Assembly: GCA_049969715.1 (NCBI GenBank)
Contig: JBMFOH010000011.1
Location: forward strand, 1-48,698
Source: JBMFOH01 sp049969715 [NCBI: bacterium]
GTDB taxonomy: Bacteria > DUMJ01
Reading direction: 5' to 3'
DNA: 48,698 nucleotides
In this document: one piece after another, positions 1 to 48,698 of the stretch
Layout: the number at the start of each line of letters is the position of its first letter
How positions within the stretch are numbered: the first letter of the stretch is position 1
Notes under the pieces: model-generated
The model's input: only the letters and a program-made list of their open reading frames with translations
Told to the model about the DNA's origin: nothing
Databases searched by the model: none
Made by a program: the position numbers and the translations under genes

Positions 1-81
1 CTCTATCCAGATAGGAAATATAATCTTAAAGGATTTCTGAGAAACCTTCCCGTAAAAGATAAAGTAAAGGAAGTCTCTTGA
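1..81 (+). CDS. C-terminal end of an unidentified upstream gene
   Basis: The window opens inside a reading frame that stays open for 26 codons and stops at TGA (79-81). The tail is charged and ends in VKDKVKEVS. The stop lies 21 nt before the ATG of the sugar-binding protein, and a strong ribosome binding site fills that gap, so this is probably the preceding gene of the same operon. The fragment is too short to assign to a family. Transporter permeases or a regulator are common at this position, but nothing here shows which. Confidence 0.5.
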   Translation, partial: LYPDRKYNLKGFLRNLPVKDKVKEVS

Positions 82-102
82 CAAAGGAGGAGGTAAAATA
101 GT

Positions 103-1395
103 ATGAAAAGGATAGGAGCTGTTTTGATAATTTCTTTATGCATGTTTTTAACTTTTGCCTCTATAGGTACTGCAAAGGAGAAGATTGTCCTGAGATTTTC
201 GTGGTGGGGAGGCGAATCGAGACATAAGGCTACGGTCGCTGCTATTGAAAGGTATATGCAGTTACACCCGAACGTAGAAATTAAACCGGAATACTCAGGT
301 TGGGATGGCTACCATGACAAATTAACTACTCAGTATACAGGAGGCAATGCTCCAGATATCTCTCAACTTGATTATACAATGGTGATGGAGTATGCTTCAA
401 GAGGACTGATCCTAGACCTTACCAATTATAAAACTAAATACTTCAGGGACATTGAAGAATCTCTTTGGGGATTATTTAGAGACCTCTCTGGCAGGATCTG
501 GGCAATCCCTACCGGAATTAACTGTGTAAGTTTATACTATAACAAGACTATGTTTACAAAGTTTGGAATAGGATATCCCAAACCTGGAATAACCTGGAAT
601 GATGTATTTAAGATAGCACAGAAGGCTACTAGAGATATAAATGGCGATGGCAAGATAGATATATATGGAATTGATACATTATTTACTCCCTCTTCGGATG
701 CAGTTCCTGTTATTCAATATCAATGGGGAAATACGATGTATAGAAACAATTATTCTGAGACTAACTTTGATAGTGGATCGATGAAGAAATATCTAGAATT
801 GGCTAAGAAGTTTCAAGACTCTAAGGTTGCCCCTTCCCCTCAAGATATCATAGTATATACTGGTTCCCAGGATGCATTTAACCAGGGGAAGGTGGCAATG
901 ATGCCCTCTATGCTATCTACTATAGAGTTAGAACAGTCACTTATGGAAGATGAACTTGTTAATATTCCATGGCCTAAGGCGGTAGAAACTGGCCTTACAG
1001 GTACATTTTTAAAGCCATCTCAGGCGATAGTGATAAACAAGAAAACAAAATATCCAGAGGAAGCAGTAAAGTTTGTTTCTTGGCTCTTTACTTCACCAGA
1101 AGCAGCCAAAATTACAATATTCCAAAGAGGTGTGTCTCCTTCGCGAACTCAGAGATTAGCCCTAATGTATTCAGATATATTATCTCCTATAGAGAAGAAA
1201 ATAATAAATTGGACTAATGAATGTGCTAAATTTACAGATGCAAAACCAGAAATGTCTCCCCCTGGAGAGCAGGAGATAATAGATAAAGTAATAGAATTGA
1301 TGCAAGAAGTTCAATATGGTCGTTCTTCTATTGATGATGTTATTAAGAGAATGCAGAAAGAGACTACTGAGATATTAAATAGGTATAAGAAATAA
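103..1395 (+). CDS. Sugar ABC transporter, extracellular solute-binding protein (family 1)
   Basis: A 430-residue binding protein that would capture an oligosaccharide outside the membrane and hand it to an ABC permease. The first 24 residues form a typical signal peptide (MKR, then a hydrophobic core, ending SIGTA before KEK). The mature part has features of MalE/UgpB-type proteins: the N-terminal LRFSWWGG strand, GGNAPDISQLD near residue 83, and the calcium-loop-like DINGDGKIDIYG near residue 185. The ATG is preceded by AAAGGAGGAGG at good spacing. No permease or ATPase follows, so the membrane partners must be upstream or elsewhere. The neighbouring amidohydrolase, GH4 glycosidase and isomerase suggest the ligand is a plant or uronic-type oligosaccharide. 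The exact ligand cannot be read from the sequence. Confidence 0.9.
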   Translation: MKRIGAVLIISLCMFLTFASIGTAKEKIVLRFSWWGGESRHKATVAAIERYMQLHPNVEIKPEYSGWDGYHDKLTTQYTGGNAPDISQLDYTMVMEYASRGLILDLTNYKTKYFRDIEESLWGLFRDLSGRIWAIPTGINCVSLYYNKTMFTKFGIGYPKPGITWNDVFKIAQKATRDINGDGKIDIYGIDTLFTPSSDAVPVIQYQWGNTMYRNNYSETNFDSGSMKKYLELAKKFQDSKVAPSPQDIIVYTGSQDAFNQGKVAMMPSMLSTIELEQSLMEDELVNIPWPKAVETGLTGTFLKPSQAIVINKKTKYPEEAVKFVSWLFTSPEAAKITIFQRGVSPSRTQRLALMYSDILSPIEKKIINWTNECAKFTDAKPEMSPPGEQEIIDKVIELMQEVQYGRSSIDDVIKRMQKETTEILNRYKK

Positions 1396-1404
1396 CTTCA
1401 AAAG

Positions 1405-1444
1405 GCTAAGGCTATGAATATAATACAAGATTCATAGCCTTAGC
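1405..1444 (+). other. Long intercistronic hairpin after the binding-protein gene
   Basis: A perfect 15-bp inverted repeat (1405-1419 with 1430-1444, arms beginning GCTAAGGCTATG) around a 10-nt loop. It starts 9 nt after the binding-protein stop codon. Flanking TAACTT and AAGTTA (from about 1393 and 1448) could extend it. No T-run follows, so it is not a classical terminator. Hairpins at this place in sugar-transport operons (malE-malF in E. coli is the known case) protect the binding-protein mRNA end or cut read-through. A similar hairpin follows the second binding-protein gene at 38200-38238. Confidence 0.75.
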
Positions 1445-1485
1445 TAAAGTTATTATCACTTACTAAACGAGGAGGTCTTTTAATA

Positions 1486-2283
1486 ATGAAATTTCTAAGA
1501 GTAGATGCTCACGCACACATCAATGAAGCGATTATTAATGATGGGACCTTAGATAATAATAGGATTAGAAAATATGTTGAGGAATACAGAAATTTAGGAA
1601 TAGATAAGGTGGTGCTCATAGAAGACCCGGATATTGTACTAAAACTAATGGATATATGTGGAGATTTTATTATTCCTGTATTTCGAATAGACTGCGACAA
1701 TACAAGAATAAAGCAAATTGAGAATTACTTTAAGTATGGCTCGAAAGGAATAAAGTTTATTGCTCCCCAACATCCGTATAGCGATGCAAGATATTTCCCT
1801 TTATACAAATGTATTGCTTCACATGGCGATGTAGCTGTGTTTCATACAGGATATCTAACACATGATAACTATCGTATTTATACAAATATCAATATTCTTG
1901 ATATGAAACCGGCCCATCTTGATGCTATAGCTAGAAGATTTCCGAAGTTGAAAATTCTTATGGCTCACTATGGGAACCCTTGGTGGGAAGAGGCATGGAA
2001 GGTTTCTTATTCTCACCCTAATATCTATGCAGATCTTTCAGGTGGAACTGCTTATTTACGTTCACGTTTTTTGTGGAAGGAATTATTTGCCCCTAATGGA
2101 AAGTTGTTTTTACCAAGTTTTGAGAAGCTTTGTTTTGCTTCTGATCTCGTTTATTTTGGGGATAGTTTGGAGATTGGACCTTACTTTGAATTTTATGATG
2201 CTTTATTTGAAGCTGTTGGAGCCTGTAAAGAATTAATAGAGAAGGTTAATCATGAAAATATTGAAAAATTATTTTCATTGTAA
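1486..2283 (+). CDS. Amidohydrolase-2 family metal-dependent hydrolase (TIM barrel)
   Basis: A 265-residue cytoplasmic protein of the amidohydrolase 2 family, which includes decarboxylases, lactonases and other carbon-ring hydrolases. Metal-binding landmarks are visible: the N-terminal DAHAH (HxH, residues 7-11), FHTGY with a histidine near residue 120, MAHYGNPWW near 161, and the late aspartate in FASDLVYFGD near residue 220. AGGAGG precedes the ATG. It sits between the binding protein and a GH4 glycosidase, and the GH4 start follows its stop by 17 nt, so it belongs to the sugar operon. A sugar-lactonase role is possible but not shown by the sequence. Confidence 0.75.
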   Translation: MKFLRVDAHAHINEAIINDGTLDNNRIRKYVEEYRNLGIDKVVLIEDPDIVLKLMDICGDFIIPVFRIDCDNTRIKQIENYFKYGSKGIKFIAPQHPYSDARYFPLYKCIASHGDVAVFHTGYLTHDNYRIYTNINILDMKPAHLDAIARRFPKLKILMAHYGNPWWEEAWKVSYSHPNIYADLSGGTAYLRSRFLWKELFAPNGKLFLPSFEKLCFASDLVYFGDSLEIGPYFEFYDALFEAVGACKELIEKVNHENIEKLFSL

Positions 2284-2300
2284 GATTGGAGGCGGAAGAA

Positions 2301-3638
2301 ATGGGTAATGTCAAAATTACCATAATAGGCGGTGGAAGTTACACTTGGGGACCTACGTTAATAAGAGATATTGTTACTACGGAGGAATTAAAGGGGAGTA
2401 AAGTAGTCTTACATGATATTGATCATGAGTCTCTTGCGCTTACTTATAATCTAGGAAAGAAGATGTTAGAGGAGAATCATTTAGAGTTTGAGATAGAAAA
2501 AACGACTGAACTTAAAAAGGCATTGAAAGATGCAGATTTTGTAATCTTAACTATCAGCACTGGTGGGCTTGAAGCAATGAGATATGATCTAGAGATTCCA
2601 GAGAAATATGAAGTCTATCAATCTGTAGGAGATACTGTTGGACCTGGAGGCCTATCGAGAGCTTTAAGAAATATTCCTGTTATAGTAGGCATAGCAAAGG
2701 AAATGGAAAGAATATGCCCAAATGCCTGGCTCTTGAACTATACTAATCCTATGACGACTCTCTGTAGAGCTGTAACTCGTACTACTAATATAAAGACTAT
2801 AGGTTTATGTCATGAACTTTTTGGGACTCTTGATATGTTAAAACAGATATTTAAAGTGCAGGATGAATCTGAAATTGAGGTCAAAGCAGGTGGTATAAAT
2901 CATCTTGTATGGATATTGGATGTTAAAATAAGGGGTGAAGATGGATTTCCAAAGCTTTATAAATTCGCCAAGAAATATTTAGATTCTAAAGACATAATTC
3001 TAAACCAACTAGAAAGTCAAAGTCCTACAGTTGACAATAAAATAGTTAAGTTTGAGTTACTTATGAGATTTGGAGCGCTACCAGCTGCTGGTGATCGCCA
3101 CATAGCAGAATTTTTCCCGTATTTCCTTACAGCTGAGAATAATAAAGGGGAGAGATATGGAGTTAAACTTACTACTATAGAGCATCGTCTAACGTGGAGA
3201 TCTAAGGCAAAGTCAGATGTAGAAAAGATGATTAATGGTAAAGTCCTCTTAGATATGAAACCTTCGCGAGAAGCAGCTTCTAAGATAATGTCAGCAGTTT
3301 TAGACTCTAAACACCATATAGATATAATAAATTTGCCCAATATAGGACAAATCGCCAATCTTCCAAAGAACACTGTTGTGGAGACTTTTGGGATAGTAGG
3401 TCCCATTGGGGCTTATGGAATAGCTATCGGTGATCTTCCAGAGGGTATTCTAAATATAACAGGTAGACATGTAACAAACCAGGAAATGATCGTAGAGGCT
3501 GCCCTTACTGGAGATAGAAATCTTGTTCTTCAGGCTCTACTTAATGATCCCCTAGTTAGAAATCTAGAGAATGCTAGTAAAATGCTTGATGAAATGTTGA
3601 AGGCAAATGAAAAGTATTTACCTCAATTTTTCAAATAA
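2301..3638 (+). CDS. Glycoside hydrolase family 4, alpha-glucosidase/galactosidase/uronidase type
   Basis: A 445-residue GH4 enzyme. This family cleaves glycosides by NAD+-dependent oxidation at C3 with a Mn2+ ion, rather than by acid/base hydrolysis. The Rossmann motif IIGGGSYTWGP is at the N-terminus, LNYTNPM lies near residue 150, the metal cysteine is in GLCHELFG near 173, and the metal histidine is in GGINHLVW near 202. The CH motif (rather than CN-P or CD-P) is the known signature of members acting on unphosphorylated alpha-glycosides such as alpha-glucosides, alpha-galactosides and hexuronides. An in-frame TTG at 2286 is possible, but GGAGG at 2288-2292 is ideally placed for the ATG at 2301, so I use that start. 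It would act on the sugar delivered by the upstream binding protein. Confidence 0.9.
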   Translation: MGNVKITIIGGGSYTWGPTLIRDIVTTEELKGSKVVLHDIDHESLALTYNLGKKMLEENHLEFEIEKTTELKKALKDADFVILTISTGGLEAMRYDLEIPEKYEVYQSVGDTVGPGGLSRALRNIPVIVGIAKEMERICPNAWLLNYTNPMTTLCRAVTRTTNIKTIGLCHELFGTLDMLKQIFKVQDESEIEVKAGGINHLVWILDVKIRGEDGFPKLYKFAKKYLDSKDIILNQLESQSPTVDNKIVKFELLMRFGALPAAGDRHIAEFFPYFLTAENNKGERYGVKLTTIEHRLTWRSKAKSDVEKMINGKVLLDMKPSREAASKIMSAVLDSKHHIDIINLPNIGQIANLPKNTVVETFGIVGPIGAYGIAIGDLPEGILNITGRHVTNQEMIVEAALTGDRNLVLQALLNDPLVRNLENASKMLDEMLKANEKYLPQFFK

Positions 3639-3663
3639 TACAATTGATAAGGAGGCCTAATCT

Positions 3664-4557
3664 ATGAAGATCAGTTGTTGTTGGCTTTATGCAATAAGTA
3701 AATATGGGTACCCACCAAGTATGGAAAACATCTTTAAAGCATTAAAAGAGATGGCTAATATGGGATTTGAATACGTAGAGTTAGAAGGGGTAGGAGAAGA
3801 AAATCTAAAAGAGGTCTATCATAATAGAGAAAAAATTAAAGATCATTGTAGAGCGCTTGGGGTAAAGATAATAAACTTCTGTCCTATCATTCCTGACATT
3901 GTAAGCCTAGATGAAGATAAAAGGAAAAAGGCAAAAGACTTATACATACTTGGTATAGAATTGGCTAAATATTTTGAATGTGAGACCATTCAGACAGATA
4001 GCTATACGCCACCTTTAGAGTTTATAGGGGAGGCTCCATATAAAGAGAGCATAAGTTATGGGAAACACTATAGAGTAAAGATAGACCCTAATTTTAGTTG
4101 GGATGTACTATGGGATGTGCTAGTAGATAGCTTTAGGTTTGCCAGCGAGGCTGCCAAATCAGCTGGACTAAAGTTCTGTTTAGAACCAAGGGTCGGAGAA
4201 ATTATCAGTAATACAGATGCACTCCTTAGATTGATGGACCATGTAAAGAGTGATAACTTTGGAGCAGTATTAGACACAGGGCATCAGAATGCACAGAAAG
4301 AGATTTTGCCTCTCTCGGTGGAAAAGTTAGGAAATAAAATCTATTATCTTCATGTATCTGATAATGATGGAAGAATTAATGAGCACCTTCCATTAGGAAA
4401 GGGAAATATAGACTGGGAGGGAATATTTCTTGCATTGAAAAAGCGCAATTACCAAGGTTATGTGGCAATAGATATTGGAAATGTCTCTGAAATAGAGAAG
4501 GCATATATAGATTCTAAGAAATTTTTAGAGGTCCTAACTAGGAGATTAAGTATCTAA
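3664..4557 (+). CDS. Sugar phosphate isomerase/epimerase family protein (xylose isomerase-like TIM barrel)
   Basis: A 297-residue protein of the AP-endonuclease-2/xylose-isomerase-like superfamily, which interconverts keto- and aldo-sugars or epimerises them with a divalent metal. Visible landmarks are GFEYVELEGVGEEN near residue 37, the glutamate in CLEPRVGEI near 172, DTGHQN near 207 and LHVSDNDGRINEHLPLGKG near 232-250. These carry the usual Glu/Asp/His metal ligands of the family. AAGGAGG precedes the ATG, and the gene is 25 nt after the GH4 stop. It is the last intact gene of the first sugar operon and probably processes the monosaccharide released by the GH4 enzyme. The substrate is unknown. 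Confidence 0.8.
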   Translation: MKISCCWLYAISKYGYPPSMENIFKALKEMANMGFEYVELEGVGEENLKEVYHNREKIKDHCRALGVKIINFCPIIPDIVSLDEDKRKKAKDLYILGIELAKYFECETIQTDSYTPPLEFIGEAPYKESISYGKHYRVKIDPNFSWDVLWDVLVDSFRFASEAAKSAGLKFCLEPRVGEIISNTDALLRLMDHVKSDNFGAVLDTGHQNAQKEILPLSVEKLGNKIYYLHVSDNDGRINEHLPLGKGNIDWEGIFLALKKRNYQGYVAIDIGNVSEIEKAYIDSKKFLEVLTRRLSI

Positions 4558-4579
4558 GAGTTAACTATGAATAATGAGG

Positions 4580-4764
4580 CTTGTTTCCTACAAAGACCTC
4601 AAAAAGGTATCCAAGGCTTTAAAGAAGATCTATCAAGCGCCAACAGAAGAGATAATAAAGATTGGCACTTGATACTGGCGGAGTTAGCTGTTTATTTTAA
4701 AGACCGATTAGGAATTTACACTAGTTTCTTGACAGACCCAAATTCTCCCCAACCAGACCGCTAG
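4580..4764 (+). pseudogene. Remnant of an IS256-family (mutator type) transposase
   Basis: Two frames carry adjoining pieces of one transposase. From 4580 to the TGA at 4670-4672, one frame reads a stretch like YKDLKKVSKALKKIYQAPTEE, which is the IS256-family region just after the catalytic core. From about 4651 to the TAG at 4762-4764, another frame reads DWHLILAELAVYFKDRLG followed by YTSFLTDPNSP, which matches the very C-terminus of the same family. The segment normally lying between them, and everything upstream, is missing, so this is a deleted and frameshifted relic. It sits immediately after the first sugar operon. A start at ATG 4567 would give a 65-residue hybrid peptide that I do not regard as a real gene. 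Confidence 0.7.
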
Positions 4765-4813
4765 CCATGTAGATTTTTTAATTTTGGGGTGTCAAACTTA
4801 CGATAGTATAACC

Positions 4814-5257
4814 TTATTGTGCTATATTAAGAGTAATAGATCCCATTGAAGGGGTGCCATTTAGATAGATAATTATATTAGCAGTATATGAACCTGGAGA
4901 AAATTGATTTGGAGTGAACTGGTGGTAGTAGGTATTTCCTCCTCCGGAAAACTCGGAGATCTTAAAGGAGGGTTGATTTTCTATCTGGATGTAAGATTGG
5001 TTTAAGTCACTACTAGTCAGTGCTTCCTTTGTTTTTATCCTGATTTGAAAGGAATGACTTGTACTGATATTGTAGGTTGAGGTTGTAGGGTCAGGGAGGA
5101 CCTCTTGTGAAAAAGTTCCATCATCGTTTATATCACTAAACACCTTTATCCATTCTATAACTGGAGACGTGCAGCTACACCCATCCATACCTATAACTGA
5201 AAGCAATACTACACAAACAAATAGAGACTTTATTATAAAAATTAATCCTTTCTTCAT
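4814..5257 (-). CDS. Small secreted protein of unknown function, possibly a lipoprotein
   Basis: I do not recognise this 147-residue protein. It starts MKKGLIFIIKSLFVCVVLLS, a clear signal peptide or membrane anchor, followed by GMDGCSC. The cysteines could serve as a lipidation site, but the lipobox is poor. The rest is rich in Ser, Thr, Tyr and Asn with alternating hydrophobic residues, ending in a strand-like SITLNIAQ. This suggests a single all-beta, Ig-like extracellular domain. It lies downstream of rubrerythrin on the same strand, with a hairpin between the two genes. Its ribosome binding site is weak (AGAGAGAAG). Confidence 0.6.
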   Translation of the reverse strand: MKKGLIFIIKSLFVCVVLLSVIGMDGCSCTSPVIEWIKVFSDINDDGTFSQEVLPDPTTSTYNISTSHSFQIRIKTKEALTSSDLNQSYIQIENQPSFKISEFSGGGNTYYHQFTPNQFSPGSYTANIIIYLNGTPSMGSITLNIAQ

Positions 5258-5281
5258 AGTATCTTCTCTCTGACTTTGGGA

Positions 5282-5305
5282 TAGGGGTAGCCAAAGCTAC
5301 CCCTA
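5282..5305. other. Perfect 10-bp hairpin between rubrerythrin and the secreted-protein gene
   Basis: TAGGGGTAGC (5282-5291) pairs with GCTACCCCTA (5296-5305) around a CAAA loop. It begins a few bases after the rubrerythrin stop on the minus strand. There is no T-run on either side. It may stabilise the rubrerythrin mRNA end or act as a weak or factor-dependent terminator. It is not a canonical intrinsic terminator. Confidence 0.6.
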
Positions 5306-5312
5306 GATTACA

Positions 5313-5816
5313 TTAAAATTTCTTGAATTTCTCTCTAGGTGCTCCGCATATAGGGCATCTCTCAGGAGCTTCACCCTCCACCGTGTGCCCACATACCTGA
5401 CATATGTATATGCTTCCTACATCTGCATCTTTACCTTCATCAACCGCCCTCTTTGCTTTTTGATACATAACTGAGTGTATCTTTTCTGCCTCAATTGCAT
5501 AATGAATACTTCTTATAGCCTCTTTTTCTTCCTGCAATTGAGCTACAGCATTGAAGGCAGGATACATCTCCTCTATCTCGTAGTTCTCACCGTCTATGCA
5601 TACCTGTATATTCTCGGAAGACCCTTTAATCATTTCCAATGCCCTAAAGTGGTTAGTGGCATGGACCTTTTCTGCATCAGATATCGCTCTAAAAAGCCTA
5701 GCAAGATTAGGTTTTCCTTCCTTCTCTGCAATCTCAGCAAAGATTAGATACCTCATATGGGCTTGACTCTCTCCAGCAAAAGCAGCCTTTAGATTCTCCT
5801 CTGTCATCTTCCTCAT
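5313..5816 (-). CDS. rbr: Rubrerythrin
   Basis: A 167-residue non-haem iron protein that reduces hydrogen peroxide in anaerobes, taking electrons from reduced rubredoxin-type partners. Residues 1-130 form the ferritin-like di-iron domain, with metal-ligand motifs GESQAHMRY, DAEKVHATNHF and AIEAEKIHS. The C-terminus is a rubredoxin-like domain with two knuckles, CQVCG and CPICG, and ends in FKKF. Its length is slightly short of the usual 180-190 but complete. AAAGGAGGA precedes the ATG. It lies downstream of ogg on the same strand, so peroxide removal and oxidative DNA repair are adjacent. A separate promoter overlaps the end of ogg. Confidence 0.95.
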   Translation of the reverse strand: MRKMTEENLKAAFAGESQAHMRYLIFAEIAEKEGKPNLARLFRAISDAEKVHATNHFRALEMIKGSSENIQVCIDGENYEIEEMYPAFNAVAQLQEEKEAIRSIHYAIEAEKIHSVMYQKAKRAVDEGKDADVGSIYICQVCGHTVEGEAPERCPICGAPREKFKKF

Positions 5817-5858
5817 AAATATTCCTCCTTTATGTTGAATTATTATTTATTGAAAGTA

Positions 5859-5887
5859 ATTATAAAACTTATTGATTCAACAATCAA
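5859..5887 (-). promoter_or_regulatory. Predicted sigma-70-type promoter for rubrerythrin
   Basis: On the minus strand, TTGATT (complement of 5882-5887) and TATAAT (complement of 5859-5864) are separated by exactly 17 bp. The -35 box lies just before the ogg stop codon region. Transcription would start near 5852, about 36 nt before the rubrerythrin ATG. This could give rubrerythrin its own expression apart from ogg. Confidence 0.6.
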
Positions 5888-5889
5888 CC

Positions 5890-6525
5890 CTACTTCTCTA
5901 CCTTCCCTTTGATGAGATACCAAAGGTAAAGGTCTGTCTCACCAGGGGATTTTCTAAATCTATCAGACAGTTTCTTAAAGACCTCTTCTATATAATTATA
6001 CCTTACTTCTGTCCAGCCCTTAGGGATTCTAACTATCAATCCTTCATCGAATAGTATCTTTAGAATATGGCGATCCAAGATTGCAACGTCTAGTATTCCT
6101 ACATTCCTCAAAAAGTGGCTAGCTTCTTTCCATCCTATACCTTTAGCCTCTCTTACCAGTGTTTTCCTTGCCTCTTTTGTGGGAAGGGATACGATATCTT
6201 TTAAACTTCCTATCAGTCTTCTATTTTCTATAATGAATTCTGCCCTCTTATTAGGAAACCTATGTCCTCTTCTTGAAAGGGCTTTAGAAAGCTCTTCAAG
6301 GGTAAACTCCAAAAAACCGATAGGTCCTATCTCTTTTTGAGCTCTCATCCCTCCAGATGCACTCCAATTAGCAGTAAGAACGCAGAAGCTTAATTCTGAG
6401 AATAGTTCCAATTCTGAACCAAATAGCCCTAGGTTCTTAAACTCCTCTATCCTCTCTTCTACAAGACTCTTCGCCTCTTCTTCTATACTTTTCAACATTC
6501 CTAAGATCCTATCAAGGTTCTCCAT
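5890..6525 (-). CDS. ogg: N-glycosylase/DNA lyase, Ogg2-type 8-oxoguanine DNA glycosylase
   Basis: A 211-residue base-excision repair enzyme that removes 8-oxoguanine and nicks the abasic site. It has the short architecture of the Ogg2 family, found mainly in archaea and thermophilic bacteria, with no N-terminal TBP-like domain. The helix-hairpin-helix GPD core shows the catalytic lysine in GIGWKEASHFLRN (near residue 136) and the essential aspartate in AILDRHIL (near 153). The early TANWSASGG segment is also typical. The start codon lies 7 nt from a predicted extended -10 box, with no ribosome binding site, so the message may be leaderless. It is divergent from namZ and followed by rubrerythrin. 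Confidence 0.9.
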   Translation of the reverse strand: MENLDRILGMLKSIEEEAKSLVEERIEEFKNLGLFGSELELFSELSFCVLTANWSASGGMRAQKEIGPIGFLEFTLEELSKALSRRGHRFPNKRAEFIIENRRLIGSLKDIVSLPTKEARKTLVREAKGIGWKEASHFLRNVGILDVAILDRHILKILFDEGLIVRIPKGWTEVRYNYIEEVFKKLSDRFRKSPGETDLYLWYLIKGKVEK

Positions 6526-6562
6526 ATACCTAATATACCACAGTTATGGTATAATTTGAAGT
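6526..6562. promoter_or_regulatory. Divergent extended -10 promoters, both predicted leaderless
   Basis: This 37-bp gap holds two back-to-back promoters. On the plus strand, TGGTATAAT (6547-6555) ends 7 nt before the namZ ATG at 6563. On the minus strand, TGGTATATT (complement of 6532-6540) ends 6 nt before the ogg ATG at 6525. Both have the TGn extension and neither has a convincing -35 or ribosome binding site. Bacterial transcription starts 6-8 nt after the -10, so both mRNAs should begin at or next to the A of ATG. The two boxes are arms of an inverted repeat (TATACCA ... TGGTATA). Confidence 0.6.
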
Positions 6563-7789
6563 ATGAGATGGACCCTTTTGGTTTTAGGAGTTATAAGCCT
6601 AATTATGTTAATTAATCCTGTTTTTTCTAATCCTAGAATAAAACTAGGTATTGAGGTACTGCTTGAAGAAAATATAAAGTTAATAAAGGGTAAGAGGATA
6701 GGTCTTATCACTAATCAGACCGGTGTAGATAGTCACCTAAGGACTGATATAGACCTACTTTCTGTGATTCCCGATATAAGATTGATGGCTTTATTTGGGC
6801 CAGAGCATGGGATAGATGGTTCTATCCCTAGAGGAACGTATGTAAAGAGTTATATAGATAAGGAGACTGGTATTCCTGTCTATAGTCTCTATGGAGACAC
6901 AAGGAAACCAACTAAGGATATGTTAAAAGATATAGATGTTCTTCTCTTTGATATCCAGGATGTAGGTACAAGATACTATACCTATATATATACTATGGCA
7001 TTAGCTATGGAATCAGCTAAAGAAAATGGCATAGATTTTGTAGTCCTTGATAGGCCCAATCCTCTAAATGGCATAAGTGTAGAGGGCCCTGTATTGGAAC
7101 CTCCGTTTTCCTCGTTTATAGGTATGTATCCTATACCATTAAGACACGGAATGACTATTGGAGAATTGGCTCAACTCTTTAATAAGGAATTTAAGATAGG
7201 CGCCAGATTGACAGTAGTGCCTATGAAGAATTGGACAAGAGATATGTGGTTTGATGATACAGGATTAAATTGGGTTATCTCCTCCCCAAATATACCAGAT
7301 TTCGAATCAGTCTTACTTTACCCTTGCACAGGTCCTATTGGTGATACAAATATCTCTGTTGGTATTGGAACAACGAAACCATTCCATTTTGTAGGAGCTC
7401 CCTATATCGATTCTTCTATGCTACTGAAAGAATTGAACAAGAAGAGTCTGCCAGGAATACTCTTTAGAAAGGCTCACTTTATTCCTCAATTTGATAGGTA
7501 CGAAAAAGAAGTATGTAATGGGGTGGAATTCTTTATAACAGACAGGAAGGCATTTAAGCCTATAGAAACCTGCCTTACTATTATAGAGATTATCCATAGA
7601 TTATACCCAGATAGATTTAACTGGGGAGATAAATCAGGAGGGAGATACTTCTTTGATCTAAGTATGGGAACAGATAAGGTTAGGTTGAGTATAGAGAGAG
7701 GACTATCAGTGAAAGAGATAGTAAACTTATGGACGAAGGGTCTAGAAAGGTTTATCTCCTTACGGGAAGGGTATCTATTGTATAGATAG
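6563..7789 (+). CDS. namZ: NamZ-type exo-beta-N-acetylmuramidase (DUF1343, GH171)
   Basis: A 408-residue DUF1343 protein. Characterised members release terminal MurNAc from peptidoglycan fragments. The first 24 residues are a signal peptide (LLVLGVISLIMLI core), consistent with action on cell-wall fragments outside the membrane. Family hallmarks follow in order: GKRIGLITNQTGVD near residue 44, ALFGPEHG near 77, LFDIQDVGTRYYTYIYTM near 131-148, VLDRPNPLNG near 163 and SPNIPDFESVLLYPCTG near 243. The protein has about the usual length. It heads an operon with a BadF-type kinase (1 nt gap) and murQ, which supports the muramic-acid role. Its start appears leaderless. The sequence itself does not distinguish it from other DUF1343 activities. 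Confidence 0.85.
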   Translation: MRWTLLVLGVISLIMLINPVFSNPRIKLGIEVLLEENIKLIKGKRIGLITNQTGVDSHLRTDIDLLSVIPDIRLMALFGPEHGIDGSIPRGTYVKSYIDKETGIPVYSLYGDTRKPTKDMLKDIDVLLFDIQDVGTRYYTYIYTMALAMESAKENGIDFVVLDRPNPLNGISVEGPVLEPPFSSFIGMYPIPLRHGMTIGELAQLFNKEFKIGARLTVVPMKNWTRDMWFDDTGLNWVISSPNIPDFESVLLYPCTGPIGDTNISVGIGTTKPFHFVGAPYIDSSMLLKELNKKSLPGILFRKAHFIPQFDRYEKEVCNGVEFFITDRKAFKPIETCLTIIEIIHRLYPDRFNWGDKSGGRYFFDLSMGTDKVRLSIERGLSVKEIVNLWTKGLERFISLREGYLLYR

Positions 7790-7790
7790 G

Positions 7791-8705
7791 ATGAGTAGGT
7801 ATATATTAGGGATAGATGGGGGAGGAACAAAAACAGAACTGGCCATTGCCAATGAAGAAGGATTTATTTTGGCTAAAGGTTATAGTGGTCCATCCAATTG
7901 GACTACAACACCAAGGATGGTTACAGAAGAGAACATTGTAGAAGGTATTGAGTCTACACTCAGTCAGGTTTCAGATATAAAGCTTGACCTAATTGTAGCT
8001 GGGATAGCTGGGGTATCGAAGAGAGAAGAAGAGGCAAAAAATTTTCTCTTTTCGTTAGGATTCTCAAAAAGGGTTGTTGTAACCTCTGACGCACATATTG
8101 CATTAATAGGAGCAGTTTTAGGCAGAGAAGGAATAATAGTAATCTCTGGAACAGGCTCTATAGGTTATGGACGAAGAGATAACAGGGAGGTGCGTTCAGG
8201 AGGGTGGGGTTATCTCTTGGGAGATGAAGGTAGTAGTTATGATGTTGGAAGAATGGGTATAATATCTGCTTTAAGGTCCTATGATGGAAGAGGAAAGAAG
8301 ACGATTCTTCTTGGTATGTTACAAGATTATATAGGGACCCTAGATACTGAAGCTTTAGTTAAGATTATATATCAACGTCCAAAAGATATAATCTCAGGTT
8401 TTGCTCCTAAGGTAGTTGAAGGAGCCAAGAATAATGATGATGTTGCATTGAAGATACTTCAAGATGCATCCTATGAACTTGGTCTTCTGGGAATTTCTGT
8501 AGCAAAAAGACTTAATTATTCTTCTGAAGATATATTTGACCTTGCCTATATAGGAGGATTCTTTAATTCTGGAGAAATAGTAGTAGCTGAATTTACAAGA
8601 AGTATAAGAGAGATATTTCCAAACTGTAATATATTTAGGGCAAAATCCTCTCCTGTTATGGGGGCAGTAATTTTGGGAAGGATGATACTAGAAGAGGAGG
8701 AATAA
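7791..8705 (+). CDS. BadF/BadG/BcrA-type amino-sugar kinase (GlcNAc/MurNAc kinase)
   Basis: A 304-residue ASKHA-fold kinase. The N-terminal phosphate-binding motif LGIDGGGTKTELAI is followed by the conserved adenosine/phosphate segments VISGTGSIGYG (near residue 118) and GGWGYLLGDEGSSYDVG (near 138). The C-terminal YIGGFFNSG (near 252) completes the fold. Related enzymes phosphorylate N-acetylglucosamine or both GlcNAc and MurNAc (MurK). Its place between NamZ and MurQ makes MurNAc the most likely substrate: it would supply MurNAc-6-phosphate to MurQ without a phosphotransferase system. It starts 1 nt after the namZ stop and ends 2 nt before murQ. Confidence 0.85.
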   Translation: MSRYILGIDGGGTKTELAIANEEGFILAKGYSGPSNWTTTPRMVTEENIVEGIESTLSQVSDIKLDLIVAGIAGVSKREEEAKNFLFSLGFSKRVVVTSDAHIALIGAVLGREGIIVISGTGSIGYGRRDNREVRSGGWGYLLGDEGSSYDVGRMGIISALRSYDGRGKKTILLGMLQDYIGTLDTEALVKIIYQRPKDIISGFAPKVVEGAKNNDDVALKILQDASYELGLLGISVAKRLNYSSEDIFDLAYIGGFFNSGEIVVAEFTRSIREIFPNCNIFRAKSSPVMGAVILGRMILEEEE

Positions 8706-8707
8706 GA

Positions 8708-9592
8708 ATGGGGACAGAAGACTATAATGAATCTGCTGCAAATCTAGATATGCTTCCTACCATAGAGATGGTAAAGATTATGAATGAGGAGGATAAAAAG
8801 GTGGCATTCGCTATAGAGAAGGTTATTTCAGATATAGCTAGGGCTATAGATATAATAGTAGAAAGATTCAAGCTAGGTGGGAGGCTCATATATGTGGGCT
8901 CTGGGACTAGCGGGAGACTAGGTATTTTAGATGCTGCCGAATGTTATCCTACCTTTGGGGTACCACCTGATATGGTCAAGGCTATAATAGCAGGAGGAGA
9001 GAAGGCTATTACCTTTCCAGTAGAGTATGCAGAGGATGATATCGTCCAAGGTAGGGAGGAGATAAAAGCTATAGGTGTAAGCGAAAGGGATGTAGTAGTA
9101 GGAATAACTGCTAGTGGCACCACACCATTTGTAATTGGTGCATTAGAGGAGGCTCACAGATTGGGAGCCTCTACTATTCTTATAACAAATAACTATGGTT
9201 CTTCTGTCAAGAGTATAGTTGATGTAGCTATTGAAATAGATACTGGACCAGAGGTGATAGCTGGTTCTACAAGGCTTAAGGCTGGAACCTCTCAGAAGAT
9301 GGTTCTCAATATGCTAAGTACGCTTAGTATGGTAAGATTAGGCAAGGTATATGGGAATATAATGGTAGATCTAAAACCTACCAATAAGAAATTAGTGAAT
9401 AGGGCAGTAAGTATAATAAGAAAGATTACAGGTGTATCTGAAGAGATTGCCCTAGCATGGCTAAAAGAATGTGATATGAATGTAAAAGAGGCTATAGTAA
9501 GCATTGTGGGAAATCTTCCCCCTAGCGAAAGTAAGGAGATTCTTAAGAAGTGTAATGGCTACTTAAGAAAGGCTTTGGAACAAGTCTCTTGA
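8708..9592 (+). CDS. murQ: N-acetylmuramic acid 6-phosphate etherase
   Basis: A 294-residue SIS-domain enzyme that removes the lactyl ether from MurNAc-6-phosphate to give GlcNAc-6-phosphate and D-lactate in the cytoplasm. It begins with the family signature GTEDYNESAANLD (usually TE..N..T..LD). It then shows the SIS motif YVGSGTSGRLGILDAAECYPTFG (positions about 64-86), with the catalytic glutamate in DAAE, and GITASGTTPFVIGAL near 137. The C-terminal segment from about residue 240 resembles the usual helical UBA-like end. AGAGGAGGA precedes the ATG. With the two upstream genes it forms a complete external-to-cytosolic MurNAc salvage route. Confidence 0.95.
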   Translation: MGTEDYNESAANLDMLPTIEMVKIMNEEDKKVAFAIEKVISDIARAIDIIVERFKLGGRLIYVGSGTSGRLGILDAAECYPTFGVPPDMVKAIIAGGEKAITFPVEYAEDDIVQGREEIKAIGVSERDVVVGITASGTTPFVIGALEEAHRLGASTILITNNYGSSVKSIVDVAIEIDTGPEVIAGSTRLKAGTSQKMVLNMLSTLSMVRLGKVYGNIMVDLKPTNKKLVNRAVSIIRKITGVSEEIALAWLKECDMNVKEAIVSIVGNLPPSESKEILKKCNGYLRKALEQVS

Positions 9593-9626
9593 ATTTATCT
9601 TCTTTATATGATAAGCTCATAAAGAC

Positions 9627-10220
9627 ATGAATAATATTTTAGATTTTTTGCTAAGTATACCTGCTATCCTTATAGCGATAACCTTTCATGAATATGCCCA
9701 TGGGTGGGCAGCTTATAAATTGGGAGATCCTACTCCAAAGCTGTATGGAAGGTTAACTCTAAACCCTTTGGCTCACCTTGACCCTATAGGAACTATTATG
9801 TTACTTCTATTTAGATTTGGCTGGGCTAAGCCTGTACCTATAAATCCAAATAATTTTTATCACTATAGAAGGGATACAGTATTGGTTTCTCTTGCAGGAC
9901 CTGGAGCTAATTTCCTATTGGCTCTTATCTGTGCGTTGTTAAGTCATATAGTCCTTCCATTACATATGCTTTATCTAAGCGTTTTTCTAGTGACTAGCAC
10001 ATTTATTAATATTGCTTTAGCAATATTTAACCTGATTCCTATCCCTCCACTAGACGGGTCTAGGTTATTACTCCTTATTTTACCTGATAGATATATGTAT
10101 ATAATGGGTTATTTAGAACAGTATGGTTTCATACTTATTGCAGCGTTACTTATATTTACCAATTTTGTAAGAATAGTTGTTTCTCCTATCGTTAATTGGT
10201 TATTCAATATATTTATATAA
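9627..10220 (+). CDS. Site-2-protease-like membrane metallopeptidase (M50)
   Basis: A 197-residue multi-spanning membrane protein of the short M50B group. The zinc motif HEYAH is in the first membrane segment (about residues 20-24), followed by the typical GRLTLNPLAHLDPIGTI. The third metal ligand is in FNLIPIPPLDGSRLL near 142. It has four to five hydrophobic segments and no PDZ domain. Such proteins are common beside trpS, scpA/scpB and rluB in thermophiles and Gram-positives, but their substrates are mostly unknown. There is no clear ribosome binding site before the ATG and a 34-nt gap follows murQ, so it may have its own start. Confidence 0.9.
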   Translation: MNNILDFLLSIPAILIAITFHEYAHGWAAYKLGDPTPKLYGRLTLNPLAHLDPIGTIMLLLFRFGWAKPVPINPNNFYHYRRDTVLVSLAGPGANFLLALICALLSHIVLPLHMLYLSVFLVTSTFINIALAIFNLIPIPPLDGSRLLLLILPDRYMYIMGYLEQYGFILIAALLIFTNFVRIVVSPIVNWLFNIFI

Positions 10221-10236
10221 GAATGGAGGAAGATGA

Positions 10237-11232
10237 ATGGAGAGAGTATTGAGCGGAATAAGACCTACAGGAAAGATGCATCTAGGAAACTATTTCGGTG
10301 CAGCCGTAAATTGGGTAAAACTTCAGGACGAGTATGAGTGTCTTTTTCCAGTAGTAGACTGGCATGCACTTACTACAAGATATGAAGATATATCTTCCCT
10401 TTCAGAAGATGTTTGGGACCTTATTTTAGATCTATTGAGTATAGGGATAGATCCCAAAAAGAGTGCTCTCTTTATTCAATCTCTGGCTTTACATCATGCT
10501 GAACTTCATCTCTTGCTTTCTATGATCACACCTGTAAGTTGGTTAGAGAGAAATCCTACTCTAAAGGATATGACACGTAATTTAGATATTAAGGAAAACC
10601 TAAACTATGGACTCTTAGGATACCCTGTTCTTATGAGTGCAGACATCCTTATATATAAAGCTACAGTAGTTCCAGTAGGGGCAGATCAGTTGCCCCATCT
10701 GGAATTGGCTAGAGAGATAGCTAGGAGATTTAATTATCTATACGGGGAAGTTTTTCCAGAACCACAGGCTAAGCTCACTGAAGGGGCTGTGTTCCCAGGC
10801 ATCGATGGAAGAAAGATGAGTAAGAGTTATAATAATTACATAGGTGTGACTGAAGACCCAGAGACAGTAAAAGAAAAGGTTATGGCTACTATTACAGACC
10901 CGCAGAAGATTAGATTGAGAGATAAGGGCCATCCTGAGGTATGCAATATATTTCAGTTTCATAGATTCTTTACCAGAGACATAGATACAGTAGAGAGAGA
11001 ATGTAAGGCAGGAGAAAGAGGTTGCGTTGCCTGTAAGAATGAACTTTATAATAACTTAATAGAGTACTTTACTCCTATAAGAGAGAAGAGACGTTATCTA
11101 CAGGAGAATATGGACCTTGTTAGAGAGATGGTAATGGAAGGACAAGAAAAGGCTAGAAAGATCTCCTCTCAAACGATGGCTGAGGTGAGAGCTCATATGG
11201 GGATGTCTTACGGCTTCAAAAATATTTGGTAG
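10237..11232 (+). CDS. trpS: Tryptophanyl-tRNA synthetase
   Basis: A 331-residue class I aminoacyl-tRNA synthetase that charges tRNA-Trp. It shows the start SGIRPTGKMHLGNYFGA (HIGH motif as HLGN) and the KMSKS loop in GRKMSKSYNN near residue 193. VGADQLPHLELAREIARRFN near 147 is also conserved. The length is normal. Three closely spaced cysteines lie near residues 254-267 (CKAGERGCVACK), a possible metal site seen in some thermophile enzymes. The normal end of the family (TMAEVRAHMGM) is reached about 8 codons before the stop. The last bases overlap the rluB frame. Confidence 0.97.
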   Translation: MERVLSGIRPTGKMHLGNYFGAAVNWVKLQDEYECLFPVVDWHALTTRYEDISSLSEDVWDLILDLLSIGIDPKKSALFIQSLALHHAELHLLLSMITPVSWLERNPTLKDMTRNLDIKENLNYGLLGYPVLMSADILIYKATVVPVGADQLPHLELAREIARRFNYLYGEVFPEPQAKLTEGAVFPGIDGRKMSKSYNNYIGVTEDPETVKEKVMATITDPQKIRLRDKGHPEVCNIFQFHRFFTRDIDTVERECKAGERGCVACKNELYNNLIEYFTPIREKRRYLQENMDLVREMVMEGQEKARKISSQTMAEVRAHMGMSYGFKNIW

Positions 11233-11906
11233 AATGTGGAATTGCCTCTAGAAGGAAGGCAGAAGAACTAATAAGACTGGGAAGGGTTAGGGTCAACAGT
11301 AGAGTGGCTTCTATAGGGGATAAGGTAGACCCAGAATTAGATATAGTTGAAGTAGATAATAATATAGTTTCTCCTGTTAAAAAGGAATATTATATGATAA
11401 ATAAACCCAGAGGTTTTATCTCTACCAGGTATGACCCTCAGAAAAGAAATACTGTGATGAGCCTTTTAGATAGAAAGGATTATCTCTTTCCTGTTGGTAG
11501 ATTAGACAAGGATACAAGGGGATTGATTCTTATTACAAATGATGGTGATTTGACTAATAGATTATTACATCCGAGATTCCAGATAGAACGAAGATATATA
11601 GTTCAGGTAGAAGGAAGAATCAGTAAGGAAGATACATCTCTACTTTTAAATGGTATAACACTAGAAGATGGTATAGCTAGGATGGACAGGGTAGAGGTGC
11701 TTTCGGTTAATAATGAAAAGAGCGTCTTAGATATATCCTTGCATGAGGGTAGAAAGAGATTAATCCGTAGGATGTTTAAGGCTTTATGCCATCCGGTAAT
11801 AGACCTATTACGTATTCAGTTTGGACCTATTAGTTTGGGAGACTTAAAAGAGGGAGAGATAAGAGCTCTCACTGAAGAGGAGGTTTATAGTTTAAGATGT
11901 CTCTAA
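11226..11906 (+). CDS. rluB: Pseudouridine synthase RluB/RsuA family, start uncertain
   Basis: A 226-residue enzyme that makes pseudouridine in 23S (RluB) or 16S (RsuA) rRNA. The S4 RNA-binding domain (CGIASRRKAEELIRLGRVRVN) is followed by the synthase domain with the catalytic aspartate in GRLDKDTRGLILITNDGDL (near residue 97) and by HEGRKRLIRRMF. The TTG at 11226 is the only standard start, but in-frame codons just upstream encode RLQKY, the missing first strand of the S4 domain. That upstream stretch has no start codon before a TGA at 11181. A good GAGGTGA/ATG pair (11182-11188, 11197) lies one frame off. The gene overlaps trpS by 7 nt and cmk by 10 nt. Confidence 0.85.
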   Translation: MVECGIASRRKAEELIRLGRVRVNSRVASIGDKVDPELDIVEVDNNIVSPVKKEYYMINKPRGFISTRYDPQKRNTVMSLLDRKDYLFPVGRLDKDTRGLILITNDGDLTNRLLHPRFQIERRYIVQVEGRISKEDTSLLLNGITLEDGIARMDRVEVLSVNNEKSVLDISLHEGRKRLIRRMFKALCHPVIDLLRIQFGPISLGDLKEGEIRALTEEEVYSLRCL

Positions 11907-12562
11907 TTAATGTTGCTTTGGACGGACCTGCTGGCTCTGGAAAGAGTACTATAGGAAGGATTTTGTCTTTGAGACTCTCTTATGATTATTTAGACACAGG
12001 ACTAATATATCGTGGGATTGCATGGTGGTTCATAGCTATGGGTTGGGAAGAAGGGAATGACTTCAGCGAGTTTCTTCCAGAGCTTGAAATCATCTCTGGA
12101 TGTGAGCCTGGCTTCTGTAGGGTATTTATAAACGGGATAGAACCTCCTTTAGAGGTCTTATATTCGAGGCGAATCTCAGATGCCTCTTCTAAGGTTTCTG
12201 TCTACCAAGAGGTAAGAGACATAGCAAATAAGATATTTAGAGCTCTTGCTGAACCAAAGGGGATGGTGATTGAAGGAAGGGATATAGGAACTATAGTGTT
12301 GCCTAATGCCGAGGTAAAGATATTTCTTACAGCCTCTAATGAAGAGCTTGCAAGGCGGAGATATAAGGACCTAGAATTGTTAGGAGAGAAGGTAACCTAT
12401 GAGTCAGTGTTAGCTGATATTATAGAGAGGAATACTAGAGATACTACTAGGAAGATAGCCCCTCTTGTTCCTGCTAGAGATGCTGTGTGTATAGATTCTA
12501 CCAATATGAAGATCCAAGAGGTGGTAGATAGTATTCTTAGTTTTATAGAAGGAAAGATGTAG
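11897..12562 (+). CDS. cmk: Cytidylate kinase
   Basis: A 221-residue nucleoside monophosphate kinase converting CMP and dCMP to diphosphates with ATP. The P-loop DGPAGSGKST is at residues 9-18, DTGLIYRG (substrate site) at about 33-40, EGRDIGTIVLPNAEVKIFLTA near 127-147, and the lid arginines are in ELARRRYKDL. The length is typical. ATG starts inside the end of rluB (10-nt overlap), with AGAGGAGGT just upstream. The order rluB-cmk-plsC is conserved in many Gram-positive and thermophilic bacteria. Confidence 0.95.
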   Translation: MSLINVALDGPAGSGKSTIGRILSLRLSYDYLDTGLIYRGIAWWFIAMGWEEGNDFSEFLPELEIISGCEPGFCRVFINGIEPPLEVLYSRRISDASSKVSVYQEVRDIANKIFRALAEPKGMVIEGRDIGTIVLPNAEVKIFLTASNEELARRRYKDLELLGEKVTYESVLADIIERNTRDTTRKIAPLVPARDAVCIDSTNMKIQEVVDSILSFIEGKM

Positions 12563-12564
12563 AA

Positions 12565-13137
12565 GTGTTCTATTGGTTTGCATGGATAATTCTTAGGGTA
12601 TTTCTTACTATATTTTGTCGCTACAAGATTATAGGGTTAGAGAATGTACCACACAAGGGTGGAGTTATCCTCGTGGCAAATCACAGGGCTATGATGGATC
12701 CTATAGTAATAGGATGTAGTATTCCATTTAGAAGAGCCTATTTTATGGCTAAGGAGGAACTGTTTCGTTTTAAATTATTTGCAATAATAATAGGTGCCCT
12801 TGGGGCTTTTCCCGTAAAGAGAGGGAAATTAGATAGGAATGCTTTAAGGATAGCAGAGAGACTCTTAAAAGAAGGTAAGCTCCTCTTGATTTTTGGAGAA
12901 GGTACTAGGAATAGAGACTTCTCAAAACCCCTAGGAGAACTCTATCATGGATTTGTCTATCTGGGTTCTAGGGTAGATGTTCCTATAGTCCCAGTGTATA
13001 CATTTAATACCCATCAGATATTCTATAAGCTATTCCGATGGCCTAAGGTGGTGGTAAAATTTGGAGAACCAATATATGAGAAAGAAGATCTTTTTGAACG
13101 GATAAAGGGAAGACTCTTAGAGCTTAGTAGGGGATGA
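12565..13137 (+). CDS. plsC: 1-acyl-sn-glycerol-3-phosphate acyltransferase
   Basis: A 190-residue membrane-associated enzyme that adds the second acyl chain to lysophosphatidic acid in phospholipid synthesis. The catalytic NHxxxxD motif is NHRAMMDP near residues 38-45. Substrate-binding motif III is FGEGTRNRD near 111, and motif IV is VPIVPVYT near 137. A single hydrophobic N-terminal segment ([14 protein letters not shown]) would anchor it. It starts at GTG, 2 nt after the cmk stop, and probably depends on translational coupling. It is slightly shorter than E. coli PlsC, as is usual for this subgroup. Confidence 0.9.
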
Positions 13138-13141
13138 TGCG

Positions 13142-14935
13142 ATGCTTGATCTTATAAGAAACTTTAGCATAATAGCTCATATAGACCATGGTAAATCTAC
13201 TCTGGCAGATAGATTTTTAGAAAAGACCAACTCTATGCCAAAAAGGAGAAAGATAGAAGAACAGGTCCTAGATCAGATGGACTTAGAAAGAGAAAGAGGG
13301 ATCACTATAAAGTCTCATCCTATAAGGATGTACTATACATTTGAAGGGAAAGAATACAAACTACATCTTATTGATACTCCTGGGCATGTTGATTTTTCAT
13401 ATGAAGTTTCTAGAAGTCTTGCTGCTTGTGAGGGTGCGATACTGGTGGTTGATGCAACGCAAGGGATAGAGGCTCAGACATTGGCAAACTATAATCTTGC
13501 CTTAGAAAATAATCTTACATTGATCCCTGTAATCAATAAGATTGATCTCCCAGGGGCTGAAATAGATAGGGTAAAGAAACAGCTCATAGATTCGTTAGGT
13601 TTTTCAGGTGAAGAGATCATTTTGGTGAGTGCCAAGGAAGGTACTGGGGTAGACTACCTTCTCAATGCTATAATAGAAAGGATTCCTCATCCCAAAGGAG
13701 ATAAAGATAAGACTCTTGAGGCATTAATATTTGATGCCTATTTTGATCCTTTTAGAGGAGTGGTAGTATATACCAGGGTCTTCAATGGCACAGTAAGGAA
13801 AGGCACTAAGATTATGATGATGTCTACCGGCACTAGTTATGAGGTATTAGAGGTAGGATACTTTGCTTTTGGCTTACATCCTACTGAATCTTTAGAGGCT
13901 GGGGAGGTAGGTTATATCATTGCAAACATAAAAGATATAAAGGATGCCAGGGTAGGAGATACTATAACTAGCAGTGAAGCACCTACAGTGTCTCCTCTAC
14001 CAGGATTCAAAAGAATAAAACCTATGGTCTTTTGTGGATTATTCCCTCAGGAGTCAAATCAGTATGAAGAGCTAAGAGATGCGTTAGGAAAATTACAACT
14101 CAATGACCCTGCCCTGGTCTTTGAACCCGAAAACTCTGAAGCCCTAGGACCTGGATTTAGATGTGGCTTTCTTGGAACACTCCATATGGAGATAGTGGAG
14201 GAAAGACTAGAAAGAGAGTACAATCTAACCCTTGTAGCTACTGCTCCTAATGTTGTTTATAGGGTATATACCAAAGGTAAAGATGTCTTAGAAATAAATA
14301 ATCCTTCTCAATTCCCTCATTACAGTGAAATAGAGAGGATAGAAGAACCATATGTTAGAGCTTCTATCATCAGTCCCTCTGAATATATTGGACCTATCAT
14401 GGAATTATGTCGTACCAAAAGAGGGGTTTTGTTAGAGATGAACTATATAGATCCTATGAAGGTCATATTTTCCTATGAGATTCCGTTAAGTGAGGTTATC
14501 TTTGACTTTTTTGATAAGTTAAAATCTGTAACTCGCGGATATGCATCTTTAGATTATGAACCTATTGGATTTAAGGAATCAGATCTGGTAAAACTAGAGG
14601 TCCTTGTGAAGGGAGAAACGGTAGATGCCTTAAGCATAATCCTCCATAGGGATGAGGCTGAAAAAAGGGGGAGAGAGATTGTAAAGAACCTAAGGAAACT
14701 TATTCCTAGACAGCTCTTTGAGATTCCTCTACAGGCATCAATAAATGGAAAGATAGTAGCAAGAGAGAATATTCCTCCTCTAAAGAAGAATGTTTTACAG
14801 AAATGTTATGGAGGAGATGTAACTAGAAAGAAGAAACTTTTAGAGAAGCAGAAAGAGGGGAAAAAAAGGCTAAAACAGATAGGACAAGTAGAAGTCCCTC
14901 AAGAGGCTTTTTTAGCTATTCTCAGAAGTGAATGA
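13142..14935 (+). CDS. lepA: Elongation factor 4 (LepA)
   Basis: A 597-residue translational GTPase that acts on stalled ribosomes and promotes back-translocation or ribosome assembly. The G1 loop AHIDHGKST lies at residues 12-20, followed by [22 protein letters not shown] (G3), NKIDLPGA (G4) and SAKEGTGV (G5). The C-terminal LepA-specific domain includes [19 protein letters not shown] and [14 protein letters not shown]. The length is canonical. It begins 4 nt after plsC, and its TGA overlaps the hemW ATG (ATGA). Confidence 0.98.
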
Positions 14936-16056
14936 TATCTCTCTATCTTCATATTCCATTCTGTATAAAAAAATGTCTATACTGTGATTTCTTTTCCTAT
15001 AGATTTGATATCTCTCTTATCCACAGTTATATAGATGCTCTTATTGAAGAGATAGCAGATGTTTCTCTTTATAATTCATATCTAGTTAAAACCGTCTATA
15101 TAGGGGGAGGTACCCCTAGTATACTTTCTGAAGAAGATATCGAGGTTCTTTTTAATGCTATCTATAGGTCATTTAAATTTGTCGATCAACCTGAGATTAC
15201 CATAGAGGTCAATCCTGGAACGGTAGATAAGAGAAAACTGAGTTTTTACAGATCTTTGGGGATAAATAGGATAAGCATAGGAGTTCAAAGCCTTCAATCT
15301 GAAGAGCTTAAGTTTCTAGGGAGGGTCCATACCTCTCAAGAGGCGGTTGACGCTATAGAATTGGCAGTGGATGTAGGCTTCGACAACATAAATGTAGACC
15401 TAATCTATGGAATACCAATCCAAACCTTAGATTCTTGGCTTCTAACCTTAAGGAAGGTTCTAACCTACCCGATCAAACATATATCTATCTATGGACTCAT
15501 CTATGAGCCTGGAACTCCTTTATTTAAGGCATTAAATCGAGGTAAATTTGACCCTCTCCCTGAAGATGTAGAGTTAACAATCTTTAATACTTCTCAGGTA
15601 CTTCTGAAAGAATATAACTTTCTATGGTATGAGATATCAAACTACTCTAAAGAAGGTTTTGAGTGTAAACATAATTTAACCTACTGGGAATGTGGAGACT
15701 ATCTTGGTCTAGGGGCTTCTAGTCATTCTCTTATAGAAAATGAAAGATATTCCAATACTCCAAATATAGGCGCATATATTAATCTAATAAAAATGAAACA
15801 GAGTCCTAGAATCTGGATTCAAAAGCTATCACCGTTAGATAGGGCAAAGGAACTCGTTATACTAGGATTGAGGTTAAGGAAGGGTATATCCTTAGATGAT
15901 ATCTATAAGAAAACAGGTGTTAATATAACTAAATTATATTATAATAGTATAAAGAAGCTCAGAGAGGATGGACTCATTGATTTCGATGGGAGTAGAATAT
16001 CTCTTACAGAAAGGGGTAGACTATTGGGGAATTTGGTGTTTGAAAAATTTATATAA
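14932..16056 (+). CDS. hemW: HemW-type radical SAM protein (HemN-like)
   Basis: A 374-residue radical SAM protein with the 4Fe-4S cluster motif in [19 protein letters not shown] (residues 5-23, CxxxCxxC). [10 protein letters not shown] near 59 (the SAM-binding GGGTP) and [10 protein letters not shown] near 112 are also present. This group is often annotated as oxygen-independent coproporphyrinogen III oxidase, but most members next to lepA are HemW, a haem-binding chaperone. The lepA-hemW order is conserved in many bacteria. The C-terminal HemN domain (residues 300-374, with LGLRLRKGI) is present. The start overlaps the lepA stop by 4 nt. Confidence 0.9.
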
Positions 16057-16076
16057 GAATGATTGGAGGGAAAAGG

Positions 16077-16907
16077 ATGCAGGAAGAACTAAAGATACCA
16101 CAGGTAGAAATTTCAGGGGTAAAAGTATCTAGATTTATATGTGGGACAAATCCTTTTAATGGGTACTCACACTTTTCCAAAGCCAGGGATATCTTTATGC
16201 AAAGATACTTTACTGTAGATAAAGTATTAGAGGTTTTAGAGAAGTGTCAAGAATTAGGTATAAACTCACTTATTGGACCTATAAACGAAAAGACTTGTCT
16301 AGTGCAGGAGGAATTGATTAGACGTGGAAGACCACCTATGGTATGGGTATCCACCACTTTAGGTTGGCTAGATAAAGAGCTCTTAAAGAAAGAAACTAAA
16401 ATAGCTGCTGAGGTTGGAAATAAGCTCCATGCAATCCATTGCAGTTTTGTGGATTCCCATCTCGTTTCTTCTAAGAATGAGATAGAAGATATAGAAGACC
16501 TTCTTAAATATATAAGGGATTTGGGTATGATACCTGGAATAAGTACACATCGACCAGAAACCTTAACTGTACTAGCTAATAGTAACTATGATATAGAATT
16601 CGTCATCTTGCCATTTAATTCTATAGGATTTTTATCTAATCTCGAAGTAAATTGGATAGCAAAGATGATAAGAGAATTTCCAAAACCCATAATAGCTATA
16701 AAGCCTTTAGCTGCTGGACGTCTTATGCCTGAGCAGGGAATTCCATTTGTTGCTGAAAATATAAAGCCTAATGATACTATAGCTATAGGGGTAATGAGCC
16801 CCGAAGAGGTTGAAGAAGATGTTGCAATATTTTTAGATACGTTACAAAAACAGCATAATAAAAGAGAACTTCTCAATACACCTAGTAAGTCTACAGTAAC
16901 ATTATAG
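16077..16907 (+). CDS. Aldo/keto-reductase-like TIM-barrel protein of unknown function
   Basis: A 276-residue protein that looks like a distant aldo/keto reductase fold. The N-terminal VEISGVKVSRFICGTNPFNG and the late AIKPLAAGRLMPEQG plus IAIGVMSPEEVEEDV match strands of that fold. The central barrel lacks the usual DTAxxYG and the catalytic Asp-Tyr-Lys-His set is not apparent, so I do not assign an oxidoreductase activity. An in-frame ATG at 16059 exists, but GGAGGG at 16064-16069 sits 7 nt before the ATG at 16077, which I take as the start. It follows hemW closely and ends in a hairpin that includes its stop codon. Confidence 0.6.
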   Translation: MQEELKIPQVEISGVKVSRFICGTNPFNGYSHFSKARDIFMQRYFTVDKVLEVLEKCQELGINSLIGPINEKTCLVQEELIRRGRPPMVWVSTTLGWLDKELLKKETKIAAEVGNKLHAIHCSFVDSHLVSSKNEIEDIEDLLKYIRDLGMIPGISTHRPETLTVLANSNYDIEFVILPFNSIGFLSNLEVNWIAKMIREFPKPIIAIKPLAAGRLMPEQGIPFVAENIKPNDTIAIGVMSPEEVEEDVAIFLDTLQKQHNKRELLNTPSKSTVTL

Positions 16908-16933
16908 GGGGTTCAAGATTTTGACCCCCTATA
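16903..16933 (+). terminator. Perfect 10-bp hairpin at the end of the lepA-hemW run
   Basis: TATAGGGGGT (16903-16912) pairs exactly with ACCCCCTATA (16924-16933) around an 11-nt loop. The stop codon TAG at 16905-16907 lies inside the left arm. The GC-rich centre suits a transcription stop or an mRNA 3'-end stabiliser, but no T-run follows, so intrinsic termination is uncertain. The right arm is also the first part of the open frame of the truncated HD-GYP gene. Confidence 0.55.
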
Positions 16934-17461
16934 ATTAGGGAATTAGGCTTTTCTGAGAACGAATTAAAGCTTATAAGAATAGCTGGTTATCTGCACGACA
17001 TAGGTAAAGTAGCTATCCCGATAGAGATTCTAGAAAAGCCAGATATATTGACTGAGGAAGAGTATAACATAATAAAACTTCATGCTTATTATTCTTACAG
17101 GATATTAGAACATATAGAAGGCTTAGAATTAATAAATGAGTGGGGGTCGTTTCACCATGAAAGGCTTGATGGTAGCGGATATCCTTTTGGTATAAAGGGA
17201 GATGGTCTATCTCTAGGCTCTAGAATTATAGCTATTGCCGATGTATTTACTGCACTTATAGAAGATAGACCCTACAGAAGAGGAATGGACATAGATGAGG
17301 CTTTGGATAATATCAGAAGTCTAGTAAGGGCTAATAAATTAGACAGGTATATCTTTTCTGTCTTAGAGAGGAATGTAATTTCGATGGGAGAAAGGCTATC
17401 CTCTGTAAAACAGATAGCATTAGGAAGATTTTCAAGATTCTATCCTGAGATAAAGGGGTGA
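16925..17461 (+). pseudogene. HD-GYP domain gene lacking its 5' end
   Basis: An open frame runs from just after an in-frame TGA (16922-16924) to 17461. It encodes most of an HD-GYP domain, which degrades cyclic di-GMP: LHDIGKVAIP (16991 onward), the HHERLDGSGYP motif, and IIAIADVFTALIEDRPYRRG. The first histidine-containing helices of the domain and any sensor region are absent, and no ATG, GTG or TTG occurs before the HD motif. The first TTG (17048) would leave out HDIGK. The simplest reading is a gene cut off at its 5' end beside the hairpin. A non-standard start (ATA 16931 or ATT 16934) cannot be excluded. It ends 4 nt before the bacteriohemerythrin gene. Confidence 0.6.
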
Positions 17462-17465
17462 GATT

Positions 17466-17870
17466 ATGCCATTAGTATGGAATGATTCTTTATTAACTGG
17501 TGTAGTAATAATCGACTCTCAACATAAGGAGCTTTTTAGAAGGATAAATGAGCTTCTAGAATCTGCTGGAAGGAGTAAGGAGAGGATCCAGGAAATTACA
17601 GATTTCTTACAGAATTACGTAAGAAACCACTTTTTGACTGAAGAGACACTTATGCAAAGGGCTAACTATCCAGAGTATCAACTCCATAAGAGAGCTCATG
17701 ACAAGTATAGTCAAGATTTTAAAGAGTTAAAAGATACCATAGATAAAGAGGGGATTAATCTCAATCTAACCGTCAAAATGAATCAACTAATGATAGATTG
17801 GTGGATAAATCATATAAACAGCGTAGACAAAAAGATGGCTCAATTTCTAAAAGAGAAAAGGGTTTCATAG
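17466..17870 (+). CDS. Bacteriohemerythrin
   Basis: A 134-residue single-domain hemerythrin, a four-helix bundle that binds O2 reversibly at a di-iron site. Ligand residues are in place: the histidine in DSQHKELF near residue 20, the His and Glu in NHFLTEETLM near 57-61, LHKRAH near 75-80, and NHINSVDK near 117-124. It starts LVWNDSLLTGVVIIDSQH, typical of the family. It follows the HD-GYP fragment by 4 nt and precedes a second hemerythrin-domain protein, so the group may respond to oxygen or nitric oxide. Such proteins may scavenge or shuttle O2 in anaerobes. Confidence 0.93.
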   Translation: MPLVWNDSLLTGVVIIDSQHKELFRRINELLESAGRSKERIQEITDFLQNYVRNHFLTEETLMQRANYPEYQLHKRAHDKYSQDFKELKDTIDKEGINLNLTVKMNQLMIDWWINHINSVDKKMAQFLKEKRVS

Positions 17871-17891
17871 GCTTTAATTAAGTTATCAGAT

Positions 17892-19112
17892 TTGGAGGGA
17901 AAAATAAGTGAAATTTTAGGTAAAGAAAAGGACAGAAAGGAGATATTAAAAGAGATTATCAGAAAACTTCATCTTGGGGGAGACCCTTTAGAGGCTAAGA
18001 AACAGTTTAAGGAGCTCTTGGGTAGTGTGGACGCCTTGGAAATCTCCAAAGTGGAGCAGGAGCTAGTAAAGGAAGGCATATCAAGAGACGAGATTCAAAA
18101 ATTATGCGAAGTCCACTTAGAAATATTTAAGGGGTCTCTTGAGAAGAAAGAGGAAGACTTAAAAGCAGGACATCCCATAAATATTCTCAGGGAAGAACAC
18201 AGAATATTACTAGACTTTGCTATTAGACTCCAGAATATTATAAAGGAATCAGATATCCTTGAAAGATTTGCTGAGAGAAAGGCGGAAATTCTTGATATAA
18301 TAGAACATCTTAAAGAATCAGAGAAACACTATCTTAGAGAAGAAAATGTCTTATTCCCTTATCTAGAAAAACATGGAATAACTGAACCTCCCGCTGTAAT
18401 GTGGAAAGAACATGATATGATTCGTTCAGTAAAGAAAGAGATATATTCTAATATTGAAAGGGTAGAGGAAGAACCTCAAGATTCTCTCAATAAACTAAGA
18501 TCACTTACAGAGGGCTTATCTCAACTACTCTCTAGCCATTTCTATAAGGAGAATAATATACTCTTTCCCACAGGCTTGAGGGTCATTCAGGATAGAGAGT
18601 GGATAGAGATAAGAAGTCAGTTTGATGAAATAGGTTATTGCTGTTTCACCCCAGAATCTACCCTAGCACCTTTGGAGAAGGTAGAAGAGACCAAGATAGA
18701 AAAAGAAGAGGGAGTAATTGTTTTAGAAACAGGAACTTTCACCGTCGAAGAACTAGAAAGTATCCTAAATACCCTACCTGTAGATATAACATTTGTAGAT
18801 AAAAACGACTCTGTTAGATATTTTAGTCAGACTAAAGATAGGATATTTGTAAGGACCAAAGCTGTTATAGGTAGAAAGGTCCAGCAGTGCCATCCTCAGA
18901 AGAGTCTACATGTGGTTAACCAGATAATAGAGGATTTTAGAAGCGGAAAACGAGATTCAGCTGAGTTTTGGATTAATCTAAATAATAGACTTATCTACAT
19001 AAGATACTTTGCAGTCCGAGATAAAAATGGAAATTACCTCGGAACCTTAGAGGTAACTCAAGATATCACTAGTATAAAAAAGATAGAGGGAGAAAAAAGA
19101 CTGTTGGACTGA
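17892..19112 (+). CDS. DUF438 / hemerythrin HHE / PAS domain protein
   Basis: A 406-residue cytoplasmic protein in three parts. Residues 1-80 match DUF438 (RKEILKEIIRKLHLGGDP, then KELLGSVDALEISKVEQELVKEG). Residues 95-240 form a hemerythrin-like domain with REEHRILL, REENVLFPYLEKHG, MWKEHDMIR and SHFYKENNILFPTG supplying iron-binding His/Glu residues. Residues 280-400 form a PAS domain (VDITFVDKNDSVRYFS ... GRKVQQCHPQKS ... GTLEVTQDIT). The architecture suits a redox, O2 or NO sensor, but no output domain is attached. The start is the TTG at 17892. GGAGGG overlaps it, so the true initiation site is uncertain. Confidence 0.85.
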   Translation: MEGKISEILGKEKDRKEILKEIIRKLHLGGDPLEAKKQFKELLGSVDALEISKVEQELVKEGISRDEIQKLCEVHLEIFKGSLEKKEEDLKAGHPINILREEHRILLDFAIRLQNIIKESDILERFAERKAEILDIIEHLKESEKHYLREENVLFPYLEKHGITEPPAVMWKEHDMIRSVKKEIYSNIERVEEEPQDSLNKLRSLTEGLSQLLSSHFYKENNILFPTGLRVIQDREWIEIRSQFDEIGYCCFTPESTLAPLEKVEETKIEKEEGVIVLETGTFTVEELESILNTLPVDITFVDKNDSVRYFSQTKDRIFVRTKAVIGRKVQQCHPQKSLHVVNQIIEDFRSGKRDSAEFWINLNNRLIYIRYFAVRDKNGNYLGTLEVTQDITSIKKIEGEKRLLD

Positions 19113-19120
19113 GAGAAAAA

Positions 19121-19172
19121 ATTACTAGATTGCTTCGTTAACACTCACAATAACGGAAAAGGTGCTAGTAAT
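19121..19172. repeat. Nested inverted repeat in the gene-free stretch before ppdK
   Basis: The 373-bp stretch 19113-19485 has no supportable gene. Its left part holds an outer inverted repeat, ATTACTAG (19121-19128) with CTAGTAAT (19165-19172), enclosing a second, CGTTA (19136-19140) with TAACG (19151-19155). The inner ATTGCTTCG and CACAATAACG resemble worn ends of the small palindromic elements scattered in many bacterial genomes. I cannot tell whether copies exist outside the window. The alternative is chance AT-rich symmetry. Confidence 0.4.
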
Positions 19173-19186
19173 GACAAAAGGGAAAG

Positions 19187-19217
19187 ACTTGCAGTAACAT
19201 AAAGGTACTTGCAGTAA
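19187..19217 (+). repeat. Tandem ACTTGCAGTAA direct repeat, 20-bp period
   Basis: ACTTGCAGTAA occurs at 19187-19197 and again at 19207-19217. The starts are 20 bp apart, close to two turns of the DNA helix. This geometry is typical of two adjacent binding sites for a regulator. They lie about 200 bp upstream of the ppdK promoter, beyond the usual range, so the target promoter is unclear. No other copy was noticed in this window. Confidence 0.4.
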
Positions 19218-19399
19218 TTAAATTCAAAAGGGCTAAGCCTCCTGAATTATAATACTTTTAGACAGGTAATTTATAAGGGGTCATTCTTAATAAACTTATT
19301 TGTAACGTCTAACCTGATATAAAAATATTATTTAGAGGAGTTAACAAGAAGATATTTTTAAGTTTCCTCCACGCAAAAAGTTGAAGAATCCTCGCGACC

Positions 19400-19428
19400 T
19401 TGATAAATTTGTATGTTTCCTGTATAAT
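19400..19428 (+). promoter_or_regulatory. Predicted sigma-70-type promoter of ppdK
   Basis: TTGATA (19400-19405) and the perfect TATAAT (19423-19428) are separated by 17 bp. Transcription would start near 19435, giving a leader of about 50 nt before the ATG at 19486. The leader contains AAAGGAG just upstream of the start. This is one of the best consensus matches in the window, in line with high expression of a glycolytic enzyme. Confidence 0.75.
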
Positions 19429-19485
19429 AATATGAGTTTTGAGTAGAAATCTAACGTTAGAATTTTAATAAAAGGAGTGTGAAAA

Positions 19486-22143
19486 ATGAAGAAATGGGTT
19501 TACTTGTTTGATGAGGGTGACCCGAATGATAGGGCTTTGCTAGGAGGTAAAGGAGCAGGGCTAGCTCAGATGACTCAGGCAGGACTTCCTGTCCCTCCAG
19601 GGTTCACCATCACCACAGAGGCTTGTAATGCTTATTATGATAATAATAAGCAATTTCCAGAAGGAATGTGGGAGCAGGTACTAGAGGCATTAAAAGAGGT
19701 AGAGAAGCGTACAGGGAAAAAATTCGGAGATGTGAATAATCCTCTACTCGTTTCTGTAAGGTCTGGGGCAAAATTTTCTATGCCTGGAATGATGGATACA
19801 GTATTAAACCTTGGCCTAAACGATGAGTCAGCTCAGGGACTTATAAAACTTACCCAAAACGAAAGATTTGTCTATGATGCCTATAGACGTTTTATTCAGA
19901 TGTTTGGAAAGATAGTGTTAGGTATTCCTGCAGAGCTGTTTGATAAGGCTTTTGATGAGTATAAAGAAAAGGTGGGGGCAAAACTTGATACAGACCTTAC
20001 AGCAGAGCATCTAAAGGAGATAGTTTCTATATTTAAAGAGATAGTAAAGAAGGAAACTGGAAAGGATTTTCCTACAGAACCACTTGAACAGTTGAGATTA
20101 GCTATTGGGGCTGTCTTTAGCTCTTGGAATAATAAACGAGCTATAGATTACAGAAACTACAATAAGATTCCTCATAACCTTGGGACAGCGGTAAATATAG
20201 TAACTATGGTATTTGGAAATATGGGCTTTGACTCAGGAACAGGGGTAGCATTTACCAGAGACCCTGCTACTGGGGAGAAGAAGTTCTTTGGAGAGTTTCT
20301 GTTTAATGCCCAGGGAGAAGATGTTGTTGCTGGAATCCGTACCCCTCTGAAGGTGGAAGAGCTAAAGGAAAAGATGCCCGAGATATATAACCAGCTTGTA
20401 GATATAGCTCAAAGGCTTGAAAGATACTATAGAGATATGCAGGATATAGAGTTTACTGTGGAGCGTGGTAAACTCTGGATGCTTCAGACAAGGTCAGGAA
20501 AGCGAACCGCTCAAGCAGCTGTAAAAGTCGCAGTAGATATGGCGGAAGAAGGCATTATTTCCAAGGAGGAGGCTGTTCTTAGAGTTGAGCCTAGCCAGAT
20601 AGATCAGTTATTACATAGACAGATAGACCCTTCGGCTAAGGTAACTGTTATAGCTAAAGGTCTTAATGCTTCTCCTGGTGCAGCTACTGGAAAGGCAGTC
20701 TTTGATGCAGATAAAGCAAAAGAATGGGCTGCCAATGGAGAGAGAGTAATTCTTGTAAGACCAGAGACAAATCCAGATGATGTTGGTGGCATGCTTGTAA
20801 GTGCTGGTATCCTTACTGCTCGTGGAGGAGCTACTAGCCATGCTGCGGTTGTGGCAAGAGGGGTTGGAAAGCCTTGTGTAGTAGGAGCAGAATCTATAAA
20901 GATAGACCTAGAGAAGCGATTGTTCGATGTGAATGGCTACACAGTAAAGGAAGGGGACGTTATAACAATAAATGGAACTACTGGAGATATTATATTAGGA
21001 GAGGTCCCTCTTATTGAGCCTGACCTTACTCCTGAGCTGCAAAAGTTACTATCCTGGGCTGATAGCTTTAAGAAGCTTCAGAATTGGGCTAATGCAGATT
21101 ATCCAAGAGATGCTCAAAAGGCAAAGGAGTATGGTGCTCAAGGTATAGGACTCTGCCGTACAGAGCATATGTTCTTCGAGGCAGAAAGACTGCCAATAGT
21201 TAGAGAGATGATCCTTGCAAGAACCGTTGAAGAAAGAAGAAAGGCTCTAGATAGACTTCTTCCTATACAGAGAGAAGACTTCAAGGGTATCCTTAAGACG
21301 ATGGATGGCCTTCCTGTTATTATTCGTCTCTTAGACCCACCTCTACATGAGTTTCTTCCTAGATATGAAGAGCTTCTAGCAGAGGTAGTAGAGCTTAGAG
21401 TTACAGGAAAAGACCCTAAGGCTCTAGCTGAAAAGGAAGAGATGTTGAAACGTGTAGAGGAGATGAGAGAAGCAAACCCAATGTTGGGGTTAAGAGGATG
21501 CCGTCTTGGACTTACACGTCCTGAGATAAACGAGATGCAAGTAAGGGCTATATTTGAAGCTGCTTGTGAACTTAAGAAGGAAGGGTACAATCCAAAGCCA
21601 GAAGTAATGATTCCTCTCGTAGGACACGTAAATGAACTTAAGACTGTAAGGGAACAACTTGAGAACGTAGCGAAGAAGGTTATGGAAGAGCAAGGAGTCA
21701 CAGTAGATTACAAGTTTGGGACAATGATCGAAGTGCCAAGAGCTGCCCTTACTGCAGGAGAGATCGCAGAATATGCTCAGTTCTTTAGTTTTGGTACAAA
21801 TGACCTTACTCAGATGACCTTTGGATATTCTAGAGACGATGCTGAAGGTAAGTTCTTATTTACCTACTTAGAGAAGGGTATCCTTCCAAATGACCCGTTC
21901 CAGACCCTAGATATTAAGGGTGTTGGAAGGTTGATGGAAATGGCAGTGAAAGAAGGAAGAGCTGCAAGACCAACACTTGAGGTAGGTATTTGTGGAGAGC
22001 ATGGGGGAGATCCGGATTCTATAGTATTTGCTAATGATATAGGACTAAACTATGTAAGCTGCTCTCCATACAGAGTACCTATAGCCCGTTTAGCAGCAGC
22101 TCATGCGGCCTTGAGAGAGAAGCAGTCATTCAGGGATAAGTAA
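19486..22143 (+). CDS. ppdK: Pyruvate, phosphate dikinase
   Basis: An 885-residue enzyme that interconverts PEP + AMP + PPi and pyruvate + ATP + phosphate. In anaerobes it serves PPi-linked glycolysis. The N-terminal ATP-grasp domain begins KGAGLAQMTQAGLPVPPGFTI and contains RSGAKFSMPGMMDTVLN near 92. The swivelling phospho-histidine domain shows GGATSHAAVVARGVGKPCVVG (catalytic His near residue 453). The C-terminal PEP/pyruvate barrel shows GLCRTEHMFF, SFGTNDLTQMTFG and the proton-donor cysteine in GICGEHGG near 836. Length is canonical. It is a single-gene unit with its own strong promoter and an intrinsic terminator. Confidence 0.98.
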   Translation: MKKWVYLFDEGDPNDRALLGGKGAGLAQMTQAGLPVPPGFTITTEACNAYYDNNKQFPEGMWEQVLEALKEVEKRTGKKFGDVNNPLLVSVRSGAKFSMPGMMDTVLNLGLNDESAQGLIKLTQNERFVYDAYRRFIQMFGKIVLGIPAELFDKAFDEYKEKVGAKLDTDLTAEHLKEIVSIFKEIVKKETGKDFPTEPLEQLRLAIGAVFSSWNNKRAIDYRNYNKIPHNLGTAVNIVTMVFGNMGFDSGTGVAFTRDPATGEKKFFGEFLFNAQGEDVVAGIRTPLKVEELKEKMPEIYNQLVDIAQRLERYYRDMQDIEFTVERGKLWMLQTRSGKRTAQAAVKVAVDMAEEGIISKEEAVLRVEPSQIDQLLHRQIDPSAKVTVIAKGLNASPGAATGKAVFDADKAKEWAANGERVILVRPETNPDDVGGMLVSAGILTARGGATSHAAVVARGVGKPCVVGAESIKIDLEKRLFDVNGYTVKEGDVITINGTTGDIILGEVPLIEPDLTPELQKLLSWADSFKKLQNWANADYPRDAQKAKEYGAQGIGLCRTEHMFFEAERLPIVREMILARTVEERRKALDRLLPIQREDFKGILKTMDGLPVIIRLLDPPLHEFLPRYEELLAEVVELRVTGKDPKALAEKEEMLKRVEEMREANPMLGLRGCRLGLTRPEINEMQVRAIFEAACELKKEGYNPKPEVMIPLVGHVNELKTVREQLENVAKKVMEEQGVTVDYKFGTMIEVPRAALTAGEIAEYAQFFSFGTNDLTQMTFGYSRDDAEGKFLFTYLEKGILPNDPFQTLDIKGVGRLMEMAVKEGRAARPTLEVGICGEHGGDPDSIVFANDIGLNYVSCSPYRVPIARLAAAHAALREKQSFRDK

Positions 22144-22154
22144 TTAATCAATTG

Positions 22155-22194
22155 AAAAAAAGAGGGAAGTATTAAATTACTTCCCTCTTTTTTA
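22155..22194. terminator. Bidirectional intrinsic terminator after ppdK
   Basis: AAAAAGAGGGAAGTA pairs with TACTTCCCTCTTTTT around a short AAT-rich loop. A run of A precedes and a run of T follows, so the structure ends transcription from both sides. It serves ppdK on the plus strand and the zinc-ribbon gene (stop at 22192) on the minus strand. It is the best intrinsic terminator in the window. Confidence 0.9.
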
Positions 22195-22902
22195 TTCCTC
22201 GAAAAGGAGGATCCTCCCACAGTGTTCACAGGTCAACAATTTGTCTTTTGCTTTCAGCTCTTCAAGAAGAGAGATGGAAAGTTCTACCCCACACTCAGAA
22301 CATCTTCCGTTTGTTACCTTAGAGATTCCTCTTCCCCTCCTTGTCTTTCTTAAGGTTTCATACCTGGTTAGGATCTGTCCATCTATATATTTTATCTTTT
22401 CTCCCCTTATAGATTCCTTTTCTTCTAGTTTTCGAGAAAGGTCTTTCTCTAACTTACTAGCGTTATCTAGGACGTTGGCTAGAGAGGTTTTTGTCTTTTC
22501 TATCCTTTCAGATATCAGTGGCAGTTCGTTCCTTAAAAGTTCTAAGGATTCCATTGTCTCCAGGATTTTATCTTCTATTTTATACTTCTCTTTCTTTAGA
22601 TGATCAATCTCTTGATTTAGGCTGTCTATCTGCTTTTGTGTAGAAGCCATATTGTAGACTCTTTCCTCATCTTTTTTTATCTTTTCTTCTATAGAATTAA
22701 GCTCTATTTCCAATTCCTTCAGAGTGATCTCTTTGGATTTTGCCTCCTCTAGCTTCTGGTTATAACCTTTTTCTAAAGCCTCTAACTGTTTTTTTAATTC
22801 TTCCCCCCTGTTAAGATGTGTAAGCTCTTCCTTAAGATACAAGATCTCTATATCAATAAGCTGGACTTCCCATAATTTTTGAAGCTCTTCGCTTAAAGCC
22901 AA
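22192..22902 (-). CDS. Coiled-coil protein with C-terminal C4 zinc ribbon (DUF164/CdsZ-like)
   Basis: A 236-residue cytoplasmic protein. Residues 10-165 are an almost unbroken, highly charged coiled coil rich in Glu, Lys and Leu. The C-terminus is a zinc ribbon with two knuckles, CSECG (near 202) and CEHCG (near 226). This matches the widespread zinc-ribbon family best known from chlamydial CdsZ and related proteins. The function in other bacteria is unclear; nucleic-acid or protein binding has been proposed. Translation starts at TTG with GGAGG 5 nt upstream. It follows two tRNA genes on the same strand and is probably cotranscribed with them. Confidence 0.85.
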   Translation of the reverse strand: MALSEELQKLWEVQLIDIEILYLKEELTHLNRGEELKKQLEALEKGYNQKLEEAKSKEITLKELEIELNSIEEKIKKDEERVYNMASTQKQIDSLNQEIDHLKKEKYKIEDKILETMESLELLRNELPLISERIEKTKTSLANVLDNASKLEKDLSRKLEEKESIRGEKIKYIDGQILTRYETLRKTRRGRGISKVTNGRCSECGVELSISLLEELKAKDKLLTCEHCGRILLFEE

Positions 22903-22923
22903 GATAACCTCCAGAGAAAAAAA

Positions 22924-22999
22924 TGGTGGGCGAAACAGGGCTTGAACCTGTGACCTCCTGCTTGTAAGGCAGGCGCTCTAACCACTGAGCTATTCGCCC
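22924..22999 (-). tRNA. tRNA-Val (anticodon TAC)
   Basis: The minus strand folds into a full cloverleaf: acceptor GGGCGAA/TTCGCCC, D arm with AGCTCAGTGGTTAGAGC, anticodon stem CCTGC/GCAGG with loop CTTACAA, and T arm with GTTCAAGCC. The anticodon is the complement of 22964-22966. CCA is encoded (complement of 22924-22926). The 5' end is separated by a single base from the CCA of the tRNA-Met gene. A run of seven T follows the CCA. Confidence 0.96.
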
Positions 23000-23000
23000 A

Positions 23001-23075
23001 TGGTGGGCCCACCCGGATTTGAACCAGGGACCAACCGGTTATGAGCCGGCAGCTCTACCGCTGAGCTATGGGCCC
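23001..23075 (-). tRNA. tRNA with CAT anticodon (elongator Met or Ile2)
   Basis: The minus strand gives acceptor GGGCCCA/TGGGCCC, D arm with AGCTCAGCGGTAGAGC, anticodon loop CTCATAA on a GCCGG/CCGGT stem, T loop GTTCAAATC and an encoded CCA. The anticodon is the complement of 23041-23043. The first acceptor pair is a normal G-C and the anticodon stem lacks three consecutive G-C pairs of the initiator pattern, so it is not the initiator. Elongator Met and lysidine-modified Ile2 cannot be separated by eye. Confidence 0.94.
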
Positions 23076-23094
23076 TAAAGATCTTACAGGAGAT

Positions 23095-23123
23095 AATATA
23101 TCATATCCTAAATAAATTTTCAA
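23095..23123 (-). promoter_or_regulatory. Predicted promoter of the tRNA pair
   Basis: On the minus strand, TTGAAA (complement of 23118-23123) and TATATT (complement of 23095-23100) are 17 bp apart. The start point would be near 23088, 13 nt before the first tRNA. The -35 box overlaps the end of the SIS-domain gene. This lets the tRNAs, and probably the zinc-ribbon gene behind them, be expressed apart from the sugar-regulated genes upstream. Confidence 0.6.
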
Positions 23124-24112
23124 GCTATTGTTACTACCTGGGTTAAATTTAATGGCGCGTCAGGGTCTAAACCTTTCTCTAATGCTTGATAGTAGCCAAG
23201 ATATTGAGAAAAAGGCATATAAAGAATTGTCCTCTGGAACTCATTAAGAGAAGTTTCCAATCCTGGCTTTTCTCCGATCACTATACAATTACTTCCAAGT
23301 TCCTCTATCTCTGAAGCTATCTTTAATTCTTCCTTTCTAGCTGAATCTGATAAGAGAATTAACACTAATGTGTCTTTGCTTAAAGCTGCCCTAGGTCCAT
23401 GCCTAAATTCAAGGGTATGAAATGCACTAGTTATAGAACTTGACATCTCTCTTACCTTTAAAGCTGACTCGCATGCAATTCCATATAGTGGTCCTGAACC
23501 TAAAAAGATAACCTCTCTGTAGTCCTTCTTTGCCACTTCCTTTGCCCAGGATTTAGCTTTAGTTAATACCCCTTTTGAAGCTTGATTAATCTCCTCTCTC
23601 ATTTTATCAATGATAGAAGGGTTGACAACACTAAGTATACCTAACTGTATGCCTAATAACATAGATGTAAACGATTTAGTCATTACTACACTCTTTTCTT
23701 TTGCCTCTTCTATCACTATAGCTCTATCACTTATAATGGCTAATGGTTTATTCTTTTCTGTTGTTACCCCAATAAAATCTCCTTTTCCTTGCTCTTTTAC
23801 CTTTTCCCCTGCAAGTATTACCTCTGAAGTTTCTCCAGATCTAGAGATTCCAATATAGAGTGTAGGTCTATCTGATATAATAGTATCAGGGAAGAATACC
23901 AACTCTTGGGAAGGTAGGGCTCTACAGGTGATCCCTGTGTAGTGTTGGGTGAAACTTGCAACACTTAGCGCAAGATAATAAGATGTCCCACTACCAAAGT
24001 AAATAATCTCTTCTTTATCCTTAATCTCTTCTATAAAGGGAGGATTGTTTAATATATCATTCCAAACCCTTGGTTGATCTTCAATCTCTATTCTAGAATA
24101 TTCTCCACGCAT
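23120..24112 (-). CDS. SIS-domain sugar isomerase/deaminase (GlmS/AgaS-like)
   Basis: A 330-residue protein with two SIS domains, related to the isomerase half of glucosamine-6-phosphate synthase and to AgaS/FrlB-type sugar-phosphate deaminases. The first domain shows YFGSGTSYYLAL and GISRSGETSEV, the second LGSGPLYGIACESALKVREM and FRHGPRAAL. It lacks a glutamine amidotransferase domain, so deamination or isomerisation of an amino- or fructosamine-type sugar phosphate is likely. A longer frame begins at 24145, but AAAGGAG sits 6-7 nt before the ATG at 24112, which I take as the start. A DeoR-family regulator lies directly upstream on the same strand and probably controls it. Confidence 0.85.
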   Translation of the reverse strand: MRGEYSRIEIEDQPRVWNDILNNPPFIEEIKDKEEIIYFGSGTSYYLALSVASFTQHYTGITCRALPSQELVFFPDTIISDRPTLYIGISRSGETSEVILAGEKVKEQGKGDFIGVTTEKNKPLAIISDRAIVIEEAKEKSVVMTKSFTSMLLGIQLGILSVVNPSIIDKMREEINQASKGVLTKAKSWAKEVAKKDYREVIFLGSGPLYGIACESALKVREMSSSITSAFHTLEFRHGPRAALSKDTLVLILLSDSARKEELKIASEIEELGSNCIVIGEKPGLETSLNEFQRTILYMPFSQYLGYYQALEKGLDPDAPLNLTQVVTIA

Positions 24113-24201
24113 CTTTAGTCTCCTTTCTATTAGATCTCTTTTCATTTCCCTTTATTTAAACAAAAACGATATACTCAGATTTCTTTAGGATTTTCTTAAT
24201 T

Positions 24202-24981
24202 TTACACTACCTCCCCAATTAAGACCTTTATTCCTTTCTTCTCAAATATCTCTAGCTGTTTTTTATCTGCTAAGCTGTCGGTAATTAATAGATCAATCCT
24301 TTCTATTGGGGCTATAGGTATAAGTTTTCTCTGTCCAATCTTGGTATGGTCTACTATTACAATTAACTGTTTAGAAGCTTCTATCATAGCCCTATTTACC
24401 GTAGCCTCTGCCATATTGACATCTGTAATCCCACCATCAATATCAACTCCATCTACACCCATAAAACATTTGTCAATGAAGACTTTTCTAAAGAAGGCTA
24501 CCGTATCTTCCCCTACTAATGCGTAAGAATTATCTCTTAAGAATCCTCCAGGGACAACTACCTTCCCTCCTATCCTTGCTATCAGATATGCTATATTTAA
24601 ACCATATGTAACTACCTGGACATTAGGAAATTGATAAAGAAGTTTTGCAAATTCATATGCTGTAGTTCCTGCACTTATCCCTATAGTATCATTTGGACCT
24701 ACTAATGTTATAGCTTTCTGAGCTATGGCTTGTTTTTCAGCTAGATTTATTACAATTTTTTCGTCAAATGTTAACTCTTTAGATTGACCTTCTTTAATTG
24801 ATACCCCACCCCAATATCTGTTTATCAATCCTTCTTCTTCTAGCTCTCTAATATCCTTACGAATAGTAACAGCGGATAACTTTAACTCCTTGGCTAGCTC
24901 CTTTATGGATACAATGCCCCACTTCTTAATAATTTCTATTATTTGTTCCTTTCGCTTTTCTCTTGTAATTGTAGCAATCAT
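24202..24981 (-). CDS. DeoR-family transcriptional regulator
   Basis: A 259-residue repressor. Residues 8-57 form the DeoR winged helix-turn-helix (RKEQIIEIIKKWG, then VSIKELAKELKLSAVTIRKD, then INRYWGGV). The remainder is the DeoRC sugar-phosphate sensor domain, with GISAGTTAYEFAKLL near 108 and GVDGVDIDGGITDVNMAEA near 175, ending in the usual IVDHTKIG block. GGAG precedes the ATG. It stands first in an operon with the SIS-domain isomerase. A palindrome just upstream of its promoter may be its operator. Confidence 0.92.
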   Translation of the reverse strand: MIATITREKRKEQIIEIIKKWGIVSIKELAKELKLSAVTIRKDIRELEEEGLINRYWGGVSIKEGQSKELTFDEKIVINLAEKQAIAQKAITLVGPNDTIGISAGTTAYEFAKLLYQFPNVQVVTYGLNIAYLIARIGGKVVVPGGFLRDNSYALVGEDTVAFFRKVFIDKCFMGVDGVDIDGGITDVNMAEATVNRAMIEASKQLIVIVDHTKIGQRKLIPIAPIERIDLLITDSLADKKQLEIFEKKGIKVLIGEVV

Positions 24982-25000
24982 ATTTCAATCTCCAATCAAT

Positions 25001-25029
25001 ATTAAATCATCTTATTTTATATATGTCAA
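25001..25029 (-). promoter_or_regulatory. Predicted promoter of the deoR-SIS operon
   Basis: On the minus strand, a perfect TTGACA (complement of 25024-25029) and TTTAAT (complement of 25001-25006) are separated by 17 bp. The start point would be near 24994, giving a short leader. The CTTTCGAAAG palindrome abuts the -35 box. Confidence 0.6.
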
Positions 25030-25030
25030 T

Positions 25031-25046
25031 ATGCTTTCGAAAGTAT
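25031..25046. promoter_or_regulatory. ATGCTTTCGAAAGTAT palindrome, candidate DeoR-type operator
   Basis: This 16-bp sequence is symmetric except at one base pair and centres on TTTCGAAA. DeoR-family operators (GlpR and AgaR are known cases) often contain TTCG half-sites. It lies 1 bp upstream of the -35 box of the deoR promoter and 25 bp upstream of the -35 of the divergent infC promoter. Autoregulation by the adjacent DeoR-type protein is an inference from position and sequence. Confidence 0.45.
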
Positions 25047-25071
25047 ATCAAATTGAAAACTCAGAGGAATG

Positions 25072-25101
25072 TTGACATCTGATACTATTTTATGGTATAG
25101 T
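25072..25101 (+). promoter_or_regulatory. Predicted promoter of infC-rpmI-rplT
   Basis: TTGACA (25072-25077) and TATAGT (25096-25101) are 18 bp apart. The start point would be near 25108, only about 32 nt before the infC start. The leader is thus too short for the long L20-binding leaders known from other bacteria. Confidence 0.6.
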
Positions 25102-25139
25102 CTAGCAATGAGATTAGAATTAAAAGGAGGGATTGGTAA

Positions 25140-25727
25140 ATAAGTACCGAATTAAGAATAAATAACCAGATCCAAGCAGTTCAGATAAGGCTTATAGATG
25201 CCAATGGGAAGCACATAGGAGTAGTACCTCTAAAAGAGGGATTAAGGCTGGCAAGAGAAGTAGGGTTAGACTTGGTGGAGATAAATCCGAGTGCTAATCC
25301 GCCAGTATGTAAGATTGTAGATTTTGGTAAGTTCCAATACGAGAAGACCAAGAAGGAGAAAGAGTCTAAAAAGAAACAACATACTATAGAGATCAAAGAA
25401 ATAAGGCTTAGACCTGAGATAGGTGTTCATGATTTAGAGACAAAAATAAAAGGAGCTAAGGAATTCCTAGCAGAAGGCAACAAGGTAAAGTTTACTGTAA
25501 GGTTGAGAGGAAGACAGTTCTTGCATACCGATAGAAGTGATACGTTGATAAGTCAGATAATTGAGCATCTAAAGGATGTGGCAATAGTAGAGTCTGAGAA
25601 ACCTTTATCTGAGGAGAATAGAGAGTTTACGATAATATTTTCACCTAAGAGGCAGGAGGAAAAGAAAGATGGGAAAAGGGCTAAAGACACACAAAGGAGC
25701 AGCGAAGAGATTTCGAGTAACAGCTAG
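25140..25727 (+). CDS. infC: Translation initiation factor IF-3, predicted ATA start
   Basis: A 195-residue initiation factor that binds the 30S subunit and checks start codon-anticodon pairing. The N-terminal domain begins STELRINNQIQAVQIRLID and includes CKIVDFGKFQYE. The C-terminal domain holds IKEIRLRPEIGVHDLETKIK and FTVRLRGRQ. The conserved N-terminus has no ATG, GTG or TTG. An in-frame TAA (25137-25139) is followed at once by ATA (25140-25142), with AAAAGGAGGG 8 nt upstream (25122-25131). infC genes are known for rare AUU/AUC/AUA starts that let IF-3 repress its own synthesis. The tail overlaps rpmI by 59 nt. Confidence 0.93.
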   Translation: MSTELRINNQIQAVQIRLIDANGKHIGVVPLKEGLRLAREVGLDLVEINPSANPPVCKIVDFGKFQYEKTKKEKESKKKQHTIEIKEIRLRPEIGVHDLETKIKGAKEFLAEGNKVKFTVRLRGRQFLHTDRSDTLISQIIEHLKDVAIVESEKPLSEENREFTIIFSPKRQEEKKDGKRAKDTQRSSEEISSNS

Positions 25728-25872
25728 TGGAAAGATAATAAGGGCACACGCTTACAGTGGGCACCACTTTACTAAAAAGAGTAAATCTGCTAACAGGGTC
25801 TTAAAGGGTCTTACTGTAATAGATAAGACTAATGTGAAGGCAGTTAGAAGATTAATACCACATAGTTTATAA
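25669..25872 (+). CDS. rpmI: Ribosomal protein bL35
   Basis: A 67-residue basic protein of the large ribosomal subunit. The sequence LKTHKGAAKRFRVTASGKI, followed by HHFTKKS and ending in HSL, is diagnostic. The only standard start is ATG 25669, which lies 59 nt inside infC in another frame. AGGAGG about 9 nt upstream, within infC, supports it. Translational coupling to infC is likely. It is followed by rplT after 9 nt. Confidence 0.95.
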   Translation: MGKGLKTHKGAAKRFRVTASGKIIRAHAYSGHHFTKKSKSANRVLKGLTVIDKTNVKAVRRLIPHSL

Positions 25873-25881
25873 AGGTGAGAG

Positions 25882-26235
25882 ATGGCTAGAGTAAAAAGCG
25901 GAATAGTCACAAGGAAAAGACATAAGAAGATATTGAAGCTTGCTAAGGGGTATAGAGGAGCAAGAAGTAGGAGATTTAGGACAGCTAACGAAACCCTTTT
26001 AAAAGCTCTCAGTTATGCCTATAGGGATAGAAAGGCAAGAAAGAGGGAGTTTAGGAGATTATGGATCGCTAGGATAAATGCAGGTGTTCGTGAACTAGGA
26101 ATGACATACTCTCAATTTATGAAGGGACTTAAGCTGGCAAATATTAATCTCAACAGAAAGGTCCTAGCGGATTTGGCAGTATCAGATAAGGAAGAATTTG
26201 CTAGAATTGTGAAGCTCTCAAAAGCTGCCTTATAA
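25882..26235 (+). CDS. rplT: Ribosomal protein bL20
   Basis: A 117-residue 23S rRNA-binding protein needed for early 50S assembly. [31 protein letters not shown], and later [20 protein letters not shown] are diagnostic, and the length is canonical. L20 represses the infC-rpmI-rplT operon in several bacteria. Here the leader is short and I see no obvious L20-binding mimic. GGTGAG precedes the ATG. Confidence 0.98.
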
Positions 26236-26247
26236 TAGAGGGTCAGT

Positions 26248-27207
26248 ATGGTAGACCCAAATAATTGGGTAATACTGATTTTAAGTCTTGTTGGTTCCTA
26301 TCTACTTACTCCTGTATTTAGGAGGTTAGCCCTAAGGATAGGTTTGACAGATAAACCTAATCCTCGTAAGATTCATTCAGAGCCAATCCCCATTGCTGGG
26401 GGATTTGGCTTTTTAGTTGTATTTGTTTCACTCTCTCTCATATTTTTGCCTATAGATAAAAAGCTCCTAAGTATAATAGGGGGAGCAATACTGATATTTA
26501 TTACCCATCTAATAGATGACCTGTTTAAGGCGAACTCAAAGGATTTTCCTGCCCTTCCTAAATTCTTAGGCCAAATGGCAAGTGCTCTGATAGTTGTAGC
26601 TGGAGGAGTGAGTATCTCTTTTGTTAAGAATCCATTCAGTGGAAATTATATCCTGTTTTCTCCCATTTTATCTACTATATTCACTATCCTATGGATAGCT
26701 GGGGTAAGTAATCTTATAAATTTTGCCGATGGCCTTGATGGTTTGGCATCTGGAATAACTGCTATTGCTGGTACCACCTTAGCAATAGCCAGTGATATCT
26801 TAAATAGGGACTATGCTACTACTATGGCTATTATGCTTGTAGGTATCTCTTTAGGTTTTATAAGGCATAATGTGAGTGCCAAAAATAAGGTATTTATGGG
26901 AGATAGTGGGGCTTATCTCTTAGGTTTTATCCTAGGGGTTATAGCCATAGATGGTACTATGAAGAGTACTGCTGCCATAGCTATACTTGTTCCTTTTTTG
27001 GTACTTGGCCAGCCAATAATAGATACAGGAATAAATGTAATAAGACGAACATTTAAGGGTGAACCATTTTATAAAGCAGATAAAGAACATCTTCATCATA
27101 AGCTTCTTAACTGGGGGTTAAGCACGACTCAGGCATTGATATTTATCTATCTGATAAATATATGTTTTTCTCTTATGGCACTCCTAGCAATATTTGTGAA
27201 AAGATAA
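26248..27207 (+). CDS. Undecaprenyl-phosphate sugar-1-phosphate transferase (WecA/TagO/MraY family)
   Basis: A 319-residue polytopic membrane enzyme that moves a sugar-1-phosphate, usually GlcNAc-1-P, from UDP-sugar to undecaprenyl phosphate, starting cell-surface glycan synthesis. Motifs are in order: TDKPNPRKIHSEPIPIAGG near residue 34, HLIDDLFKAN near 86 (DD pair), NLINFADGLDGLASG near 157, and the cytoplasmic HLHHKLLNWG near 279. About ten hydrophobic segments are visible. The HLHH motif and NFADGLDGL favour the WecA/TagO branch over MraY. It is 12 nt after rplT, an unusual but possible read-through neighbour. Confidence 0.9.
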   Translation: MVDPNNWVILILSLVGSYLLTPVFRRLALRIGLTDKPNPRKIHSEPIPIAGGFGFLVVFVSLSLIFLPIDKKLLSIIGGAILIFITHLIDDLFKANSKDFPALPKFLGQMASALIVVAGGVSISFVKNPFSGNYILFSPILSTIFTILWIAGVSNLINFADGLDGLASGITAIAGTTLAIASDILNRDYATTMAIMLVGISLGFIRHNVSAKNKVFMGDSGAYLLGFILGVIAIDGTMKSTAAIAILVPFLVLGQPIIDTGINVIRRTFKGEPFYKADKEHLHHKLLNWGLSTTQALIFIYLINICFSLMALLAIFVKR

Positions 27208-27227
27208 GTATCTTTGAGTGAGCCTCT

Positions 27228-28427
27228 ATGGAAGCCTTTATCAAGATTCTTATTTCCTTTATAGTAGTGGTATTCCTTTTATATAAAAAGATAAATCTAG
27301 GTTATTGCCTTCTAGCAGGAGCTATTATCTTAGGGGTACTATTTAGAATTCCATTTAATGATTTTTTCCTGTTTACCTTCTTTGCATTTAAGGATAGCTC
27401 TAATCAGTCTCTTCTTGTGACCCTCTTTTTTATTCTTATATTAGCTAATATTATGGGTAAGACGAGACAATTGGAAAGGATTGTTTCTATTACAAAGACG
27501 TTAGTAAAAAATCCTAAGATAGTATTGGCGGCAATGCCTGCCTTTATTGGTTTTTTGCCTATGCCCGGTGGGGCTTTATTTTCTGCTCCGCTGATAGAAA
27601 AAACCGACGAGGAGGAAGAGTTAAGTCCATCCGCACGTTCATTTATAAATTATTGGTTCAGGCATGTATGGGAATACTTCTTCCCTCTATATCCAGGGGT
27701 AATCCTGGCTACTACGATCAGTGGGATAAAGGTTCCTAGGTTTATTCTCCTTCAATTGCCATTTTCTTTGGTAGCTATAACGATAGGCTTTCTCTTTATG
27801 AGTAGACTTAAGATTACAGCAGTCTCAAAGGATGTAGGGAGTGATTCTTGGAGGGAGCTACTTATCTATGTTCTTCCAGTAGTAATCCCCATAGTATCAA
27901 TACTGATAGGATTATTCCCATGGCTTAGTATATTCTTGGGTGTATTAACTTCTATAATAATAAGTACAACAAAAGAGGATATGCCTGTTAAGGAGATTTT
28001 TAATATTACCTTCAGGGGTTTTTCTTGGGATGTATTATTAAATGTAGTAGGAGTAATTGTATTTAAAACCTTTATAGAAAAGACTGGCTCTGTTACAGAG
28101 ATAGCTCAGTTCTTTGTAAATCAAAGTATTCCACTTATCTTCCTTATCACTATCCTACCATTTTTGGTGGGACTTTTTAGTGGAATTACTATGGGCCCTA
28201 TAGGTATAACATTTCCACTAATCATTCCACTTATAAGGGATAACTTCTATAGCAGTGTATCTCTTGCGTATGCCTGTGGTTTTATGGGCGTTATGCTTTC
28301 TCCTGCTCATCTATGCTTTGTGGTAAGCAATCAGTACTTTAATGCTGATATTGATAAGGTATATAGAATTCTTTTTTTACCAGTAGTTTTGATAATAATT
28401 ACTGGGCTTATACTTTATAAAATCTAG
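27228..28427 (+). CDS. DUF401-family membrane permease
   Basis: A 399-residue integral membrane protein with about ten hydrophobic segments. GFLPMPGGALFSAPLIEKT near residue 105 and FSGITMGPIGITFPLIIPL near 318 are the paired re-entrant motifs of the DUF401 family, within the ion-transporter superfamily. The substrate is unknown. Members often lie next to carbohydrate genes, and here the GH38 mannosidase follows 22 nt downstream. It may carry an organic acid or sugar acid. GAGTGAG precedes the ATG. Confidence 0.8.
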   Translation: MEAFIKILISFIVVVFLLYKKINLGYCLLAGAIILGVLFRIPFNDFFLFTFFAFKDSSNQSLLVTLFFILILANIMGKTRQLERIVSITKTLVKNPKIVLAAMPAFIGFLPMPGGALFSAPLIEKTDEEEELSPSARSFINYWFRHVWEYFFPLYPGVILATTISGIKVPRFILLQLPFSLVAITIGFLFMSRLKITAVSKDVGSDSWRELLIYVLPVVIPIVSILIGLFPWLSIFLGVLTSIIISTTKEDMPVKEIFNITFRGFSWDVLLNVVGVIVFKTFIEKTGSVTEIAQFFVNQSIPLIFLITILPFLVGLFSGITMGPIGITFPLIIPLIRDNFYSSVSLAYACGFMGVMLSPAHLCFVVSNQYFNADIDKVYRILFLPVVLIIITGLILYKI

Positions 28428-28448
28428 TATGAAAAGGAGGGAACTATT

Positions 28449-31400
28449 TTGGAAAAGAATGAACATGCTCTAAAGAGATTGGAGTTTAGGTTGTACGAAT
28501 TAACTACATTTAAACTTTTAAAGAGAACCGATATAAACAGTTGGTTATTTAGTGATAATAATAAGGATTGGCAGGAAATTCACTTAGGAGAGAAATGGCC
28601 TAAACAGGGATTTCCTTGCTATTTTAAGAAGGAGTTTCATCTTTCAGATGAATGGAAGGGATTGCCTGTTCTATTACAGCTCTGGGTAGATGGAGAAGGA
28701 ATTGTCTATATAAACAATAAGCCAGTTGGGGGATTAGACCCAAATCACAGAGAATTTGAACTTTTAGAAATGGCGCAGGGAGGGGAACATTTTCAGGTCT
28801 TTATAGAGGCTGTACCTAGAGGTCCATTTGGCAGTCATCTAGGAGAGAACAGATTCTCTCAGGCTTCTATAGCTGCTATAGATAAAGAGGTAGAGTCCAG
28901 TCTTTTTGACCTATTGGCTGTTCTAGACGCAGCTAAAAACCTAAGTGATGAGAGTGAATTGAAAGGATTCCTTATAAAGGCTTTAGATGACGCCCTCTCC
29001 TCGGTAAAATTCCTTTCGAATACTCAAGAGTATCTGAGGATAGCTGGAGAGAATCCTTTTGCTCAGAAGATGATATTTAGGATATGGAATCCCCCTATTC
29101 CTCAACTTCAGGAGATCGTAAACCCAGAAGAGGTAAGGGCTAGTATAGTTAAGGCAAAGGAAAAGCTTTCTCAACTCATCGAAGAGATAAAGAAAAAGTA
29201 TCCACATGTAGGTAATATTACCCTTACAGGCCATTCTCATATAGACCTAGCGTGGCTTTGGCCTATGGCTGAGACGAGAAGAAAAATCAGGAGGACAACA
29301 TCCACGGTCTTATCTCTTATGGAGAGATATCCAGAATTTAAATATAACCAGAGCAGTGCCCAGGTCTATGCATTCTTGAAGGAGGACGAACCTGAGTTAT
29401 ATGAAAGAGTTAAAGAAAAGGTAAGATCTGGGATGTGGGAACCAATAGGAGGTATGTGGGTTGAGAGTGACTGTAATCTTACCTCTGGAGAATCATTGGT
29501 AAGACAAACACTCTATGCTCAAAAGTTCTTTGAAAAGGAGTTTGGTAAGAGATGTAAAGTGGCTTGGCTGCCAGATGCATTTGGATTTACTTGGACATTG
29601 CCTCAGATTCTTAAAAAGGCTGGATTAGAATACTTCTTAACAACAAAGATAAATTGGAATGAGACGAATAAATTTCCATATGACCTTTTCTACTGGCAAT
29701 CCCTTGATGGAACGAGAGTAATAGCCCATTCATTCTTGAATCCAGGGCAAGGCTATAATGGGAATATTAGGGCATTAGACCTCCTTGGTACTTGGCAGAA
29801 TTATAGAGAAAAGACAATATATTACAATACGCTATTGTCCTTTGGATACGGTGATGGTGGGGGTGGACCAACGCTAGAGATGCTAGAGATGTACAAAAGG
29901 TTCAAGGATTTTCCTGGATATCCAAGTTTAAAGATGGGAATAGTGGAGGAATATTTTGAGAATGCACCAAAAGAGGGACTTCCTTTATGGGATGGAGAAC
30001 TCTATCTTGAGCTTCATCGAGGGACATATACCACTCAGTCAAGGATGAAAAAGGCAAATAGGTTGGCTGAACACCTTTTATATACAGTAGAGACTATAAG
30101 TACAGTAGCTTATCTTCTAAATGGAAAGTATCCTCAGAAAGAAGTTACCTATAACTGGCAGAAGGTACTGAGGAATCAATTCCATGATATACTACCTGGC
30201 TCTTCCATAAAAGAGGTCTATGAGGATGCGTTGAAGGAATTAAAAGAGGTAGAAGAGTTCTCAAGGAAGACTATAGAAGATACATTAAAGGATGTTGCCT
30301 CAGAGATAAGTCTAGATAGAGAAGGTCTTGTAATATTTAATCCTAACTCATTCCCTAGGACCCTATGTTATATAGGTGATATCCCATACTCTTCTCTTGA
30401 ACTTCCAGATGGAAGAACTATAAAAGTCCAGAGGCTCTATAATGGTAAGGGACTTGTATATAGTCCATATATAGATGTTCCACCTGTAGGATATCTGGTT
30501 TTATATAAGAGCGATAAAGACGAGGAGGAGAAGAAATTAACTGTAAATACTACATTATTAGAAAACGAAAGAGTAAAGGTTAAGATAGGAGAAGATGGAA
30601 GTATTCTTTCTTTCTTCGATAAGGTAGCTCAGAGAGATATATTCACTGCCAAAGGTAATCAGCTATGGGCTTACTCTGATAGGCCTAGAGACTGGGATGC
30701 CTGGGATGTTTCTCCTGACTATGAAAGGTACGGAGAAGAGATAAAGGACGTAGAGTATATAAATGTTGTAGAGAATGGAGTTTCTCGAGGTGTGGTAGAG
30801 GTGAAGAAGAGATACAGAGATTCTTACATCCTGCAGAGATACATCTTATATAGAGACAATCCAAGGCTTGATATAGAGACAGAGATAGATTGGCACGAGA
30901 GACGAGTGCTATTAAAGGCACTATTCCCTATCGATGTTAGAAGCTCCTACGCCACATATGAGATTGCCTATGGCAATATACAGAGACCAACCCATAAAAA
31001 CACAAGCTGGGATTCTGCAAGATTTGAGGTCCCTGGGCATAGATGGGTAGATCTCTCAGAGGGTAACTATGGAGTAAGCCTTCTAAACGATGGTAAGTAT
31101 GGCTATAGTGCCAATCAGAATACTATAGGGATATCTCTCTTACGTTCTCCAATATATCCTGACTTCTTTGCTGATGAAGGTAAACATACATTTACATACA
31201 GTATCCTACCTCATCAGAATGATTGGAGAAATATTACAGTAAAAGAGGCTATATCTCTGAATACCCCTCTTATCGGTGCAGTAGTACAGCCTAATAAAGG
31301 AAGACTTGATAGGAAGATATCGTTTATAGATATAGATAGTCCAAATGTCATACTTGGTGCATTAAAGAAGGCTGAGGACGACGATGCTATAGTAGTAAGA

Positions 31401-31577
31401 CTTTATGAGGCGTATGGATTTAGAAGTAGGGTAAAGATAAGATGTAATTTTGATGTAAAAAAGGTGGTAGAGGCAAATCTTTTAGAGGATGAAATAGCTC
31501 ATATAGGTATAGTTAACAATGATGTAGAGGTCCTTTTTAGGCCATATGAGATAAAGACATTAAAGTTATATAGATAG
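28449..31577 (+). CDS. Alpha-mannosidase, glycoside hydrolase family 38
   Basis: A 1042-residue retaining alpha-mannosidase without a signal peptide, so probably cytoplasmic. The N-terminal beta domain (1-250) is followed by the catalytic barrel, with zinc motif TGHSHIDLAWLWPMAETRRK near 257-276 and the nucleophile aspartate in WLPDAFGFTWTLPQI near 374. NQFHDILPGSSIKEVY near 578 is also conserved. The C-terminal beta-sandwich domains complete the family architecture. The start is TTG (28449), with AAAAGGAGGG 7 nt upstream. Mannose-6-phosphate isomerase follows 6 nt later, so mannosides are the probable substrates. Confidence 0.95.
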   Translation: MEKNEHALKRLEFRLYELTTFKLLKRTDINSWLFSDNNKDWQEIHLGEKWPKQGFPCYFKKEFHLSDEWKGLPVLLQLWVDGEGIVYINNKPVGGLDPNHREFELLEMAQGGEHFQVFIEAVPRGPFGSHLGENRFSQASIAAIDKEVESSLFDLLAVLDAAKNLSDESELKGFLIKALDDALSSVKFLSNTQEYLRIAGENPFAQKMIFRIWNPPIPQLQEIVNPEEVRASIVKAKEKLSQLIEEIKKKYPHVGNITLTGHSHIDLAWLWPMAETRRKIRRTTSTVLSLMERYPEFKYNQSSAQVYAFLKEDEPELYERVKEKVRSGMWEPIGGMWVESDCNLTSGESLVRQTLYAQKFFEKEFGKRCKVAWLPDAFGFTWTLPQILKKAGLEYFLTTKINWNETNKFPYDLFYWQSLDGTRVIAHSFLNPGQGYNGNIRALDLLGTWQNYREKTIYYNTLLSFGYGDGGGGPTLEMLEMYKRFKDFPGYPSLKMGIVEEYFENAPKEGLPLWDGELYLELHRGTYTTQSRMKKANRLAEHLLYTVETISTVAYLLNGKYPQKEVTYNWQKVLRNQFHDILPGSSIKEVYEDALKELKEVEEFSRKTIEDTLKDVASEISLDREGLVIFNPNSFPRTLCYIGDIPYSSLELPDGRTIKVQRLYNGKGLVYSPYIDVPPVGYLVLYKSDKDEEEKKLTVNTTLLENERVKVKIGEDGSILSFFDKVAQRDIFTAKGNQLWAYSDRPRDWDAWDVSPDYERYGEEIKDVEYINVVENGVSRGVVEVKKRYRDSYILQRYILYRDNPRLDIETEIDWHERRVLLKALFPIDVRSSYATYEIAYGNIQRPTHKNTSWDSARFEVPGHRWVDLSEGNYGVSLLNDGKYGYSANQNTIGISLLRSPIYPDFFADEGKHTFTYSILPHQNDWRNITVKEAISLNTPLIGAVVQPNKGRLDRKISFIDIDSPNVILGALKKAEDDDAIVVRLYEAYGFRSRVKIRCNFDVKKVVEANLLEDEIAHIGIVNNDVEVLFRPYEIKTLKLYR

Positions 31578-31583
31578 GTCGAG

Positions 31584-32651
31584 ATGTCTATGGATGATCC
31601 AATAAAGGTTTTATCCACAAGGGTTTATAGGGTATATAAGGGGGGTTACCTCCTTGATAAATTTAGAGGGGAGAAAAAGCCTAAAGACACAAATTATCCT
31701 GAGGATTGGATATGTTCCACTGTAGAGGCACTTCAACCATATGGAATATCAAAGGAGAGTATCTCTAAGATAGAGCCAATAGAAGGTAGGAATGATATTG
31801 AGTCATTGCTCTCTCTTTATCCCCAGGATATCTTAGGAGAAAAGCATATCAATATATATGGTAGAAAGTTTAACATTTTAGTAAAGCTTTTGGATTCTGC
31901 TATAAGGCTTCCTATTCAATGCCATCCTGATAAGTCTTTTTCAAGAAGATATTTCAACTCTAATTTTGGAAAGGCTGAAGCATGGTTTATCTTAGAGACA
32001 AGGGAGAATCCTTATATACTTTTAGGCTTCAAGGAAAAGATTCCTAAAGCAAAGCTAAAGGGGCTTATAGACAGGAATGCCTCTGAAGAGCTTGCTTCTC
32101 TTATGAATAGGATAGAAGTCAGGCCTTATGATATGTATTTTATAGCACCTAGATTACCTCATGCAATAGGGGAAGGGGTATTTATGGTAGAAACCCAAGA
32201 GCCTACTGATTTTACTATATCTATAGAGCGCAGATGTGGCGATGTTGTCTCTACCGATGAGAAATGTACTTTAAATCTGGGATGGGATATAGCATTAGAT
32301 GCCTTTGATTACACCCAGTACTCTATAGAGGATATTAAAGAGAGGTTTGGTATGAAAAGGGAGAGTATCCTTTCAAGCCCTACAGGAAACATATATAGGA
32401 TAGACGGTGGAGCCTATATGGAGACCTGTTTCAATCTGATATCCCTGGAGGAGGTAAAAGACGTTTCATTCTCGTTTGGAACATTCGCCTCGATGGTGGT
32501 AATAAATGGCAGAGGATACATTGTAAAAGATAAGAGGAATTATCCTATAAGGCATGGAGAAACGTATATAATTCCAGCTAGCTTTAGAGATTGTAGGTTT
32601 GTGGGCGAAGAACCCTTAGATATCCTCTTATCTTTACCTCCAGAGATTTAA
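31584..32651 (+). CDS. manA: Mannose-6-phosphate isomerase, type I
   Basis: A 355-residue cupin metalloenzyme that interconverts mannose-6-P and fructose-6-P. EDWICSTVEA is near residue 40, the zinc motif QCHPDKSFSRRYF near 112, and PRLPHAIGEGVFMVETQEPTDFT near 190 supplies further ligands. It ends 2 bp before the convergent stop of the nucleotidyltransferase gene. Following the GH38 mannosidase, it would bring phosphorylated mannose into glycolysis. No mannokinase is adjacent, so phosphorylation must be done by another kinase. ATG at 31590 is an alternative start. Confidence 0.9.
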   Translation: MSMDDPIKVLSTRVYRVYKGGYLLDKFRGEKKPKDTNYPEDWICSTVEALQPYGISKESISKIEPIEGRNDIESLLSLYPQDILGEKHINIYGRKFNILVKLLDSAIRLPIQCHPDKSFSRRYFNSNFGKAEAWFILETRENPYILLGFKEKIPKAKLKGLIDRNASEELASLMNRIEVRPYDMYFIAPRLPHAIGEGVFMVETQEPTDFTISIERRCGDVVSTDEKCTLNLGWDIALDAFDYTQYSIEDIKERFGMKRESILSSPTGNIYRIDGGAYMETCFNLISLEEVKDVSFSFGTFASMVVINGRGYIVKDKRNYPIRHGETYIIPASFRDCRFVGEEPLDILLSLPPEI

Positions 32652-32653
32652 TT

Positions 32654-34015
32654 TTACCATCCATATCTATACGGTCCCCAGTCTCTCTTGGTGAGCTCCT
32701 GTTTAGCAAGGACCAATGTATTGGAAGGAATATCTTCGTATGCTATAACCCCTGGTCCGACTAGGCTATAAGATCCTACCTTTACCCCGGGCATTATTAT
32801 TGCATTCACCCCTGTGCGAGAGTAGTTTCCCATATAGGTGGCATTTGCCCCTTCTAGTGGAGACTCCAATCTTCCCTTTATACGATGAGTGCTCTCTAGA
32901 TCGTCGAATCTCAGTGTGCCACATACAGTAGCTGCCCCTATGTCTACTGAGTTACCAAACACCCCATAGAGCTCGGAATAGTGAACTACATATACATTTT
33001 CAAAGAATACACCCTCTATCTCTGCACAATGTCCTATATGGCATCTATTGCCAATAGAGGTGTGTGTTCCAATTTGTGGATAATTATATATAAAGCAATT
33101 ATCTCCAACTACTGCTGGTCCGGTAAATATTGCCCCATTTGTAATGGTAGTATTACTTCCTACTATAAGATTACCAGTAATTACTACTCTAGTTCCAATA
33201 TGGCTATTTTCTCCAAGGATGATATGCCCTTTTATATAGGCGTCAGAAGAGACAGAAGAAGATGAAGGTATGATGTTCTCTCTTATAGAGCTTGTAAGAA
33301 ATTCTATATATCTTCTATTTGCTTCTAATATATGCCAAGGCTTATCGATATCAACAAAGAACCCTTCAGTTTCTACTGCCTTCACCACTAATCCTGATTC
33401 AATCATTATCTGAAATGTCTGGGCAAGCTCTAGTTCTTGAGGTGGCATTCCCCCTACTGGAATATTTTTCATAAAATTAGGGGTTTTTTCTAGAAAATGG
33501 GTAAGGTCCTTACTGATAAAGTAGATTCCACATAGTCTGAAGTCTCCTTCTCTTGGATGTCCCTGTATTGTTACTATCCTGTCTCCTCTTAACCCTGCGC
33601 ATATCCAATCCTGGGACCTCTCCCTTTCTATAGGGGAAACCATAGCACATAACTTAGAATCTTTTGTAGCTTCAATAAAACTCTGGAGGTTATTGGGATG
33701 TATTACTATGTCCCCATAGATGATAATGATATCATCGTCAGGGATTAATTTTAATGCATCTATTACTGCTTTGGCTGTGCCAGTGGTTTTGGACTCTTCT
33801 ATAAAGGAGATACCAGGTTTATCTCTTAGTGTATACCTTATCTCTTCGCCTAGATATCCTATCACTACGTATGTCTCAATATTGAACCTCATCAATTCAT
33901 CAACAATAAGAGAAATAAGAGGTTTATTTGCAACAGGAATAGTAGCTTTTGGCATAGTCTCACTGTATGGCCAGAGTTTAGAACCGGTACCTCCAGCAAG
34001 GATTATAGCCTTCAT
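32654..34015 (-). CDS. Bifunctional sugar-1-phosphate nucleotidylyltransferase with left-handed beta-helix domain
   Basis: A 453-residue protein in two parts. Residues 1-235 form a nucleotidyltransferase domain beginning KAIILAGGTGSKLWPYSETMPKATIPVANKP. IIYGDIVIH near 98 is the metal site, and GDFRLCGIYFISKD follows near 160. From residue 250 on there are many hexapeptide repeats (SHIGTRVVITGNLIVGSN, then TSIGNRCHIGHCAEIEG), forming a left-handed beta helix as in GlmU and the archaeal ST0452 type. The usual GxGTRL arginine is replaced by lysine (GSKL). It is the last gene of the second sugar operon, overlapping the kinase by 4 nt. The nucleotide and sugar used are not evident. Confidence 0.85.
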   Translation of the reverse strand: MKAIILAGGTGSKLWPYSETMPKATIPVANKPLISLIVDELMRFNIETYVVIGYLGEEIRYTLRDKPGISFIEESKTTGTAKAVIDALKLIPDDDIIIIYGDIVIHPNNLQSFIEATKDSKLCAMVSPIERERSQDWICAGLRGDRIVTIQGHPREGDFRLCGIYFISKDLTHFLEKTPNFMKNIPVGGMPPQELELAQTFQIMIESGLVVKAVETEGFFVDIDKPWHILEANRRYIEFLTSSIRENIIPSSSSVSSDAYIKGHIILGENSHIGTRVVITGNLIVGSNTTITNGAIFTGPAVVGDNCFIYNYPQIGTHTSIGNRCHIGHCAEIEGVFFENVYVVHYSELYGVFGNSVDIGAATVCGTLRFDDLESTHRIKGRLESPLEGANATYMGNYSRTGVNAIIMPGVKVGSYSLVGPGVIAYEDIPSNTLVLAKQELTKRDWGPYRYGW

Positions 34016-35013
34016 ATTGACTCCTCCTCTCTATTTATTTTTAGATGCTGGGGAAGTGTAGTGTCTATATTCGTAAATATCTCAGGGATTTGAACCTTGG
34101 TATAGTGATCAAACGCAAGTAGTAAAGCCCCAACAACAGGCTCATACCTTGGAACTACAATCTTAGCCATAGGGATATAGGAATGTAATTCAGCCTTTAT
34201 AAGATCAAAGAGTAAGGGACCCCTTGCCTTAAAGATACTCCCTCCTAGCACTACCTTTATAGGTTCCCTCTCTAGATGAAGCTGCTTTATTATTGCCCAA
34301 GCAGAAATAGCTGTTTCGCTAGCTACCTTTTTTACTATCTCTACTGCCACCCTATCTCCCTCATAGGCAGCGTCAAATACCAAAGGTGCCAATAGGGGGA
34401 TCTTGGCTCTTTCTATTCTTCCATAGTAAAGGTCTTTAGCAAGGGAGACAAAATCTGACTCATTGAAAAATTCTAAAATCATCCGTGATAGTATTGTTCT
34501 TTCTCCCCTCCCATCAAAGTCTCTAAAGACCCTATGTAATGCCTCTCTGGATACATCTCCAGCACCACCCCAGTCACCAAAGACAAATCCCTCTCCAAAG
34601 AGTCTAGCCTCTCTTCCTGTCTTATCTATACCGGCAGCATTCGTCCCTGTCCCCATAATAACTACTACTCCATAGTTATCTTGATCAAGGCCAGCTCTTA
34701 GAGCTGCTAGGGAATCATTTTTTATCATCACTATATCCACCCTATTTAGACTCTCTACCGCTCTTTTGAGCATATCAAAGTCTTCTGGAAAATCAGCTCC
34801 GGCAAGACAGAAACATCCTACATCTGCCCTTTGGATATTAGCCTCTCTAAATGCACCTAATATAGCGGTATCAATCTCTTTCATCGCTGATTCCAATCCA
34901 AAGGTTTCGTAATTACCCGTCCCAGCCGAACCAAAGCCAAGAATGTTTCCTCTTTCATCAGATACTAAGCAGTATGTCTTGGTAGCTCCTGCATCAACTC
35001 CCAAAAGATACAT
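34012..35013 (-). CDS. BadF/BadG/BcrA-type sugar kinase (N-acetylglucosamine kinase-like)
   Basis: A 333-residue ASKHA-fold kinase. The N-terminal phosphate loop GVDAGATKTYCLVSDERG is followed by VIMGTGTNAAGIDKTG near 122 and GEGFVFGDWGGAGDVSREAL near 144, with the C-terminal VVLGGSIFKARG near 255. An in-frame GTG at 35022 would overlap the GH4 gene, but the ATG at 35013 lies 1 nt after the GH4 stop with TAGGGGTGA upstream, so I use it. GlcNAc kinases are the best-known relatives. Here it probably phosphorylates the imported sugar used by the adjacent GH4 enzyme. Confidence 0.85.
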   Translation of the reverse strand: MYLLGVDAGATKTYCLVSDERGNILGFGSAGTGNYETFGLESAMKEIDTAILGAFREANIQRADVGCFCLAGADFPEDFDMLKRAVESLNRVDIVMIKNDSLAALRAGLDQDNYGVVVIMGTGTNAAGIDKTGREARLFGEGFVFGDWGGAGDVSREALHRVFRDFDGRGERTILSRMILEFFNESDFVSLAKDLYYGRIERAKIPLLAPLVFDAAYEGDRVAVEIVKKVASETAISAWAIIKQLHLEREPIKVVLGGSIFKARGPLLFDLIKAELHSYIPMAKIVVPRYEPVVGALLLAFDHYTKVQIPEIFTNIDTTLPQHLKINREEESI

Positions 35014-35014
35014 C

Positions 35015-36289
35015 TCAATCACCCCTAAAGAATTTTGGCAGGAAATTTCTATTCTCTTCTAAGATTCTTTCTAATAGTCCGTCCACTATCTTTGGGTCTC
35101 CAACAAGAGGATGCGCCAGGAGTGCCTGTTTTGCCTTCTTCCTATCACCAGTTATACTAGCTTCTATAGCGAGTTGTTCATAATATTTTACTGTCTGAAT
35201 AAGTCCCTTTATTGGAGGTTCGAGATTTCCACAGGATAATGGAATAGCCCCTTTACCAGAGATTACACAGGAAACCTCTACTACAGCATTGTCAGGTAGC
35301 TCTCTTATTGCTCCATTATTTAAAGTATTAACTATCTGAATATCTTTACTATCAAGGTATATAGATTTCATAAGAGAGACAGCAGCATCTGAATAGTGAG
35401 CTCCACCCCTCTGACTGAGTTCAGGAGGTTTTTCCCTCAGATTCTTGTCTTGATACTTCTTCATAAGCTGTTCTTCTACTTCAAGGACCACCTCTCCTCT
35501 AGACTTTGGGCTAGTTTTAAGATTTGATAGCACCTCTTCTCTATTATAGTAATAGTGCAGATATCCATTCGGAATCATATCAAGGATTTTGATCGATTCT
35601 GCCTCCTTTTCTGGAAGGTTTTTTATAAACCTATCTATCACTATATCTGTGACATCTTTCCCTTTTAGGTATATCTTTCTTACCCAACTTAGGTGATTTA
35701 ATCCAACATAATCTAGAAGGATATCATCAACTTTAGCGTCTAATAAATTGGCAAATTGATTGAGGAATCCAATAGGCACATTGCATAGACCGATCGTCTT
35801 AACCTTTGTATAGTTGAGCAATGCTTCTGTAACTATACCTGAGGGATTGGTAAAGTTTATAAGCCAGGCATCAGGTGATAATTCCTCTATATCTTTAGCA
35901 ATATCAAGCATCACTGGGACTGTCCTAAGGGCATTGGCAAAACCCCCTGCACCAGTAGTCTCCTGTCCTATTACATTGAATTCAAGAGGAATCTTTTCAT
36001 CCTTTATTCTTGACCTTATTCCTCCCACCCTTATCTGAGTGACAATGAAGTTGGCGTCCTTTAAAGCCTCTCTCCTATCCGTTGTGAGTTCAAGGTCTAT
36101 AGGGAGATTCTCTTTCTCAATCATCCTTCCTACTAGAGAACCCACTATATTAAGTTTTGTCTCGTCTATGTCCATAAGTCTCAATGACCTAACAGGAAAA
36201 TATTCTACATTCTTTAGTATTCCTTCTACCAACTCAGGGGTATAACTGCTTCCACCTCCAATTACAGTTAGAACAATTCCTTCTCTCAT
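35015..36289 (-). CDS. Glycoside hydrolase family 4, 6-phospho-beta-glucosidase type
   Basis: A 424-residue NAD+/Mn2+-dependent glycosidase. LTVIGGGSSYTPELVEG is the N-terminal Rossmann motif, INFTNPSGIV lies near 148, the metal cysteine is in IGLCNVPIGF near 170, and the metal histidine is in VGLNHLSW near 201. CN-P is the known signature of GH4 enzymes that act on 6-phospho-beta-glycosides, unlike the CH type at 2301. No PTS gene is nearby to make a phosphorylated disaccharide; the adjacent BadF-type kinase may do so. It is the fourth gene of the binding-protein/permease operon. AGGAG precedes the ATG. Confidence 0.92.
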   Translation of the reverse strand: MREGIVLTVIGGGSSYTPELVEGILKNVEYFPVRSLRLMDIDETKLNIVGSLVGRMIEKENLPIDLELTTDRREALKDANFIVTQIRVGGIRSRIKDEKIPLEFNVIGQETTGAGGFANALRTVPVMLDIAKDIEELSPDAWLINFTNPSGIVTEALLNYTKVKTIGLCNVPIGFLNQFANLLDAKVDDILLDYVGLNHLSWVRKIYLKGKDVTDIVIDRFIKNLPEKEAESIKILDMIPNGYLHYYYNREEVLSNLKTSPKSRGEVVLEVEEQLMKKYQDKNLREKPPELSQRGGAHYSDAAVSLMKSIYLDSKDIQIVNTLNNGAIRELPDNAVVEVSCVISGKGAIPLSCGNLEPPIKGLIQTVKYYEQLAIEASITGDRKKAKQALLAHPLVGDPKIVDGLLERILEENRNFLPKFFRGD

Positions 36290-36402
36290 AAGGCTCCTAT
36301 CTACTCAAATATAACTTGAGGTTAGGGTATTTATATTCCGCCCTTTTTAAAGAGTATCTTCCCCAACTGGCGGTTTTTGGATACCCTTTTATAGATAATG
36401 TC

Positions 36403-37254
36403 TCACCCTTTAAGTCCGGTGACTACAATTCCCTGGATGAAATACCTCTGGGCAAAGAAGAATAATAGAAAGCAGGGAAGAGCTACCACTAATGATGCTG
36501 CCATTAATAGATTCCACGCGGTCATTCCATACATACCTGTGAATCTACTTAGAGCAAGACTTAGGGTCAATTTTTCTCGGCTATTTAGATAGATCAATGG
36601 ACCCATAAAGTCATTCCAGCTCCACATAAACGAGAATATAGCAACTGTTGCCAGTGCAGGCTTAGTAAGGGGAAGTATTATCCTTGAAAATATACCTAGA
36701 TAACTGCACCCATCTATCTTGGCTGCATCATCCAACTCTATAGGGATTGTCATATAGAATTGGCGTAATAAGAATATAAAGAAGGCTCCTCCAAAGAAGT
36801 TAGGAATGATGAGAGGCTTAAATGTATCTGTCCAATTTAGCAATTTAAAAAGGACAAATACAGGAATCATAGTAATCTGCGATGGAATCATCATAGTAGA
36901 GAGGACTATCATAAATAGGAGGTCACGACCTCTAGCTTTAAGTCTTGCAAATCCGTAAGCTACTATGGATGATGAGAGAAGTGACCCTATCATAGTGGCA
37001 AATGTTATAATACTAGTATTTATAAAGTATCTTCCAAATGGGATAAATGTGAGAGCTCTATTGAAGTTGCTAAAATAAATCTTCTTTGGAATCCATTCGG
37101 GAGGAAACAGATACACTTCAGAATCCTCTTTTAAGGATGTAGAGAGCATCCAAAAGATAGGAATCAGTATGATAATACTTGTTACTATCAACACTACATA
37201 TACAAAGCTTTTTGTTAATATCTCTCTTCTTCGTTTACTCTGTAATAGATACAT
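36403..37254 (-). CDS. Sugar ABC transporter permease, MalG type
   Basis: A 283-residue inner-membrane permease with six predicted membrane segments. The ATPase-docking EAA loop reads DDAAKIDGCSYLGIFSRIILP near residue 180, and the C-terminus ends QGIVVTGLKG, typical of MalG-like proteins. AAGGAGG precedes the ATG at 37254. It lies 14 nt after the MalF-type gene. A 113-bp gap with no obvious gene separates it from the GH4 gene downstream. No ATP-binding subunit is encoded in the operon. Confidence 0.95.
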   Translation of the reverse strand: MYLLQSKRRREILTKSFVYVVLIVTSIIILIPIFWMLSTSLKEDSEVYLFPPEWIPKKIYFSNFNRALTFIPFGRYFINTSIITFATMIGSLLSSSIVAYGFARLKARGRDLLFMIVLSTMMIPSQITMIPVFVLFKLLNWTDTFKPLIIPNFFGGAFFIFLLRQFYMTIPIELDDAAKIDGCSYLGIFSRIILPLTKPALATVAIFSFMWSWNDFMGPLIYLNSREKLTLSLALSRFTGMYGMTAWNLLMAASLVVALPCFLLFFFAQRYFIQGIVVTGLKG

Positions 37255-37268
37255 ATAAAGTATCCTCC

Positions 37269-38174
37269 TTACCTTTCCCTAGTACTTTCATAATAAACCC
37301 AGAGAGGAGAAGATTTGAATATCAGAAAGGTTAGAGCCAGGATTATTATAAATAATACCCAAGATAATGCTGATGCGTATCCCATACTGAAGAATTGGAA
37401 TGCATTTTGGTATATGTACAATACATAGAATAATGAGGCATAGTGTGGTCCTCCTCTAGTCATTACATATGCCTGTGTAAATACCTGAAATGACCCAATG
37501 ATCCCCATTATAAGTGTAAACAGTAATACTGGACTCATCATTGGGATTGTTATGTTTAGAAACTTATTAAAGGAATTAGCTCCATCTATCTCTGCTGCCT
37601 CATAGAGTTCGGTAGGAATTCCTTGAAGCCCTGCCAGATATATTACAATATCTCCCCCTATCCCCCAAAAGCTCATAATAATAAGTGCAGGGATTACCCA
37701 TTCCTCACTCATAAGCCAGGCTGGACCGTGGATATGGAATAGTTTCCAAAGCAGAAAGTTGAGGATTCCAAATTCAGGATTAAATATCCACATCCACAAG
37801 AGTGCTACTGCCACCCCTGAGATTACTGACGGCATATAGTAGATTGTTCTGAACCAGGTAAGTCCCTTTATATTTTGGTTTAGAAGAAGTGCTATGATTA
37901 AAGAAAGAATTATTCCTAATGGAACACTGATGAGAGAAAAATAAGAGGTAACTTTTAATGACTGCCAAAACAATGGGTCAGAGAATAACCGTGTATAGTT
38001 CTTTATGCCTATCCAGTTTGGTGGAGTTACCACATCATAGTTACAGAGGCTGAAAAATAGAGAGGCAAAGATTGGTCCAGCAGTAAAGACCAAGAATCCT
38101 ATTATCCAAGGGGAGACAAATAGATAGAAATATAATTCCTCTTTTTTAGCCATAGGGCTCATTCTTGTCTTCAT
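37269..38174 (-). CDS. Sugar ABC transporter permease, MalF type
   Basis: A 301-residue inner-membrane permease with six predicted membrane segments and the EAA motif YEAAEIDGANSFNKFLNITIP near residue 190. The N-terminus (KKEELYFYLFVSPWIIGFLVF) is typical of UgpA/MalF-like subunits. GGAG is 8 nt before the ATG at 38174. It follows the binding-protein gene, with a large hairpin in the gap, and pairs with the MalG-type permease downstream. Confidence 0.95.
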   Translation of the reverse strand: MKTRMSPMAKKEELYFYLFVSPWIIGFLVFTAGPIFASLFFSLCNYDVVTPPNWIGIKNYTRLFSDPLFWQSLKVTSYFSLISVPLGIILSLIIALLLNQNIKGLTWFRTIYYMPSVISGVAVALLWMWIFNPEFGILNFLLWKLFHIHGPAWLMSEEWVIPALIIMSFWGIGGDIVIYLAGLQGIPTELYEAAEIDGANSFNKFLNITIPMMSPVLLFTLIMGIIGSFQVFTQAYVMTRGGPHYASLFYVLYIYQNAFQFFSMGYASALSWVLFIIILALTFLIFKSSPLWVYYESTRER

Positions 38175-38199
38175 AGTTTATTCTCCAGTGTGTTATTTT

Positions 38200-38238
38200 A
38201 TCTTGGGAGAGTTAGAGACTGTCCAACTCCCCCAAGAT
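38200..38238 (-). other. Intercistronic hairpin after the second binding-protein gene
   Basis: ATCTTGGGAGAGTT (38200-38213) pairs with AACTCCCCCAAGAT (38225-38238) with one mismatch, around an 11-nt loop. It lies between the binding-protein stop and the MalF-type permease. There is only a weak AAAATAA tract after it. It probably protects the upstream mRNA end and lowers permease expression relative to the binding protein, as in malE-malF. Confidence 0.7.
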
Positions 38239-38246
38239 ATCAACCT

Positions 38247-39614
38247 CTATTTAACTACATTCTTAAGATTTTCCTCTATAGCCTGGTTAACCTTTTGTAT
38301 CATTGTGTCTAAAACATCCTTGGCTCCCTTTTTGCCTAGCCATAGAGGGTCGGTTTCAGATGTCCATACAGACTGTAGCTTGTAGAACCCAAAGACAGTA
38401 TGCTCTGCATCTTCCTGGCAGTATTTAAATGCACCACTCAATACCTGCTCTAGTTCTTGCTTTGTATTTACCATGGAGGAGCTTATCTTCTCTATATAGT
38501 CCTTTCTAAGAGACTGCCTAGAAGAGATACGACTACTCTTCTCCATAAGTTCCTTTTGAACAGAAGGGCTTGATAGATATTTAATAAATTCCCAGGCTTC
38601 ATTTGGATGTTTTGATGTCCTAGCTATTTCCATAGGGTCTGTATATAGACACACTTTCTTTACATTAGGCACACTATATGGGACCGCTCCTATCCCCCAC
38701 TTGTAGTTCTTTGGCATAGCTCCCCATATAGACCAATCACCGCTAATCACCATCCCCAACTTACCTGTTTTTAATGGGGGACCCATCTGCTCTATCACCT
38801 GTTCTGTGGCAGGTGTGGGACTTACCATATCCTTATAGACTAGATTTGCCCTTTTTTGAAGTGCTGTAAGAAGGGCATTATAGTTTTTGGGCTTATCAAG
38901 GGCAAGTTTCTTTGGTGGATAGCCCTTATATACACCTGGGTCAAACATATCTCCACCCCAAGCCCAAGCTATTTCAAAGAGGTCTCTAGTGTCTAAAAGT
39001 CCATATTGGTCTATCTTGCCATCGCCATTTATATCTCTTGTTAACTTCTTAGCTATCTCTACTAACTTATCCCAGGTCCAGGTCTTATCTAGCCAGTTAG
39101 TGGTGGGATACTTTAACCCTGCATTATCAAAGAGGGTAGCATTATAGAATATGGCGGTATAAGCTTGGGCAAATGGTAACCCCTTTATATTCCCTCTAAA
39201 TGTAGCACCTTCTATAGCAGCTGGATAGAAGTCTTTAATATTTAATACATCCTTATCCTTGTTGATAAGGGTATCTAATGTGAGGTTCATATCCCTTATG
39301 GCATGGTCTACATAGCCAGACTCAGCTGCACACCAGAAGATATCTGGTGGTGTTCCTGCTGCCCACATAGAAAAAAGTTTAGGGTCATATTCTTCGTAGG
39401 GAACGATGATTGCCTCAACAGTTATATCAGGATGCGTACTATTGAAGTCTTTAATAAATCCATCTAAGACAGGAACTTCGTCAGGGTCATCCCTCCAGAG
39501 TATAGTAACCTTAGCCTTTTGTGCATAAGAAAAGGAAACAACTAAAGAACTCAAGACAAGACTAAGAACCACAAGGACTGCTATCGTCCATCTGTTTTGA
39601 AGCTTCTTTGCCAT
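38247..39614 (-). CDS. Sugar ABC transporter, extracellular solute-binding protein (family 1)
   Basis: A 455-residue exported binding protein. A signal peptide covers about the first 31 residues (KKLQNR, then a long hydrophobic core, ending SYA before QKAK). The mature part shows VTILWRDDPDEV, WAAGTPPDIFWCA near 90, and the calcium-loop-like DINGDGKIDQYG near 205, also seen in the first binding protein. A longer frame starts at GTG 39626, but the AGGAGG site overlaps that codon, so I choose the ATG at 39614; GTG 39620 is also possible. It is the first main gene of the second sugar operon. Confidence 0.92.
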   Translation of the reverse strand: MAKKLQNRWTIAVLVVLSLVLSSLVVSFSYAQKAKVTILWRDDPDEVPVLDGFIKDFNSTHPDITVEAIIVPYEEYDPKLFSMWAAGTPPDIFWCAAESGYVDHAIRDMNLTLDTLINKDKDVLNIKDFYPAAIEGATFRGNIKGLPFAQAYTAIFYNATLFDNAGLKYPTTNWLDKTWTWDKLVEIAKKLTRDINGDGKIDQYGLLDTRDLFEIAWAWGGDMFDPGVYKGYPPKKLALDKPKNYNALLTALQKRANLVYKDMVSPTPATEQVIEQMGPPLKTGKLGMVISGDWSIWGAMPKNYKWGIGAVPYSVPNVKKVCLYTDPMEIARTSKHPNEAWEFIKYLSSPSVQKELMEKSSRISSRQSLRKDYIEKISSSMVNTKQELEQVLSGAFKYCQEDAEHTVFGFYKLQSVWTSETDPLWLGKKGAKDVLDTMIQKVNQAIEENLKNVVK

Positions 39615-39691
39615 TTTCACCTTCACCTCCTAAAATTTTAAGCCTTTGAAAGATATCAACCCTTTTATAGGTTAACTTGACTGAATCTTCC

Positions 39692-39733
39692 CTAAGCCTT
39701 TATAATCCTTTGGACTCTGTCTTTTCCAGGCAT
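39692..39733 (-). CDS. Possible 13-residue leader peptide
   Basis: In the leader of the second sugar operon, ATG (complement of 39731-39733) opens a frame MPGKDRVQRIIKA ending in TAG. AGGAG lies 9 nt upstream. The predicted transcription start is only about 12 nt before the start codon. It could act as a leader peptide for translational control of the binding protein, or be chance. There is no run of one amino acid that would suggest classical attenuation. Confidence 0.3.
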   Translation of the reverse strand: MPGKDRVQRIIKA

Positions 39734-39751
39734 CACTCCCTTCTCCTGCTA

Positions 39752-39760
39752 ATTATAGCA
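39752..39760 (-). promoter_or_regulatory. Predicted extended -10 promoter of the second sugar operon
   Basis: The minus strand reads TGCTATAAT (complement of 39752-39760), a perfect extended -10 element. No convincing -35 box is present 17 bp upstream. The start point would be near 39745, leaving a leader of about 130 nt before the binding-protein start, which is long for this window. Confidence 0.5.
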
Positions 39761-39797
39761 CAGAATTTCAATAGGATAGTATAGGAAACTCGTTGAA

Positions 39798-39834
39798 TTT
39801 ATGCTAAAATTAGATTGAAAAATTTTAGCATAAA
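39798..39834. promoter_or_regulatory. Perfect 14-bp inverted repeat upstream of the PilX-like gene
   Basis: TTTATGCTAAAATT (39798-39811) is matched by AATTTTAGCATAAA (39821-39834) around a 9-nt loop. It ends 14 nt before the ATG at 39849, just before the GGGATGAGG ribosome binding site. The left arm contains TGCTAAAAT, which resembles an extended -10 box. It may be an operator over the promoter or an mRNA hairpin that affects translation. Confidence 0.6.
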
Positions 39835-39848
39835 GGGGATGAGGATAA

Positions 39849-40997
39849 ATGATTAAAGGTAAAGAAGGAATAGCTCTTGTAATGGCAATATTTTTTATTG
39901 TTGCTATCGCCATACTTTTGAGTGCAGTTTTGATGTTAAATAGCCAGGAGATAAAAGCTACGCAACTACAGCTAGACGGCAATAAGGCATTTTATTATGC
40001 AGAGGCAGGAGTAGAGTATGGCTTAGCGCAGGTGTTGAATGGAGCTATCAATCTTCTACCTGGTCAATCAGCAGATTTAAGTAGCAATTTTAAGACCTCT
40101 CTAAAGCAAAGTTCTGGAGATAGTAATATAGATGATAACACCAATACCAATATCAACTTAATAGTATATAGTCCTAGCACTTCAGATTATAAATTTACCT
40201 GTGAAGTTAAATACAATAAGACAAGAAGAAAGGTGATGAAAGAAGTATTGCTATATACAGGAATCTGGAGTAAGGCGATGGCAAGTAATGGAGATATAAA
40301 TTTAGATATTAATGCAGGACAAAATGGAAGTATTACAATCAATGGAGATATATTTTCAAATGGAAATATTACAGGTAGTAAAAAAGATGGGGTAACTATT
40401 AACGGAACAATTTATGCACATGGAAAAATAAGTGGGTTTGATGCCTCAGTACCACAGTATCCAAACTCTCCTTCTCTTCAATTTCCTTCTATAAACCTTA
40501 ACTACTACAAAAGCATAGCCCAATATGTATATTCTAGGGAGGACCAATTTATAAACGCCTTTAAATCTGGACAACTTTCTGGACCTGGGGTTGTCTATGT
40601 ATCTGATAATCTTCATATTGTAAATTTACAGGGACTAAATATCACAGGTCTTACTATAGTGGTTGAGGGTGATATCCACATAAACAATCAAAATGAGATG
40701 ACTATAGATGGCGGAAGTAGTATGGTTACCTTTGTAGCAGGAGGAAGTGTGAGGTTTAATAATGATGCAAAGTTTACTTTTAGTAATTGTATAGTATATG
40801 CTATCAATAATATCGACTTTAGAAATATGAAAGCTAATGTAACCATAAATAACGGTGCTATATATGCCCAGAATGGATATATAAGTTTAAATAATATAAA
40901 GAATGCATTTCAAGTATACCGAGGCAATTGGAGCCCAGAGGACCTATTCCTTTTTGATGTCTATAAGACAATTTCTTGGAGTGATAGTGGAGTGTAA
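39849..40997 (+). CDS. PilX-like pilin-type protein with beta-roll C-terminus
   Basis: A 382-residue protein. The N-terminus (KGKEGIALVMAIFFIVAIAILLSAVLML, then the acidic SQE) resembles PilX/minor-pilin membrane helices, and KAFYYAEAGVEYGLAQVL is the well-known continuation in PilX N-terminal domains. From about residue 150 the sequence is rich in Asn, Gly and Ile, with repeated strand-turn units (INGDIFSNGNI, INGTIYAHGKI, then VVEGDIHINNQ and INNGAIYAQNGYI). These suggest a right-handed beta helix or bactofilin-like roll. The classical GFTLVE prepilin cleavage site is not obvious. No pilus assembly gene is adjacent. Confidence 0.75.
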   Translation: MIKGKEGIALVMAIFFIVAIAILLSAVLMLNSQEIKATQLQLDGNKAFYYAEAGVEYGLAQVLNGAINLLPGQSADLSSNFKTSLKQSSGDSNIDDNTNTNINLIVYSPSTSDYKFTCEVKYNKTRRKVMKEVLLYTGIWSKAMASNGDINLDINAGQNGSITINGDIFSNGNITGSKKDGVTINGTIYAHGKISGFDASVPQYPNSPSLQFPSINLNYYKSIAQYVYSREDQFINAFKSGQLSGPGVVYVSDNLHIVNLQGLNITGLTIVVEGDIHINNQNEMTIDGGSSMVTFVAGGSVRFNNDAKFTFSNCIVYAINNIDFRNMKANVTINNGAIYAQNGYISLNNIKNAFQVYRGNWSPEDLFLFDVYKTISWSDSGV

Positions 40998-41017
40998 TTG
41001 TTTTGGAGGGATGATTT

Positions 41018-43558
41018 TTGGAAGAATTGCTTAAAGATATAGACCTCTCTACAGGTCTAAGCGATGAAGAGGCATTGAAAAGATTAAAAGCTTACGGGTA
41101 TAATGAGTTACCTGATCCTCCTAGACCTACATTCTTGGTTCAGTTTATAGACCAGTTTAAGAGTTTATTGATTGTTATTCTTATAGTTGCCGCTATTATC
41201 TCTGCCTTTTTGGGAGAGCCAATAGATGCCCTAGCCATACTAGGTATTACTATACTTAATGCGATCCTAGGAGTAATTCAAGAGAGAAGAGCAGAATCAG
41301 CTCTTAAGGCCGTGAAAAAGCTCTCTAGTCCCACAACTAAGGTATTGAGAAGTGGCACTATCAAGTCCATTCCATCTAGAGAGATAGTCCCTGGTGATAT
41401 AGTTATCCTAGAATCTGGAGATAAGATAAGCTATGATGGTATACTCCTAGATGTTTATGGTCTTACTGTGGATGAATCAACCCTTACAGGAGAGTCTGTG
41501 CCTGTTACCAAAGAAGAGACAAAGGATAAGAACAATATCCTGGAAGAAAATCAGGTATTTATGGGGACAGTTGTTATCAAAGGAAGGGCAAAGGCATTGG
41601 TAACACATACTGGAGTCCACACTAAATTGGGCAATATTGCTACTCAGATGAGAGAGACAAGGAAAGAAAAGACTCCTTTAGAGGTTCAGCTCGATGTCCT
41701 TGGAAGGTTATTAGGAATTATCTTTGTTACAATATGCGGAGTGATCTTCATATTGGGTCTATTGAAAGGCATTCCATTTCAGATGATGCTCCTTACAAGT
41801 ATAAGCCTAGCAGTAGCTGCCATACCTGAAGGTTTGCCTGCTGTGGTAACAATAGTATTAGCTTTGGGAGTGGCAGAGATGGCAAGGCGAAGGGCAGTAA
41901 TAAGGAACCTTCCAGCAGTAGAAACATTGGGATCGGTTACTGTTATATGTACAGACAAAACAGGTACCCTTACTCAGAATAAGATGGCTTTGGTAGAGAT
42001 ATATACCGATGCTATCCATTTTACTCAGGATAACTTAACTCCATCTCTAGTACCTTATGAACTTCAGAGGGCTATGATTCTATGTAATGATGCAACAAAA
42101 GAATCTGGAGACCCTACTGAGATTGCTCTTGTCTCCTGGCTTCCAGAGGAAACAATAAATCAGATTAGAGCCCAATACCCAAGGGTATATGAGATTCCAT
42201 TTACCTCTGAGAAAAAGAGAATGACTACTGTCCATAGAGGAGATAGCCAATATCTTGTTGTAAGTAAAGGGGCAGTAGAGGTAATATTAGATATATGTAG
42301 ATATGAGTTTACTAAGGATAATAAGATAGTTCTTCTTAGTCCTGAAAGGGTCTCTGGTATCTTGTCTGTCTCTGAAGGACTTGCATCTCAAGGACTTAGA
42401 ATCTTGGGGCTTGCAGAGAAGATACTGAAAAAATTTCCCAATTCTGAGGATGAAATGGAGAGGGACCTAGTGTTTCTAGGTCTCCTCTGTCTTAAGGACC
42501 CTCTTAGACCTGAAGTAAAAGATGCGGTGGAAGATTGTAGAAAGGCTGGGATAAGACCAGTTATGATAACTGGAGACCATCAGGTGACCGCCTATTCTAT
42601 TGCCAAAGAATTAGATTTTCCCGAAGGTAAAGTGCTAACAAGTGCTGATTTGAATAATCTTTCTGATGAGGAACTTACAGATAGGATAGAAGAAGTGAGT
42701 GTATTTGCCCGCATAAATCCTATCGATAAACTAAGGATAGTAGAGGCATTCCAGAGAAAGAAAGAAACTGTAGCAATGACAGGGGATGGGGTAAATGATG
42801 CCCCAGCCTTGAAGAAGTCTGATATAGGTGTAGCTATGGGGCAGGCTGGAACTGAGGTCGCCAAAGAGGCAAGTGATATGGTCATCTTAGATGACAATTT
42901 TGCTACACTGGTAACTGCAGTATTCCAAGGTAGAACTATATATGAAAATATAAGGAAGTTTGTTGTGTATCTCCTCTCCTGCAATATAGGAGAGGTCCTT
43001 ATTATGTTTATTTCTATCCTCCTAGGATATCCAGCCCCTCTTCTTCCTCTTCAGCTACTCTGGTTAAATCTGGTAACGGATAGTTTTCCAGCCCTAGCAC
43101 TGGGATTAGAGGAAGGAGAACCTAATATAATGGCTCGACCTCCAAGGGGAAAAAAGGAACCTCTATTAACAAATCAGCATATGAAGATAATAGTCACCCA
43201 GAGTCTTGCTATAGCGTTGGCTACACTTTTGGGTTTTATAATAGTTTATAAAGAGACAAATATAAATGAGGCAAGAACGGTTGCCTATATGACACTAGTA
43301 ATATCAGAACTAGTACGTTCCTTTTCTGCCCGTTCTTTTGAAACATCGATATTTAAGCTTGGTATACTCTCTAATAGATTCCTCTTTTATTCAACGCTTG
43401 GAGCTCTTGGTCTTCTCTTTGTTTCTGTCTATCTTCCATCATTTGCTAGCATCTTTAACAATATTCCTCCATCAATTAACGAGTGGATATACATATTAAT
43501 CTTATCCTTTGTCCCATTTACAATCTCTGAGGTATCAAAGGTCTTAAGAAGATTATGA
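41018..43558 (+). CDS. P-type ATPase, calcium-transporting (PacL/SERCA-like, type IIA)
   Basis: An 846-residue cation pump. [22 protein letters not shown] is the N-terminal cation-ATPase domain, and TLTGESVPV near 153 the actuator motif. The membrane helix M4 shows [11 protein letters not shown] near 268, followed by [13 protein letters not shown] (phosphorylated Asp near 313) and [21 protein letters not shown] near 588. Helix M6 has [13 protein letters not shown] near 686, where the conserved Asn and Asp of calcium pumps sit. The start is TTG (41018), with GGAGGG 7 nt upstream. Mg2+ or Mn2+ transport is less likely. Its stop overlaps the next gene by 4 nt. Confidence 0.92.
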
Positions 43559-44514
43559 AAGGGAATCTATCTACAAGAGAGATAGCCGAAGCAGGGTTAA
43601 TGGTTGCTATTATGGTGCTTTTAGGTTTGGGTTCTGCCTATATTCCTATTCTAGGGACATTTATGAGCTTCCTTTTCCCTATACCACTAGTAATTCTCTC
43701 TTTAAGATATAATCTAAGACTAGGGATAATGACTCTAATAGTGTCAGCCATTCTCATTGCCATATTTACTGAGCCTCTCTATGGAGTAAGTATCTCTATG
43801 AGCTTTGGTTTTATAGGTCTCATCTTTGGGTATATGGCTAAGAATAATAGGAATCCAAATCATATAATACTTCTTGGTGCTCTTTCCTTCCTTGGTGGGG
43901 TAGCTATAACTGCCATCATCTCTTTTCTTGTAATGGGTGTAAATCCAATAAACCTCTTCTTTAAAATGTATGAGGAGAGTTTCCCAGTAGTAATAAATAT
44001 CTACAAGAAGATGGGGATCTCTAAAGAGCAGATAGACCTCATCCAGAAGACCTGGGATCAGTTGATGACCTTTATAAAACAGGCACTGCCAAGCATGCTT
44101 TTTATGGGAGGCATAATAATATCATATATTAATTACTGGATAGCTCACAGTATACTTAATAGATTGAAGATATCTATACCAGCTCCAATATCTTTGACTC
44201 TTTTAAAGATTCCTCCTATCACTGTTAGTGGTTTCTTGATAGCTTTTCTTTTAGTTTTCTTGGGAGGGAAAAATCCTACCGGCTTTCTATACCACTTGGG
44301 AATAAACCTAGAGGTTATATTTAGTGTCCTCTTCCTTTTAGATGGTCTATTAGTAGTAAACTTCTGGATGTCAAAGGGAAACCTCTCTATGGCAATAAAG
44401 GTGATAATCTTCATCTTTATTATATTTCAGCCTATATTCTCTCAAATTGTAACCTGGTTGGGACTATTTGATGTACTATTCAATATGAGAAGAACCTCTC
44501 AGGATACACAATGA
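43555..44514 (+). CDS. DUF2232 (YybS-like) membrane protein
   Basis: A 319-residue polytopic membrane protein with about eight hydrophobic segments. The N-terminal TREIAEAGLMVAIMVLLGLGSAYIP and the late TVSGFLIAFLLVFL followed by LLVVNFWMSKG match the DUF2232 family, known as YybS in Bacillus. The function is unknown; some members sit with ribosomal protein bL9 or transport genes, and the fold may resemble ECF-type S components. Start and preceding stop overlap (ATGA), so it is translationally coupled to the ATPase. Confidence 0.75.
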   Translation: MKGNLSTREIAEAGLMVAIMVLLGLGSAYIPILGTFMSFLFPIPLVILSLRYNLRLGIMTLIVSAILIAIFTEPLYGVSISMSFGFIGLIFGYMAKNNRNPNHIILLGALSFLGGVAITAIISFLVMGVNPINLFFKMYEESFPVVINIYKKMGISKEQIDLIQKTWDQLMTFIKQALPSMLFMGGIIISYINYWIAHSILNRLKISIPAPISLTLLKIPPITVSGFLIAFLLVFLGGKNPTGFLYHLGINLEVIFSVLFLLDGLLVVNFWMSKGNLSMAIKVIIFIFIIFQPIFSQIVTWLGLFDVLFNMRRTSQDTQ

Positions 44515-44531
44515 ATTGAAAGGAGAAATGT

Positions 44532-45470
44532 ATGATAGAGAAAGATAAAAATATCATAGTTCTTGCAGGTTGGACCTCTAGGGAAAGAGAGGTTTCATTA
44601 AGGTCGGGGGAAAAGGTATATAATGCCCTCTTAAAGAAGGGATATAAGGCAACTTTGGTAGACCCTATGATGGATGGATGGGAACCAGTATTTAAGGGAG
44701 ATATTGTTTTTATAGCCCTCCATGGAAAACCAGGTGAAGACGGAACAGTACAAGGTCTCCTTGAGACCTTTAATATACCATATACTGGCTCTGGAGTCCT
44801 TGCCTCTTCTCTGGCTATCAATAAGGTTGCAAGCAAAAGAATCTTTAGATCTATAGGTTTACCTACCCCATCCTTTATAAGTCTAGATGAGTTTGAAGGT
44901 ATAGATGAATTTATAGAAGAAGCTTTGATCTCTCCTGGAATTCCTCTCGTTGTAAAGCCTGTATCTGAGGGTTCAAGTATAGGTGTAACCATTGTAAAGG
45001 AGAAGGAAAAACTTGACGGAATTGTAAGAGATACCATAGAGAAGTTTCGAGATGTATTTATAGAGGAGTACATAGAGGGTAGAGAGATAACGATTGGAAT
45101 ATTAGAGCTTGAGGGAAAACCTGTTGCCCTTCCTATCCTAGAGCTAGTCCCTAAGAATGAATTCTATAACTATGAAGCTAAGTATACCAAAGGATTAACA
45201 GAGTTTATTATTCCAGCAAGGATGCACCCAGAGAAGTATAAACTTGCCCAGAGGATGGCTCTAATGGCACATAAGGTTTTAGGCTGTGTAGGATTTTCTA
45301 GGGTAGACCTTATTACAGACAAGGACGATAATCCATATGTACTTGAGGTGAATACCATTCCCGGAATGACAGATCTAAGTGATCTGCCTGCTATGGCAAA
45401 GGCTTATGGCATTGAATATGAGGACCTTATAGAGCTTATGTTACTGTCAGCCCTAAAGGAAAAAAGATAA
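44532..45470 (+). CDS. ddl: D-alanine--D-alanine ligase
   Basis: A 312-residue ATP-grasp enzyme that makes the D-Ala-D-Ala end of the peptidoglycan precursor. VLAGWTSREREVSLRSG at residue 10 is the first signature, IALHGKPGEDGTVQGLLE near 60 the second, and VVKPVSEGSSIGVTIV near 139 belongs to the ATP-binding domain. EVNTIPGMTDLSDLP near 277 is the C-terminal signature. Length is typical. GAAAGGAG precedes the ATG. Confidence 0.97.
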   Translation: MIEKDKNIIVLAGWTSREREVSLRSGEKVYNALLKKGYKATLVDPMMDGWEPVFKGDIVFIALHGKPGEDGTVQGLLETFNIPYTGSGVLASSLAINKVASKRIFRSIGLPTPSFISLDEFEGIDEFIEEALISPGIPLVVKPVSEGSSIGVTIVKEKEKLDGIVRDTIEKFRDVFIEEYIEGREITIGILELEGKPVALPILELVPKNEFYNYEAKYTKGLTEFIIPARMHPEKYKLAQRMALMAHKVLGCVGFSRVDLITDKDDNPYVLEVNTIPGMTDLSDLPAMAKAYGIEYEDLIELMLLSALKEKR

Positions 45471-45480
45471 GGAGGTTTCT

Positions 45481-46161
45481 ATGAAACGTTCTGAGGTAAA
45501 TAAAATTCTAAAAGAATCTGTTTCTTTTATTGAAATGATGAATTTTCATCTGCCCCCATTTGCCTACTGGACACCAGAAGATTGGAAGATAAAGGGAGAA
45601 GAGTATGATGAGATCAGAGACAATATGCTTGGTTGGGATATAACCGATTTTGGAAAAGGGAATTTTTATGAGGAAGGATTAGTTCTTTTTACTCTTCGCA
45701 ATGGTAATCTCAATCTGAAGAAATATACCAAACCATACGCAGAAAAGATTCTTATTGTAAGGGAGGGGCAAATTACTCCATTTCACTTTCACTGGAATAA
45801 GATGGAAGATATCATAAATAGAGGTGGTGGTAATGTATTTATTCAGCTTTATAATTCTACAGATGGTGGAGGTTTAGCTGATACTCCTGTTCATATCTCC
45901 ATTGACGGAAGAAATTATACTGCCCCTGCTGGAACCATTATAAAGCTAACCCCTGGGGAGAGCATTACCCTCTTCCAAAAGACATACCACAAGTTTTGGG
46001 GAGAGAAGGGAACAGGGTTTACCCTGTTGGGAGAGGTCTCTTCGGTAAATGACGACAACGTAGATAATAGATTTTTAGAGCCTGTTGGGAGGTTTCCTCA
46101 GATTGAGGAGGATGAGGAACCTGTATATCTCTTAGCATTCGAGTATCATAGAGGAGGATAA
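45481..46161 (+). CDS. D-lyxose ketol-isomerase
   Basis: A 226-residue cupin-fold isomerase of the YdaE type, which interconverts D-lyxose and D-xylulose and, less well, D-mannose and D-fructose. The metal-binding segment PFHFHWNKMEDIINRGGG near residue 100 supplies His, His and Glu, and the fourth ligand is probably in YHKFWGEKG near 169. Other landmarks are the N-terminal LPPFAYWTPEDWK and the C-terminal RFPQIEEDEEPVYLL. AAGGAGG precedes the ATG. It is 4 nt upstream of a class II aldolase, suggesting a joint ketose breakdown route. Confidence 0.9.
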   Translation: MKRSEVNKILKESVSFIEMMNFHLPPFAYWTPEDWKIKGEEYDEIRDNMLGWDITDFGKGNFYEEGLVLFTLRNGNLNLKKYTKPYAEKILIVREGQITPFHFHWNKMEDIINRGGGNVFIQLYNSTDGGGLADTPVHISIDGRNYTAPAGTIIKLTPGESITLFQKTYHKFWGEKGTGFTLLGEVSSVNDDNVDNRFLEPVGRFPQIEEDEEPVYLLAFEYHRGG

Positions 46162-46165
46162 GTTT

Positions 46166-47071
46166 ATGAAATCTCTGTCAGAATTAATGAAAGAGGCTTG
46201 GCAGAAACAGATTTTAATACCAGCATTTAATGTGGCTTACCTATCAATGACTAAAACAATAGTAGACACATTGAAGGAGTTAGAGACATTCGGTCTAGTA
46301 GAAGTAGCTCGTCCAGATGTAGAAAAGTTTGGGGCTAAAAGTTTCGCCTGTGTAGCTGAAGAATTCTATAAATATGCAGACCTTAACTATACTAGGCTTC
46401 ACCTGGACCATATCCCTGTAATTGATGAGGATGGTAACCAAGTAAACTGGGAAGACTTGATCCAGGAAGGAATTAATCTTGGGTATCATTCAGTTATGAT
46501 TGATGGTTCCAGACTTCCATTGGAAGAAAATATATCTTGTACTAGGAAGGTAGTGGAAATGGCACATCCTAAAGGGATTCCAGTAGAGGCAGAACTTGGA
46601 GCTGTTCTAGGGCATGAGAGTGGACCCCTTCCCCCATATGAAGAACTGTTTGAGACTAAAAAAGGATTTACCTCTGTAGAAGACGCAGGATTTTTTGTAG
46701 AAAAGACCAATGTTGATTGGCTATCGGTAGCTATAGGAAACATCCATGGAGCGATAAGTGGGGTGGCAAAGGATATGAAAAAGTTGGAGGCTAGACTTGA
46801 TATAGAGCATCTAAAGAAGCTAAAAGAGAAGACTCAGCGCCCTCTGGTTCTCCATGGTGGTTCTGGGGTAAGGATTGAGTATCTAAAGGAAGCTATTAAA
46901 AATGGAATTACTAAGATAAATATAGGAACAGAGATAAGACAGGCTTATGAAAGTGGTTTTAAAGAATCTGGTGGAGATAGAAGTTACGCCTGCTCTAAGG
47001 TGGCAGAAAAGATGAAAGAACTGATAGCTCTATATGGAATAAGAGGAAGTGCTAATAAATTAGTATTCTAA
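46166..47071 (+). CDS. Class II ketose-bisphosphate aldolase family protein
   Basis: A 301-residue zinc-dependent aldolase of the fructose/tagatose-bisphosphate group. LIPAFNVAYL is near the N-terminus, LHLDHIPVI near 89 supplies the first zinc ligand, SVMIDGSRLPLEEN near 110 the next element, and VEAELGAVLGHE near 138 follows. SVAIGNIHGA near 192 and VLHGGSGV near 229 give the other His ligands, and KINIGTEIR near 250 binds phosphate. It probably splits the phosphorylated ketose into triose phosphates. The substrate (tagatose-, fructose- or pentulose-derived) is not resolved. An intrinsic terminator follows. Confidence 0.9.
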   Translation: MKSLSELMKEAWQKQILIPAFNVAYLSMTKTIVDTLKELETFGLVEVARPDVEKFGAKSFACVAEEFYKYADLNYTRLHLDHIPVIDEDGNQVNWEDLIQEGINLGYHSVMIDGSRLPLEENISCTRKVVEMAHPKGIPVEAELGAVLGHESGPLPPYEELFETKKGFTSVEDAGFFVEKTNVDWLSVAIGNIHGAISGVAKDMKKLEARLDIEHLKKLKEKTQRPLVLHGGSGVRIEYLKEAIKNGITKINIGTEIRQAYESGFKESGGDRSYACSKVAEKMKELIALYGIRGSANKLVF

Positions 47072-47091
47072 TATTTCCTGCCATCTTAACG

Positions 47092-47123
47092 ATAGGACAG
47101 ACAAGGATGCCTGTCCTATTTTT
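47092..47123 (+). terminator. Intrinsic terminator after the aldolase gene
   Basis: ATAGGACAG (47092-47100) pairs perfectly with CTGTCCTAT (47111-47119) around a 10-nt loop. The stem ends in a run of five T. It closes the ATPase-ddl-isomerase-aldolase run and is followed at once by the fucosidase promoter. Confidence 0.85.
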
Positions 47124-47124
47124 A

Positions 47125-47153
47125 TTGACAGAAGATTTATTTTCTGCTATATT
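47125..47153 (+). promoter_or_regulatory. Predicted sigma-70-type promoter of the fucosidase gene
   Basis: A perfect TTGACA (47125-47130) and TATATT (47148-47153) are separated by 17 bp. The start point would be near 47160, about 40 nt before the GTG start codon. The promoter begins 2 bp after the terminator T-run, so the fucosidase is a separate transcription unit. Confidence 0.75.
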
Positions 47154-47198
47154 GTTACAGATAACTAAAAAATAATCTGAAGAAAGGATGGGTGTAAA

Positions 47199-48593
47199 GT
47201 GATAGAGGGACCTTTTAAACCTACATGGGAGTCTTTAGAAAACTATGTGGTTCCAGAATGGTATCTAGACGCTAAGTTTGGTATTTTTATTCACTGGGGG
47301 GTATATTCAGTTCCAGCATTTGGAAATGAGTGGTATCCAAGGAATATGTATAAACAGGGGACATTAGAGTTTGAGCATCATATAAAGACCTATGGACCTC
47401 AGAAGGACTTTGGCTATAAAGATTTTATCCCTATGTTTACTGCAGAGGAGTTTGACCCTGACAAGTGGGCAGACCTATTTCTTAAATCTGGAGCAAAGTT
47501 TGTTGTCCCAGTTGCTGAGCATCACGATGGTTTTGCTATGTATGACTGTAGTTATACAAAGTGGAATGCAGTAAAGATGGGTCCAAAAAGGGATATTATT
47601 GGAGAGTTAGCAAATGCAGTGCGTAGAAGATATTTAACCTTTGGGATTTCGTATCATAGGGCAGAACATTGGTGGTTCCTCCATGAAGGTATGAAGTTTG
47701 ATTCAGACGTAAGAGACCCAAGATATATAGACTTCTATGGGCCAGCTCAGCCTGAGACAACTCAGCCCAATGAAGAATTTCTAGAAGACTGGTTCAATAG
47801 ATTGTGCGAATTAGTAGATAAATATCATCCACAGATTGTCTGGTTCGATTGGTGGATAGAGCAACCGGCATTTGAACCCTATCTTAAGAGATTTGCTGCC
47901 TACTATTACAACAGAGGATTTCAGTGGAATAAAGGTGTTGCTATAAACTATAAGAATCAGGCTTTCCCAAGGAAAGCAGCGGTATTTGATGTAGAACGGG
48001 GGCAGTTAGAAGATATCGATCTGCACTTCTGGCAGACTGATACATCTGTCTCTAAGAATTCTTGGGGCTACATAAAAAACCATGATTACAAAACTTCAGA
48101 GTGGATTATCTGTGACCTAGTAGACATAGTAAGTAAGAATGGGGCTCTTCTATTAAACATTGGACCGAAACCAGATGGTACTATTCCAGAACCAGAAGAA
48201 AAGATGCTTCTTGAGATAGGCCAGTGGCTCTTAATTAATGGTGAAGGTATATATGGAACTAGACCTTGGAAGGTATATGGAGAAGGTCCTACTAAAGTTA
48301 TCTCTGGCTCTTTTGCTGATACAAAGAGGAGTGAGTTTACAGGAAGGGATATTAGATTTACAACAAAGGGGAATAATCTCTATGCAATAGTCCTAGGTAA
48401 GCCAGAGCGAGACGAGATAATAGTACAGTCTCTGGGCTCGAATCTAAAGCTCTTTAACAGAGAGATAATTGATGTAAGGATTTTAGGGATAGAAGATAAG
48501 ATACAATGGGCTAGAGAAGATGCAGGATTAAAGGTGAAAGTTCCTGAAAGACTAGATACAAGATTTCCATTTGTATTGAAGATCATATCATAG
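47199..48593 (+). CDS. Alpha-L-fucosidase, glycoside hydrolase family 29
   Basis: A 464-residue retaining alpha-L-fucosidase without a signal peptide, so probably intracellular. WYLDAKFGIFIHWGVYSVPA at residue 22 is the family start, followed by GAKFVVPVAEHHDGFAMYD near 97 and SYHRAEHWW near 151. The likely nucleophile is the aspartate in IVWFDWW near 214. LLLNIGPKPDGTIPE near 322 and the C-terminal beta-sandwich are typical. The start is GTG (47199), as the upstream ATG (47187) meets a stop after four codons. It would remove fucose from imported oligosaccharides. Confidence 0.93.
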   Translation: MIEGPFKPTWESLENYVVPEWYLDAKFGIFIHWGVYSVPAFGNEWYPRNMYKQGTLEFEHHIKTYGPQKDFGYKDFIPMFTAEEFDPDKWADLFLKSGAKFVVPVAEHHDGFAMYDCSYTKWNAVKMGPKRDIIGELANAVRRRYLTFGISYHRAEHWWFLHEGMKFDSDVRDPRYIDFYGPAQPETTQPNEEFLEDWFNRLCELVDKYHPQIVWFDWWIEQPAFEPYLKRFAAYYYNRGFQWNKGVAINYKNQAFPRKAAVFDVERGQLEDIDLHFWQTDTSVSKNSWGYIKNHDYKTSEWIICDLVDIVSKNGALLLNIGPKPDGTIPEPEEKMLLEIGQWLLINGEGIYGTRPWKVYGEGPTKVISGSFADTKRSEFTGRDIRFTTKGNNLYAIVLGKPERDEIIVQSLGSNLKLFNREIIDVRILGIEDKIQWAREDAGLKVKVPERLDTRFPFVLKIIS

Positions 48594-48602
48594 GTATGAA
48601 TA

Positions 48603-48630
48603 TTGACTCCCATATTTTTTATGATATACT
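48603..48630 (+). promoter_or_regulatory. Predicted promoter after the fucosidase gene
   Basis: TTGACT (48603-48608) and TATACT (48625-48630) are 16 bp apart. The start point would be near 48637. A short reading frame with an AGGGGA site follows and runs off the window, so this probably drives the next gene. Confidence 0.55.
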
Positions 48631-48662
48631 GTTATCAGTAATGTAAAGTTTTAGGGGATAAG

Positions 48663-48698
48663 GTGTTGATAATATATTATGCTCTGGGATATGAACCG
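48663..48698 (+). CDS. First codons of an unidentified gene cut by the window end
   Basis: GTG (48663) or the next codon TTG (48666) opens a frame reading about MLIIYYALGYEP to the last base. AGGGGA lies 4-7 nt upstream and a plausible promoter is 33 bp before. Only 12 codons are visible, so the family cannot be named. Confidence 0.45.
   Translation, partial: MLIIYYALGYEP

What the first reader, a model, noticed from the sequence alone, without database searches (positions are those of the whole stretch)
6526..6562. Two divergent genes with predicted leaderless mRNAs from mirrored extended -10 promoters
Within 37 bp, TGGTATAAT (plus) and TGGTATATT (minus) face outward and end 7 and 6 nt before the ATGs of namZ and ogg. 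Neither gene has a ribosome binding site, although most genes here have strong ones. The boxes form an inverted repeat, so one protein or RNA polymerase could occupy both. Two leaderless genes for cell-wall recycling and DNA repair sharing one minimal control region is unusual.
Basis: partly seen in the sequence, partly recalled or inferred. Interest (0 to 1): 0.6.

Follow-up and report, generated by a model that had tools for sequence, protein, structure and literature searches.

The report
Back-to-back promoters of leaderless genes
Two neighbouring genes pointing away from each other, one for DNA repair and one for cell-wall recycling, probably make messenger RNAs that begin at the start codon itself; the repair gene keeps this feature in its close relatives, while the cell-wall gene's version and the pairing were seen in this genome alone, so this is a neat example of a known kind of gene start.

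Summary
In the 37-bp gap 6526-6562, TGGTATAAT (6547-6555, +) ends 7 nt before the namZ ATG and TGGTATATT (6540-6532, -) ends 6 nt before the ogg ATG; neither start has a Shine-Dalgarno (SD) site. The leaderless reading is supported by comparison, strongly for ogg: in all three related genomes held (one small phylum), ogg has TGATAAAAT exactly 6 nt before the aligned start codon, with genes other than namZ upstream. Across those genomes TGNTANAAT opens long ORFs when 6-9 nt precede ATG (66 of 183 matches) but hardly at 5 or 11 nt (2 of 86); none of these 68 starts scores as SD-led. So a small class of (near-)leaderless genes exists there. namZ is different: its three orthologues are SD-led, with a leader and tRNA-Glu upstream. 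The head-to-head pair was found only in this genome, where two blocks that lie apart in the relatives meet, and the inverted repeat is what two copies of one promoter consensus give. Best reading: two separate, overlapping extended -10 promoters that compete for RNA polymerase and make near-leaderless mRNAs. New member of a known kind. No 5' ends were mapped.

The parts
6547..6555 (+). extended -10 element TGGTATAAT of namZ; 7 nt to ATG; best -35 only 3 of 6
6532..6540 (-). extended -10 element TGGTATATT of ogg; 6 nt to ATG
   Evidence: element TGATAAAAT at 6 nt in 3 of 3 related genomes
6555..6560 (-). possible -35 of ogg, TTCAAA (4 of 6, 17-nt spacer), starting at the last base of the namZ -10; the three relatives show no better than 3 of 6
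6534..6553 (.). inverted repeat TATACCA-N6-TGGTATA formed by the two -10 regions
   Evidence: absent from the 73 loci held
5890..6525 (-). ogg, N-glycosylase/DNA lyase, 211 aa, predicted leaderless
6563..7789 (+). namZ, exo-beta-N-acetylmuramidase, 408 aa, N-terminus looks like a signal peptide (by eye); predicted leaderless or with a 1-2 nt leader
6585..6607 (+). rival internal start of namZ: TAGGAG 14 nt before the Met15 ATG (6605-6607), SD energy -6.8
5313..5816 (-). rubrerythrin gene downstream of ogg; a like gene follows ogg in L001 (G001), not in L012 (G003) or L074 (G004)

Best explanation
The gap holds two separate sigma-70-type extended -10 promoters facing outward. Each places the start of transcription at, or within one or two nucleotides of, the ATG, so both mRNAs are leaderless or nearly so and are started by ribosomes binding the 5'-terminal AUG without an SD contact. 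Shown: sequences, spacings, conservation of the ogg arrangement, and the phylum-wide spacing rule. Inferred: the actual start sites, and translation from the terminal AUG. The two -10 hexamers are 12 bp apart (centres 18 bp), so two RNA polymerases should not fit at once and the promoters should compete; this is inferred from polymerase size (recalled). The ogg promoter is the old part. namZ probably lost an ancestral leader and SD site when a rearrangement put it next to ogg, and took up or evolved a second extended -10; the direction of this change is inferred from three relatives.
For: ogg: TGATAAAAT + 6 nt + ATG in G001, G003 and G004 (L001, L012, L020); with the window's TGGTATATT + 6 nt this is 4 of 4; start methionines align without gaps. 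Ungapped identity is 0.20-0.56 upstream of the element and 0.67-1.0 within it. Spacing rule over three whole genomes: ATG opens an ORF of 100 aa or more in 0 of 36 (5 nt), 21 of 34 (6), 17 of 44 (7), 10 of 49 (8), 18 of 56 (9) and 2 of 50 (11) matches, and 0 of these 68 starts has SD energy of -6 or better; Fisher p 4e-11 for 6-9 against 5 and 11 (the genomes are related, so p is optimistic). Both window spacings lie in the allowed range. A 297-aa gene keeps the same arrangement in all three genomes. The namZ start at 6563 lines up, within two residues, with the hydrophobic N-termini of its orthologues. In bacteria generally a TANNNT signal about 12 bp upstream of the start codon marks leaderless genes (PMC3160421, passages).
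Against: No transcript data. namZ orthologues are SD-led with a leader (3 of 3), so the namZ half rests on one genome. An internal SD-like TAGGAG (-6.8) lies 14 nt before namZ Met15. On the Dictyoglomus side none of the 6 ogg genes examined has an extended -10 at 5-11 nt; in 5 of 6 ogg overlaps the end of another reading frame and in the sixth it begins just after one, so ogg is leaderless-like only in the window's own phylum (one of them, G008, has a plain TAAAAT 9 nt before its ATG). The window's ogg -10, TATATT, is not of the TANAAT form used in the phylum-wide count. The number of motif matches is not raised at 6-7 nt (34 and 44, against 36, 49, 56 and 51 at 5, 8, 9 and 11); only the share that opens genes is. 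In the G001 sample a gene-based profile gave just 2 extended -10s each at 6, 7 and 9 nt among 439 ATGs, and up to 3 at larger distances. PMC12825309 (Introduction) says direct clashes do not affect separate divergent promoters, which speaks against competition unless, as here, they overlap.
Confidence: 0.68

Rival explanations
1. Only ogg is leaderless. namZ is transcribed from about 6563 or further upstream and translated from Met15 using TAGGAG, giving a cytoplasmic NamZ without a signal peptide.
For: TAGGAG before Met15 with SD energy -6.8; second NamZ-like genes that look SD-led and lack an obvious signal peptide (by eye) exist in the relatives (L017, L018, L035); namZ orthologues are SD-led.
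Against: A 14-nt gap is long for an SD site (recalled); a start at Met15 would cut off an N-terminus that lines up with the orthologues' N-termini; a perfect extended -10 7 nt before the first ATG would be coincidence.
Confidence: 0.12
2. The inverted repeat is the operator of a dimeric repressor that controls both genes, and the -10 elements lie inside it.
For: Perfect 7-bp arms, 6-nt spacer, placed symmetrically over both promoters.
Against: One copy in the window, none in the 73 loci held; the ogg promoters of the three relatives show no such repeat (sequences, by eye); identical promoter elements give the repeat for free.
Confidence: 0.06
3. The ogg-namZ junction is an assembly chimera, so the pair does not exist in any cell.
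For: ogg and namZ lie on different contigs in all three relatives; the junction falls between two blocks whose order is known elsewhere.
Against: No repeat shared by both sides was noticed at the junction (not searched for specially); both promoters fit the phylum's spacing rule; both genes are about equally distant from the same relatives (namZ 65-66%, ogg 67-70%).
Confidence: 0.07
4. Both genes have ordinary longer transcripts from promoters inside the neighbouring gene, and the -10 matches are chance.
For: The motif with up to one mismatch is common here: 112 matches against 98 expected.
Against: Conservation at ogg, the spacing rule, and no SD site at either first ATG for a leader to use.
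Confidence: 0.07

Closest known systems
Leaderless (TA-led) bacterial genes, Zheng et al. 2011 (PMC3160421, passages seen)
   Same: -10-like TANNNT about 12 bp upstream of the start codon, no SD site. That survey also reports relatively more leaderless genes in information storage and processing.
   Different: Here an extended TGN -10, in an uncultured lineage; two such genes face away from each other over 37 bp.
Leaderless mycobacterial transcripts, Shell et al. 2015 (PMC4633059, passages seen)
   Different: Nearly a quarter of transcripts in mycobacteria; here about 22 gene starts per genome fit the strict motif (66 in three genomes).
Bidirectional promoters with symmetric -10 elements, Warman et al. 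2026 (PMC12825309, abstract and Introduction seen)
   Same: Opposed -10 elements close enough for polymerases to exclude each other.
   Different: Those share or overlap one -10, with start sites most often 18, also 10 or 23 bp apart; here two separate -10s and predicted start sites about 36-38 bp apart, nearer to what that paper calls separate divergent promoters.
ermE and aph leaderless genes of actinomycetes with a divergent neighbour (recalled, not looked up)
   Same: Leaderless gene with a divergent promoter close by.
   Different: Other genes and organisms; details were not checked.

Membership tests
Leaderless (TA-led) genes | -10-like element about 12 bp upstream of the start codon | tested here: met
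   TATAAT begins 13 nt (namZ) and TATATT 12 nt (ogg) before the ATGs
Leaderless (TA-led) genes | no SD site | tested here: met
   -2.8 for both, at background
Leaderless (TA-led) genes | arrangement conserved in orthologues | tested here: inconclusive
   ogg 3 of 3 close relatives but 0 of 6 on the Dictyoglomus side; namZ 0 of 3
Leaderless (TA-led) genes | mRNA 5' end at the start codon | not testable with these tools
   needs 5'-end mapping
Extended -10 promoters | TGN directly before the -10 | tested here: met
   TGG in both
Extended -10 promoters | works without a -35 element | not testable with these tools
   best -35 matches 3 of 6 (namZ) and 4 of 6 (ogg); activity needs an experiment
Bidirectional promoters (symmetric -10) | shared or overlapping -10, start sites about 10, 18 or 23 bp apart | tested here: not met
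   hexamers 12 bp apart, predicted start sites about 36-38 bp apart (criterion)
Palindromic operator of a repressor | further copies at other genes or conserved in relatives | tested here: not met
   single copy in window, 0 in 73 loci; the whole genome of the window is not held, so only this much could be tested

The most novel reading that the evidence does not exclude
This phylum keeps a small conserved set of leaderless genes rich in DNA replication and repair functions (ogg, dnaG, recO, an RNase HII-type and a MutS-type gene, with thymidine kinase beside them), translated by a route separate from SD-led genes, so that DNA maintenance could continue when normal initiation is impaired; namZ was recruited to it in this lineage.
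Probability: 0.08. Interest if true: 0.55.

Novelty: new member of a known kind. Interest (0 to 1): 0.3.

Why it matters
It gives comparative evidence for a small class of leaderless or nearly leaderless genes in an uncultured bacterial lineage distantly related to Dictyoglomus, and a case where one gene (namZ) seems to have changed from SD-led to leaderless at a rearrangement junction. The shared 37-bp region itself was found in no relative and has no demonstrated joint function.

Tried and rejected
Operator reading: no further copy of the repeat. Bidirectional promoter in the strict sense: the geometry differs. Conserved ogg-namZ pairing: absent in the three relatives; the namZ matches in G008 and G010 are only 41% and 40% identical, like the second namZ of the close relatives. 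A divergent leaderless pair elsewhere: with a relaxed motif (TGNTANNNT, 5-9 nt, up to 80 nt between) 5 raw matches in 1,885,915 bases held (overlaps and the window included); 2 of 5 have ORFs of 60 aa or more on both sides, and both are this gap, once with ogg Met1 and once with ogg Met10. Raw enrichment of the motif at 6-7 nt over other spacings: none, although at every spacing the matches outnumber the pattern read backwards (34 against 20 at 6 nt, 44 against 28 at 7, summed over G001, G003, G004). The gene-based profile on samples of G001 and G006 was too thin to decide. In G006, 11 matches at 6 nt are listed, 7 were fetched, and 3 of those 7 open an ORF of 100 aa or more near a stop. Rfam found only two tRNAs in the window at gathering scores. 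Literature: ('leaderless' with 'Dictyoglomus') returned one paper, off the subject by its title. Searches show 20 of 77, 15 of 317 and 8 of 81 papers; no listing seen there describes a pair of divergent leaderless genes, but listings only were read.

The function count (5 DNA replication or repair families of 18 conserved families) was not tested against a measured genome-wide background. One of the two gene starts at 11 nt is the second of two adjacent ATGs of a gene also counted at 8 nt.

Full report
What is there. The gap between the two start codons is 37 bp. On the plus strand TGGTATAAT (6547-6555) is followed by TTGAAGT and the namZ ATG at 6563. On the minus strand TGGTATATT (6540-6532) is followed by AGGTAT and the ogg ATG at 6525. 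Pfam confirms both genes, NCBIfam confirms Ogg. Downstream of namZ come an N-acetylglucosamine kinase-like gene (best NCBIfam hit below its cut-off) and an N-acetylmuramic acid 6-phosphate etherase. Neither start has an SD site: both score -2.8, background median -2.65. Of 44 window genes I listed by hand, 20 pass the 5% background cut and 27 are at -5.8 or better, so 'most genes have strong ones' is generous.

Chance. TGNTATAWT occurs 17 times on the two strands of the window; at four allowed spacings this gives about 0.0007 per gene and 5e-7 for both of one pair. In the looser form TGNTANNNT it is 0.007 per gene and 5e-5 for a pair. The pair was picked by eye, so these figures are a guide only.

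Relatives. The genome of the window is not held. G001, G003 and G004, all that is held of one small phylum, are its relatives: LepA is 85% identical in each, against 60% in G002, whose contig L002 is titled an uncultured Dictyoglomus. That the window belongs to the same phylum is inferred from these identities. ogg occurs in 3 of 3 and in 6 of 7 genomes of G002's phylum.

ogg. In the three close relatives ogg has TGATAAAAT exactly 6 nt before a start codon that aligns with the window's. Ungapped identity upstream of the element is 0.20-0.56, within it 0.67-1.0. Named by eye, the divergent neighbour upstream is a peptidase-like gene in G001 and a sugar-isomerase-like gene in G004, with a fragment of the same kind in G003; so the relatives show two contexts, neither with namZ. 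This is good evidence that the element and its spacing are kept as a near-leaderless promoter. It does not reach further: on the Dictyoglomus side 0 of 6 have it, and ogg there overlaps (5 of 6) or closely follows (1 of 6) another reading frame; four of the six have SD energies of -6.4 to -7.7 at the start (G009, G010, G007, G002), while G006 and G008 are weaker (-2.4, -3.1).

namZ. The orthologues in G001, G003 and G004 (65-66% identical) have SD sites (-8.3, -7.3, -7.8) and a tRNA-Glu(CTC) 176, 172 and 194 nt upstream. They lie on other contigs than ogg. So the pairing and the namZ promoter are known from this genome only. The distance from namZ to LepA is about 6.6 kb in the window and in all three relatives, and an ogg-rubrerythrin order is shared with G001 but not with G003 or G004. 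The gap is thus where two blocks found apart in the relatives meet.

The spacing rule. I searched the three genomes for TGNTANAAT followed by exactly 5, 6, 7, 8, 9 or 11 nt and ATG (10 nt was not searched) and held the DNA of every listed match but one of the 51 at 11 nt. ATG opens an ORF of 100 aa or more, with an in-frame stop within 25 codons upstream, in 0 of 36, 21 of 34, 17 of 44, 10 of 49, 18 of 56 and 2 of 50 matches. None of these 68 starts has SD energy of -6 or better. Nothing at 5 nt and little at 11 nt is what initiation at or just before the AUG predicts. The matches themselves are not more numerous at 6-7 nt than at other spacings. Eighteen families recur in at least two genomes at 6-9 nt, none at 5 or 11. 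The genomes are related, so matches are not independent. By Pfam the families include thymidine kinase, DnaG, RecO, an AadA-like nucleotidyltransferase, an RNase HII-type and a MutS-type protein, TsaE and others, beside ogg. Five of 18 are DNA replication or repair (ogg, DnaG, RecO, RNase HII-type, MutS-type); whether that is more than expected was not measured, and Zheng et al. already report relatively more leaderless genes in information storage and processing (PMC3160421, passages).

Mechanism. Extended -10 promoters need little or no -35 (recalled). With about 7 bp from -10 to start site (PMC12825309, Introduction), the ogg mRNA would begin at the A of ATG and the namZ mRNA at the A of ATG or at a base one or two before it. 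Translation of such RNAs by 70S ribosomes binding a 5'-terminal AUG is described elsewhere (PMC9031893, passages; PMC4633059, passages). The two -10 hexamers are 12 bp apart, so the promoters overlap and should exclude each other; that is inference from polymerase size (recalled), and the same 2026 paper says that separate divergent promoters are not affected by such clashes. The inverted repeat follows from two promoters of one consensus and no other copy was found.

Verdict. It is a new member of a known kind.

Noticed in passing
G001, G003, G004 (loci listed): A set of gene starts 6-9 nt after an extended -10 and without SD sites; 5 of 18 conserved families are DNA replication or repair proteins.
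   Followed up: partly
L037, L087, L088: A 297-aa protein without a Pfam match has the same near-leaderless start in all three genomes, with an almost unchanged 45 nt upstream.
   Followed up: no
L031 (G002:C190): The LepA reading frame carries one TAG inside; an assembly error or a broken gene.
   Followed up: no
window 17048-19112: ORFs 17048-17461 and 17892-19112 begin at TTG without an SD site; starts or frames may be wrong there.
   Followed up: no
L022, L024, L025, L026, L027: On the Dictyoglomus side ogg starts inside the end of the preceding reading frame (stop codon beginning 11 nt after the ATG's first base in 5 of 6), a layout that suggests coupled translation there.
   Followed up: no
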